The translations under genes and the position numbers were made by a program. Positions 1-41,127 of a stretch of DNA of 41,127 nt are shown piece after piece. Within the stretch, counting starts at the first letter, position 1, and each line of letters opens with the position of its first letter. The stretch is from Sphingobacteriales bacterium. GTDB lineage: Bacteria; Bacteroidota; Bacteroidia; Chitinophagales; Chitinophagaceae. Where the stretch lies: positions 1 through 41,127 of the forward strand of contig JAHEZE010000018.1 of assembly GCA_023251235.1 (NCBI GenBank), in the 5' to 3' direction. A model generated the notes under the pieces. That model saw nothing but the letters and a program-made list of their open reading frames with translations, was not told the DNA's origin and ran no database searches.

Positions 1-2
1 GA

Positions 3-299
3 GTTGGCGGTCAAATGGATTTTATCCGTGGCGCTTCATTAAGTAATGGGGGTAAACCAATAATTGCAATTCCTTCCCGAACAGCAAAAGGCATATCCCG
101 GATTGTTGCTGTTTTAAAACCGGGAGCAGGGGTTGTTACAACCCGGGCCCATGTACATTATGTAGTAACTGAATATGGCATTGCTTATTTATTTGGAAAA
201 AATTTACGACAAAGAGCAAAAGCTCTGATAAATATTGCACATCCTGATGACAGGGGGGCTCTGGAGAAAAGTTGCCATGAACGATTTAAGATATTTTGA
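3..299 (+). CDS. Acetyl-CoA hydrolase / CoA-transferase family, C-terminal fragment
   Basis: The gene runs in from the left edge; the open frame begins at base 3 without its start and ends with TGA at 297-299. The visible 98 residues are the C-terminal end of the acetyl-CoA hydrolase / 4-hydroxybutyrate CoA-transferase family: a VGGQMDFIRGA segment, then GAGVVTTRAHVHYVVTEYG and an AYLFGKNLRQRA stretch, which are hallmark blocks of this family. Such enzymes move CoA between acetate and other short acyl-CoAs, or hydrolyse acetyl-CoA, in the cytoplasm. The exact substrate cannot be told from this fragment, and the catalytic glutamate lies upstream of the window. It converges on the next gene with only 2 bp between stop codons. 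Confidence 0.9.
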   Translation, partial: VGGQMDFIRGASLSNGGKPIIAIPSRTAKGISRIVAVLKPGAGVVTTRAHVHYVVTEYGIAYLFGKNLRQRAKALINIAHPDDRGALEKSCHERFKIF

Positions 300-301
300 A
301 T

Positions 302-2968
302 TCACAATTGTTCCTTCTCTGGGTTCATTTTATCATCATCCTCAGTTGGTCTTCCTGCCTCCTTGTTTTTTTGTTTTGGTTTCTTTTTCATCCATTCAGG
401 ATCTTTTTTCAACATTTGTACATCATCCAGTTTAGCAATATAAATACTACGGCCATGTGTACCCAATACAATTTCATTTTCCCTGGATTGAATCGCGATA
501 TCCTGAACAGGAACTGATTTTGGTAACCCATTATTCCACATCATAAAATTATTCCCGGCATCAAAACTTACATACAATCCACCATCGGTACCTACATAAA
601 GAATACTATCATCCTTTGGATCTTCACGTATTACATTCACTGGTTCGTTTGGTAAATCTTTACCTAACTGTTTCCAGCTTGCACCATAATCTTCGCTGAC
701 ATAAACATAAGGAGAAAAATTATCGAAGCGATAGCCATTCAATGTTATATACACTCTTGCTTCTTTATGTTGTGATGCCAGTACACGGCTTACCCACAAG
801 CCATGTGTCTGTAATTTGTAATTTATAATCTGTTTTTTAGAGCTTTTGGAAGGAACAGGCATAGTTTGATTCAACTGTTCCCAACTATATCCCCCATCTT
901 TCGTTAGATGAATATTCCCGTCATCAGTGCCGGTATAAATTAATCCAAACCTGCTTGGAGATTCAGAAATTGTTGTCAGCGTACCATAAGGAACATTACC
1001 TTCTTTTTTGCCATTGCTTAAATCACCTGTCATAGTAATCATAGTATCAGCTTTATTCATACTACGGTGAAAATGATTACTACCGAAATAAACGATATCC
1101 TGGTTATGTGGACTCAAAAGTATGGGCGATTGCCAGTTGAAACGAAAAGGAAATTCCCCTAATTGATGTCTGGGACTAATTCTTTTCGTCCCTTCTCTTG
1201 TTATACGATTGCTTCTTGCATAGCTTCCAAATTGCGAACCATAATAAACAGTTGCATTGTCTCTGGTATCAATCTGCACCTGCATACCATCACCTCCGCC
1301 AATATTTACTTCATTCCCGCTTGTTAAACCAAGACCGGTACCTCCAAAAAAATTTCGGCCTGTTTGCGAAGGAACATACCAAACACCATTATCCTGCAAT
1401 CCACCGTAAACATTATAGGGTTTTGCATTGTCAGTGGTTATTGCGTAGAACTGCCCTACTGCCGGAGTATTTGCTTTGAACCAAACTTCACCATCATCAT
1501 AAGTAATAAAACAACCTCCGTCATTTCCATTTATCAGATGAGAATCTTTTTTGGGATTAATCCATAATGCATGATGATCGCCATGTACATTATTTTTATC
1601 CATGCTCTTCCACGTTTTACCTCCATCAGTTGAAACTTGTGATGAAAAACCAAGGGCATAAACTTTATTTTCATTATAAGGCGACACATAAATTTTGGCA
1701 AAGTAATATCCATAAGTAAAAAATATGCCCACTTCTTTTTCATTTACTTTTTTCCAGCTTTGCCCGCCATTATCACTCCGGAATATTTCACAGCCGATAG
1801 GATCGGCTTCAAAACCGGTATTCACATTTAAATAATCATGTAGTACAGTGGGTTTATATTTATCTGCAGCTACCCAATCCTTCAGCATTTGGGCATTATA
1901 TTTTGGAAACATCCGGTTACGAAGAAGGAAGCTGTCTAATTTTTTATTTTCCAGCTGCGCAAATTTTTCTTTGGTTAAATCTTTTAAATCTTCCAGCCGG
2001 TAAATTGAAGTATCTTTTTTTGCAGTGTCGGGTTTGTTATTTTGATTATCCAGAATAGCATATACAATCTGCGGATTTTTCGGATATACTGCCAGACCAA
2101 TTCTTCCAATTCCATCTCCCGTTGGAAAACCTGAGCCATCCATGGTTACTAATTTCCAGTTATTACCTCCATCTGTACTTTTATAAATGCCACTGGTTTT
2201 ACCGCCTTCTTCAAAATTCCATGCACTGCGGGTACGGTACCATGCAGCTGCATAAAGCTCATCAGGATTTTTTGGATTAATATCCATTTCTACAGCGCCG
2301 GTGTTTTCATCAATATACAGAGTTTGTTTCCATGTTTTGCCACCATCAGTTGTTTTATAAACTCCTCTTTCTTTATTTGGAGAAAATAAATGTCCCAGCG
2401 CCGCTATCCATACTGTATTTTCATCAGTTGGGTGCAAAAGAATTTTTCCAATATGATGTGATTCCGGTAGTCCAAGATAATCCCAGCTTTTACCATTGTT
2501 GATGCTTTTATATATCCCGATTCCTGAATAGGAAGAACGGCTGCTGTTCACTTCACCTGTTCCTATCCATATAATTTTCTTTGACCAGTTGACTGCAATA
2601 TCACCAATGGTTAATATATCTTCTGAATCAAAAATTGGCGTAAAAGAAAGGCCATTATTTTTTGTGTACCATAAACCACCCGAAGCATAGGCTACATAAA
2701 ATTCGGTTGGATCTTCGGGATTAGCCTCAATATCAACTACCCGGCCACTCATGGTTACCGGGCCTATATTTCTAAAAGGAATTTCATTCAGTAAAGATTT
2801 TTTTCCCAGTTCTTTTCTTTGTGCTATGGCTTTCATTCTTTCTTCCGCAGAAGTAGGAGCAACCTGGGCGAATAAACAAATTTGAAGATTTGTAAAAATG
2901 TATAAGAGTGATAAAATTGTAATTCTTTGGCGGAGAAATTTTAACAAGGCAAACATAATTGCAGTCAT
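302..2968 (-). CDS. Exported BNR/Asp-box repeat beta-propeller protein (VPS10/sortilin-like)
   Basis: An 888-residue protein with an N-terminal hydrophobic signal segment (about residues 15-34, ending in a likely FAQ cleavage site), so it is exported. The body is built of repeated Asp-box (BNR) motifs of the SxDxGxTW type, for example SINNGKSW near 155, TTDGGKTW near 206 and STDGGNNW near 264, with later copies such as STDGGKTW, TKDGGYSW and SEDYGASW. This pattern is that of WD40/YVTN/BNR-like and sortilin-type beta-propellers, commonly annotated in Bacteroidota as glycosyl hydrolase (BNR repeat). The C-terminus is a charged K/E/D-rich tail without an obvious type IX secretion domain. The catalytic role is unproven; sialidase-type active-site residues were not recognised, so a binding or scaffold role is equally possible. 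The ATG at 2968 starts right at the signal peptide. Confidence 0.85.
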   Translation of the reverse strand: MTAIMFALLKFLRQRITILSLLYIFTNLQICLFAQVAPTSAEERMKAIAQRKELGKKSLLNEIPFRNIGPVTMSGRVVDIEANPEDPTEFYVAYASGGLWYTKNNGLSFTPIFDSEDILTIGDIAVNWSKKIIWIGTGEVNSSRSSYSGIGIYKSINNGKSWDYLGLPESHHIGKILLHPTDENTVWIAALGHLFSPNKERGVYKTTDGGKTWKQTLYIDENTGAVEMDINPKNPDELYAAAWYRTRSAWNFEEGGKTSGIYKSTDGGNNWKLVTMDGSGFPTGDGIGRIGLAVYPKNPQIVYAILDNQNNKPDTAKKDTSIYRLEDLKDLTKEKFAQLENKKLDSFLLRNRMFPKYNAQMLKDWVAADKYKPTVLHDYLNVNTGFEADPIGCEIFRSDNGGQSWKKVNEKEVGIFFTYGYYFAKIYVSPYNENKVYALGFSSQVSTDGGKTWKSMDKNNVHGDHHALWINPKKDSHLINGNDGGCFITYDDGEVWFKANTPAVGQFYAITTDNAKPYNVYGGLQDNGVWYVPSQTGRNFFGGTGLGLTSGNEVNIGGGDGMQVQIDTRDNATVYYGSQFGSYARSNRITREGTKRISPRHQLGEFPFRFNWQSPILLSPHNQDIVYFGSNHFHRSMNKADTMITMTGDLSNGKKEGNVPYGTLTTISESPSRFGLIYTGTDDGNIHLTKDGGYSWEQLNQTMPVPSKSSKKQIINYKLQTHGLWVSRVLASQHKEARVYITLNGYRFDNFSPYVYVSEDYGASWKQLGKDLPNEPVNVIREDPKDDSILYVGTDGGLYVSFDAGNNFMMWNNGLPKSVPVQDIAIQSRENEIVLGTHGRSIYIAKLDDVQMLKKDPEWMKKKPKQKNKEAGRPTEDDDKMNPEKEQL

Positions 2969-2986
2969 TTTTCGTTATTAATTTTG
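2959..2986 (+). promoter_or_regulatory. Predicted Bacteroidota-type promoter for the MORN-like gene
   Basis: TTG at 2959-2961 is followed after 17 bp by TAATTTTG at 2979-2986, an exact TAnnTTTG -7 box. Transcription would start near 2993, which puts the upstream candidate start at 2984 before the transcript and supports the ATG at 3047. The -35-like half lies over the first codons of the divergent BNR gene. Confidence 0.5.
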
Positions 2987-3046
2987 GTCTGTTTCGCTTT
3001 TCGCCAAAAATTCATGGCTTATAGCTATGTTTCAAACTTACTAACA

Positions 3047-3742
3047 ATGCGGTATATTCTGTTTTTATTTCTTCTTATTTCCATCAACGGTTACGGCCAG
3101 TGTCAAACTTTTATTATTGGTGCAAAAGGAGATACACTGAATTGTACTGATATGAAAGGGAAAAAGCAGGGGAGATGGGTAAATGAAATGCCTGCTTTGC
3201 GGGGCGAGCCGGGATATGAGGAACAGGGGATTTATTTAAATGATAAAAAAGAAGGGCAATGGCAACAATTTACCCTCGATGGGGATTTGCTGGCAATCGA
3301 AAACTACCGATGGGGAAATAAAAATGGCCGCTGCCAGTATTTTACTAAAGTGGGACAGCCGCTTCGCGAAGAAAGCTGGAAAGCCGTAAACCCTGAAAAT
3401 CCTTATGACACGGTTGATGTATACGACCTTCACGATCCTACTAAAGTAACTAACAGGGTGGTGGTGAAATTAGATGGATTTACTTTGCGCCATGGTACCT
3501 GGAAATATTATGACCCTGATTATGGAACCATTACAAAAACTGAACAATATCATTTGGATAAACTTCGTACTGAAACAGATGATCTGGCTCCAATTGATAT
3601 CAGTATCGGTGGGAATAACAAAGCAGCATCTGATACCTCATCTAAAAAATCATCAGCCAAACCAAAAGCAGTACTGGAATATGAAAAAAAGAATGCAGGA
3701 AAGAAAAAAGTAAAGACCAGGGATGGGCAAACAGGTTATTAA
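3047..3742 (+). CDS. Exported MORN/YwqK-like repeat protein
   Basis: A 231-residue protein taken from ATG 3047, which opens a clear signal peptide (MRYILFLFLLISINGYGQ). The mature part has tandem segments of the type GxKxGxW / GxRxGxWxxY: KKQGRWVNE, KKEGQWQQFTLDG, NKNGRCQYF and LRHGTWKYYDPD. This spacing resembles MORN-variant repeats of the YwqK family, common exported or periplasmic proteins of unknown role in Bacteroidota. The C-terminal 40 residues are lysine/serine-rich and probably disordered. An upstream in-frame ATG at 2984 would add 21 non-signal-like residues and falls inside the predicted promoter, so it was not used. The gene ends in a bidirectional terminator shared with the convergent peptidase gene. 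The YwqK antitoxin label used in databases for this repeat is not supported here, as no toxin partner is present. Confidence 0.75.
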   Translation: MRYILFLFLLISINGYGQCQTFIIGAKGDTLNCTDMKGKKQGRWVNEMPALRGEPGYEEQGIYLNDKKEGQWQQFTLDGDLLAIENYRWGNKNGRCQYFTKVGQPLREESWKAVNPENPYDTVDVYDLHDPTKVTNRVVVKLDGFTLRHGTWKYYDPDYGTITKTEQYHLDKLRTETDDLAPIDISIGGNNKAASDTSSKKSSAKPKAVLEYEKKNAGKKKVKTRDGQTGY

Positions 3743-3773
3743 AAGAATGAAGGGCATTAAAATATTTTTAAAT

Positions 3774-3807
3774 TAAAAGCCATTCCGGATTATCGGAATG
3801 GCTTTTA
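3774..3807. terminator. Bidirectional intrinsic terminator
   Basis: A perfect 14-bp stem (3774-3787 pairing with 3794-3807) closes a 6-nt loop GATTAT. The stem has A-rich and T-rich outer ends flanking an AGCCATTCCG core, so it works as a terminator in both directions. It sits between the convergent genes ending at 3742 and 3826. Confidence 0.9.
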
Positions 3808-3825
3808 TTATTAAGTCAATTGTTT

Positions 3826-6210
3826 TTAGAATGCTTTTTTCTCTTGTGCTTTTTGCATTGGATTAATACCTGGCGCCGGCAGCACACCTTGTTTTTGTTT
3901 AAATAATTTAAACTTACTCGGCTCGGCAATATTCCCGTAGGTATTATTGCTTTCGTTTATATCTGCTGTTTCTCTGTAAGGATCCAGTTTTACAGAGGCA
4001 ACTTCTTTGTCTTTCATAAAAGTTTTTATTACTTTATTCTCATTCTTCCGCCACACCTGTGCAGGAATTCTTTCGATTTCCTTTGTTCCATCTTTATAAG
4101 TCCACTCAAGAATAATAGGCATCACCAGACCGCCTTTATTACTAAATGTAATTTCATAAAGATTCTTATCAGCATATTTTTGTTTTCCGGCTTCATCCAT
4201 CAGTTCAGTTTGTGCCCTTACTGTTACCGGATATTTTGTTGAATCGTACTTTGCAATTTCACGGTCATACTTCCAGTAAAAATCACGAAGACTTGTATCC
4301 TTATCAGTTACAAACACAATATTTTTATCTCCTTTATTCCTGATTTTTGAAATATCCTCAAAAGCATTTACAGCAGGTTTAGGCAAATTTCTCATCACTA
4401 CTGAATCATTTACCTGCGGCGGCATTGAAACAAAATCAGGTTTAGCATGTTTTATTGTATCTATCGAGATATCACATGCATCTGTGCCATAAAACCATCC
4501 TCTCCAGAACCAATCAAGATCTTCACCGGTTGCATCTTCCAGTGTACGGAATAAATCAGCGGGTGTAGGGTGCTTGAATGCCCATCTTTTCGCATATTCA
4601 CGGAAGGCATTATCAAATAATTCACGACCTACAATTGTTTCTCTTAAAATATTCAGGCCTGTTGCTACTTTAGAATATGCATTTGCACCAAAGTTATTAA
4701 TGTTTTCAGAGTTGGTCATGATGGGTTCCAACTGATCCTTTGGTAATTTCATATAATCAGTAATAGACCATGCAGGCCCGCCATTGGATGGGAATTTATT
4801 ATCCCAAAGTTCCTGTGCCAGATATTGCATGTAAGAATTTAATCCTTCATCCATCCATGTCCATTGGCGTTCATCACTGTTTATAATCATTGGGAAAAAA
4901 GTATGACCTACTTCATGAATGATAACAAGTATGGCTGCATTTTTTGCTCCCTCTGTGTAAGTACCGTCTTTTTCTGCACGCCCGGGGTTAAAACAAATCA
5001 TTGGGTATTCCATTCCATTGGCAGCTTCCACACTTACAGCGCTTGGATAAGGATAAGGTATTGAAAACTTTGAATAAGTTTTTACTGTATGTGCTACTGC
5101 TTTGGTAGAAATTTTACTGTAGATTGGATATGCTTCTTTTGCATAATAGCTCATCGTCATTACTTTCTTTCCTTCTACATTTGTAGCCATTGCATCCCAA
5201 ACAAATCTTCTGGAACTTGTCCATGCAAAATCACGAACGTTATCCGCTTTGTAAACCCATGTTTTCTTTTCAGTACTTTTTTGCTTTGATGCATTCAACG
5301 CTTCATCCAGTGTAACAATTTGAACAGGTTCGCTTGCAGTTTGTGCTTTGTTCCATCTGGTCATTTGTGTTGGTGTTAATACTTGTGGATAATTCTGGCA
5401 AAGTCCGGTACCGCCAACAATATGATCAGCAGGCACAGTCATTTGCACTCTAAAATTTCCAAAGCTTAATGTAAATTCTCCAGTACCGGTAAACTGATGA
5501 TTTTGCCAGCCAATTTCATCACCATACTTGCACATACGGGGATACCATTGTGCCATTGTATAGATATTATTATCATCTTCCGGGAAATTTTCATAACCGC
5601 CCCGTGCACCTCCGAATCTTAAGAAATCCATTCGATTGGCAAGTCTATAATTCCAGTCAATTTTAAAGCTGATTTGCTGGCCCGGTTTTAACGGAGTTGA
5701 CAAATCAATTTTCATCATTGTTTTATTAATTACATAAGGAAGTGCTTTACCAGCCACGTCAGTAAGTTTTAAAATATTTACACCATAACCATTATCACTT
5801 CTTTTTTCTTCAAAGCGGTCAAGGGTTTTATCAGTGGCCTGTTGGGGAAGGGTATTTTGAGTTTGATAATTTGCATTATTGACCGTACTGTGCTGGTTCT
5901 CGTCCAGCTGCATCCATAAATAAGTAAGCACATCAGGGGAGTTGTTGAAATAAGTGATTGTTTCGGAACCATTCAGTTTATTATTAGCTTCGTCCAATTC
6001 GCATTTAATGTCATAGTCGGCCCTCATTTGCCAGTATTTAGAACCAGGGGCGCCACTCGCTGTGCGATATTCGTTTGGAGTTGGCAATATAGTACCAAGC
6101 TGCTCAAATTTATTAGCATGATTACTCACTGCATTGTTCTGTATGTTTTGCGCAAATGAAAAACTGCATACACAGAAAAAAAATGTGAGAATTAAAAAGA
6201 TACTTTTCAT
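3826..6210 (-). CDS. Exported M1-family zinc metallopeptidase
   Basis: A 794-residue protein with a signal peptide (residues 1-20, ending FAQ). The gluzincin motif is complete: HEVGH at 432-436 with the third zinc ligand E455 in WMDEG, the HExxH-X18-E pattern of M1 aminopeptidases. An NGMEYPM segment near 398-404 corresponds to the family's GxMEN exopeptidase motif, with tyrosine replacing asparagine. Y512 in NAYSK is the likely catalytic tyrosine. The N-terminal part is the usual beta-sandwich. It would cleave N-terminal residues from peptides in the periplasm or at the cell surface. It lies 53 bp downstream of the HupE-like gene on the same strand, so the two may be co-transcribed. Confidence 0.93.
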   Translation of the reverse strand: MKSIFLILTFFFCVCSFSFAQNIQNNAVSNHANKFEQLGTILPTPNEYRTASGAPGSKYWQMRADYDIKCELDEANNKLNGSETITYFNNSPDVLTYLWMQLDENQHSTVNNANYQTQNTLPQQATDKTLDRFEEKRSDNGYGVNILKLTDVAGKALPYVINKTMMKIDLSTPLKPGQQISFKIDWNYRLANRMDFLRFGGARGGYENFPEDDNNIYTMAQWYPRMCKYGDEIGWQNHQFTGTGEFTLSFGNFRVQMTVPADHIVGGTGLCQNYPQVLTPTQMTRWNKAQTASEPVQIVTLDEALNASKQKSTEKKTWVYKADNVRDFAWTSSRRFVWDAMATNVEGKKVMTMSYYAKEAYPIYSKISTKAVAHTVKTYSKFSIPYPYPSAVSVEAANGMEYPMICFNPGRAEKDGTYTEGAKNAAILVIIHEVGHTFFPMIINSDERQWTWMDEGLNSYMQYLAQELWDNKFPSNGGPAWSITDYMKLPKDQLEPIMTNSENINNFGANAYSKVATGLNILRETIVGRELFDNAFREYAKRWAFKHPTPADLFRTLEDATGEDLDWFWRGWFYGTDACDISIDTIKHAKPDFVSMPPQVNDSVVMRNLPKPAVNAFEDISKIRNKGDKNIVFVTDKDTSLRDFYWKYDREIAKYDSTKYPVTVRAQTELMDEAGKQKYADKNLYEITFSNKGGLVMPIILEWTYKDGTKEIERIPAQVWRKNENKVIKTFMKDKEVASVKLDPYRETADINESNNTYGNIAEPSKFKLFKQKQGVLPAPGINPMQKAQEKKAF

Positions 6211-6263
6211 TTTGTTTTAATTTTTATTTATTAAAATTTAGTTTAACTATTGTTTTGTTCAAT

Positions 6264-6842
6264 TTACCATGGCCATCTATGAATGGCAGTTACTAAAGCG
6301 ATACTAAAAGCACAGGCGGAAGCAAATATTACCCACTCCCTTCTGTTAGTTCTTAAAATATTTAATATTAAAAAAGAACTAATAAGTATTACAAGTACCA
6401 CTATTATTTGCCCAGCTTCCAGTCCCACATTAAATCCAAATAACCCCCAGCCAAGACTTTGATCACTTGCCAGCGCAACACGAATACTGTTGGCAAAACC
6501 TAACCCATGTATTAATCCAAAAAACAAAGCAAGAAAATAATTGATACGGATTGTTTTAGGGGTAAATTTTTTCAGAAATAAATTAGAAAGAGCGGTTACG
6601 ATAATAGTGCAGGGTATCAGAAATTCAACCCACCTGCTGCTGATCACTACCAATTCTTTTACACTTAAAAAAAGTGTGATTGAATGACCGACCGTAAAAG
6701 CCGTTACAAGTATGAGTACCTGTCTCCAGTCACGGATAACATAAATGGCCGCTAATGCTAAAATAAAAAGCTGATGATCCAATGCCCCGGCACTGATAAT
6801 ATGTTTCCAGCCAAACTTGAAATAAAATGAAAAATCATCCAT
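6264..6842 (-). CDS. HupE/UreJ-like membrane protein
   Basis: A 192-residue protein with about five to six membrane segments. The N-terminal motif GWKHIISAGALDH (G11, H14, D22, H23) is the GxxH-x(7)-DH signature of the HupE/UreJ_2 family, followed by FTVGHSITL and LIHGLGFANS, further conserved histidine-containing helices. In other bacteria HupE/UreJ proteins are linked to nickel or cobalt uptake for hydrogenase and urease. No hydrogenase or urease gene is present here, so the metal role is family knowledge only. It precedes the M1 peptidase on the same strand and is divergent from the DUF6702 gene at 6948. Confidence 0.85.
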   Translation of the reverse strand: MDDFSFYFKFGWKHIISAGALDHQLFILALAAIYVIRDWRQVLILVTAFTVGHSITLFLSVKELVVISSRWVEFLIPCTIIVTALSNLFLKKFTPKTIRINYFLALFFGLIHGLGFANSIRVALASDQSLGWGLFGFNVGLEAGQIIVVLVILISSFLILNILRTNRREWVIFASACAFSIALVTAIHRWPW

Positions 6843-6947
6843 AATTCCTGTTAATCCGGGTGCTGAGAATTTGATCCTTTCACAGCTAGGTTTTGCCGGG
6901 CATCAAAATAATGCAGACTTTTGCCACGGAAAAAATTAATTTGGCTA

Positions 6948-7493
6948 ATGGCAACATTGCTCTATAAATGGTGTGTTTTACCCCTGTTATTATCCGGATT
7001 ATTGATGAGCGGTGGGGTGAATGAAAATTCAACCAACATTAACGCGGAAGAAGCACATCCTGTTCACATCAGCACAGTGGAAATTGATCATAATGAAACG
7101 GATAAAACGCTGGAGCTTACCTGTAAAATTTTCTGGGATGATTTTGAGAAAATTCTGGCACAGAATAATAAAACCAAAGTGGACCTTTTAGATGCCGGTA
7201 AGAAAACAGAAAATAATAAATGGATTGCTGATTATATTATTAAGCATCTTCAGATAAATGTTGATGGCAAAGCAGTGTCATTGGGTTTTGTAGGTTTTGA
7301 AAAAGAGGATGTGGTGATTTTTTCTTACCTGCAGGTTGATAATATTCCTTCCGTTAAAAAAATTTCAGTTACTGATAACATTATGCATGATATGTTTGAT
7401 GACCAGGTTGAAATTATTCATGTAATAGTAAAGGGAAACAGGCAGAGTACAAAACTGGAGTATCCGAATAAGGAAGCTTCATTTAGTTTTTAA
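6948..7493 (+). CDS. DUF6702 family exported protein
   Basis: A 181-residue protein starting at the ATG at 6948; a TTG nine codons upstream is less likely. Residues 4-20 form a hydrophobic export signal. The mature part starts with AHPVHISTVEIDHNETDKTLE, then CKIFWDDFE, which matches the DUF6702 pattern (HPxHVSxxEIxxN...KIFxDDFE) found across Bacteroidota. The fold is probably beta-rich and the function is unknown. It is divergent from the HupE-like gene, 105 bp away, and convergent with the CNNM gene. No terminator hairpin was seen in the 22-bp gap after the stop. Confidence 0.8.
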   Translation: MATLLYKWCVLPLLLSGLLMSGGVNENSTNINAEEAHPVHISTVEIDHNETDKTLELTCKIFWDDFEKILAQNNKTKVDLLDAGKKTENNKWIADYIIKHLQINVDGKAVSLGFVGFEKEDVVIFSYLQVDNIPSVKKISVTDNIMHDMFDDQVEIIHVIVKGNRQSTKLEYPNKEASFSF

Positions 7494-7515
7494 ATTGCTG
7501 AATACGGGTAGTTAC

Positions 7516-8811
7516 TTACTCTTCCATATCCTCTCTTAATTCTTCGCTGATTTTTACCAGCACTTTATCTATACGATGGCCATCCATATCTATAATTTCA
7601 AAAGTAAATCCTTTCCATTCAAATTTGTCTCCTGTATGTGGGATACGTTCCAGCTCATGTAATATAAAGCCGGCCAGTGTATCAAATTCATGTTCCCCTT
7701 CATTCAGCCATTCGGCTTTATCAAACCGGGTAAGAAAATTGTAAAAAGGGATCTGGGCATCTACTAAAAAACTACCATCTTCTCTTTCATTTACTTCATA
7801 GTCCGTCACATCTGGTTGAGGAATATCTCCAACAATTGCTTCTAAAATATCGTTAAGTGTTATCATTCCCTGCAAAGTGCCATATTCATCAACGATGAAA
7901 CAGGAATGTTGTTTTGTTTGTTTAATTTTTTCCAGCACCTGGTAGGCAGTATTGTTTTCAGGAACAAACATAGCCGGCGTCATGATCTGTTTAAACAAGG
8001 TCATATCATCAGTAACATAAAGGTCTTTGATGGAAACAATGCCTTTAATATTATCTATTTCTCCATCACAAATCGGATATACAGAATGTGGTTCTCCAAT
8101 AATCTTCTCTTTAATTTTTTCTTCGTTGTCTTCAAGATCAAACCAGATGATATCGCTGCGGTGGGTCATCAAAGAAGTAATGTTGCGATCGCCCAGGTGA
8201 AATATCCTTTCAATCATTTCTCTTTCTTCCTCTTCTATCGTTCCGGCTTCAGTGCCTTCGGTAATCATCGTTTTTATTTCTTCTTCTGTTACCGCATCAT
8301 CTTTATTTTTTTTAATATTAAAAATATGAAAGAAAAGATGGCTTACTTTATTGAGCAACCATACGATGGGATGCGTAAAGTTTGCAAATACCTTCATAGG
8401 TATTGCTACCGCTTTTGCAATACGTTCAGCTCTTAATAAACCGATTTGCTTTGGAATAAGCTCACCAAAAATGATGGTAAGGAATGTAACAATGATTACA
8501 ATAATGGTGGTAGCAATGGTATGTGCATAGGGGATTAAAAAATTAAATTTCTCAATGGCAGGTTGCAAATAAACTCCGAAACGTTCACCTGAATAGACAC
8601 CGGTTAAGATGGCAATCAGTGTAATTCCTATTTGTGCAGCGGAAAGAAATATTTCCGGATTGTTGGAAAGGTCAAGAGCCTTCCTTGCCCGTATGTCTCC
8701 CTTCTCTGCCAGCATTTCTAATCTTCCTTTCCGTGCAGACACCAGTGCAATTTCCGACATTACAAATAAACCATTGATGAATATTAAAATAAGCAGGATG
8801 ATTATCTCCAT
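7516..8811 (-). CDS. Hemolysin-family CNNM/CBS-domain transporter-like protein (CorC/TlyC type)
   Basis: A 431-residue protein with the full family order: a DUF21/CNNM membrane domain (about 1-195, three to four helices, with the conserved FVMSEIALVSARKGRLE segment at the start and SNNPEIFLSAAQIGITL in the middle), a pair of CBS domains (about 205-330), and a C-terminal CorC_HlyC domain (about 345-425). CNNM/CorC proteins take part in magnesium or other divalent-cation efflux, with the CBS pair binding adenine nucleotides. The old name hemolysin is historical. The gene lies 17 bp downstream of the PAP2 gene on the same strand, so co-transcription is likely. Confidence 0.93.
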   Translation of the reverse strand: MEIIILLILIFINGLFVMSEIALVSARKGRLEMLAEKGDIRARKALDLSNNPEIFLSAAQIGITLIAILTGVYSGERFGVYLQPAIEKFNFLIPYAHTIATTIIVIIVTFLTIIFGELIPKQIGLLRAERIAKAVAIPMKVFANFTHPIVWLLNKVSHLFFHIFNIKKNKDDAVTEEEIKTMITEGTEAGTIEEEEREMIERIFHLGDRNITSLMTHRSDIIWFDLEDNEEKIKEKIIGEPHSVYPICDGEIDNIKGIVSIKDLYVTDDMTLFKQIMTPAMFVPENNTAYQVLEKIKQTKQHSCFIVDEYGTLQGMITLNDILEAIVGDIPQPDVTDYEVNEREDGSFLVDAQIPFYNFLTRFDKAEWLNEGEHEFDTLAGFILHELERIPHTGDKFEWKGFTFEIIDMDGHRIDKVLVKISEELREDMEE

Positions 8812-8828
8812 TAAAGAGGACTGGTTGG

Positions 8829-9434
8829 TTATTTACCGAAGTTAGCGAATCCAAATCGCTTGTTGAAAAACATACCCATGAATAAACCGAATACTATTCC
8901 TATTATTGCCCCGCCCAGCACATCAAAAGGATAGTGTACCCCAACATATACCTGTGAGTAGCTTATTACGGCTGCCCAAAGGAATGCAATCCATCCCCAG
9001 CCTTTGAAGTTTGATTTTGTTGTTAAAAAAAAGAAAGTAGCCATTCCAAAATGATTGGCAGCATGGGAAGATGTAAAACTAAAACCGCCCGAACACCGCG
9101 AAACAAGTAAACGGACATTTTCAAAAAAGTCAGGATCCTGACAGGGGCGAAGCCGTTCAAAAGCTTCTTTAAAAACTTTACTGCTAACGATATCAGTGAG
9201 AGAAACTGTACAAATAAACAATACAACCCACCACCAGCCCCGACCTTTAAAGTTAACGGTGAAGAATACAAGGAGAAAAAGATAAAGAGGCGCCCAATAA
9301 TAAGGTGTTCTCAGGAAAGGCATGATACTGTCGAAGAAAGGATTGCTTTGATGATTGTTTACCTGGATAAATAACCATTTGTCCCATTGATCAAGTTGTT
9401 GCAGGAAAGAAAGCTGAGTTTGGAGAAAAAACAT
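8829..9434 (-). CDS. PAP2-family membrane phosphatase
   Basis: A 201-residue integral membrane protein. The three phosphatase motifs are present: KEAFERLRP (KX6RP), SFTSSHAAN (the PSGH motif, with the histidine kept and P/G replaced) and SQVYVGVHYPFD (SRX5HX3D, with Q for R). About five helices surround them. Members dephosphorylate lipid phosphates such as phosphatidic acid or undecaprenyl pyrophosphate at the outer face of the inner membrane. The replaced arginine in motif 3 is a mild oddity. The ATG at 9434 was preferred to a TTG at 9458. The gene is divergent from the LTA-synthase-like gene and upstream of the CNNM gene. Confidence 0.9.
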   Translation of the reverse strand: MFFLQTQLSFLQQLDQWDKWLFIQVNNHQSNPFFDSIMPFLRTPYYWAPLYLFLLVFFTVNFKGRGWWWVVLFICTVSLTDIVSSKVFKEAFERLRPCQDPDFFENVRLLVSRCSGGFSFTSSHAANHFGMATFFFLTTKSNFKGWGWIAFLWAAVISYSQVYVGVHYPFDVLGGAIIGIVFGLFMGMFFNKRFGFANFGK

Positions 9435-9550
9435 TTGACAAAAATAGGGAACGGGCAAAAAATAAGTTAATGAAATTGCCCGTTAACAATAAATTGCCTT
9501 TTTTTGTACTCCTTATTTAAATCCAGCCCTTTCGACTACATATTAATTTT

Positions 9551-11542
9551 ATGTTGATTCGATTTAAAATACCGAAGACCCTGCTTTGGGTAGCTAACCT
9601 GTTCGTGATTTTTGTTCTGATATTTACCCTTTTCAGGTTTGCTACTTTTTTTGCATTTACACCAAAAGATCTTTCTTTCCCGGATATCTTACCGTCATTT
9701 TTATTAGGGTTGAGGTATGATTTGCGTTGGATCTCGCTGATGCTTTTGCCGATCGTAATTATCAGTCTGCTTCCTCAGTTTTCTCCTTTTTATTCCGCAA
9801 GAAATAAAAAATGGTGGACCTGGTATCTTGCCCTTGTTACCTTTTTTGTTTTCTTCTTTTTTGCAGCTGATTTTGGAAACTTTTCTTATAATCAGACAAG
9901 ACTGGATGCCGGGGCATTAAATTTTGTAGAAGATCCGGGTATATCAATGGCTATGATGTGGCAAACGTATCCGCTGATCTGGATGTTTGCGGGGTTAATA
10001 GTTGCCGTGCTATTTTTCCGCTGGATGTACAGACAAAGTCACTGGAGAGTAGTTAATAAAACAGATGGGCTTGGAATTCCATACCGGAGAAAGTTTTTTT
10101 ATATTACCACTTTTTTGCTTTGCCTGATGATATACGGAAGTGTAACAGGGAATTCTCTGAAATGGTCGAAGGCTGGTACATTGGGGGATAATTTTAAGAC
10201 ATATCTATCATTAAATCCTCTTCAGAATTTTTTTGCCACATTAAAATTCAGAAAACCCGGGTATAATGAAAAGAAAGCAAGAGAAGCATTTCCGGTAATG
10301 GCTGAGTGGATGGGGTTGAATGATTCCCATGATTTTTCTTTTCGCCGCTATGTTTTACCTGACAGTAATGTTATTGAAAGTAAACCTAATGTTGTTCTGG
10401 TGTTGTGTGAGTCATTCAGCATGTACAAAAGCAGCATGAGTGGCAATCCATTAAATACAACTCCGTTTTTTGATGGGATTTCGAAACAGGGGATATTTTT
10501 TGAAAAATGTTTTTCTCCGCATTTTTCTACTGCCAGAGGGTTATTTGCCGCTATTACGGGTATACCGGATGTTCAGCAGTTTAAATTTTCAACCCGTAAT
10601 CCATTAGCATTACATCAGCGAACGATTATTAACGACTTTGAAGGATATGATAAAATGTATTTTCTTGGAGGCAGTCCTGAGTTTAGCAATTTTGAAGGCC
10701 TGCTTAAGAATATTAAAGGACTTTCCATGTATACAGGTGAAAATTTTACCGATCCAAAAATGAATGTGTGGGGAATCAGTGACAAGAATCTGTTTCTTGA
10801 AGCTAATAAGGTTTTCAAACAGCAGGCAAAACCATTTTTCTCCATCATTCAGACTGCAGATAATCACCGGCCATTTATGATTCCTGCAGAGGATGCTGAT
10901 TTTGAAAAAATAAATGTATCCAAAGATTCTTTAAGGCTGTTTGGATTCGATTCACCTGATGAGTTCAATGCATTCAGGTATTCTGATTATTGCTTTAAAA
11001 AATTTATTGAAGCTGCACAAAAGGAATCCTATTTTCATAATACAATCTTTGTATTTGTCGGAGATCATGGAGTTGCCGGAAATGCAGGCAGCATTTATCC
11101 TTCTGTATGGACAAATCAACGACTGACAGACCAGCATGTTCCCTTGTTGTTCTATGCTCCTCAATTATTAAAACCGGAAACGAGAGCCGAAGTAGTTTCT
11201 CAGGTGGATGTATTGCCGACTATTGCGGGTTTTATTCATCAACCTTATGTGAATACTACGCTTGGCAGGGATCTTCTGAGTTCCGGTAAAAAAAATAATT
11301 TCGCTTTTATTACTAATAGCCAGGGCCGCATCGGTGTGGTTACCGATGAGTATTATTTTACCATGAATATTAATCTTTCAGAAAATGAAAAAGAATACAA
11401 TCCGGGAGAACAGCTTTTCCCGGTAAGAGGAGAATCGCTGTCTTATACCCAGGAACAGGCAGATTCTATCAAAAAGAAAATGAATGAAGTGACGGTCGCT
11501 TATTATGAGACGGCCAAGTGGATGCTGATGAATAACAGATAA
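9551..11542 (+). CDS. LTA synthase-like sulfatase-fold phosphotransferase
   Basis: A 663-residue protein with about five N-terminal transmembrane helices (1-210) and a periplasmic sulfatase-fold domain (about 270-600). NVVLVLCESFS gives the first metal-binding Glu, the likely nucleophile is T327 in STARGLFAAITG (the place of the family's catalytic Thr), and DNHRPF and FVGDHGV supply later metal ligands. LTA synthases and related OpgB-type enzymes transfer glycerol-phosphate or phosphoethanolamine from phospholipid to an envelope polymer. This is a Gram-negative lineage without lipoteichoic acid, so the true acceptor is unknown. The gene is head-to-head with a PAP2 phosphatase and converges with the methyltransferase gene, 5 bp apart. 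Confidence 0.9.
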   Translation: MLIRFKIPKTLLWVANLFVIFVLIFTLFRFATFFAFTPKDLSFPDILPSFLLGLRYDLRWISLMLLPIVIISLLPQFSPFYSARNKKWWTWYLALVTFFVFFFFAADFGNFSYNQTRLDAGALNFVEDPGISMAMMWQTYPLIWMFAGLIVAVLFFRWMYRQSHWRVVNKTDGLGIPYRRKFFYITTFLLCLMIYGSVTGNSLKWSKAGTLGDNFKTYLSLNPLQNFFATLKFRKPGYNEKKAREAFPVMAEWMGLNDSHDFSFRRYVLPDSNVIESKPNVVLVLCESFSMYKSSMSGNPLNTTPFFDGISKQGIFFEKCFSPHFSTARGLFAAITGIPDVQQFKFSTRNPLALHQRTIINDFEGYDKMYFLGGSPEFSNFEGLLKNIKGLSMYTGENFTDPKMNVWGISDKNLFLEANKVFKQQAKPFFSIIQTADNHRPFMIPAEDADFEKINVSKDSLRLFGFDSPDEFNAFRYSDYCFKKFIEAAQKESYFHNTIFVFVGDHGVAGNAGSIYPSVWTNQRLTDQHVPLLFYAPQLLKPETRAEVVSQVDVLPTIAGFIHQPYVNTTLGRDLLSSGKKNNFAFITNSQGRIGVVTDEYYFTMNINLSENEKEYNPGEQLFPVRGESLSYTQEQADSIKKKMNEVTVAYYETAKWMLMNNR

Positions 11543-11547
11543 ACGGC

Positions 11548-12306
11548 TTATTTTTTTGCAATGATGATCAGGCGGGGTTTTGTTTTTATATCGTAAGTAT
11601 TAAGACTATAATCTCCGAAAATTTCCTGCACCTGTAAATGTTGGTAACTCAGCATATCATTAAAATCTCCAAAAGAAAATTTGGCAACTCTTTCAGTATG
11701 TTCGATAGGATAAATTAATAAGGAGTCCTGTACCGTTATCTTTTTGTAGAAATGTGTTTCATCCTGCCACCGATGGATCTCGTAAGTAGTTCCGTTAATT
11801 ACTTTTTCTTCATTATGTACAAAATGTTCTTCAGCAAAATGAACATTCAGGTAGTCGATCACGAAAATCCCGTTTTTTTTAAGGCTATTGGCTATCGTTT
11901 GGATGGCATCATCATGTTCCCGTCTGGAATAAAAATAGCCAAAGCTTGTAAAGAAGTTAAAAGCGTAATCATAATAGTTAACCCTGAATGGTAATCTCAT
12001 GTCATGCAGGTAGAATTCGGGATTACCCTTTTCTCCGAAGGAGTCTTTTTGGACAAATTGTTTAGCAAATTCTATACCCGAAGAGGAAATATCTATGCCG
12101 GTAACATTGAAACCTTTTTCGGCTAATATCCGGCTATGGCGACCGCGGCCACAGGCAACATCCAGCATAAAACTATCTGGCGCCGGTTGCAGGTGATCAA
12201 TCAGTTTATTGATGAATTGTGTTGCTTCATTTTCATCTCTTTCGAAATACAGTTTGTAATAATAGGGCGAATTAAACCAGTCTTTATACCATTTTTGATC
12301 AGGCAT
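11548..12306 (-). CDS. Class I SAM-dependent methyltransferase
   Basis: A 252-residue cytoplasmic protein. Motif I is MLDVACGRGRHSRILAEKGF, the glycine-rich SAM-binding loop, followed by VTGIDIS, whose acidic residue binds the ribose. The pattern is that of the methyltransferase domain 25 / 11 group. The N-terminal WYKDWFNSPYYYKLYFERDE segment is typical of a conserved Bacteroidota subfamily. The substrate is unknown. The ATG at 12306 was chosen over an upstream TTG at 12324; an exact CAAATGTA (TACATTTG on the minus strand) lies just upstream and overlaps that TTG, which favours the later start. Confidence 0.88.
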   Translation of the reverse strand: MPDQKWYKDWFNSPYYYKLYFERDENEATQFINKLIDHLQPAPDSFMLDVACGRGRHSRILAEKGFNVTGIDISSSGIEFAKQFVQKDSFGEKGNPEFYLHDMRLPFRVNYYDYAFNFFTSFGYFYSRREHDDAIQTIANSLKKNGIFVIDYLNVHFAEEHFVHNEEKVINGTTYEIHRWQDETHFYKKITVQDSLLIYPIEHTERVAKFSFGDFNDMLSYQHLQVQEIFGDYSLNTYDIKTKPRLIIIAKK

Positions 12307-12321
12307 TACGAATTCTTTAAG

Positions 12322-12329
12322 CAAATGTA
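12322..12329 (-). promoter_or_regulatory. -7 box (TAnnTTTG) of the methyltransferase gene
   Basis: Read on the minus strand this is TACATTTG, an exact Bacteroidota -7 element. It lies 15 bp upstream of the ATG at 12306, giving a leader of about 8-10 nt. No clear TTG -33 partner was seen at the expected spacing. Confidence 0.4.
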
Positions 12330-12449
12330 GTAATGCAGGAAGTAAACCAGATGCATCTGAAAAGCTTATTTTTGTTTTTCAGAAAGACTCTGAATAATAG
12401 TCGTGACCCATGAAATTATTTATCTTCTTAAACTATTGAACTAATTATT

Positions 12450-13883
12450 GTGGCATTAATAAAAAGCATATCCGGAATCAGGGGAACCATTGGCGGAAAG
12501 CCAGGAGAAAATTTATCACCGGTTGATATTGTAAAATTTACAGCCGCTTATGGATGTATAATTACAGGCGATAACAATAAGAAGATTGCGTCGGCTTCGC
12601 CCCGCAAGAAAGCAAAAATTGTTATTGGCCGTGATGGCAGAATAAGCGGAATTATGGTTCGAAACCTGGTGGTAGGTACATTAACCGGCATGGGAATCGA
12701 TATTATTGATCTCGGCCTTTCCACAACACCCACAGTAGAAATTGCTGTGAAGATGGAAGGGGCAGATGGCGGCATTATTCTGACTGCAAGCCATAATACT
12801 AAAGAATGGAATGCCCTCAAACTATTAAATAATGAAGGCGAATTTATTTCCGCTGAAACAGGAAATTTAATATTAGAAATTGCAGCCCACGAAGATTTTT
12901 CATTTGCACCTGTAGACAAATTAGGTTCAGTGATAAACGATGATTCTTTTCTGCAAAAACATATTGATGCAATTATTAATTACCCATTGGTTAATGCTAA
13001 AGCTATAGCCAGTCAAAATCTGAAAGTGGTAGTGGATGCAATAAATTCTACCGGCGCTATTTATGTACCTGCTTTACTGAAAGCATTAGGAGTAAAGAAT
13101 ATTATTGTTCTGAATGAAGAAGTGAACGGAAAATTTGCTCATAACCCGGAGCCCTTGCCTGAACATTTAACTGAACTGAGCCGTGAGGTAGTAAAACAAA
13201 AAGCAAATCTTGGAATTGCCGTGGATCCGGATGTAGATCGTTTATGTTTTGTATGTGAAGATGGAACTATGTTTGGGGAAGAGTATACGTTAGTAGCGGT
13301 AGCAGATTATATTTTAAGCAGGAAAAAACCTGCCTTGGCGGCAGGCAGGGGGAATACGGTTAGTAACATGAGCAGTACCCGGGCTTTGAAAGATATTACT
13401 ATAAAACATGGCGGGCAGTATTTCCCATCAGCAGTAGGCGAAGTAAATGTGGTGAAGAAAATGAAAGAAGTAAAGGCAGTAATTGGAGGTGAAGGGAATG
13501 GCGGTATTATAGTTCCGGATTTTCATTATGGCCGGGATGCATTGATCGGCATTGGTTTATTTTTAAGTCATCTTTCCGATCATATGATGGGGGCAAAATC
13601 TTTGCGTGGTTTATATCCGGATTATTATATCTCAAAAAATAAAATGGAACTGCAGAATGGCATTAATGTGAAAAATATTTTTGAAAAAATAAAGAAGAAA
13701 TATAAAAGACATCCTATCAATATAGAAGACGGTTTGAAAATTGAATTTGACAATGACTGGGTACACCTTCGTACCTCCAACACTGAACCGATCATCCGCA
13801 TTTACGCGGAGAGTCATTTTGAAACTACTGCCAACAATATTGCATTGCAGCTAATGAAGGATATCAAGGAGTTTACAGTTTAA
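12450..13883 (+). CDS. glmM: Phosphoglucosamine mutase
   Basis: A 477-residue enzyme that converts glucosamine-6-phosphate to glucosamine-1-phosphate for peptidoglycan and LPS synthesis. The phosphohexomutase motifs are complete: phosphoserine S114 in TASHNT, metal-binding D259/D261/D263 in DPDVDR, GEGNGG for sugar recognition, and the phosphate-binding loop RTSNTEP at 441-447. The GTG at 12450 is the start, because it opens directly into the conserved LIKSISGIRGTIGG. Bacteroidota members of this family carry the GlmM/ManB phosphomutase annotation, so phosphomannomutase activity cannot be excluded. Odd: residues P294-R300 are encoded by a 21-bp palindromic repeat inserted just before the conserved GNTVSN segment (see the repeat entry). 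Confidence 0.92.
   Translation: MALIKSISGIRGTIGGKPGENLSPVDIVKFTAAYGCIITGDNNKKIASASPRKKAKIVIGRDGRISGIMVRNLVVGTLTGMGIDIIDLGLSTTPTVEIAVKMEGADGGIILTASHNTKEWNALKLLNNEGEFISAETGNLILEIAAHEDFSFAPVDKLGSVINDDSFLQKHIDAIINYPLVNAKAIASQNLKVVVDAINSTGAIYVPALLKALGVKNIIVLNEEVNGKFAHNPEPLPEHLTELSREVVKQKANLGIAVDPDVDRLCFVCEDGTMFGEEYTLVAVADYILSRKKPALAAGRGNTVSNMSSTRALKDITIKHGGQYFPSAVGEVNVVKKMKEVKAVIGGEGNGGIIVPDFHYGRDALIGIGLFLSHLSDHMMGAKSLRGLYPDYYISKNKMELQNGINVKNIFEKIKKKYKRHPINIEDGLKIEFDNDWVHLRTSNTEPIIRIYAESHFETTANNIALQLMKDIKEFTV
13329..13349 (+). repeat. 21-bp palindromic repeat inside glmM
   Basis: CCTGCC at 13329-13334 pairs with GGCAGG at 13340-13345 around a 5-nt loop, followed by CAGG. The 21 bp equal exactly seven codons (PALAAGR, residues 294-300). 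A close relative (20 bp, same outer words) sits in intergenic DNA at 14776-14795. Recalled GlmM proteins of other Bacteroidota lack these residues between the upstream helix and GNTVSN, so this is most simply an in-frame repeat insertion. Confidence 0.75.
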
Positions 13884-13990
13884 CCTTTTTCAATTCCGTT
13901 TTGATTTGCAAAATTTTGAGTACTCTAAGCAGCCGGCTGAAGTATTCATATAAAAGATTATCGGAGTTAATGTAGTTGGAAATTACGGAT

Positions 13991-14054
13991 GGCTAACGTC
14001 GAGCATTGCCGCAGTTTGGGAATTTGTTGCTGTGTCCCCCCGTTGCCGTTAGTC
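13991..14054 (-). repeat. attC-like imperfect inverted-repeat element
   Basis: Terminal words GGCTAACG (13991-13998) and CGTTAGTC (14047-14054) are inverted copies of each other (6 perfect bp, CTAACG/CGTTAG) around about 50 bp of GC-richer DNA. Read on the minus strand the order is GACTAACG...CGTTAGCC, resembling the simple sites of an integron attC (xxxTAAC...GTTAxxx), downstream of the YdhR-like gene. The inner arms do not pair clearly, and the simple sites deviate from RYYYAAC/GTTRRRY, so identity as attC is uncertain. Confidence 0.35.
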
Positions 14055-14079
14055 TTCCCTCCCAGCTTTAGTGATTGTT

Positions 14080-14136
14080 GTCATGAGTTTACAACTCATG
14101 ACTGAATAAACTGATGCTGAGTTGCAAACTCAGCAT
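14080..14136. repeat. Two tandem perfect hairpins with the same GAGTT-NNN-AACTC core
   Basis: Hairpin 1: GTCATGAGTT (14080-14089), loop TAC, AACTCATGAC (14093-14102). Hairpin 2: ATGCTGAGTT (14114-14123), loop GCA, AACTCAGCAT (14127-14136). Both stems are 10 bp without mismatch and share the inner GAGTT/AACTC. No T-run follows, so they are unlike intrinsic terminators and look more like a dispersed palindromic repeat family. Confidence 0.7.
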
Positions 14137-14239
14137 AACATCCTATAATTTTTATATTGTTTATTTTTTCGAAGAAACAAGAACACTAAAGAGAACAGGG
14201 GATTCAATTAAATTAGATGAAAGTTTTCAAAAACAAATG

Positions 14240-14548
14240 TTACTTAAGCCCCCGAGTAATTTTTGATGCAGTTTCGTTTACTGTATAGTCAACTGAAGAT
14301 ACATTTTTTAAAAAAGGGCGACTTACAACTGCTGCCACTAGGTCAGAGTGCATAAACGCTTCCATTGCAGCTTTAGTTTCCCATAAGTAAAAACCACCAA
14401 ATGAGTTTTTTTCTTCGTCTACTAACCAAACTTTTGAAATTAGACCGTTTACATTAGCCAAAATGGGAGCGTCTGGTTCAACCATTTGTTTTAGATATTC
14501 CTCTTGTGAGATATCTTTTAATTGATAAGTGATGATTTGTGCTTGCAT
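14240..14548 (-). CDS. YdhR-family putative monooxygenase
   Basis: A 102-residue protein of the YdhR-like ferredoxin-fold (dimeric alpha-beta barrel) family: MQAQIITYQLKDISQEEYL, then PDAPILANVNGLISKVWLVDEEKNSFGGFYLWETKAAMEAFM. The SKVWLxDEExNxxGGxYLWxTKAAMExFM stretch is the family's central signature, and the length is typical. Members are annotated as putative monooxygenases or aromatic-compound-related proteins, with no firm substrate. It is alone on the minus strand between two attC-like inverted-repeat elements and away from other genes, which suggests an accessory gene gained by transfer; this is inference. Confidence 0.85.
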   Translation of the reverse strand: MQAQIITYQLKDISQEEYLKQMVEPDAPILANVNGLISKVWLVDEEKNSFGGFYLWETKAAMEAFMHSDLVAAVVSRPFLKNVSSVDYTVNETASKITRGLK

Positions 14549-14691
14549 AAAATTGTTTTTTATGTTTAATTAATAATTAAAAATATAAGTCCTTGAAATA
14601 CCTGTTATTCTTCCCAAATTTCAAATATGTTACAGTTGTCCATTTATAATTATTTTTTGTTGATACTACCTGTGTCTTTTAGAGTTGCCGC

Positions 14692-14764
14692 TAACACTCT
14701 AATTTATGTTATTAAAAGCAATAAGTAAAAAAAATGGACATTGAAATTCAGTATTTTAGTGTTA
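14692..14764 (-). repeat. Second attC-like inverted repeat
   Basis: TAACACT (14692-14698) and AGTGTTA (14758-14764) are perfect 7-bp inverted copies 59 bp apart. On the minus strand the element ends GTGTTAGCGGCAAC, sharing GTTAGC with the right-hand end of the element at 13991-14054. A GTTGCCG word also adjoins one end of each element. The two elements bracket the YdhR-like gene. Confidence 0.35.
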
Positions 14765-14775
14765 TACATTTTGTA

Positions 14776-14795
14776 CCTGCCTACCGGCAGGCAGG
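14776..14795. repeat. 20-bp GC-rich palindromic repeat (relative of the one inside glmM)
   Basis: CCTGCC (14776-14781) pairs with GGCAGG (14786-14791) around a short loop, followed by CAGG, in otherwise AT-rich DNA. The outer words are the same as in the glmM copy at 13329-13349. Confidence 0.7.
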
Positions 14796-15000
14796 TTGTT
14801 GTTAGTACAATACGTTTTACCAATCTATCTCCTTATTCTTCCATAAATCATCCAAAGGGATTCTGATATTTACAAGCCTCCTTTACTTACTTTAGATACC
14901 TTTCTTTTTTTTATGCTGGGCCAATTTGTGCAATTGGCTAATTTTCATATTTCGTTTGCATCACTTTATTTAAATTAATCAGCACTCAGCTATGATTAAT

Positions 15001-15008
15001 TATCTTTG
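15001..15008 (+). promoter_or_regulatory. -7 box (TAnnTTTG) of the cysteine desulfurase gene
   Basis: TATCTTTG is an exact match to the Bacteroidota -7 element and lies 17 bp upstream of the ATG at 15026. No obvious TTG was seen at the usual -33 spacing. Confidence 0.45.
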
Positions 15009-15025
15009 CGACTCTTTTTTAATTT

Positions 15026-16153
15026 ATGCAAAGAATCTATTTTGATAACGCCGCTACTACTGCACTGGATAAAGAAGTGCTGGAAGCAATGTTGCCTTAC
15101 ATGACAACTCATTTTGGCAATCCTTCTTCAATTTATTCCTATGGAAGAGAAAGCAGGCTGGCCATTGAATCAGCAAGAAAAACTGTGGCTAAAATTTTAA
15201 ATGCCCATCCGGGAGAAATATTTTTTACCAGCGGTGGTACCGAAAGTGATAATATGTCCATCGCATCTTCTATTCATGATCTGGGATGCCGGCATGTGAT
15301 TACATCACCAATAGAACATCATGCCGTATTGCATGCCGTTGAACATTTTGATCACGATAATATTGTTACCTGCAGTTATGTAAATATTTTACCGGATGGT
15401 CATGTTGACATGGCAGACCTCGAAAATCAGTTGGCATCACATGAAGAAAGATGTTTGGTAAGCCTGATGCATGCCAATAATGAGATCGGCAACCTGCTGG
15501 ATATTCATTCTGCAGGTGAAATTTGTAAAAAGTATAATGCGATTTTTCATTCTGACACAGTTCAAACGGTAGGACATTATAAGCTGGACCTTAGAAATAC
15601 GCCAGTTCATTTTGCCACCGGTGCAGGGCATAAGTTTCATGGTCCGAAAGGGGTAGGGATATTATATATCAATGATAACATCAAAGTAAGTCCGATGATA
15701 TTTGGTGGCGGCCAGGAACGAAACATGCGGGCCGGAACAGAAAACCTGTATGGCATTGTTGGTTTTGCCAAAGCATTGCAGATTGCGGATGCCAACCTGG
15801 AGAAGGAGAGTGCATACATCCAATCATTAAAATCCTATATGATAGTGCAGCTGGAAAAAAATATTCCCGAAGTTCAATTCAATGGTGATTATAATGGAAG
15901 AAGTTTATATACTGTATTGAATGTGGCCTTACCAAAATCTGAAAAATCAGAAATGATTTTATTCAATCTGGACATCAATAATATCTGTGCATCCGGTGGC
16001 AGTGCCTGTAGCAGCGGAGCAGATGTCGGTTCTCATGTCATTCGCACTATTAATAACAACCCCAACCAGGTGGCAGTACGTTTTTCTTTTTGTAAACACA
16101 ATACAAAAGAGGAAGTGGATACTGTAGTGCAAAAACTTATAGAGCTTATCTAA
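15026..16153 (+). CDS. Cysteine desulfurase (NifS/IscS-like)
   Basis: A 375-residue PLP-dependent aminotransferase-fold enzyme that takes sulfur from cysteine for Fe-S clusters or tRNA thiolation. YFDNAATTALD opens the protein in the family's usual way; TSGGTESDNM binds the cofactor; the PLP lysine is K203 in GAGHKFHGPKG; the persulfide-forming cysteine is C328 in GGSACSSGA. It is a stand-alone gene without iscU or other isc/suf partners nearby, so its pathway is not shown by context. Group I (NifS/IscS) fits better than SufS from the Cys-loop sequence. It ends in a strong terminator shared with the convergent lipoprotein gene. Confidence 0.93.
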   Translation: MQRIYFDNAATTALDKEVLEAMLPYMTTHFGNPSSIYSYGRESRLAIESARKTVAKILNAHPGEIFFTSGGTESDNMSIASSIHDLGCRHVITSPIEHHAVLHAVEHFDHDNIVTCSYVNILPDGHVDMADLENQLASHEERCLVSLMHANNEIGNLLDIHSAGEICKKYNAIFHSDTVQTVGHYKLDLRNTPVHFATGAGHKFHGPKGVGILYINDNIKVSPMIFGGGQERNMRAGTENLYGIVGFAKALQIADANLEKESAYIQSLKSYMIVQLEKNIPEVQFNGDYNGRSLYTVLNVALPKSEKSEMILFNLDINNICASGGSACSSGADVGSHVIRTINNNPNQVAVRFSFCKHNTKEEVDTVVQKLIELI

Positions 16154-16183
16154 AAAAAAGAGCCTGGTATCCGGCTCTTTTTT
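16154..16183. terminator. Bidirectional intrinsic terminator
   Basis: An 11-bp stem AAAAAAGAGCC (16154-16164) / GGCTCTTTTTT (16173-16183) with an 8-nt loop lies directly after the desulfurase stop codon. T-runs occur on both strands, so it can also serve the convergent gene ending at 16207. Confidence 0.9.
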
Positions 16184-16206
16184 ATGATTGAATTTTCATA
16201 GTACTA

Positions 16207-17070
16207 TTAATTTCCGAATTGTCCGCCTGCATTTATCCAGTTTACAATTGCATCTCTGTTTGCCTGGTTTAGACCTGCTGTAGGAGGTGGAGGCATTTGG
16301 TTAACTGTTCCAAAATTATTTACTGCCCTTTCCTTAATTCTGTCCCTGTTAGCAACGATATTACAATCTATTGTAAAGTCAATACCACCGGTTGGGGCAG
16401 GAGACACATGACAACCGGGAACAGCACAATTAGCCTGGATGATCGTTTTAACAGCTGAGAATAACGAGCCGGGAGGGGTGGATGCAACAGTAACACTCGT
16501 AGTTTTTATACATCCTCCTGCTTCTTTTGCACCTACAGTAAAAGTGTTAGCCGTTAAATTATTAAATGTTGGCGAAGCCTGGAATGCACCACCATTAATA
16601 TTAAATGTAAATCCGCTACCACCGCCGCTTGTTGTAATTGTGATGGAACCATTAGGAGTAGTGGCGCAGGGTGTAGCAGATACAGAAGTTCCCCCAACAG
16701 AAAAAGTAACAGTGGTACAGGGGTCATTTGCATTTATAGTAAAAGATGCAATGCCGGTACAACTATTACTGTTTTTAGCTGTTACTGTATAAGAACCTGC
16801 TGCCAGCCCGGTAAAATTTCCTGAAGACTGAAAGGCTCCGCCATTGATGCTGAAAGTGAATCCTGAACTACCGGTTGCTGAGGCAGAAATACTTCCATCA
16901 TTTATTCCGGCACCAGATGTATTATTAGTAGTGCCGGTAACAATAATAGTAACGCCACTGCAAGGGTTAGGTACACCTCCACCGCCTCCTTTACTGCCAC
17001 AGGACTGAAATAATGCTGCGAAAATTATAAAACCCAAAAGAAAGAAATAGATTGAATTTTGTGATTTCAT
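16207..17070 (-). CDS. SprB-repeat lipoprotein with C-terminal cytochrome c-like domain
   Basis: A 287-residue predicted lipoprotein: signal peptide with C24 as the likely lipidated cysteine (FQSC), then a glycine run. Two SprB-type repeats follow, about 37-113 and 116-196, each with FTFxINGGAFQ and a later TxxAKxxxxC segment. The C-terminal 85 residues hold CAVPGCH (215-221), a heme-type motif with four residues between the cysteines, and QMPPPP (M259 as a possible axial ligand), ending DAIVNWINAGG as in Bacteroidota c-type cytochrome-like domains. Heme attachment with a CX4CH spacing is unusual and unproven. It is probably anchored in the outer membrane or facing the periplasm. SprB repeats are known from gliding adhesins, but nothing here links the protein to gliding. 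Confidence 0.75.
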   Translation of the reverse strand: MKSQNSIYFFLLGFIIFAALFQSCGSKGGGGGVPNPCSGVTIIVTGTTNNTSGAGINDGSISASATGSSGFTFSINGGAFQSSGNFTGLAAGSYTVTAKNSNSCTGIASFTINANDPCTTVTFSVGGTSVSATPCATTPNGSITITTSGGGSGFTFNINGGAFQASPTFNNLTANTFTVGAKEAGGCIKTTSVTVASTPPGSLFSAVKTIIQANCAVPGCHVSPAPTGGIDFTIDCNIVANRDRIKERAVNNFGTVNQMPPPPTAGLNQANRDAIVNWINAGGQFGN

Positions 17071-17181
17071 AATTTCATTTTATTGATAATTGTAAAACAA
17101 AAAACCGTATTGCTTTAAATGCAGTTTTTGCATAATAAATTTATTCATCCTTAATTGGTAGCTAAAGAATAAAAATAATCT

Positions 17182-18555
17182 CTATTTATTTTTTTGAAAA
17201 GGAGTAAATGAGGCGGTAAATAAAATTCCACCGCTGTTAAGTTTTACTTTTCCATAACCAACTCCATTTAATGCAATTTTCATGTAAGGTTCAGCTTGCA
17301 TCGTGAGATGAGAATTTATCTTCCTTGAATATCCACCGGATAAATTCAGGACGGAAAAATAATGTTTGTTTTGATTTTTAAAAGTTCTGGAATAAGAAAT
17401 GTATTGAGGGCTGGAAGGTGGTTTGAAATAATACTTATATACCTCTTTCTTCATAAAAAGACTTGAAGTACCTGCAGAAACAAACCAACTTTGTTTTTTT
17501 GTGCTGTTGAAATAATAATCAATGTTCAGAGGAACATCATATACTTTACAATCCGCCTCAATCGTTTTCAGGTTCGGGTAGTAGCTCCAGAAATTGGCTG
17601 GTGGGTTATAGTCTTGAGGTCCGGCAGTGTAAATCTTTCTTCCAATATAAAATCCTGAACGAATTGAAAAATGGTTTGAAATTTTATAGCTAATCCCTGC
17701 TCCATAGGCCAGCTTTGTTTTGCCGGGTTTACTTAAACCAACTGTACTTAAATCAGGACCTGCGGAAACAGATAAAGAAAATTTGCCTGAAGAATTTTTC
17801 TGTTGATTTTTAGGGGCTTTTGTATCATTTTTATTGGCAATAGCAGTTACATTATTTGCAGTGGCTTTTTCACTAAGGGATGGAACTGCCTCAACAACAT
17901 CTTTCATTTCTTTCTTTTGCTCTAACTCTTTCGGTTGTAAATTTTCTGCCGTAACAGCAACATTAATTTTAGAATCTCCGGAAATTATTTTTGTTTCTTT
18001 CTTGATAATTGAAGGTTCAACTGATTGTTGTGGAGTTGGAATTACAGTGTGATCAGCAATAGTTTGTTGTTTATCTTTTTTACTCGTAAATTTTTTATTC
18101 GGAGAAATCGTAACCGGTTTTTTAACTATAAGGCTGTTATTTTTCACAAAAATATTTTTTTGTGAGGTTTTTGAAATTGCCGAAGGTTCATGTACAGGGT
18201 TGATATTTTCAGATTCAGGAATATTATTTTTGATAATTTCATTTTGTTTGGGATTTTCAAATTGTAATGGTTGTTTTTTTTCTTCATTAAGAGTAGTTAT
18301 TGCAGGTTTATTAGCGCCAATAATTTTTTCATTGGAATACTTTTGAACCCGGTTGTTGAATATCAGTAAAGCAGCGCCACCACCAGCCACTAAAAAAATG
18401 AAGAAAAGAAAGATAAATCTTCTCCTTTCATCTTTTTTTTGAGGAAGGTGTTTATCAAGAAGTTTTTCCATTTTTTCCCAGGATCTTTCATCAAAATCAG
18501 GGGAATGGTTTTCTAATGACTCAACTATTTTCTTATCAAATTCTTCAGATAACAT
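17182..18555 (-). CDS. Anti-sigma-like inner-membrane protein with C-terminal outer-membrane beta-barrel domain
   Basis: A 457-residue protein with three parts. Residues 1-45 are charged and cytoplasmic (FDERSWEKMEKLLDKHLP), as in Bacteroidota anti-sigma proteins. Residues 46-67 form one transmembrane helix after a positive KKDERRR stretch. Residues 68-256 are a long K/N/T/P-rich, low-complexity linker. Residues 257-457 (FSLSVSAGPDLS onward) have alternating aromatic/polar strands typical of a small outer-membrane beta-barrel. The start codon overlaps the end of the sigma-factor gene by 11 bp, so translation is coupled and the pair very likely acts together. The direct inner-to-outer-membrane link is inference from this layout. 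Confidence 0.75.
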   Translation of the reverse strand: MLSEEFDKKIVESLENHSPDFDERSWEKMEKLLDKHLPQKKDERRRFIFLFFIFLVAGGGAALLIFNNRVQKYSNEKIIGANKPAITTLNEEKKQPLQFENPKQNEIIKNNIPESENINPVHEPSAISKTSQKNIFVKNNSLIVKKPVTISPNKKFTSKKDKQQTIADHTVIPTPQQSVEPSIIKKETKIISGDSKINVAVTAENLQPKELEQKKEMKDVVEAVPSLSEKATANNVTAIANKNDTKAPKNQQKNSSGKFSLSVSAGPDLSTVGLSKPGKTKLAYGAGISYKISNHFSIRSGFYIGRKIYTAGPQDYNPPANFWSYYPNLKTIEADCKVYDVPLNIDYYFNSTKKQSWFVSAGTSSLFMKKEVYKYYFKPPSSPQYISYSRTFKNQNKHYFSVLNLSGGYSRKINSHLTMQAEPYMKIALNGVGYGKVKLNSGGILFTASFTPFQKNK

Positions 18556-19129
18556 TTCTCTTAAATTTTATTTCTGTTTCTTTTGACAATATTTTTTGTA
18601 ATTGCATTCTGGCTTTGGACAAATTTGATTTGGAGGTTCCTTCTGCAATTCCAAGTTTATTTGAAATTTCATCATGACTCAATCCATCAAATACAAACAT
18701 GTTAAATACAGTTCTGTAGGCCGGTGAAAGTAATTGAATGGCTTTCAAAATTTCGTTATATGATAATTTATCCAATGCTGTTTCATAATGAGAGGCAATT
18801 TGCAGGGTGGCAGGATCAGCCTGCTCAATTTGCCGGTGCTTTTTATTTTTCCTATAATGATCGATCGCTGTATATACCATTATTTTTCTTAACCAGCCTT
18901 TGAACGAAGCAGCCGTATCAATATATGCCGGTTGGTACCTGTGTATTTCTTTAAAAATCTTGAGAAAGCCATCATTGAGAATTTCAATAGCATCATCATA
19001 ATTCCCGGCATAACGGTCACAAATAGTCATAGCATATCCGTAGAAAGAGCTGTAGATTTTTTTCTGGCTCTCCCTGCTGTTCATTACACATCCTTCAATA
19101 TGTTCTGTCAGTTCCCTGGCTGTCAGCAA
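18545..19129 (-). CDS. ECF-type RNA polymerase sigma factor
   Basis: A 194-residue sigma-70 family protein. Region 2 is about residues 15-90 (YDDAIEILNDGFLKIFKEIHRY, then FKGWLRKIMVYTAIDHYRKN) and region 4 about 125-180 (LSPAYRTVFNMFVFDGLSHDEISNKLGIAEGTSKSNLSKAR, an HTH). There is no region 1.1 or 3, as is normal for ECF factors. The start is probably the TTG at 19129: residues before the internal ATG at 19084 (LTEHIEGCV) match the conserved N-terminus of this subfamily, so the ATG would cut region 2 short. Its stop overlaps the anti-sigma/barrel gene. The target promoters are not evident in the window. Confidence 0.9.
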   Translation of the reverse strand: MLTARELTEHIEGCVMNSRESQKKIYSSFYGYAMTICDRYAGNYDDAIEILNDGFLKIFKEIHRYQPAYIDTAASFKGWLRKIMVYTAIDHYRKNKKHRQIEQADPATLQIASHYETALDKLSYNEILKAIQLLSPAYRTVFNMFVFDGLSHDEISNKLGIAEGTSKSNLSKARMQLQKILSKETEIKFKRNVI

Positions 19130-19224
19130 GATTTTGATATTTCGTTAATTAATCGGGCTCAGGGCAACAGAGGTTGCTTGGCTTAATTACAAATTACTGA
19201 ATTTTGACGATTTTGTTTTTCCAT

Positions 19225-19398
19225 CTACATGGCGATAGAGTATTGGCCATCAAAAACAACAAAATTAGAAACTATAATGGCAATTCCGGTTTGTAAAATG
19301 TCTAATTGTAAATTGACGAATGGCCTTATAACAAAACCAGCTATCAGGTCATTAAGACCATGCTCCATTTCTAAGAATCCTATTGTTTTCCTTTGCAT
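19225..19398 (-). CDS. Small ORF of uncertain status
   Basis: A 57-codon frame from ATG 19398, starting 10 bp after the stop of the 126-residue membrane-protein gene on the same strand. It has a mildly hydrophobic middle (LIAGFVI and ILQTGIAIIVSNFVVF) and no recognised family. An equally long frame exists on the opposite strand (19229-19411), so coding status is unclear. It is kept because of its position directly downstream in the operon direction. Confidence 0.2.
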   Translation of the reverse strand: MQRKTIGFLEMEHGLNDLIAGFVIRPFVNLQLDILQTGIAIIVSNFVVFDGQYSIAM

Positions 19399-19407
19399 AA
19401 CCTGCAA

Positions 19408-19788
19408 TTAAAAAAAACGGAAGCAATACAGGATAAGATAGCTGACGATATTGATCACGATGGCTGTCAGTAAAGTTTTTTGAACAGGTAATTTCCTGTT
19501 AAGAAAATAAAGGACTATAAACTCTATAACAAAAGTGATGATATACAGAATTAAAAAATCGGATAAATTGTCAAGATCAAAAGGCCGACCCGATACTAAA
19601 GTAAGAAGATAGCCTGCTGCCATTGAAACAAGATTGATGATAAGAGCATCCAGGAAGGATTTGCCAGCATTATTATATTTCATTACCCACATGATAAGGC
19701 CTTCCACTACAACAGTGATAAAAAGGAAAATTGCTGCAAATACAAGTATGAGGACTGCTCCGCCGGCATCCAGAATAAATTGGTTCAT
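19408..19788 (-). CDS. Hypothetical four-helix membrane protein
   Basis: A 126-residue protein with four predicted membrane helices (about 8-34, 44-64, 76-98 and 104-124). No family was recognised; the pattern resembles short integral-membrane proteins of unknown function in Chitinophagaceae. It is on the same strand as the sterol desaturase gene, 59 bp downstream, and is probably co-transcribed with it. Confidence 0.65.
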   Translation of the reverse strand: MNQFILDAGGAVLILVFAAIFLFITVVVEGLIMWVMKYNNAGKSFLDALIINLVSMAAGYLLTLVSGRPFDLDNLSDFLILYIITFVIEFIVLYFLNRKLPVQKTLLTAIVINIVSYLILYCFRFF

Positions 19789-19847
19789 AAAAGCTGTTTT
19801 GTTAATGATAAATTAAACCGGAATAATTAAAAGACCAGATAGCCAAG

Positions 19848-21131
19848 TTAATTTATTCCACTTGGAATTATCTGACTTTTTTCATCACTGCTTATTTCAT
19901 TAAAAACAAAATATCCGACTGCAAAAACTGAAATGACCAGATAAGCCACCACTGCATAATGATACCAGGGCCAGTGTTGAGAGGAAAAAAACCAGTCACC
20001 GTAATAATAAATGACAAACAGCCCGATTACTGATTTTACTATTTCCAGGTACAAGGCATTGCGGTTTCGATCCATTAATTCAGTATAGGCATAAATAGAG
20101 ATAAATATAAACCCCCCAAAATAAAAAATATGAGGAGTTCCGATCTGGGCTATAAATGCAAAAAAATAAACTAACAGAAAATAATTGAAAAACATCTGAA
20201 CCCAGCTCCAGGCAATGAATGTTTTTGAGGCAGGGGTGTCGAATTTGTTATAATGATATACGTCGCTGATATAATCAACCGGGTAATTTTTTTTTACATC
20301 ATCCGGCCGCCATCCGGTGGGCATAAACCAGATCCTTAATTTGTCCTTCCATTTTTCAGTTCTCCATGCATCTTTAATTAAAAGCCAGAAGTGAATAAAA
20401 TTTATTTTTACAGGGTTCCATGTTTTTACCGGTCTTGTAACTCCATAAACCGGGGTCACCTCTTTTAATTCCTGCTGGAATGTACCAAAGAGTTTATCCC
20501 AAAAAATAAAGATCTGCCCCAGGTTTTTATCCATATACTCTTTATTGATAGCATGGTGTACCCGATGATGGGATGGGGTAACAATGATGTGTTCAAGAAA
20601 ACCCATTTTATTGATGAGCTGGGTATGATACCAGTACTGTAAAAAAAGATGAAGCGGCGCAAGAATAGCAATCACTGTTGTAGGTACACCTAATAAAGCA
20701 GCCGGGATTAAAAGAAAAGTAAAGAAATTGATGAAGTTGGAAATGGATTGTCTTAAAGCACAGGAAAGGTTGAACTCTTCGCTACTGTGATGAATAACAT
20801 GATATGTCCAGAAAAAATTTATTTTATGGCACCAACGGTGTACCCAATAACCCTGGAAATCGATTACAATAAATGCAATGATATAAATCGCAATAGTGCT
20901 TTGAATGCTGAAAATGGCAATTTTATTCACCAGCCATTGATAAGTCAAAATGGTTATCCCAATACCTAATATATCTTTTACAACATTGGTAATACCAGAG
21001 CTGAAGCTGGATACACTATCCAATCCGCGGATTACCTGCAATCCTTTTCTCCACTCAACTATTTTCTCGATGAAAAAAAAGAAGAAAAAAAAAGGAACTG
21101 TTATATTCAAAAGCTTTCCGTAAGTTTCCAT
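19848..21131 (-). CDS. Sterol desaturase / fatty acid hydroxylase family membrane enzyme
   Basis: A 427-residue integral membrane di-iron enzyme. The eight-histidine signature is clear: HRWCH (98-102), HVIHH (111-115) and HHRVHH (188-193), with a further H169 in YWYHT. Helices surround them, and the C-terminal third (from about residue 305) adds several more helices, making it longer than the minimal fatty-acid-hydroxylase domain; this long form is common in Bacteroidota. It would hydroxylate or desaturate a lipid substrate at the inner membrane. The substrate is unknown. The gene sits 29 bp downstream of the MmcQ/YjbR gene, forming a minus-strand operon that starts at the serine hydrolase. 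Confidence 0.92.
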   Translation of the reverse strand: METYGKLLNITVPFFFFFFFIEKIVEWRKGLQVIRGLDSVSSFSSGITNVVKDILGIGITILTYQWLVNKIAIFSIQSTIAIYIIAFIVIDFQGYWVHRWCHKINFFWTYHVIHHSSEEFNLSCALRQSISNFINFFTFLLIPAALLGVPTTVIAILAPLHLFLQYWYHTQLINKMGFLEHIIVTPSHHRVHHAINKEYMDKNLGQIFIFWDKLFGTFQQELKEVTPVYGVTRPVKTWNPVKINFIHFWLLIKDAWRTEKWKDKLRIWFMPTGWRPDDVKKNYPVDYISDVYHYNKFDTPASKTFIAWSWVQMFFNYFLLVYFFAFIAQIGTPHIFYFGGFIFISIYAYTELMDRNRNALYLEIVKSVIGLFVIYYYGDWFFSSQHWPWYHYAVVAYLVISVFAVGYFVFNEISSDEKSQIIPSGIN

Positions 21132-21160
21132 GAATTTCTGTTAATGGGTAAAATTAATAT

Positions 21161-21505
21161 TTATTCTTTTTCAAAATATTTTTTACTCAGTTTTGGAGAA
21201 GCCGTTCTTTTCCATGCACAGGTTAATGCGTCAATAAGCATTTCCTTTTTAATCTTTTTCAGGTTGATGAAAGTTGCTCCCTTCCGTCCCCAGCCTCCCG
21301 GAACCGGGAATATCACTTCTTTTTTAAAACTGCAGAAAACTGATTGATCTTTCAACGAAAGATTTACCATCATCAGGTGTTTGTCTTCGTGCAGGGTAGC
21401 ATATATTTTATTCTTAATCCGGAAATCTGGAATATGGAAATGGCTTTTTTCCTCCACTTCAGGAAGTGATAATGCTGCTTTTCTTGCTTGTTCAAGGGAT
21501 ATCAC
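21161..21505 (-). CDS. MmcQ/YjbR family protein
   Basis: A 114-residue protein of the MmcQ/YjbR (CyaY-like fold) family: LEQARKAALSLPEVEEKSHF is the typical N-terminus, then a YATLHEDKHLMMVNLS strand region and GGWGRKGATFINL. Members are called DNA-binding in databases on weak structural grounds; the function is unknown. The start is GTG at 21505: it is the only start just before the conserved helix and it lies 11 nt after the upstream stop codon. A nearby ATG at 21507 is in another frame. Confidence 0.85.
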   Translation of the reverse strand: MISLEQARKAALSLPEVEEKSHFHIPDFRIKNKIYATLHEDKHLMMVNLSLKDQSVFCSFKKEVIFPVPGGWGRKGATFINLKKIKKEMLIDALTCAWKRTASPKLSKKYFEKE

Positions 21506-21516
21506 ATGATGGAATA

Positions 21517-22590
21517 TTAATTTAATTCTAGTATTTCAAAAACTGATTTTCTTATTTGAACAAGATTTTTTGGAGTGTTACATAAGATGACGTAGAAGAT
21601 TTTTTTATCCGGAATCCATACATAATCTGCCCTGAATCCTCCCTGTGAGCCGGTATGTCCAACGATTCGTTGATTTTCAAAATTTGTTATGAACCAACAA
21701 AGCCCCAAAACAGATGAAACACTGTCATTCCAGTTTTGATGTGGAAATATAGTTCTTGACTTTGCAATCCAAATGCTATCCAGGAAAATATTTTTTTGTA
21801 TAGCCTGTTCATATTTCCAAAGCTCATCAACACTGCTCCAGACACCGCCATTACCGGCTGCAGCAAACGTTGGCTCTTCACCATAGTCTTTTTCAAAATA
21901 TTTATTACCATCAAACAAATAGCCATGTGATACTCCTGTTTCAGGATATGGTCCGTCTGTGATAGTGGAAGTTTTCATTCCGGCCGGTTCAAAAATTAAT
22001 TGCTGAATGTATTTCTGCCATTTCATGCCGGTTACTTTTTCAATAATAAGTGCAAGACCATTGAATGCGGGATTAGAGTAATGAAATTTTTCGCCTGGTT
22101 CAAATTCAAGGCTTGTATCTAGTTTTATTGGCGCCCAATTTTCTTCATCTTTTGCCGTAAGATAAAAAACACTGTCTTCTGTAATCTTTCTGCTGTCAGG
22201 CAAACCGGAAGTATGAGTCAACAGGTGGTAGATTTTTATTTTCCTGGCTATTGAACTGTCTTTAAAGTCCGGAAAATATTTATAAAGGTCATCATTCAAT
22301 AAAAGTTTATTTTCTTTTGCCAGCTCTAAGATGCCGAAAGCAACGAATGTTTTACTGATAGATCCAATATTAAAAAGAGTTTGCGGGGTTATGGGTTCTT
22401 TAGCATTGATATCAGCTAATCCAAATCCTTTCTGGTAAATAATATTTCCATCTTTTGCAATCAATATGGCTCCACCAGGTTCATTTGATTTGAAACTGGA
22501 ATCAAATAGTGTATCCAGTTTTTTTTCCAGCGGCTTTTTTTCAGTACAACTGAATAATAATATCAATATGGATAACAGGCATATTTTCAT
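21517..22590 (-). CDS. Class C beta-lactamase-like serine hydrolase, lipoprotein
   Basis: A 357-residue protein of the beta-lactamase / D-alanyl-D-alanine carboxypeptidase-like serine hydrolase family. The signal peptide ends in a lipobox (LFSC, C15). The catalytic SxxK is S77-I-S-K80, the YxN motif is Y171-S-N173, and HTGSQGG near residue 317 is the third (KTG-like) motif. The fold is likely that of a serine peptidase/esterase acting in the periplasm; true beta-lactamase activity is not implied. First gene of a minus-strand run (hydrolase, MmcQ/YjbR, sterol desaturase, membrane protein). A decayed copy of its first 25-30 codons lies 831 bp to the right (23329-23421). Confidence 0.92.
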   Translation of the reverse strand: MKICLLSILILLFSCTEKKPLEKKLDTLFDSSFKSNEPGGAILIAKDGNIIYQKGFGLADINAKEPITPQTLFNIGSISKTFVAFGILELAKENKLLLNDDLYKYFPDFKDSSIARKIKIYHLLTHTSGLPDSRKITEDSVFYLTAKDEENWAPIKLDTSLEFEPGEKFHYSNPAFNGLALIIEKVTGMKWQKYIQQLIFEPAGMKTSTITDGPYPETGVSHGYLFDGNKYFEKDYGEEPTFAAAGNGGVWSSVDELWKYEQAIQKNIFLDSIWIAKSRTIFPHQNWNDSVSSVLGLCWFITNFENQRIVGHTGSQGGFRADYVWIPDKKIFYVILCNTPKNLVQIRKSVFEILELN

Positions 22591-22845
22591 ATGTTTTAAT
22601 TTTAATAGAGGTCGTTTTTAAAAAATCAGCATTGAAAAACTATACTTACGATTTTAAAGTTAAAGAAAATGATTGTAGTCAAACCAATTCAATAGCCTGT
22701 ATTACAAACGGGTATCTTCCAATCATCCCTTTTATCGGTGTAATACTTTAATAATGGTGGAAAAGAATTAGCCTCCTAAAACAGTTTAGTTCTTTAAATT
22801 TCTTAGATTAGAATGTTATTAATTTTTTTACCTAAATCAACTGTT

Positions 22846-23274
22846 ATGAATTCTTCAAAATTTTTTATCGGAGGTATTATTGGCGGCGTAGCAAACTTCT
22901 TATTAGGATGGTTAGTTTGGGGAATGTTACTTATGAATTTTATGAAAGAACATTCTTCCGAAGCAAGCAAGGCGGTAATGAGAGCTGACGATGATGTAAT
23001 ATGGTGGGCATTGATCGTAGCAAATCTATTCGCAGGCTTTTTGCTTTCATACATCCTGAAGAAGGCAGCGGTCAGTTCTGCAAGCGCCGGTGCATCTACC
23101 GGAGCCGTTGTAGGGCTATTAATATCAGCATCTATTAACTGCTTTAATTATGCCTTCATGAACCTAAGCGATACCACTGCAATGTTAACAGATATGGCAG
23201 CTAGCCTTGTTGTAACAGCAATTGTTGGTGGCATTATCGGCTGGTATTTCGGAATGGGTAAAAAAGCCGCCTGA
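22846..23274 (+). CDS. Glycine-rich four-helix membrane protein, paralogue 1
   Basis: A 142-residue protein with four predicted membrane helices (about 5-29, 52-71, 79-104 and 118-138), rich in Gly/Ala. The pattern vaguely resembles DUF1761-type small membrane proteins, but the family is not certain. The ATG at 22846 is used because it aligns exactly with that of the paralogue at 23675; the upstream ATG at 22813 lies in the conserved leader. The two proteins share the N-terminus (MNSxKFxxGGIxGG), a VWW/IWW segment, and the C-terminus GMGKKAA, but differ strongly in the middle. Function unknown. A terminator follows. Confidence 0.75.
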   Translation: MNSSKFFIGGIIGGVANFLLGWLVWGMLLMNFMKEHSSEASKAVMRADDDVIWWALIVANLFAGFLLSYILKKAAVSSASAGASTGAVVGLLISASINCFNYAFMNLSDTTAMLTDMAASLVVTAIVGGIIGWYFGMGKKAA

Positions 23275-23297
23275 TTAGAAAATAATTTACTTTATCG

Positions 23298-23323
23298 AAA
23301 GGCCCTTTATGGGCCTTTATTTT
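23298..23323 (+). terminator. Intrinsic terminator after paralogue 1
   Basis: Stem AAAGGCCC (23298-23305) / GGGCCTTT (23311-23318) with a 5-nt loop, then a T-rich tail. The same stem core follows paralogue 2. Confidence 0.85.
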
Positions 23324-23328
23324 TCTTT

Positions 23329-23421
23329 TTAAATGAGTACAGATATTCCAGTTTTTTCCACCGGTGTTTTACAGGTGCAACTGAAAAATATTCTCACTAA
23401 AAATGTCAGGCATATTTTCAT
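23329..23421 (-). pseudogene. Truncated 5' remnant of the serine hydrolase lipoprotein gene
   Basis: On the minus strand an ATG at 23421 opens 30 codons: MKICLTFLVRIFFSC then TCKTPVEKT, followed by a stop at 23329. The intact hydrolase begins MKICLLSILILLFSC then TEKKPLEKK. The signal peptide, lipobox cysteine and first mature residues are clearly homologous, and similarity ends at the duplication junction next to the terminator of paralogue 1. It is best explained as a fragment carried along by the tandem duplication. A short expressed lipopeptide is possible but not supported. Confidence 0.8.
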
Positions 23422-23674
23422 ATAGGCTGTTTTATATTAGGCATTGTTAAAAATTCATCAGTTAAAAGCGGCAGTATAATTGTAAAGCAAAGGAAAATGA
23501 CTTTAGTCAAATCAATTCAATAGCCTGTATTACAAACAAGTATCATCTAATCATCTCTTTTATTAACGTAATTCTATAATAATGGTGCAAAAGAATTAAC
23601 CCGCTAAAACATTTTAGTTCTATAAATTTCATAGATTAGAATGTTATTTATTTTTTTTACCAAAATCAACTGTT

Positions 23675-24088
23675 ATGAACTCAAACAAATTTTTACTCGG
23701 CGGAATTGCCGGCGGCATCGCTTTCTTTGTTTTGGGCTATGTTTTTTATGGAATGGTTTTTAAAAGTTTTTTTGATGAAAATGGCATGGTTGTCAATATG
23801 GATAGTATGGTATGGTGGGCAATGATTGCAGGAAATTTGGCCTATGGTTTTTTGCTTGCCTTTGTTTTAGGTAAAGCAAATGCCTCAACTGTTGCTGGCG
23901 CAGCGGGGATCGCCTTAGTAGCAGGGTTATTACTGGCATTGTATTTCGATCTTACTATGTATGCTATTGGACATGGATTGACTACAATAAAAGCCCTTTG
24001 TGCTGATGTTGCATTAAGTGCAGTATTATCAGCCATAACCGGAGCTGTAGTTGGTTGGGTTTACGGTATGGGTAAAAAAGCCGCCTGA
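23675..24088 (+). CDS. Glycine-rich four-helix membrane protein, paralogue 2
   Basis: A 137-residue membrane protein with the same four-helix plan as the gene at 22846: MNSNKFLLGGIAGGIAFFVLG at the start, MVWWAMIAGNLAYGFLLAFVLG in helix 2, a third Gly/Ala-rich helix and GAVVGWVYGMGKKAA at the end. The middle is much diverged (roughly 40% identity overall by eye), and a loop after helix 1 differs in length and charge. The leader is far better conserved than the protein. Function unknown. No other gene of the duplication is intact in this copy. Confidence 0.75.
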   Translation: MNSNKFLLGGIAGGIAFFVLGYVFYGMVFKSFFDENGMVVNMDSMVWWAMIAGNLAYGFLLAFVLGKANASTVAGAAGIALVAGLLLALYFDLTMYAIGHGLTTIKALCADVALSAVLSAITGAVVGWVYGMGKKAA

Positions 24089-24105
24089 TTAGAAAAAAGA
24101 TTTTT

Positions 24106-24130
24106 AAAAGGCCCTTCCCGGGGCCTTTTT
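24106..24130 (+). terminator. Intrinsic terminator after paralogue 2
   Basis: Stem AAAAGGCCC (24106-24114) / GGGCCTTTT (24121-24129), 6-nt loop, continuing into a T-run. Confidence 0.88.
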
Positions 24131-24178
24131 TATTGGCAAAATAAAATATACATTGTTTAAAATTCATAATTATAATAG

Positions 24179-24268
24179 ATGCCTTTTAGCTACCTTGTTT
24201 ATGGTTCATTGGGATTGGTTATCATAGCTCTTCTTTTCTATTTCTTTAACGATAAGAAACGTAAGTAA
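24179..24268 (+). CDS. Possible 29-residue single-helix membrane protein
   Basis: ATG at 24179, stop TAA at 24266-24268. It encodes a polar start (MPFSY), one hydrophobic helix of about 19 residues (VYGSLGLVIIALLFYFF) and a positively charged tail NDKKRK, the layout of a small membrane-inserted protein. It is preceded by an A/T-rich stretch as is usual before starts here, and it lies just after a terminator. No family was recognised, and the short length means chance cannot be excluded. Confidence 0.4.
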   Translation: MPFSYLVYGSLGLVIIALLFYFFNDKKRK

Positions 24269-24468
24269 GTCCATTTAAATCTGCGATAGTTAATGAACCA
24301 CCTTATCATTTTTTGTTAAACATATTCAGACTTTAAAAAGAATGCAATAGATCAAGCATTCTATACGCTTTATCAAACAAATTAGATTTCAGGCGTCCAA
24401 TAAACTTTTTTTGTATTGATAAGAGGCAGGGTAATTGTCTCCTGATTAATAACTTAAAAATTTTTGTC

Positions 24469-24942
24469 ATGAAAACAAACAACAAAGAAAATTATGCTGT
24501 TGCATTATTGCTAGCCGTTTTTGGTTCAATTTTATTTTCTTTCACTAAACCTATGGGTGGGGATAGTTTTGAAATTTATCTAAATAACAAACTGGTGGTA
24601 CAGCAGGTTGTGGTAAAAATGAAGGAAGTGAAAACTATCTCATTGGATCAAAGTAATTACAATGGAGAAATAGGGATCGTTTACAGCCATTGTGGGCTAT
24701 CAGGGAAGGATAGGAAAATAATAATTAGGGATGCTCAGAGCAAAGTATTAAAGCAATGGAGTTTTGCCAACGTTTCAGGTGCCGGTAACAATACAATGAA
24801 CTGCAAGACCAGGGACATTATCGATTTACAGAGGAATAATAACGATAGTTCATTAAGTCTATATTATTCTTCAAATGAATTACCTGCTGGCAAATTGCTT
24901 GCTCAAATCAATGTGCTAAAAAACAGCCAGGTGAAGCCATAA
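24469..24942 (+). CDS. Hypothetical exported protein
   Basis: A 157-residue protein with an N-terminal hydrophobic segment (about 9-26, VALLLAVFGSILFSF) that should act as a signal peptide or anchor. The mature part is beta-rich (FEIYLNNKLVVQQVVV, IGIVYSHCGLSGKDRKIIIRD, LSLYYSSNELPAG) with two cysteines (in SHCG and NCKT) that could form a disulfide. No family was recognised. It stands alone, with a likely terminator after it. The periplasmic location is inferred from the signal segment. Confidence 0.65.
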   Translation: MKTNNKENYAVALLLAVFGSILFSFTKPMGGDSFEIYLNNKLVVQQVVVKMKEVKTISLDQSNYNGEIGIVYSHCGLSGKDRKIIIRDAQSKVLKQWSFANVSGAGNNTMNCKTRDIIDLQRNNNDSSLSLYYSSNELPAGKLLAQINVLKNSQVKP

Positions 24943-24969
24943 ATACTACCTAAACTGATTGAGTTATTT

Positions 24970-25000
24970 AACAGGGGTTGCAGAGAAGCCTCTGTTTTAT
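24970..25000 (+). terminator. Probable intrinsic terminator
   Basis: AACAGGGG (24970-24977) pairs with CCTCTGTT (24989-24996), including one G-U pair, followed by a short T-run. It lies just after the hypothetical exported protein gene. Confidence 0.55.
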
Positions 25001-25054
25001 ACTCATTTTTGCTGAGGATAAATGGGAAAAAATGAATGCCTTAACAGAATTATT

Positions 25055-25462
25055 TTAGTCGCTTTCTTCCAGGTGAAAATGCTGGTGATGTGCTCCGGCT
25101 GCCACATGTAATACAAATGCTGCAATAGCAGTGTCCTTCAAAATATTAATCAACTCTGATTGACGCACATCTTTATCTCCTGCATTCAAATAAGTAGGAA
25201 TGTGAACCCAAAGAATGAATATTACCAGGAGTACGAAAAAAACATATCCCGTAAATTTTACATATTGATTAGTTAAAAAAGATAAACCTACCAAAATGAA
25301 TGCAGCGCCAACAATATAGGCAATGGTAATTCCTCCTGGCAAATTTGGCGGGATATAAACAAATAAATCATGTGGATGTGTGAAATGAAAAATTCCAAAT
25401 GAGATAAGAACCAGAGATAAAACATAAATCGCAATTCGACTGATGATATGATATTTCTTCAT
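25055..25462 (-). CDS. DoxX-like small membrane protein
   Basis: A 135-residue protein with four membrane helices. The first helix is followed by GIFHFTHPHDLFVYIPPNLPGGI, and then GAAFILVGLSFLTN, a pattern seen in DoxX-like / DoxD-type quinone-interacting membrane proteins. It ends in a His-rich tail (AAGAHHQHFH). The ATG at 25462 (MKKYHIISRI) is used; an upstream in-frame ATG would add 22 residues before a normal helix start. Function unknown; some DoxX relatives are linked to oxidative stress. Confidence 0.7.
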   Translation of the reverse strand: MKKYHIISRIAIYVLSLVLISFGIFHFTHPHDLFVYIPPNLPGGITIAYIVGAAFILVGLSFLTNQYVKFTGYVFFVLLVIFILWVHIPTYLNAGDKDVRQSELINILKDTAIAAFVLHVAAGAHHQHFHLEESD

Positions 25463-25667
25463 AGTTGGTAAGTTTTGGTTGATAAAAGGTACAACAAATA
25501 GCTGGTAGAAAAAAAACTTGTTGTCCAATAGTTGAGTTTAAATTAATCAAAGACAGGTTTCTTAATCATCCGGTTCTCTGACACAGGTCATTTATTTCAT
25601 AATTATCAACAGTTAACTTGAAAAGTGAAAATCAGAACCCGTTAATTGGGAACAAAAAAATCAGGAT

Positions 25668-26096
25668 ATGAAAAAAACAAGAGCATTATTATTCATGCTT
25701 ATTTTTACGATTACCGCAACTTGTCAGCAAACACCGGTACCGGAAATAAAAATTCAGAGGGATTACTTAAGTCTGAGCCATACACAAAAAACAATTGGAT
25801 GGATTTTAGTGGGAACGGGAGCTGCAATTTGTGTTTTAATGAGTTTTGATAATAATCATGCCAGCACACAGGAAAGCTGGTTCGAGGTCAACTTAAACGA
25901 ACTGGATTGGATAGGATACAGCGTTGGAGGGGCAATGATGGCAAGCAGTATTCCATTATTCAGTGCAGCGCACCGGAATAAATTGAAAGACGAAGCAAAC
26001 TCTGTTTTCTTCAGATTCGAGGGAGCTCCGGGAATAGGGGGAATCATAAAAACCAAACGCTACCCTGCAATCGGAGTAAATTTCAATCTGAAGTAA
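25668..26096 (+). CDS. Hypothetical exported or membrane protein
   Basis: A 142-residue protein with a signal peptide (MKKTRALLFMLIFTITATC, with a poor lipobox) and two further hydrophobic stretches (TIGWILVGTGAAICVLM and IGYSVGGAMMASSIPLF). It ends YPAIGVNFNLK, as in small outer-membrane-associated Bacteroidota proteins. No family was recognised. It stands between the DoxX-like gene and the AI-2E-type transporter, with no obvious operon link. Confidence 0.6.
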   Translation: MKKTRALLFMLIFTITATCQQTPVPEIKIQRDYLSLSHTQKTIGWILVGTGAAICVLMSFDNNHASTQESWFEVNLNELDWIGYSVGGAMMASSIPLFSAAHRNKLKDEANSVFFRFEGAPGIGGIIKTKRYPAIGVNFNLK

Positions 26097-26239
26097 TTCT
26101 GATAACCCATTCTTTCCCGGCAATATGAAAACGCATATTCTGAAACAACATTTTTTAGTAGCATTGTGATAAAATAAGGCCGGCTGCATGAGTCTGGCAC
26201 TAATGGTTTTTTTACCGATGCATTATAATTTTTCATTGG

Positions 26240-27259
26240 ATGACCAGTTTTAACAACCAGATTAAACAACTACTCATTTTATCACTGTTGTTGTTAATGA
26301 TTCTCCTGGTGATAAAAGAATTGTATATTTTCTTTCCCGGTCTTTTAGGAGCACTGACACTTTATATTCTTTCCCGGGGTAGCTATTTCCAAATGATTTA
26401 TCATCGTAAATGGAGTAAAGGGTGGTCGGCTGGCTTGTTTTTGATTGGATATATGTTGCTTCTTGGTCTTTTTATATTTTTTATAATTTCATTACTACAG
26501 CCTAAAATCCAGTATTTTTTAAATAACCCCGCTTCAATAATTAAAAAGGCAAATGATGCTATAATTGATGCACAGCAAAAGTCAGGTCTAACATTTATTT
26601 CTCAAGGCTCTTTGTCGGATTTATTAAACGATGTATCCGCTTTCATTCCCACCCTGATAAATAGCACCGCTAATCTTATCACCAACCTGGCTATTCTATT
26701 ATTTGTACTGTATTATATGCTGGTACACGGAAAGGAGATGGAGGCTTTTCTTGAACGAACTATTCCGCTTAAACAAAAAAATATTGATATACTTTCTTCA
26801 GAAACCAAACGGATTGTAAGGGTCAATGCACTGGGCATACCAATGATCTCCCTGATCCAGGGACTTACAGCCACATTAGGGTATTATATTTTTAATGTAC
26901 AGGAATTTGTTCTATGGGGCTTTATTACTGGTGTTTTTGCTTTCTTTCCGGTAGTGGGAACTATGATTATATGGGTTCCACTTGTAATATTCATGTATGC
27001 CTCTGGTAATACATGGAATGCAACGGGGCTGCTTATATATAGTCTGGTTGTAACAGGAAACGTTGATTACCTTGCCCGTATTACCTTACTTAAAAAAATT
27101 GGTCATATACATCCAATGGTTACCGTTATTGGAGTTATTGTTGGCCTGGGTTTGTTTGGATTTATTGGGCTCATCTTCGGGCCATTACTGGTTAACTATG
27201 TTATTTTGCTTTTCAAAATTTATTCAAGTGAGTTCATTGAAAACAATACTAATTCCTGA
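26240..27259 (+). CDS. AI-2E-family membrane transporter (YdiK/PerM-like)
   Basis: A 339-residue protein with the family's two-block helix plan: helices 1-3 in residues 8-90, a soluble stretch with FLNNPASIIKKANDAI, then helices 4-8 from about residue 145. The motif VFAFFPVVGTMIIWVP and the final GLFGFIGLIFGPLL are signatures of the AI-2E/YdiK/PerM family. Members move diverse small substrates or Na+/H+; export of autoinducer-2 is shown for only some. The substrate is unknown. It converges with the MBL gene, 10 bp apart. Confidence 0.9.
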   Translation: MTSFNNQIKQLLILSLLLLMILLVIKELYIFFPGLLGALTLYILSRGSYFQMIYHRKWSKGWSAGLFLIGYMLLLGLFIFFIISLLQPKIQYFLNNPASIIKKANDAIIDAQQKSGLTFISQGSLSDLLNDVSAFIPTLINSTANLITNLAILLFVLYYMLVHGKEMEAFLERTIPLKQKNIDILSSETKRIVRVNALGIPMISLIQGLTATLGYYIFNVQEFVLWGFITGVFAFFPVVGTMIIWVPLVIFMYASGNTWNATGLLIYSLVVTGNVDYLARITLLKKIGHIHPMVTVIGVIVGLGLFGFIGLIFGPLLVNYVILLFKIYSSEFIENNTNS

Positions 27260-27269
27260 TATTTTCCAT

Positions 27270-28088
27270 TCAAAATAATGTTAACTGTCTCTGGTCAAGA
27301 TTTGATTTACCAGTGATTGAATGTGGTTCAACACAAAATACCGGTGATTCTTTATATCGGGATGCGACAACAATCCTGGTATTTCCTGCCTGTTCGCTAA
27401 AAATTTTTTCTACCAGTTTCGGATTGTTATTATTTTTTGAAAGATGAGATAATATTAATAGACGGAGATCTTTTGATCTGTAATTCATGAATAGTTCCAG
27501 GGCCTGAGTATTGGACAAATGTCCCTCATCGCTACTGATTCGTTTTTTTAAATGAGGGGGATAGCTTCCGTTGGCCAGCATTTCTTCACAATAATTGGCT
27601 TCCAGAAATGCTGCATGGCATTTTGAAAAATAACGGATTACCTGCTTACAGGCATAACCAATATCTGTAATGATCCCGATATTTATTCCGTTACCTGTTA
27701 CCATAAAGCTATGCGGATCACTGGCATCATGTGATTTGGTAAATGCAGTAACGGATAAATTTCCGATGGAGATTGGTTTGCCGTGTTTAAAGGATTTGAT
27801 CAGATGTGATTCAACAGGTCTGGAACAATTATGACGAGTTACGCTTGTTAAAAAAACCGGTATCTGGTATTTTTTTGATAACACGGAAATGCCGGTAATA
27901 TGATCGGCATGTTCATGCGAAACAAAAATAGCTTGTACATTTGACAAGCTAAGCCCTGATCGTTTCATTCTTTTTTCTGTTTCCCGGCAGGAGAGGCCCG
28001 CATCCACTAAAACAGCTTCTTTACTGTTGCCAATATAATAGCAGTTAGCATTGCTGCCGGAATTAAGCGAGGTAATATAAAGTGACAT
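27270..28088 (-). CDS. MBL-fold metallo-hydrolase (YycJ/WalJ-like)
   Basis: A 272-residue cytoplasmic protein. The metal-binding HxHxDH motif is H58-E-H60-A-D62-H63 (VSHEHADH), and GSNANCYYIG with LVDAGLSCRETEKR at the start is typical of the YycJ/WalJ-like subgroup, annotated as exonuclease or MBL-fold hydrolase. Later ligands appear in THSHDASDPHSF-like (KSHDASDPHS), ITDIGYA and LSHLSKNNNNP. It probably acts on nucleic acid ends, but this is family-level inference. A TATTTTTG sequence on the minus strand at 28103-28096 lies just upstream, giving a very short leader. Confidence 0.9.
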   Translation of the reverse strand: MSLYITSLNSGSNANCYYIGNSKEAVLVDAGLSCRETEKRMKRSGLSLSNVQAIFVSHEHADHITGISVLSKKYQIPVFLTSVTRHNCSRPVESHLIKSFKHGKPISIGNLSVTAFTKSHDASDPHSFMVTGNGINIGIITDIGYACKQVIRYFSKCHAAFLEANYCEEMLANGSYPPHLKKRISSDEGHLSNTQALELFMNYRSKDLRLLILSHLSKNNNNPKLVEKIFSEQAGNTRIVVASRYKESPVFCVEPHSITGKSNLDQRQLTLF

Positions 28089-28095
28089 AGATTTT

Positions 28096-28103
28096 CAAAA
28101 ATA
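28096..28103 (-). promoter_or_regulatory. -7 box (TAnnTTTG) of the MBL gene
   Basis: TATTTTTG on the minus strand, an exact -7 element, ends 7 bp upstream of the ATG at 28088, so the mRNA would be nearly leaderless. It is in an A-rich stretch, so a chance match is possible. Confidence 0.3.
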
Positions 28104-28317
28104 ATAATACCTGATCATAATTGATCTTTCAACAAAACAGCAGCAACTTAATTTCACCAACTGGTTTGGGCAATCCTAATCGTATCCAATATGATTGTCA
28201 TTACAAATAACAGGAAGCATTGAAAATAATACGACTCCAAAAGATAAAATATTATGTAAATTAGTTCAGCCGTTTGGCACGGAATGCTGAATGGGCTTTT
28301 AATTAAAACCACTTAAA

Positions 28318-28869
28318 ATGAAATATTCGGAGTTGATTGCTCAATTCAGAAATGAATTGACAATTAATAAAAAGCAGGCTGAAAGATTAGTAACATTGAC
28401 CCAGAGGCAATTTACCTGGCAACCCGAAAAAAATAAGTGGAGTATTGCCCAATGCCTGGAACATCTTAATATCGTTGCCAGACATTATCTCAAATACATG
28501 AATTTTGATATTGCACTCAAAAATCCAACGGATAATGAATTTAAGCCTGGTTTTTTAGGCAATTTCCTGGCAAAGAATTTCGCCGTCATTCCCCCTAAAA
28601 GACGATTCAAAACTTCACGGTCTTTTTCACCGGAAAACAATATGAATGGTCAGAAGATCTTAAAAGATTTTTTAAACAACCAGGATAAGATGATGGAGCT
28701 GGCAAACAAGGCAGGAGAGGTCGATTTAAATAAAAACAAAGTGCCTTCCCCAGCCACCAGATTGATTAAATTCAGGTTTGGCGATGTATTCAATATGGAC
28801 GGGAAACACACGGCCCGGCATTTATATCAAATTGAAAATATACTCAGAGCTGAGGGGTTTCCGGGGTGA
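28318..28869 (+). CDS. DinB-family protein
   Basis: A 183-residue protein with the DinB/YfiT four-helix bundle pattern. WSIAQCLEHLNIV has the first conserved histidine and KHTARHLYQIENIL the C-terminal H-x3-H pair, giving three histidines for a metal site. FxWQPExxKWSIxQCLEHL is the usual family opening. DinB-like proteins include thiol-dependent S-transferases (bacillithiol/mycothiol type); the substrate here is unknown. Confidence 0.88.
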   Translation: MKYSELIAQFRNELTINKKQAERLVTLTQRQFTWQPEKNKWSIAQCLEHLNIVARHYLKYMNFDIALKNPTDNEFKPGFLGNFLAKNFAVIPPKRRFKTSRSFSPENNMNGQKILKDFLNNQDKMMELANKAGEVDLNKNKVPSPATRLIKFRFGDVFNMDGKHTARHLYQIENILRAEGFPG

Positions 28870-28951
28870 TGCATGAGGGCCAATAAGAGGAATTTATCAA
28901 CATCTCCCAAGAGAAAAAACTTTTATTAGTTACTTGCAAATGGAAATAAAC

Positions 28952-28959
28952 TATATTTG
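28952..28959 (+). promoter_or_regulatory. -7 box (TAnnTTTG) of the SWIB gene
   Basis: TATATTTG is an exact -7 element, 47 bp upstream of the ATG at 29007. A TTG at 28934-28936 is only 15 bp away, shorter than the common 17-21 bp spacing. Confidence 0.45.
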
Positions 28960-29006
28960 GTAGTGGTAAAAAATTTAACCCGTTAAAATTTTAAATCTAA
29001 AACATC

Positions 29007-29426
29007 ATGGCAAAGAAAAAAAAAGCTGCAAAAAGACCAGCAGCAAAAAAATCTGCTAAAAAAGCAGCAAAGAAAACTGTAAAAAAATCAGCTCCAAAAA
29101 AAGCCGCTAAAAAAGTTGCTAAAAAACCAGCTCCAAAAAAAGCCGCTAAAAAAGTTGCTAAAAAGAAATCGGCACGTAAACCAAATGCAGCGTTTATGAG
29201 ACCTCTTTCTCCAAGTTCTGCATTAGCAGCTGTAGTAGGAAGTAATCCACTACCCCGTACTGAAGTGGTGAAAAAATTGTGGGTTTATATAAAGGCAAAC
29301 AATTTGCAGGATAAAGTCAACAGGCGTATGATCAATGCTGATGATAAACTGAGAACTATTTTCGGAGGGAAAAGTCAGGTATCCATGTTTGATTTGGCTA
29401 AACTGCTTTCTAATCACCTTTCATAG
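29007..29426 (+). CDS. SWIB/MDM2-domain protein with histone H1-like lysine tail
   Basis: A 139-residue protein. Residues 1-60 are almost wholly Lys/Ala/Pro (KKAAKK-type repeats), as in histone H1 C-terminal tails and bacterial Hc1/AlgP-like tails. Residues about 68-138 are a SWIB domain: LAAVVGSNPLPRTEVVKKLWVYIKANNLQD followed by INADDKLRTIFGG and a C-terminal FDLAKLLSNHL. SWIB domains occur in eukaryotic SWI/SNF factors and, in bacteria, at topoisomerase ends or as short chlamydial proteins. A DNA-binding, chromatin-like role in the nucleoid is inferred. The tail is encoded partly by a 39-bp tandem repeat. Confidence 0.9.
   Translation: MAKKKKAAKRPAAKKSAKKAAKKTVKKSAPKKAAKKVAKKPAPKKAAKKVAKKKSARKPNAAFMRPLSPSSALAAVVGSNPLPRTEVVKKLWVYIKANNLQDKVNRRMINADDKLRTIFGGKSQVSMFDLAKLLSNHLS
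29091..29164 (+). repeat. 39-bp tandem repeat in the lysine-rich tail of the SWIB gene
   Basis: One full copy (29091-29129) and a second, partial copy (29130-29164) of the same sequence encode APKKAAKKVAKKP-type units. The two copies are identical over at least 34 bases, which suggests recent slippage or duplication within the low-complexity tail. Confidence 0.85.
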
Positions 29427-29449
29427 AAAATGGTAAATAATAAAAATGT

Positions 29450-29480
29450 ACGGGCTTCTGATAGGGGGCCCGTTTTTTTT
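29450..29480 (+). terminator. Intrinsic terminator after the SWIB gene
   Basis: Stem ACGGGC (29450-29455) / GCCCGT (29468-29473), 12-nt loop, followed by eight T in 29473-29480. Confidence 0.88.
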
Positions 29481-29500
29481 ACTATCGCGTAAAGAAAATA

Positions 29501-30244
29501 CTATTTCACCCGGACGAATACCAGTTTTACATGTTTTCTCCCAGATTCACGTTCATCAATTTCATATTGATGAAGACTTTTGATCAGGGGCAATAATTTT
29601 TCAAACCCATAATTCCGGGGATCAAAATCTGGCCGCTTTTTTAATAACATATTTCCCAGTTCACCAAGAAAAGCCCAGCCATTCTCATCGGCAATATCCT
29701 TAATACTTGCGGTAATCAGATTTACGAGGTTCTTATCCGCTTTACTGATTACTTCTTTTTTCCGGAGGTCTGAAAGCTTTATTTGTTTAGGTGAAGATTC
29801 AGGCTGTTCCAGAATTTCTATATAGATAAATTTGTCGCAGGCAGCACGGAATGCAGAGGGGGTTTTTTGTTCACCCATCCCAAACACTTTCATACCGGCT
29901 TCTCTCAACCGGGTGGATAGCCTGGTGAAATCACTGTCACTGCTGACAAGGCAAAAACCATCTACACGGCCTGTGTAAAGAATATCCATCGCATCAATGA
30001 TCAACGCTGAGTCCGAAGAATTTTTCCCTATTGTATAGCTGTATTGTTGCACTGGCGTGATGGCATGATCCAGCAAAACTGTTTTCCAGCCGGAAACATG
30101 GGGTTTTGTCCAGTCGGCATAGATGCGTTTGAATGTGGGAACCCCATACTTGGTAATTTCCTCCAGAATGCCATTAATCAGCCGGTAAGGAATATTATCT
30201 GCATCTATTAAAACGGCAAGCCGAAGGTCTTTTGCATTTTCCAT
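29501..30244 (-). CDS. NYN-domain RNase-like protein with C-terminal OST-HTH/LOTUS domain
   Basis: A 247-residue protein. The N-terminal NYN (PIN-like) domain, residues 7-150, has LAVLIDADNIPY (D14, D16), NSSDSALIIDAMD and LVSSDSDFTRL, the acidic residues that coordinate metal in this nuclease fold. The C-terminal part (about 172-247) matches an OST-HTH/LOTUS winged helix, with IKDIADENGWAFLGELGNMLLKKRPDFDPRNYGFEKLLPLI. The combination is known in bacterial LabA/DUF88-type proteins. It probably cleaves or binds RNA, but the target is unknown. It converges with the SWIB gene across a terminator. Confidence 0.9.
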   Translation of the reverse strand: MENAKDLRLAVLIDADNIPYRLINGILEEITKYGVPTFKRIYADWTKPHVSGWKTVLLDHAITPVQQYSYTIGKNSSDSALIIDAMDILYTGRVDGFCLVSSDSDFTRLSTRLREAGMKVFGMGEQKTPSAFRAACDKFIYIEILEQPESSPKQIKLSDLRKKEVISKADKNLVNLITASIKDIADENGWAFLGELGNMLLKKRPDFDPRNYGFEKLLPLIKSLHQYEIDERESGRKHVKLVFVRVK

Positions 30245-30409
30245 TGTTAAAAAAATATTGAACAGGAAAGGTAAACATTAATAAAGCATAATGATCTGAT
30301 GGTGTAAATACTGGCTGGAGAAATGTCGTAAACTTACTTTAAAAAAAGAGTAAAAGTGATCTTGCTGAAAAAAAGAAAATGAGCTTGTTTTGTATGTTAC
30401 TTCGTTGCT

Positions 30410-30631
30410 ATGGAACTCATGATGTATATAGGAAACGATCTCATTGAATCCATTCCGCTGGATCCTGAAAGAATTCCCAAACCGGGTTACCTGGGCAATT
30501 TCAAACGTGGCCTCAAGGTAAAGTATTGTGAACTCATAAAGCAAGCTGCAACTACTCCTGATTTTTTAGTTAGCAACATCACGCCGAAAACTAATATAAC
30601 CCAACATCATTCATCAGGAATTAGTAAATAG
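30410..30631 (+). CDS. Small conserved-looking hypothetical protein
   Basis: A 73-residue protein: a MYIGNDLIESIPLD start, then RIPKPGYLGNFKRGLKVKYCELIKQAATTPDFLV, and a polar tail. The PGYLGNFKRxLKxKYxELI stretch has the composition and amphipathic pattern of a real protein, and I recall similar short hypothetical proteins in Chitinophagaceae, though I cannot verify this. The alternative minus-strand frame across the same bases looks less protein-like. It lies alone between the NYN gene and the reductase gene. Function unknown. Confidence 0.5.
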   Translation: MELMMYIGNDLIESIPLDPERIPKPGYLGNFKRGLKVKYCELIKQAATTPDFLVSNITPKTNITQHHSSGISK

Positions 30632-30763
30632 TATCATCGAAGCCGAAGGCAGTTTTTCCACAAACATTCAATTTTACCATTTATCTCTGACATAGTCTTT
30701 CACAATAACAATGTATAATACAACGATTACTGTTTTTCCCAATCATAGTTCGTAGTTTTAAGT

Positions 30764-31822
30764 ATGCGTCAAAATTCCTTTCTGCTTTATGGAGCATATG
30801 GATATACGGGTGAACTGATTGCCCGTTATGCCCGTCTATATAACCTGCTACCCATACTGGCTGGCAGAAGAGAAGCGGCGCTGGCGACATTAGCTAAAAA
30901 ACTTAATCTTTCTTATAAAGTTATTGACCTTGATAATACTCCTGCATTGCTGGCTGCATTGAAAGAAGTGAAAGTGGTTGTGCATGCAGCAGGCCCTTTT
31001 CAGTTTACAGCAAAGCAAATGGTAGAAGCATGTCTTCAAACCGGTACACATTACCTGGATATCAACGGTGATATTGCTGTATTTGAAATGCTGAAAAAAT
31101 ATGATGCTGTAGCCAGCAGATCTGGAATCATGCTGATGCCAGGTGCGGGGTTTGATGTAGTACCTACCGATTGCACAGCGATGTGGCTGAAAAAATTAAT
31201 GCCCGATGCCGTAGCCCTTCAACTTGCCTTTGCTACACTTGGTGGTGGTCTGTCTCATGGCACAGCTACTACTATTGTTAATAAATTGGGCGAAGGTGGC
31301 GCCGTAAGAAAGAATGGAAAAATTATCCGACAATCGCTGGGAAAAAATGGAATGTGGGTGGATTTCGGGAAAAAGAAATTATTTGTCATGACAATCCCCT
31401 GGGGCGATCTGTCCACAGCATATTTCAGTACCGGTATTCCCAATATAGAAACGTATATGGCTATTTCAATAAATAGTTATCGTATGCTGAAAATTCAACC
31501 GTTATTCAACTGGTTGTTGCGAACAAATTTTATCCGCCGCTATATAAAAAAGAAAATCAATAGCCAACCTGCCGGACCTTCAGATGAACAACGACAGAAA
31601 TCAATCAGCCTTGTATGGGGACAAGTAACCAATGCTGAAGGTAAAACGGCTTCAGTAAGAATGAGCGGCCCGGAAGGATATACTTTAACCATGCACAGTG
31701 CGTTGCTCATTACTAAAAAAGTATTGGAGGGAAATTTGAGAATTGGTTACCAAACCCCGGCAACTGCATATGGCGAGGACCTCGTGCTTGAGATCCCTGA
31801 TGTGAATAGAGAAACAATATAG
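30764..31822 (+). CDS. Saccharopine dehydrogenase-like NAD(P)-binding oxidoreductase
   Basis: A 352-residue protein whose N-terminus is LYGAYGYTGELIARYA, a Rossmann GxxGxxG nucleotide-binding loop, followed by ILAGRREAALATLAKKL. VVHAAGPFQFTAKQMVEAC and THYLDINGD are the signature of the saccharopine dehydrogenase / trans-acting enoyl reductase family. The C-terminal part is typical of this group and may have an amphipathic membrane-facing region. The substrate is unknown; family members act on polyketide or lipid intermediates. Gene alone, with no linked lysine-biosynthesis genes, so a true saccharopine role is unlikely. Confidence 0.85.
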   Translation: MRQNSFLLYGAYGYTGELIARYARLYNLLPILAGRREAALATLAKKLNLSYKVIDLDNTPALLAALKEVKVVVHAAGPFQFTAKQMVEACLQTGTHYLDINGDIAVFEMLKKYDAVASRSGIMLMPGAGFDVVPTDCTAMWLKKLMPDAVALQLAFATLGGGLSHGTATTIVNKLGEGGAVRKNGKIIRQSLGKNGMWVDFGKKKLFVMTIPWGDLSTAYFSTGIPNIETYMAISINSYRMLKIQPLFNWLLRTNFIRRYIKKKINSQPAGPSDEQRQKSISLVWGQVTNAEGKTASVRMSGPEGYTLTMHSALLITKKVLEGNLRIGYQTPATAYGEDLVLEIPDVNRETI

Positions 31823-32113
31823 CTGAAAGAAGAAAATGAAATAGATTAACACAGGATTTGAGTATTCAAACCGCGTTAATATTTACTGCTTAGTAAATTA
31901 TTTTGTTTTGCTCTCTATTCTATGTTTTTTTATTCTATATATGTTGACCTATCCCGAAAACTGTTGCTACTGACAATTTTTAAAATACAGTAACGACAAA
32001 CAAATAGCTTTGATAATTTACTAACAAATAAAGAATCAAAGAACAAGAAATGATAATTAGGTTTATTTTCGTTTGTCAGATAGATACTATTCTATAAAGT
32101 ATAAAAATCCTGA

Positions 32114-33757
32114 ATGAATAAATCCGGTTCGCTGATAGCCCGACTTTTTTCAATACGTAACCGGTATGGGGGAAAATTTTCAACACATAAATTGAAATTG
32201 CTGCATTTACTGCAAAAGGAGCAGGTTAAAGGAAAAAAGGCATTACAGTCTTATTATGATATTTTACTTTTCCTGATTGCTTATCCTGGTAATCGTGCTG
32301 TTTACAAACTCACTTTGCAATCATTACAACAACTGCAGGATTATATTCAAACCCATGAAAATTTAAAGGAAAGATTATATAATTCCGGAATCACCAATAC
32401 ACAGCTATGTGCCGCATTTAGTTTTGATATGGTAAAATGGCTGAGAAGTAAACATCCCCATGATGTCCGGCTCATCTCCTTTGATGCTGGTGACGGACAA
32501 ATCCAATCCATCCTGTCGGTTGTAATGCCTAAAGTCGAGTCTGAAATTTTGCAGGACGCAAATTCGAACTGGAGATCATGGCTAAAAAAGTCATTGAAAA
32601 AGGGCGAAGATATTCTCGACAGGCTTATTGCTGTATTCGACGAAACAGACATCCGTCCGGAGGTCAGGGATGAACTCTGGAACGCCATTGGAATTAATGT
32701 GGAAATTAATTTTCCTTCGCATCATTGCCTTCCTTCATCTTTAATTACTCCCTATTATCACCGGTCGCTTATTAAAAAGGACACTAAGAAACTGGCTGCG
32801 ATAAGACCTATCAGGGTTGATCTGAATGAGGCTGAAGCCGAACAAATGATAGAATGTGGAAGAATGATACTGTTGCGGCATCTTCGGGAAATTGATCCCA
32901 TTACATTTACTGCGCCTTACTTAGTTTCTTATTACCAATTACCCCGTGGCATTTCTTTGGCTTTGATGGGTATGGTTCCTGAAAGAAGGCATCCCATTGA
33001 CAGTTACATGGGATATGTAGTTTTTAAAAATGGACTTCCTGTTGCTTATGCAGGCTCATGGTTATTATTTGACAGCGGCCGCATAGGGTTGAATATTTTT
33101 CCTTCCTACCGTGGCGGTGAATCACAATACATTTTTGAGCAGGTATTAAAACTGCATAGCAAGGTTTATAAATTAAACCGATTCAGTGTTGATCCCTATC
33201 AGCTTGGAAAAGAAAACCATGATGGCATTCATTCCGGTGCTTTCTGGATTTATTATCATGCCGGATTTCGCCCAATCCGTAAGGAACAGTTGCAAATCGC
33301 AGAAGCGGAAGACATGAAAATAAAAACTACTAAGTTGTACAGGAGCCCTTCTTCCATCTTAGCAAAACTGGCTGATTCAAGAATGGAAATTGTAATGCAC
33401 AAAAAAGCAGTGAGGTTTGATGCAACGGATATGAGCCTTGCTTATTCCAATATAGTAGAAACTCAATTCAGCAATAACCGGAAACGGGCGGAAGAACAAT
33501 CATTCACAAAATTGGCTAAGCTGCTGCAAATAAAAAATTTTTATGAAGAAAAAATGCAATTCGTTTTGAAGAACTGGTCTGTACTTCTTCTCAGCAACGA
33601 ACAGGAATGGCGACACAACAACCGGTTAAAAAAGAAACTCAAAAAACTGTTTCAATTAAAAGCAAGCGGCCCCGAAGAAGAATACATTTCGGAATTACAG
33701 CGGACAGTGGAATTGAGAAAAATTCTGGAGAGAATACTGAAACAAAATTCAGGATAA
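32114..33757 (+). CDS. Large protein of unknown function with a GNAT-like segment
   Basis: A 547-residue cytoplasmic protein without a signal peptide. No known family was recognised with certainty. Residues about 296-390 resemble a GNAT acetyltransferase: MGYVVFKNGLPVAYAGSW (strands 2-3), LNIFPSYRGGES as in the acetyl-CoA loop (PxYRGxG), and FWIYYHAGFRPI, like the typical final YxxxGF. The N-terminal third is mainly helical and the C-terminal 130 residues are charged and coiled-coil-like. GNAT identity is therefore an inference. The gene lies alone 291 bp after the reductase gene and 207 bp before the mannanase. Confidence 0.7.
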   Translation: MNKSGSLIARLFSIRNRYGGKFSTHKLKLLHLLQKEQVKGKKALQSYYDILLFLIAYPGNRAVYKLTLQSLQQLQDYIQTHENLKERLYNSGITNTQLCAAFSFDMVKWLRSKHPHDVRLISFDAGDGQIQSILSVVMPKVESEILQDANSNWRSWLKKSLKKGEDILDRLIAVFDETDIRPEVRDELWNAIGINVEINFPSHHCLPSSLITPYYHRSLIKKDTKKLAAIRPIRVDLNEAEAEQMIECGRMILLRHLREIDPITFTAPYLVSYYQLPRGISLALMGMVPERRHPIDSYMGYVVFKNGLPVAYAGSWLLFDSGRIGLNIFPSYRGGESQYIFEQVLKLHSKVYKLNRFSVDPYQLGKENHDGIHSGAFWIYYHAGFRPIRKEQLQIAEAEDMKIKTTKLYRSPSSILAKLADSRMEIVMHKKAVRFDATDMSLAYSNIVETQFSNNRKRAEEQSFTKLAKLLQIKNFYEEKMQFVLKNWSVLLLSNEQEWRHNNRLKKKLKKLFQLKASGPEEEYISELQRTVELRKILERILKQNSG

Positions 33758-33964
33758 GTTCATAGGGTCCTAATAGCGGATTTTATTGACCCTCGCAGTC
33801 TTCCTAAACTATTCCCGCCAGCTTTTCACAAAGTAAAAGCGGCACAGTTATTAGCATTTCTATTCCGTTAATCCTTTTTTATTTAAGACAGGTCTTCAAT
33901 TTTAAAGGAATTCATCGGAGATTAAAACCAGCCGAAGCCATTAACTTTATAAAAATATTTTACC

Positions 33965-35275
33965 ATGCGTATATATCATTTCTCCTTTTTTTTATTGGTC
34001 ATATTCTTTATGGCGGGTACTCCATCTTCTTGGCGGGTTGCTCATAAGTTTGTACAAGTAAAGGGGAATAAATTTTTTCGTGAAAATAAACCATACACTT
34101 TTTTAGGAACAAATTTCTGGTATGGGCTAAACCTTGGTTCAAAAGGACCGGGTGGAAACAGAAGTCGTTTGATCCGTGAATTAGACAGGCTTGCTTCAAT
34201 GGGAGTAAAAAATCTTCGTGTGGTAGCAGGTAGTGAAGGACCCGATACAGAACCATATAGGATGTTACCGTCCTTGCAAACTTCCCCGGGAAAATATAAC
34301 AAGGAAGTGTTGGAAGGGCTAGACTTTTTACTTACTGAAATGACAAAACGGGATATGCTTGCGGTGATGTGCATGAATGATTTTTGGAACTGGTCAGGAG
34401 GAATGGGGCAATACCTTGTTTGGGCCGGTGCTGCTGATTCAATTCCTTATCCACCTCCGCATCCCGGTGGGGACTGGGGCAAGTATCAGCAATTTGCGGC
34501 TCAGTTTTACAGCAATAATAAGGCTATGAAGATGTTTGATGACCATCTCCGTTTTATTGTTAACAGAAAAAATTCCATCTCCGGAAAATTGTATAAGAAT
34601 GATCCAACAATCATGGCATGGGAACTTGCAAATGAACCAAGAGGTATAAATAACCGCAATGCTTTTTTGAAATGGGTTGATCATACAACACAATTAATCA
34701 AACAAATGGATCCGAATCACCTGGTAACTACCGGGAGTGAGGGTAATACATCCAGTTCATCTGCGGGTACCGATGTGGTAGCTGATCACCAGAACAGAAA
34801 TATTGATTATATCACCATCCATATCTGGGTGCAGAACTGGGGTTATTATGATCCAAAAAGAACAGAGGCTACTTATCAGCCTGCATTGGATTATGCATTG
34901 AAATACCTGGCACAGCACCTGGAAAAAGTAAAATCATTGAACAAGCCTGTGGTGTTAGAAGAATTCGGAATATCCAGGGATAAAAACAATCATGCTGCCG
35001 GTACTCCGGTTACGGTTCGGGATAAATATTATGCTTCCATTTTTAATGCTGTTGCCAACGAAATACAAAAAGATAATCATGCACTGTCAGGTGTCAACTT
35101 TTGGGCCTGGGGCGGAGAGGGCAGGCCAAGAGAACCCGAAGGAATGTGGAAACCGGGCGACAACTTTATCGGCGATCCACCGCACGAATCACAAGGATGG
35201 TATTCTGTTTTTGAAAATGATATGAGTACTATTTCGGTGATAAAGAAATATACAGCACTCATAAATAATAAATAG
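33965..35275 (+). CDS. GH5-family endo-beta-1,4-mannanase-like glycoside hydrolase
   Basis: A 436-residue exported enzyme (signal peptide about 1-20, although the mature N-terminus is not certain). The GH5 features are clear: FLGTNFWYGLNL at the start of the barrel, GVKNLRVVAGSEG, the acid/base E224 in WELANEPRG, and the nucleophile E333 in VVLEEFGISR, with HIWVQNWGYYDP between them. The sequence style (LGTNFWYG, NDFWNWSGG) is that of GH5 subfamily 7 beta-mannanases. It would hydrolyse mannan or glucomannan in the periplasm or outside the cell. There is no SusC/SusD pair, so this is not a classic polysaccharide utilisation locus. Confidence 0.9.
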   Translation: MRIYHFSFFLLVIFFMAGTPSSWRVAHKFVQVKGNKFFRENKPYTFLGTNFWYGLNLGSKGPGGNRSRLIRELDRLASMGVKNLRVVAGSEGPDTEPYRMLPSLQTSPGKYNKEVLEGLDFLLTEMTKRDMLAVMCMNDFWNWSGGMGQYLVWAGAADSIPYPPPHPGGDWGKYQQFAAQFYSNNKAMKMFDDHLRFIVNRKNSISGKLYKNDPTIMAWELANEPRGINNRNAFLKWVDHTTQLIKQMDPNHLVTTGSEGNTSSSSAGTDVVADHQNRNIDYITIHIWVQNWGYYDPKRTEATYQPALDYALKYLAQHLEKVKSLNKPVVLEEFGISRDKNNHAAGTPVTVRDKYYASIFNAVANEIQKDNHALSGVNFWAWGGEGRPREPEGMWKPGDNFIGDPPHESQGWYSVFENDMSTISVIKKYTALINNK

Positions 35276-35571
35276 ATATAAGATTGAAAATGATTTTTTT
35301 TTACAATTGATTGGGTTGATCCCGATGAATTCAGGGATGATTAACCTCTGCGAAAATTAATACTCTTAAGTAACATACCAACAACTATGGGGAGAATAAA
35401 ACTAAAACGATTAATGTTATTAGAATGTTTCGTGATTGTAATGACAACTCTTTACTCACGGGGTCTGCCTTAATATGTTCTCTTATTTTCTGATTAAAAG
35501 AATCAATAGATAATATGCCGGGCAGGTGGAATGATTTTTTTTCTTCCTATCTTCCTTAAAATTTTTTGGAT

Positions 35572-36681
35572 ATGTCTAAACCATCCACTCACTTGCCTGG
35601 TCAACGATTACTTTCATTGGATTTTATGCGGGGGTTCATTATGGTTTTGCTGGCGCTGGAAAGTACTGCGTTGTATGAACATCTTTTTGAAGCGACAGAA
35701 GGAAATATGCTGCACGGGTTCTTTCAGCAATTCTTTCATCATCCATGGAATGGTTTACGATTCTGGGATCTTATTCAACCGGGCTTTATGTTCATGGCAG
35801 GTGCGGCCATGGCTTATTCATTACACAAGCAGGAGCAGGCCGGTGTTTTGTGGAAACATTCATTCAGAAAAATTCTAAAGCGCTGCGGCCTGTTATTCTT
35901 TTTCGGAGTATTGGATTATGCTGTAAGGCCCGGAGGATTATCATTTGAATTGTGGGATGTACTGACTCAACTTTCATTCACCACACTTGTTGCTTTCCTT
36001 ATTTTTCGCTGGAGTGCAACGGCACAAATAATAGTTTGTATTAGTCTTTTGTTAATTACAGAAATTCTTTTCCGGTTCACTCATATTTCAGGCTTTGATC
36101 AGCCCTTTACTGACCAGCATAATTTTGGCAATTACATGGATCTTGTTCTGATGAATAAGATTAACAAGGATGGCTGGGTAGCGATTAATTGTATTCCTAC
36201 CGCAGTTCATACAATTGGCGGGGCATTAACAGGTAAATTACTGATGAGTGAAAGAAAAGATAAAATAAAACAAATGTTTCTGTGGGGGGGATTATTACTG
36301 GTAGCCGGCTATGGTTTGGATTTTGCGGGAATGACACCAATTATCAAAAGGATCGCAACCAGTTCCTTCACACTGGCTTCATTAGGATGGTGCTTGTGGG
36401 GCCTCGCAGTTTGTTATTGGTGGATTGATACCCGTAATCATAGAAACAACCTGAAGTTTTTTATTGTAGTAGGGATGAACTCCATTTTCATTTACTTGTT
36501 TTTTGAAATCATCGGTTCCCGGTGGTTCAATGGATATACAAGGGCTGTTGTTAACGGGTTACTCGGCCTTATTCATACCCCCGGAATGCTGAGCAACATA
36601 ATAGCTTCCTTGAGCATTTTTGCAATGGAATGGGGCTTGTGCTATTTTCTTTACAAGAAGAAAATATTTTTCAAATTATAA
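35572..36681 (+). CDS. HGSNAT/DUF5009-like membrane acyltransferase, paralogue A
   Basis: A 369-residue multi-helix membrane protein. LLSLDFMRGFIMVLLALEST near residue 12 and HHPWNGLRFWDLIQPGFMFMAGAAMAYS near 60 are the signature of the heparan-alpha-glucosaminide N-acetyltransferase-like (DUF1624/DUF5009) family. Its predicted topology is about ten helices. The eukaryotic relative moves an acetyl group across the membrane onto glucosamine; the bacterial substrate is unknown. The ATG at 35572 is preferred to a TTG at 35566. It follows the mannanase and is convergent with a second member at 36838-37953. Confidence 0.85.
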   Translation: MSKPSTHLPGQRLLSLDFMRGFIMVLLALESTALYEHLFEATEGNMLHGFFQQFFHHPWNGLRFWDLIQPGFMFMAGAAMAYSLHKQEQAGVLWKHSFRKILKRCGLLFFFGVLDYAVRPGGLSFELWDVLTQLSFTTLVAFLIFRWSATAQIIVCISLLLITEILFRFTHISGFDQPFTDQHNFGNYMDLVLMNKINKDGWVAINCIPTAVHTIGGALTGKLLMSERKDKIKQMFLWGGLLLVAGYGLDFAGMTPIIKRIATSSFTLASLGWCLWGLAVCYWWIDTRNHRNNLKFFIVVGMNSIFIYLFFEIIGSRWFNGYTRAVVNGLLGLIHTPGMLSNIIASLSIFAMEWGLCYFLYKKKIFFKL

Positions 36682-36802
36682 CTTTAGCATTCCCTGAATC
36701 ATCATCATCCCGGCTCTTCTTTTCAATTTGATTTGCTATCAGTCAGCATTTATTTCAACAAGCGGCGGTACAACCAACCACAACAGGAGCATTCTTTTAT
36801 TT

Positions 36803-36830
36803 TTCCCGGACACGAAACTGTGCCAGGGAA
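36803..36830. terminator. Weak hairpin between the convergent HGSNAT-like genes
   Basis: TTCCC (36803-36807) and GGGAA (36826-36830) pair, with a further CAC/GTG inner pair but mismatches between. A T-run precedes it and A/T-rich DNA follows. It could terminate both convergent genes, weakly. Confidence 0.35.
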
Positions 36831-36837
36831 TTATTAA

Positions 36838-37953
36838 TTACACCCGCAGAAAAATTTTCTTGCGATACATAAAATATAGAAAAAGCCATTGTAACATAAC
36901 ATAACAAACGGCCATAACAGCAATATTAAAGGGATCACCCACCCATTGACCTAACCATTTAAAAAATCCATTGGTTGTATATTCCCAGTTAATAAAATGA
37001 CCGGACATATAAATCAGTATAGAATTCATGCCGATTATTTTAAAAAAGAATGCCCATTTTTTATATCCCAATACGTCAATGATATAATAAAAAAAGGCCA
37101 ACAGGATCAAACTATAGCCGCCTGTGTTCAATACAAAAGAACTTGTCCATAGATTTTTATTGATTGGGAAATCAAGATCCCAAAGATGGGCCAATCCTAA
37201 GAAAACAAATCCTGTTACGGCCATCCACAATGCTTTTTTAGATGGAATCACAACATTATTTTTCAAAAAACTACCCGTGAATATACCCAGCAAACCTGTA
37301 CCAATAGCTGGTATGGTCGACATCAATCCTTCCGGGTCATGAATACCCAGATACAATCTGCCCGGGATTAGGGAGCGGTCAATATAAGAAGCAAAATTTC
37401 CTTCCATGGTTAAATCACCCTTGGGAAAACCCGGTGCAGAAGTAAATTTCAGCAATAGCCAGTAACCAATCAATAAAACGCAAAACCAAATAATCTGCAA
37501 GCGTTCTTTTGAATACAAATAAATAATGTTAGCAAATATATAAGCCAATCCAATGCGGCCTAACACACTTGCAAAACGTATTTCAGAAAATGGTTTCAAT
37601 TGCAAACCGTTATTATAGATGATACCCAGCAGCACAAGGATTAGACCCCGTTTTACTACCCGCCATAACAATTGCTGTTTCGTCTTTCCTTTTTCCAATT
37701 CACGGCCAACAGAATAAGGAGTTGCCACGCCGGCAATAAAAAGAAAAAGCGGGAATATAAGATCGTAAAAATGAAAGCCGTTCCAGTCAGGATGTGTGAG
37801 TTCATTGGAAATAGTGCCCCAGAAAGGAGAACCGGTTGCTTTAAAAAGTGCATGAAAAATTTCCTCAGCTCCCATGATCCAGAACATGTCAAAGCCGCGA
37901 AGAGCATCAAGTGAAAAAAGTCTTCCGGAAGTGTTGGTGGTTGTTAGATTCAT
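36838..37953 (-). CDS. HGSNAT/DUF5009-like membrane acyltransferase, paralogue B
   Basis: A 371-residue membrane protein, clearly of the same family as its convergent neighbour: RLFSLDALRGFDMFWIMGAEE, THPDWNGFHFYDLIFPLFLFIAGVATPYS and the closing YFMYRKKIFLRV. The HPDWNGFxFYDLIFPLFLFIxGV block is the family's most conserved segment. About ten helices are predicted. The ATG at 37953 is used; the longer frame would need a GTG. The two paralogues are convergent, so they did not arise as a simple direct tandem repeat. The substrate is probably a sugar or glycan, but unknown. Confidence 0.88.
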   Translation of the reverse strand: MNLTTTNTSGRLFSLDALRGFDMFWIMGAEEIFHALFKATGSPFWGTISNELTHPDWNGFHFYDLIFPLFLFIAGVATPYSVGRELEKGKTKQQLLWRVVKRGLILVLLGIIYNNGLQLKPFSEIRFASVLGRIGLAYIFANIIYLYSKERLQIIWFCVLLIGYWLLLKFTSAPGFPKGDLTMEGNFASYIDRSLIPGRLYLGIHDPEGLMSTIPAIGTGLLGIFTGSFLKNNVVIPSKKALWMAVTGFVFLGLAHLWDLDFPINKNLWTSSFVLNTGGYSLILLAFFYYIIDVLGYKKWAFFFKIIGMNSILIYMSGHFINWEYTTNGFFKWLGQWVGDPFNIAVMAVCYVMLQWLFLYFMYRKKIFLRV

Positions 37954-38298
37954 TTTGTTTAAGTTTAAAAATTGCACCGGTAATTTAATACAATAAATAA
38001 GAAAAACGTATAATGAAATAAGAGTTGAAAATTAATCTATTTAAAGTTGAGTAGTTTATGATGCAGGATTTAATTTTATTTTTCGGACTATCTTACTACT
38101 ATCATTCCCGCCTTTGGCGGGATTGCGTCGCATGCCAGGGCTTTGGTCGGCGTCCCGACATTCATCGTCGGAACTCTTATATGTTATGTTTGCAATTGAG
38201 CAATTACGAAGTATGCACAGGAGTTCAGTATCGTGAAGCGACAATAAGATTCCATTCATTACTGAGGCTATCGCAGGCGGAGGAATAAAATCATTGAA
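37954..38298. other. 345-bp intergenic region with hairpin cluster
   Basis: No convincing gene. It includes the promoter side of paralogue B on the left and a GC-rich hairpin cluster (38106-38171) in the middle. Short open frames on both strands have no signal or family features. Confidence 0.55.
38106..38171. repeat. GC-rich hairpin cluster
   Basis: TCCCGCC (38106-38112) pairs perfectly with GGCGGGA (38116-38122) around a TTT loop. A second stem is CCGAC (38155-38159) / GTCGG (38167-38171). It is GC-rich in an AT-rich setting, lacks a T-run and looks like a dispersed intergenic palindromic repeat. Confidence 0.6.
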
Positions 38299-39288
38299 TT
38301 ATTTTTTTACCGGTTGATGCATCAGGCTTGTATTGATCAATTGCCCGACAATTTTGGGTGATTGTACTTCAATAAGGTAGCTATGCTGTGCAGGCTCTGT
38401 GATCCATGTATTACTTCCATCTTCTGCCACCATCATCCTACCTTTTTCTATCCTGTACCAGGGCTTGTATCCTTTAACGGCAACTAATACCGCTGATTCA
38501 TCCCAGCTCATTCGGCCCGCACTGTCTTGTAGACTCAGCGGAATACAAATGCTGAATACATCTTTTACCGGGCTGTTTCTGATCGCTTCATTATGTATTA
38601 GCGGCAAACCTGTTCTTATATTCCATCCTATTTCAAAGCCGCTAAATAAGACAGGTGTTTCCCAGTTATTAAAAACAAATTGAGAAGCCGCAGCATCCCG
38701 GTCAACATTAAATTCACTACCGGAAGGAAATCTGCCTGCCATACAAACCAATTGTTTTACTTTTTGCCTTATCAACTCTTTACCATCCAGCCTGGAATAT
38801 TTATCCGGCGCCGATTGCAATAAGGCAGCAAGATTAGTTAGAAATCCAACGGTTATTATTGTTACACTTTTATTCGGTTGCGATGCCAGCACTTTTCTGT
38901 ACACGTCAGTTGCACCTGGTACTTCATCATTTTTTTTTATGTTATGCGGATATTTTAGCAGCAAGGTATCCGTCCAGTGTTGTCCGTCTTTTAATTCCAG
39001 TGCTTTGCCTTTTGGTACGCCAATTACTATACCCCTCCTGTTAAAATAAGTATTGAATACATTGAATACTGCTGCGACTCCTTCATATTTTGTACTGGCA
39101 ACCGTGGCCAGAATTTTAGCATAGCCGCTATCTGCAAATGCATGCAGTAAAGTTATAGCTCCAACATCATCATAATCCGGCCCCATATCACTATCAAAAA
39201 TTACAGGAATGGGCTTGGCTTTTTGTTGAGCGGGTAATGAAGCAGCCTGCATTAATAAATAAAAACAAAAAAATATTTTATATAACAT
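38299..39288 (-). CDS. Exported nucleoside hydrolase (inosine-uridine-preferring type)
   Basis: A 329-residue protein with a signal peptide (about 1-20, ending PAQ). The Ca2+-binding aspartate motif is DSDMGPDYDD (D32, D34, D38, D40, D41), as in the DxDxxxDD signature of nucleoside hydrolases, and VTIITVGFLTNLAALL and FNVDRDAAA are further family blocks. It would split the N-glycosidic bond of nucleosides in the periplasm, for purine or pyrimidine salvage or as a non-nucleoside glycosidase. The ATG at 39288 is preferred to a TTG at 39297, which lies inside a predicted -7 box. Confidence 0.9.
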   Translation of the reverse strand: MLYKIFFCFYLLMQAASLPAQQKAKPIPVIFDSDMGPDYDDVGAITLLHAFADSGYAKILATVASTKYEGVAAVFNVFNTYFNRRGIVIGVPKGKALELKDGQHWTDTLLLKYPHNIKKNDEVPGATDVYRKVLASQPNKSVTIITVGFLTNLAALLQSAPDKYSRLDGKELIRQKVKQLVCMAGRFPSGSEFNVDRDAAASQFVFNNWETPVLFSGFEIGWNIRTGLPLIHNEAIRNSPVKDVFSICIPLSLQDSAGRMSWDESAVLVAVKGYKPWYRIEKGRMMVAEDGSNTWITEPAQHSYLIEVQSPKIVGQLINTSLMHQPVKK

Positions 39289-39294
39289 AGTCAA

Positions 39295-39302
39295 CAAAGA
39301 TA
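39295..39302 (-). promoter_or_regulatory. -7 box (TAnnTTTG) of the nucleoside hydrolase gene
   Basis: TATCTTTG on the minus strand, identical to the box before the cysteine desulfurase gene. It ends 6 bp upstream of the ATG at 39288, so the mRNA would be almost leaderless if this is the promoter. Confidence 0.4.
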
Positions 39303-39435
39303 ATGATTGGCCCCATGGGCAGGGAAAGTAGTTTCCTTAAATTCTTTTATCAATATTAGTTTCGGTGTATGAAACAACAAAGGGACATTTTTTCAATTCA
39401 GACACTAACATACGTGGAGTTGCTAACAACAATAA

Positions 39436-39690
39436 TTAAAATTTAAAATATACAAACAATCTTCCATGGTTTTTACTGTCATTTTCTATGCGATGATAGA
39501 GCGGTTTTATATGCGGAAGTTTCAGAAATCTTTGTACTTTCTTTTTTAGCTGACCACTGCCTTTGCCGGAAATAATCTCTACTTCTTTTATTCTTTTATC
39601 AATGGCATCTTCAAATGCCTGCAGTAATGCTTTATCAATTGCTCTACTATCGTTGTATATATCGTGGAGGTCAAGTTTTATATGGGACAT
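39436..39690 (-). CDS. Smr-domain protein
   Basis: An 84-residue protein that is just an Smr domain: LDLHDIYNDSRAIDKALLQAFEDAI with the LDLHxxxxxxA start, then EVEIISGKGSGQLKKKVQRFL with the GKG loop. The Smr domain is the C-terminal nuclease domain of MutS2 and occurs alone in small proteins. It probably acts as a DNA/RNA endonuclease or nucleic-acid-binding protein. The length is close to that of a bare domain. No mutS2 gene is nearby. Confidence 0.88.
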   Translation of the reverse strand: MSHIKLDLHDIYNDSRAIDKALLQAFEDAIDKRIKEVEIISGKGSGQLKKKVQRFLKLPHIKPLYHRIENDSKNHGRLFVYFKF

Positions 39691-39928
39691 GCTGTATTGT
39701 TAAATTTTTTATTTGCCATGTTGGTGTTCAGTCATGCTATTGGCGATGGCTTGACTAACAATCGAAGTTAAAACAAGATTAACTCAATTTGGTTGTTGGT
39801 GATTCTCCGGCATCGTAACCGCTCACGAACATCAACCGCGAAATGGCACTCTTAATACTTCAATTATATTATTGTTATTTAATTTTCTTATATTTAATAA
39901 GAGTTCAACTTCAGGAAATTCTATCTAT

Positions 39929-40324
39929 ATGCCTGCATATGAAATAGAAATCATTTTAAACCGCCAACTGGCAGATTGCCTTTCCATACCGGTGTTTATT
40001 ACGGATACAGCAGGTAATCTGATTTTCTACAATGAACCTGCAGAAAAAATTCTGGGAACCAGCTTTGAAGATACCGGTGAAATGCATGTGGAGACATGGT
40101 CAACTATTTTTAAACAGCAGGATGAAAAAGGAAATTTACTAAGACCGGAAGAATTGCCTCTTGTAAGAACATTGCGGGATTGTTATCCATACCACAAAAC
40201 ATTCTGGATTGAAAGCCTGAAAGGGAAATCAGAAAAGATTTCAGTAACCTCTTACCCCATTATTGGCAGAGCCGGAAAATTTTTAGGAGCCGTTGCCATT
40301 TTCTGGGAAGCAAAAGATTTATGA
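39929..40324 (+). CDS. PAS-domain protein
   Basis: A 131-residue protein that is mainly a single PAS domain: SIPVFITDTAGNLIFYNEPAEKILG is the PAS core start, followed by FKQQDEKGNLLRPEELPLVRTLRD and a final AVAIFWEAKDL strand. No kinase, cyclase or other output domain is attached, so the signal must pass to a partner. The ATG at 39929 is used (an upstream TTG at 39872 is less likely). Its stop overlaps the start of the MBL gene (ATGA at 40321-40324), indicating translational coupling; the MBL protein is the likely partner. Confidence 0.85.
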   Translation: MPAYEIEIILNRQLADCLSIPVFITDTAGNLIFYNEPAEKILGTSFEDTGEMHVETWSTIFKQQDEKGNLLRPEELPLVRTLRDCYPYHKTFWIESLKGKSEKISVTSYPIIGRAGKFLGAVAIFWEAKDL

Positions 40325-41127
40325 AAATATCATTAAGGGGCGTTCGTGGTTCCATTCCCACTACCGGCCCCGATAACGCATATTATGGAGGTAATACATC
40401 CTGCACGGTGGTTTCAGAAAAAGATTGCCTGTTGGTGCTTGATGGTGGATCCGGTATGCAGAAATTCAGCCTGGCTAAAAACACAAACAACAAAAGGATT
40501 GATATATTATTAACTCACCTGCATCTGGATCATATCCAGGGGCTGGGATTTTTCAATCCCTTTTTTGATCCTTCATTAGATATACATATTTGGGGACCTG
40601 CAAGCAACACCCAAAGTTTACGTTCAAGACTTAGTCGTTATCTTTCACCGCCATTGTTCCCGGTGCTTCTCCGTGACCTTCCATGTAAACTAACACTGCA
40701 TGAAATTGAAAACAGTTTATTTGAAATAGGTCCTTTTACTATTCAATCCCGTTTCATAATACATCCCGGACCTACGGTAGGGTTTCGGATTACCGGGCAA
40801 CATTCAGTTTTTGCTTATATACCCGATCATGAACCTGCATTGGGTTCAATGGAGTTGCAAACAGATAAAAAATGGATTTCCGGTATTGACCTTGCATCAA
40901 ACTCTGACCTGTTGTTGCATGATGCACAATACACTGCGCAGGAATATAAAAATAAAATAGGATGGGGGCATTGCAGTATGGAAGACGCTATCAAATTTGC
41001 ATCACTGGCAGGTGTAAAACATCTTTTATTGTCACATCATGATCCTTCTCATTCCGATTCACAACTGAATGAAATATTTTCAGGGTTGAAAAAAAAGATT
41101 AACTACCCATTCAAATATGAACTGGCT
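40321..41127 (+). CDS. MBL-fold metallo-hydrolase, RGSIP type (partial)
   Basis: The gene starts with the ATG in the ATGA overlap with the PAS gene and runs off the right edge after 269 codons without a stop. The N-terminus MKISLRGVRGSIP with YGGNTSC is that of the RGSIPxPGxxxxxYGGNTSC group of MBL-fold proteins. The metal motif is H66-L-H68-L-D70-H71 (THLHLDH). Further ligands fit DLLLHDAQYT (HD) and LLLSHHDPSHSD. Related proteins are annotated as phosphodiesterase-like or as sensor-linked MBL hydrolases. The activity is unknown, and the sensor pairing suggests a signalling role. Confidence 0.85.
   Translation, partial: MKISLRGVRGSIPTTGPDNAYYGGNTSCTVVSEKDCLLVLDGGSGMQKFSLAKNTNNKRIDILLTHLHLDHIQGLGFFNPFFDPSLDIHIWGPASNTQSLRSRLSRYLSPPLFPVLLRDLPCKLTLHEIENSLFEIGPFTIQSRFIIHPGPTVGFRITGQHSVFAYIPDHEPALGSMELQTDKKWISGIDLASNSDLLLHDAQYTAQEYKNKIGWGHCSMEDAIKFASLAGVKHLLLSHHDPSHSDSQLNEIFSGLKKKINYPFKYELA

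Follow-up and report, generated by a model that had tools for sequence, protein, structure and literature searches.

We find that two small membrane-type genes, U1 and U2, which lie head-to-tail in a 41,127-nt stretch of DNA from a Sphingobacteriales bacterium (hereafter the window), share an upstream leader that is far more alike between the two copies than the proteins encoded behind it, and that the coding cores and their flanks appear, on comparison of the sequences, to have different histories, the cores being the older. The explanation that we consider probable on balance is that a segment of about 830 bp was duplicated in tandem and that one coding core was then swapped for that of a divergent homologue while the leader was kept.

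The two units are each about 830 bp long and repeat with a near-constant offset. Divergent to U1 lies an intact serine hydrolase gene (21517-22590, minus strand, 357 aa) of the Beta-lactamase PF00144 family (hmmscan E 9.7e-57), the 5' end of which (22521-22590) falls inside the duplicated unit and is identical to 23352-23421 at 53 of 70 positions in a MAFFT alignment. The hydrolase start occurs twice, complete before U1 and, before U2, as a truncated ORF of 30 codons that ends in a stop (23329-23421, minus strand) and is recognized by its alignment similarity. This truncated copy still keeps MKICL...FSCT as an open frame, which may be a lipoprotein-like start. A spacer (22591-22664; 44/71 aligned positions identical) separates the hydrolase start from the conserved leader, which occupies 22665-22850 (plus strand) in unit 1 and, by alignment and with an approximate left edge, 23493-23674 (plus strand) in unit 2. 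U1 (22846-23274, plus strand) encodes 142 amino acids and U2 (23675-24088, plus strand) 137, with 43% identity between the proteins. A terminator-like stem-loop, in which an 8-pair stem is followed by a T run, stands 3' of U1 (23298-23318, plus strand), and a terminator-like repeat (24107-24131, plus strand; repeat family D12, 76%) stands 3' of U2. The latter is unflagged by our terminator scan, which reports one site versus a shuffle mean of 1.8, a count that is not significant by itself.

Hydrophobic sequence suggests a membrane location, and the AlphaFold2 model of U1 has four long helices (mean pLDDT 85), for which no solved structure was matched at E <= 0.001. U1 resembles the Pfam family DUF1761 (PF08570) over nearly the whole profile (positions 4-123 of 123; E 1.8e-6), but at 28.6 bits it stays below the gathering cut-off of 31, as does U2 (E 0.13, 13.0 bits). 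Six of seven scanned relatives match the same profile (E 0.003 to 2e-7), five of them with fewer than 31 bits; L015 alone passes (31.7), and L014 has no match. NCBIfam gave no match at E <= 0.1 for U1, U2, L012 or L013, and no title on the function of DUF1761 stands among the literature matches listed. The GC contents of U1 (0.42) and U2 (0.41) are slightly above the window mean of 0.37, without a clear foreign signature.

An earlier note on this DNA had claimed that the leader is better conserved than the gene, and exact alignment bears this out: 22693-22845 and 23521-23674 are identical at 133 of 153 aligned positions (86.9%, one gap), versus 227 of 411 (55.2%) for the whole coding sequences. 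Coding and leader identities of similar size, which the note had named as grounds against its claim, are thus not what the alignment gives. Relative to the middle of the coding sequence (172/339 identical), the leader differs at p = 1.4e-15 (Fisher); the coding end, 23239-23274, is identical at 31 of 36 positions. The conserved block proposed in the note is real but longer than claimed. Segmentation of the MAFFT alignment by BIC, for which five segments are best (1018.0) and six come close (1019.1), lets it start near 22665 and end 5 nt inside the gene. Identities are 64% for 22500-22664, 88% for 22665-22850, 52% for 22851-23253, 100% for 23254-23282 and 55% for 23283-23340, and the six-segment model puts the left edge of similarity between the units at about 22521. 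The 29-nt segment on the plus strand (29/29 identical) is a second conserved block, overlooked earlier, that holds the last six codons, the stop and the following 8 nt, so that the coding sequence has a breakpoint at each end. When pairwise alignments were compared with 200 dinucleotide shuffles per segment, the leader (86.9% versus a shuffle maximum of 72.2%) and the coding tail with its 3' UTR (86.2%, 56/65, versus 77.4%) stand well above the shuffles, and the hydrolase remnant exceeds them by a narrow margin (75.7% versus 73.3%). Both the spacer (62.0%; shuffle mean 56.5%, maximum 72.1%) and the coding core (59.4%; maximum 61.5%) fall within the shuffle range at the DNA level.

The coding middles do not look as if they had diverged since the present duplication. 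NG86 estimates for the cores of U1 and U2 are dS 2.95 and dN 0.58, the dS being near saturation and hence so imprecise that a value of this size says merely that the divergence is old, and of the 21 four-fold sites that they share, 8 are the same. In trees, U1 groups with L012 (Terrimonas) and L022 (same genus), and U2, which belongs to another subfamily, groups with L013 (a Sphingobacteriales MAG). Support for these groups is 95/83 and 100/98, respectively, in a first tree, the bootstrap of which had not settled, and 98/97 and 99/96 in a second tree built from U1, U2, 13 relatives of the first set and, of the seven tandem pairs described below, five. U1 and U2 as sisters are rejected (lnL difference 76.7, AU p = 1.2e-5). 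The first trees and the AU test cover the homologues found earlier, to the exclusion of later ones; L017 and L018 (identical to L013 and L012) and the fragment L045 were left out of the trees, and the long-branched L011 was left out of the AU test. The U1/U2 split is deeper in the tree than that between U2 and L013 (dS 1.08). Ranking by dS is weak, given that L012 versus L013, a U1-type and a U2-type gene, has a dS of 1.19, hardly more than that of U2 versus L013, and that U1 versus L012 and U1 versus L022 are beyond saturation; as a result, separate ancestry rests mainly on the tree. The flanks have no recognizable homologues outside the U1/U2 pair, so that a flank tree is not possible. That the cores might be of different and older ancestry than the flanks they share was not among the options offered in the earlier note.

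Divergence (K) between the units is 0.14 in the leader, 0.29 in the hydrolase remnant and 0.58 in the spacer. The leader is therefore about four-fold less diverged than the spacer (p = 3.6e-5, Fisher), although its difference from the remnant is borderline (p = 0.051); remnant and spacer compare at p = 0.058. Because a spacer at shuffle level lies between two similar blocks, uniform neutral decay alone cannot explain the leader, for which either constraint or local conversion is needed. The proposal of a shared regulatory element holds up in part: a promoter or operator acting at the DNA level is plausible from the K values of leader and spacer, with the borderline comparison to the remnant in mind, and the leader is probably a retained shared promoter region of both genes. 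A sigma-70 scan finds six sites versus a shuffle mean of 7.8 and hence no excess, Bacteroidota promoters being outside the model of that scan. The other part of the proposal, a structured RNA or riboswitch encoded in the leader, is hardly credible: the length and conservation of the leader would suit it, but the folding z-scores are -0.06 and -0.71, the two copies fold differently and have no stable common fold, and Rfam gives no match at gathering cut-offs. A search of Rfam at E <= 1 returned STnc130 over the end of U2 (23970-24097; E 0.24, 26.4 bits versus a cut-off of 55), which we took as chance.

Searches for further copies of the leader covered the window's own genome and its relatives. 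The own genome gives 36 matches at E <= 10, among which the two units alone fall below 0.02 (the next has E 0.024), and the idea of a dispersed repeat was discarded. In nhmmer searches with single-sequence queries, the leader does not rise above the inclusion threshold in 41 loci that include the nearest relatives of U1 and U2. Samples of 6 genomes from the genus, 394 from the family and 396 from the order, which overlap and each count the own genome, yielded no convincing copy outside it (the best two first-look candidates per genome being scored for family and order), and a plasmid search was negative at E <= 1e-5; leader searches of this kind are insensitive to short operator sites. The earlier note had held that unrelated leaders in other genomes would speak against its reading and, within the sensitivity of the searches, the relatives' loci of each gene indeed carry no recognizable copy. 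Seven other genomes in the order sample have leader matches of 21-37 nt (E 1.7e-5 to 9e-4). Those in L076, L080 and L082 contain exact 18-mers, but none leads into an ATG in the manner of the leader, and they were rejected. Close to where the leader ends, some 55 nt (22786-22840, minus) show an 80% match to the minus strand of a G314 coding end (IDLGKMNGILLKKLEELTL), the matches in that genome sitting inside two coding ends (L046 and L047). This likeness may be chance, the DNA being AT-rich and 394 genomes having been searched, or an old gene relic; the window's own genome gave no match to the G314 protein end. No close strain occurs among the six genus genomes, own included.

The protein itself is carried by 44 of 394 family genomes (own included) at E <= 1e-20 and by 75 of 396 order genomes at E <= 1e-10. 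The window's genome alone among the 44 carriers has more than one match, the third (G000:C122) being distant, and so the U1/U2 pair looks local. DUF1761-like genes do recur as close tandem pairs in another family of the order. Eight adjacent pairs were fetched from it, one of which is a fused ORF of 288 aa (L088), and the other seven (L084-L087 and L089-L091) are tandem pairs with 45-72% protein identity. These pairs are tandem genes like U1 and U2, but they differ in having no upstream similarity above the best of 200 shuffles (one ties), compared with 277 versus 54 for the window pair. Intergenic regions are only 28-109 nt long in five of the seven, which makes the upstream test weak for those; gaps are 28-177 nt in six pairs and 516 nt in one. 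L089 is the opposite of the window, its proteins being 72% identical and its upstream regions unlike. Such recurrence is suggestive of two unlike DUF1761-like copies that may work together, perhaps as a heterodimer.

Gene order in relatives places both types of gene, U2-type in L013 and U1-type in G168, in one syntenic neighborhood. In L013, homologues of the window genes at 16207, 17182, 18545 and 19408 are followed by the U2-type gene and then by the hydrolase, the 3' end of which faces the U2-type gene, so that the hydrolase is on the other side of this gene than in the window. The same-genus genome G168 has a U1-type gene after a homologue of 16207, and the Terrimonas genome has one between homologues of 30764 and 32114. 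Local recombination is therefore plausible, although its direction is not given by these arrangements. Another genome of the genus yields no more than a C-terminal fragment of the gene (L051, 9874-10014; G093:C18:41273-41413), some 1.3 kb from the homologue of 16207 and with another ORF between; it may be a copy that has decayed close to the conserved site.

Duplication followed by core exchange would best account for these observations. A segment of about 830 bp, reaching from inside the divergent hydrolase gene through the upstream region and the membrane gene to the terminator, would have been duplicated in tandem, leaving a truncated hydrolase start before the second copy. Recombination through the conserved ends would then have exchanged one copy's core, beginning a few bases past the start codon and ending about six codons short of the stop, for that of an older, divergent homologue. 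Since then the leader would have changed about four-fold less than the spacer, most simply as the promoter region of both genes, and two different four-helix membrane proteins would probably now be under the same control. The layout of the repeats, the breakpoints and the separate placement of the cores are directly shown, whereas the order of events, the direction of exchange, the promoter function and co-expression we infer. The near-constant offset, the truncated hydrolase start and a breakpoint at either end of the gene argue for this account, as do a core dS near saturation set beside the much smaller K of the flanks, the separate placement of the cores with rejection of a sister grouping, the seemingly local occurrence of the pair, the shared neighborhood of both gene types in relatives, and the fact that the window pair exceeds its shuffles upstream when none of the seven other tandem pairs does. 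Nevertheless, the sampled genomes include none that is intermediate (with two like cores, or with the window leader before a single core), a donor whose flanks match is not known, and recombination between cores that are about 50% identical requires short homologous ends. Moreover, selection on the leader alone would equally be expected to leave a breakpoint very close to the start codon, and the position of the hydrolase in L013 is unexplained by core exchange. A spacer at shuffle level also misfits a simple recent duplication with uniform decay unless extra constraint on the leader, or its conversion, is added.

Gene conversion confined to the flanks, one of the options in the earlier note, stays as the main rival, doubtful but to be taken seriously. 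U1 and U2 would be old tandem paralogues whose leader, 3' end and hydrolase start were later homogenized while the cores escaped. Non-sister cores near saturation within similar flanks, a diverged core set between two distinct blocks of high identity, and the existence, elsewhere in the order, of another family with old tandem pairs of such proteins would all fit such a history. It requires several events, however; a second match at E <= 1e-20 is absent from all 43 other carriers of the family sample, and U1 and U2 do not group with the a and b members of the five tandem pairs in the tree. An old duplication of which purifying selection has kept the leader, as promoter or operator of both genes, and little else is a rather unlikely alternative. 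The K values of leader and spacer, and a spacer at shuffle level, are as it would predict, but it leaves aside the likeness of the 29-nt 3' block and, narrowly above shuffles, of the hydrolase remnant, and it sits badly with cores that are not sisters and with relatives' loci of each gene that lack such a leader, where short operator sites could nevertheless escape the search.

That the tandem is an assembly artefact, two strain variants of one locus having been joined, is very unlikely. The assembly is in 181 contigs and the units do behave as variants of one locus, but no exact repeat within the window that touches the junction (23319-23351) exceeds 12 nt, the 29-nt stretch that is the longest exact match of the two units lies away from it, and each unit carries a terminator-like repeat of its own. 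That positive selection drove the proteins apart once the duplication had occurred, the rapid change that the earlier note had envisaged, is highly improbable and is not borne out: the 43% protein identity is low enough for it, yet dN/dS is about 0.2 (NG86, with near-saturated dS), and the two proteins fall into separate subfamilies with the sister grouping rejected.

If a core was indeed exchanged after the duplication, stronger conservation of a leader than of its gene can stem from a coding part that is older than the duplication rather than from fast evolution, and the truncated hydrolase start gives the locus a rough yardstick of its own. Among DUF1761-like proteins, about which little is known, the pair would add a second, local route to tandem pairs beside the close pairs in another family of the order. 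The window pair most likely reflects a known kind of event, of which it is an uncommon example, with an ordinary type of cause and a clean pattern. A more speculative and, we think, unlikely extension is that the coding sequence is an exchangeable cassette, with leader and last codons selected as docking ends between which cores are swapped among diverged homologues, two proteins thereby coming under one control. In the portions of the published accounts on which we draw, the closest parallel is offered by esaG and tipC, tandem type VII secretion immunity genes that are interpreted as recombining through DNA blocks of high similarity (PMC9484751). In tipC such blocks lie near the start and the end with a variable part between, whereas in esaG two blocks are internal and a third spans the end of the gene and the intergenic region after it (PMC9484751). 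As far as those descriptions go, the U1/U2 pair resembles these arrays in kind, being likewise made of head-to-tail paralogues with high-similarity end blocks and a variable core; it differs in having two copies only, an upstream leader as its main conserved block and no toxin partner seen. Horizontal regulatory transfer, or intergenic switching, in which one gene has unlike upstream regions in different strains (PMC5890482, citing Oren et al. 2014), is alike, so far as that account describes it, in that upstream region and coding sequence have different histories, but in the window it is unlike genes that have the same upstream region, within one genome.
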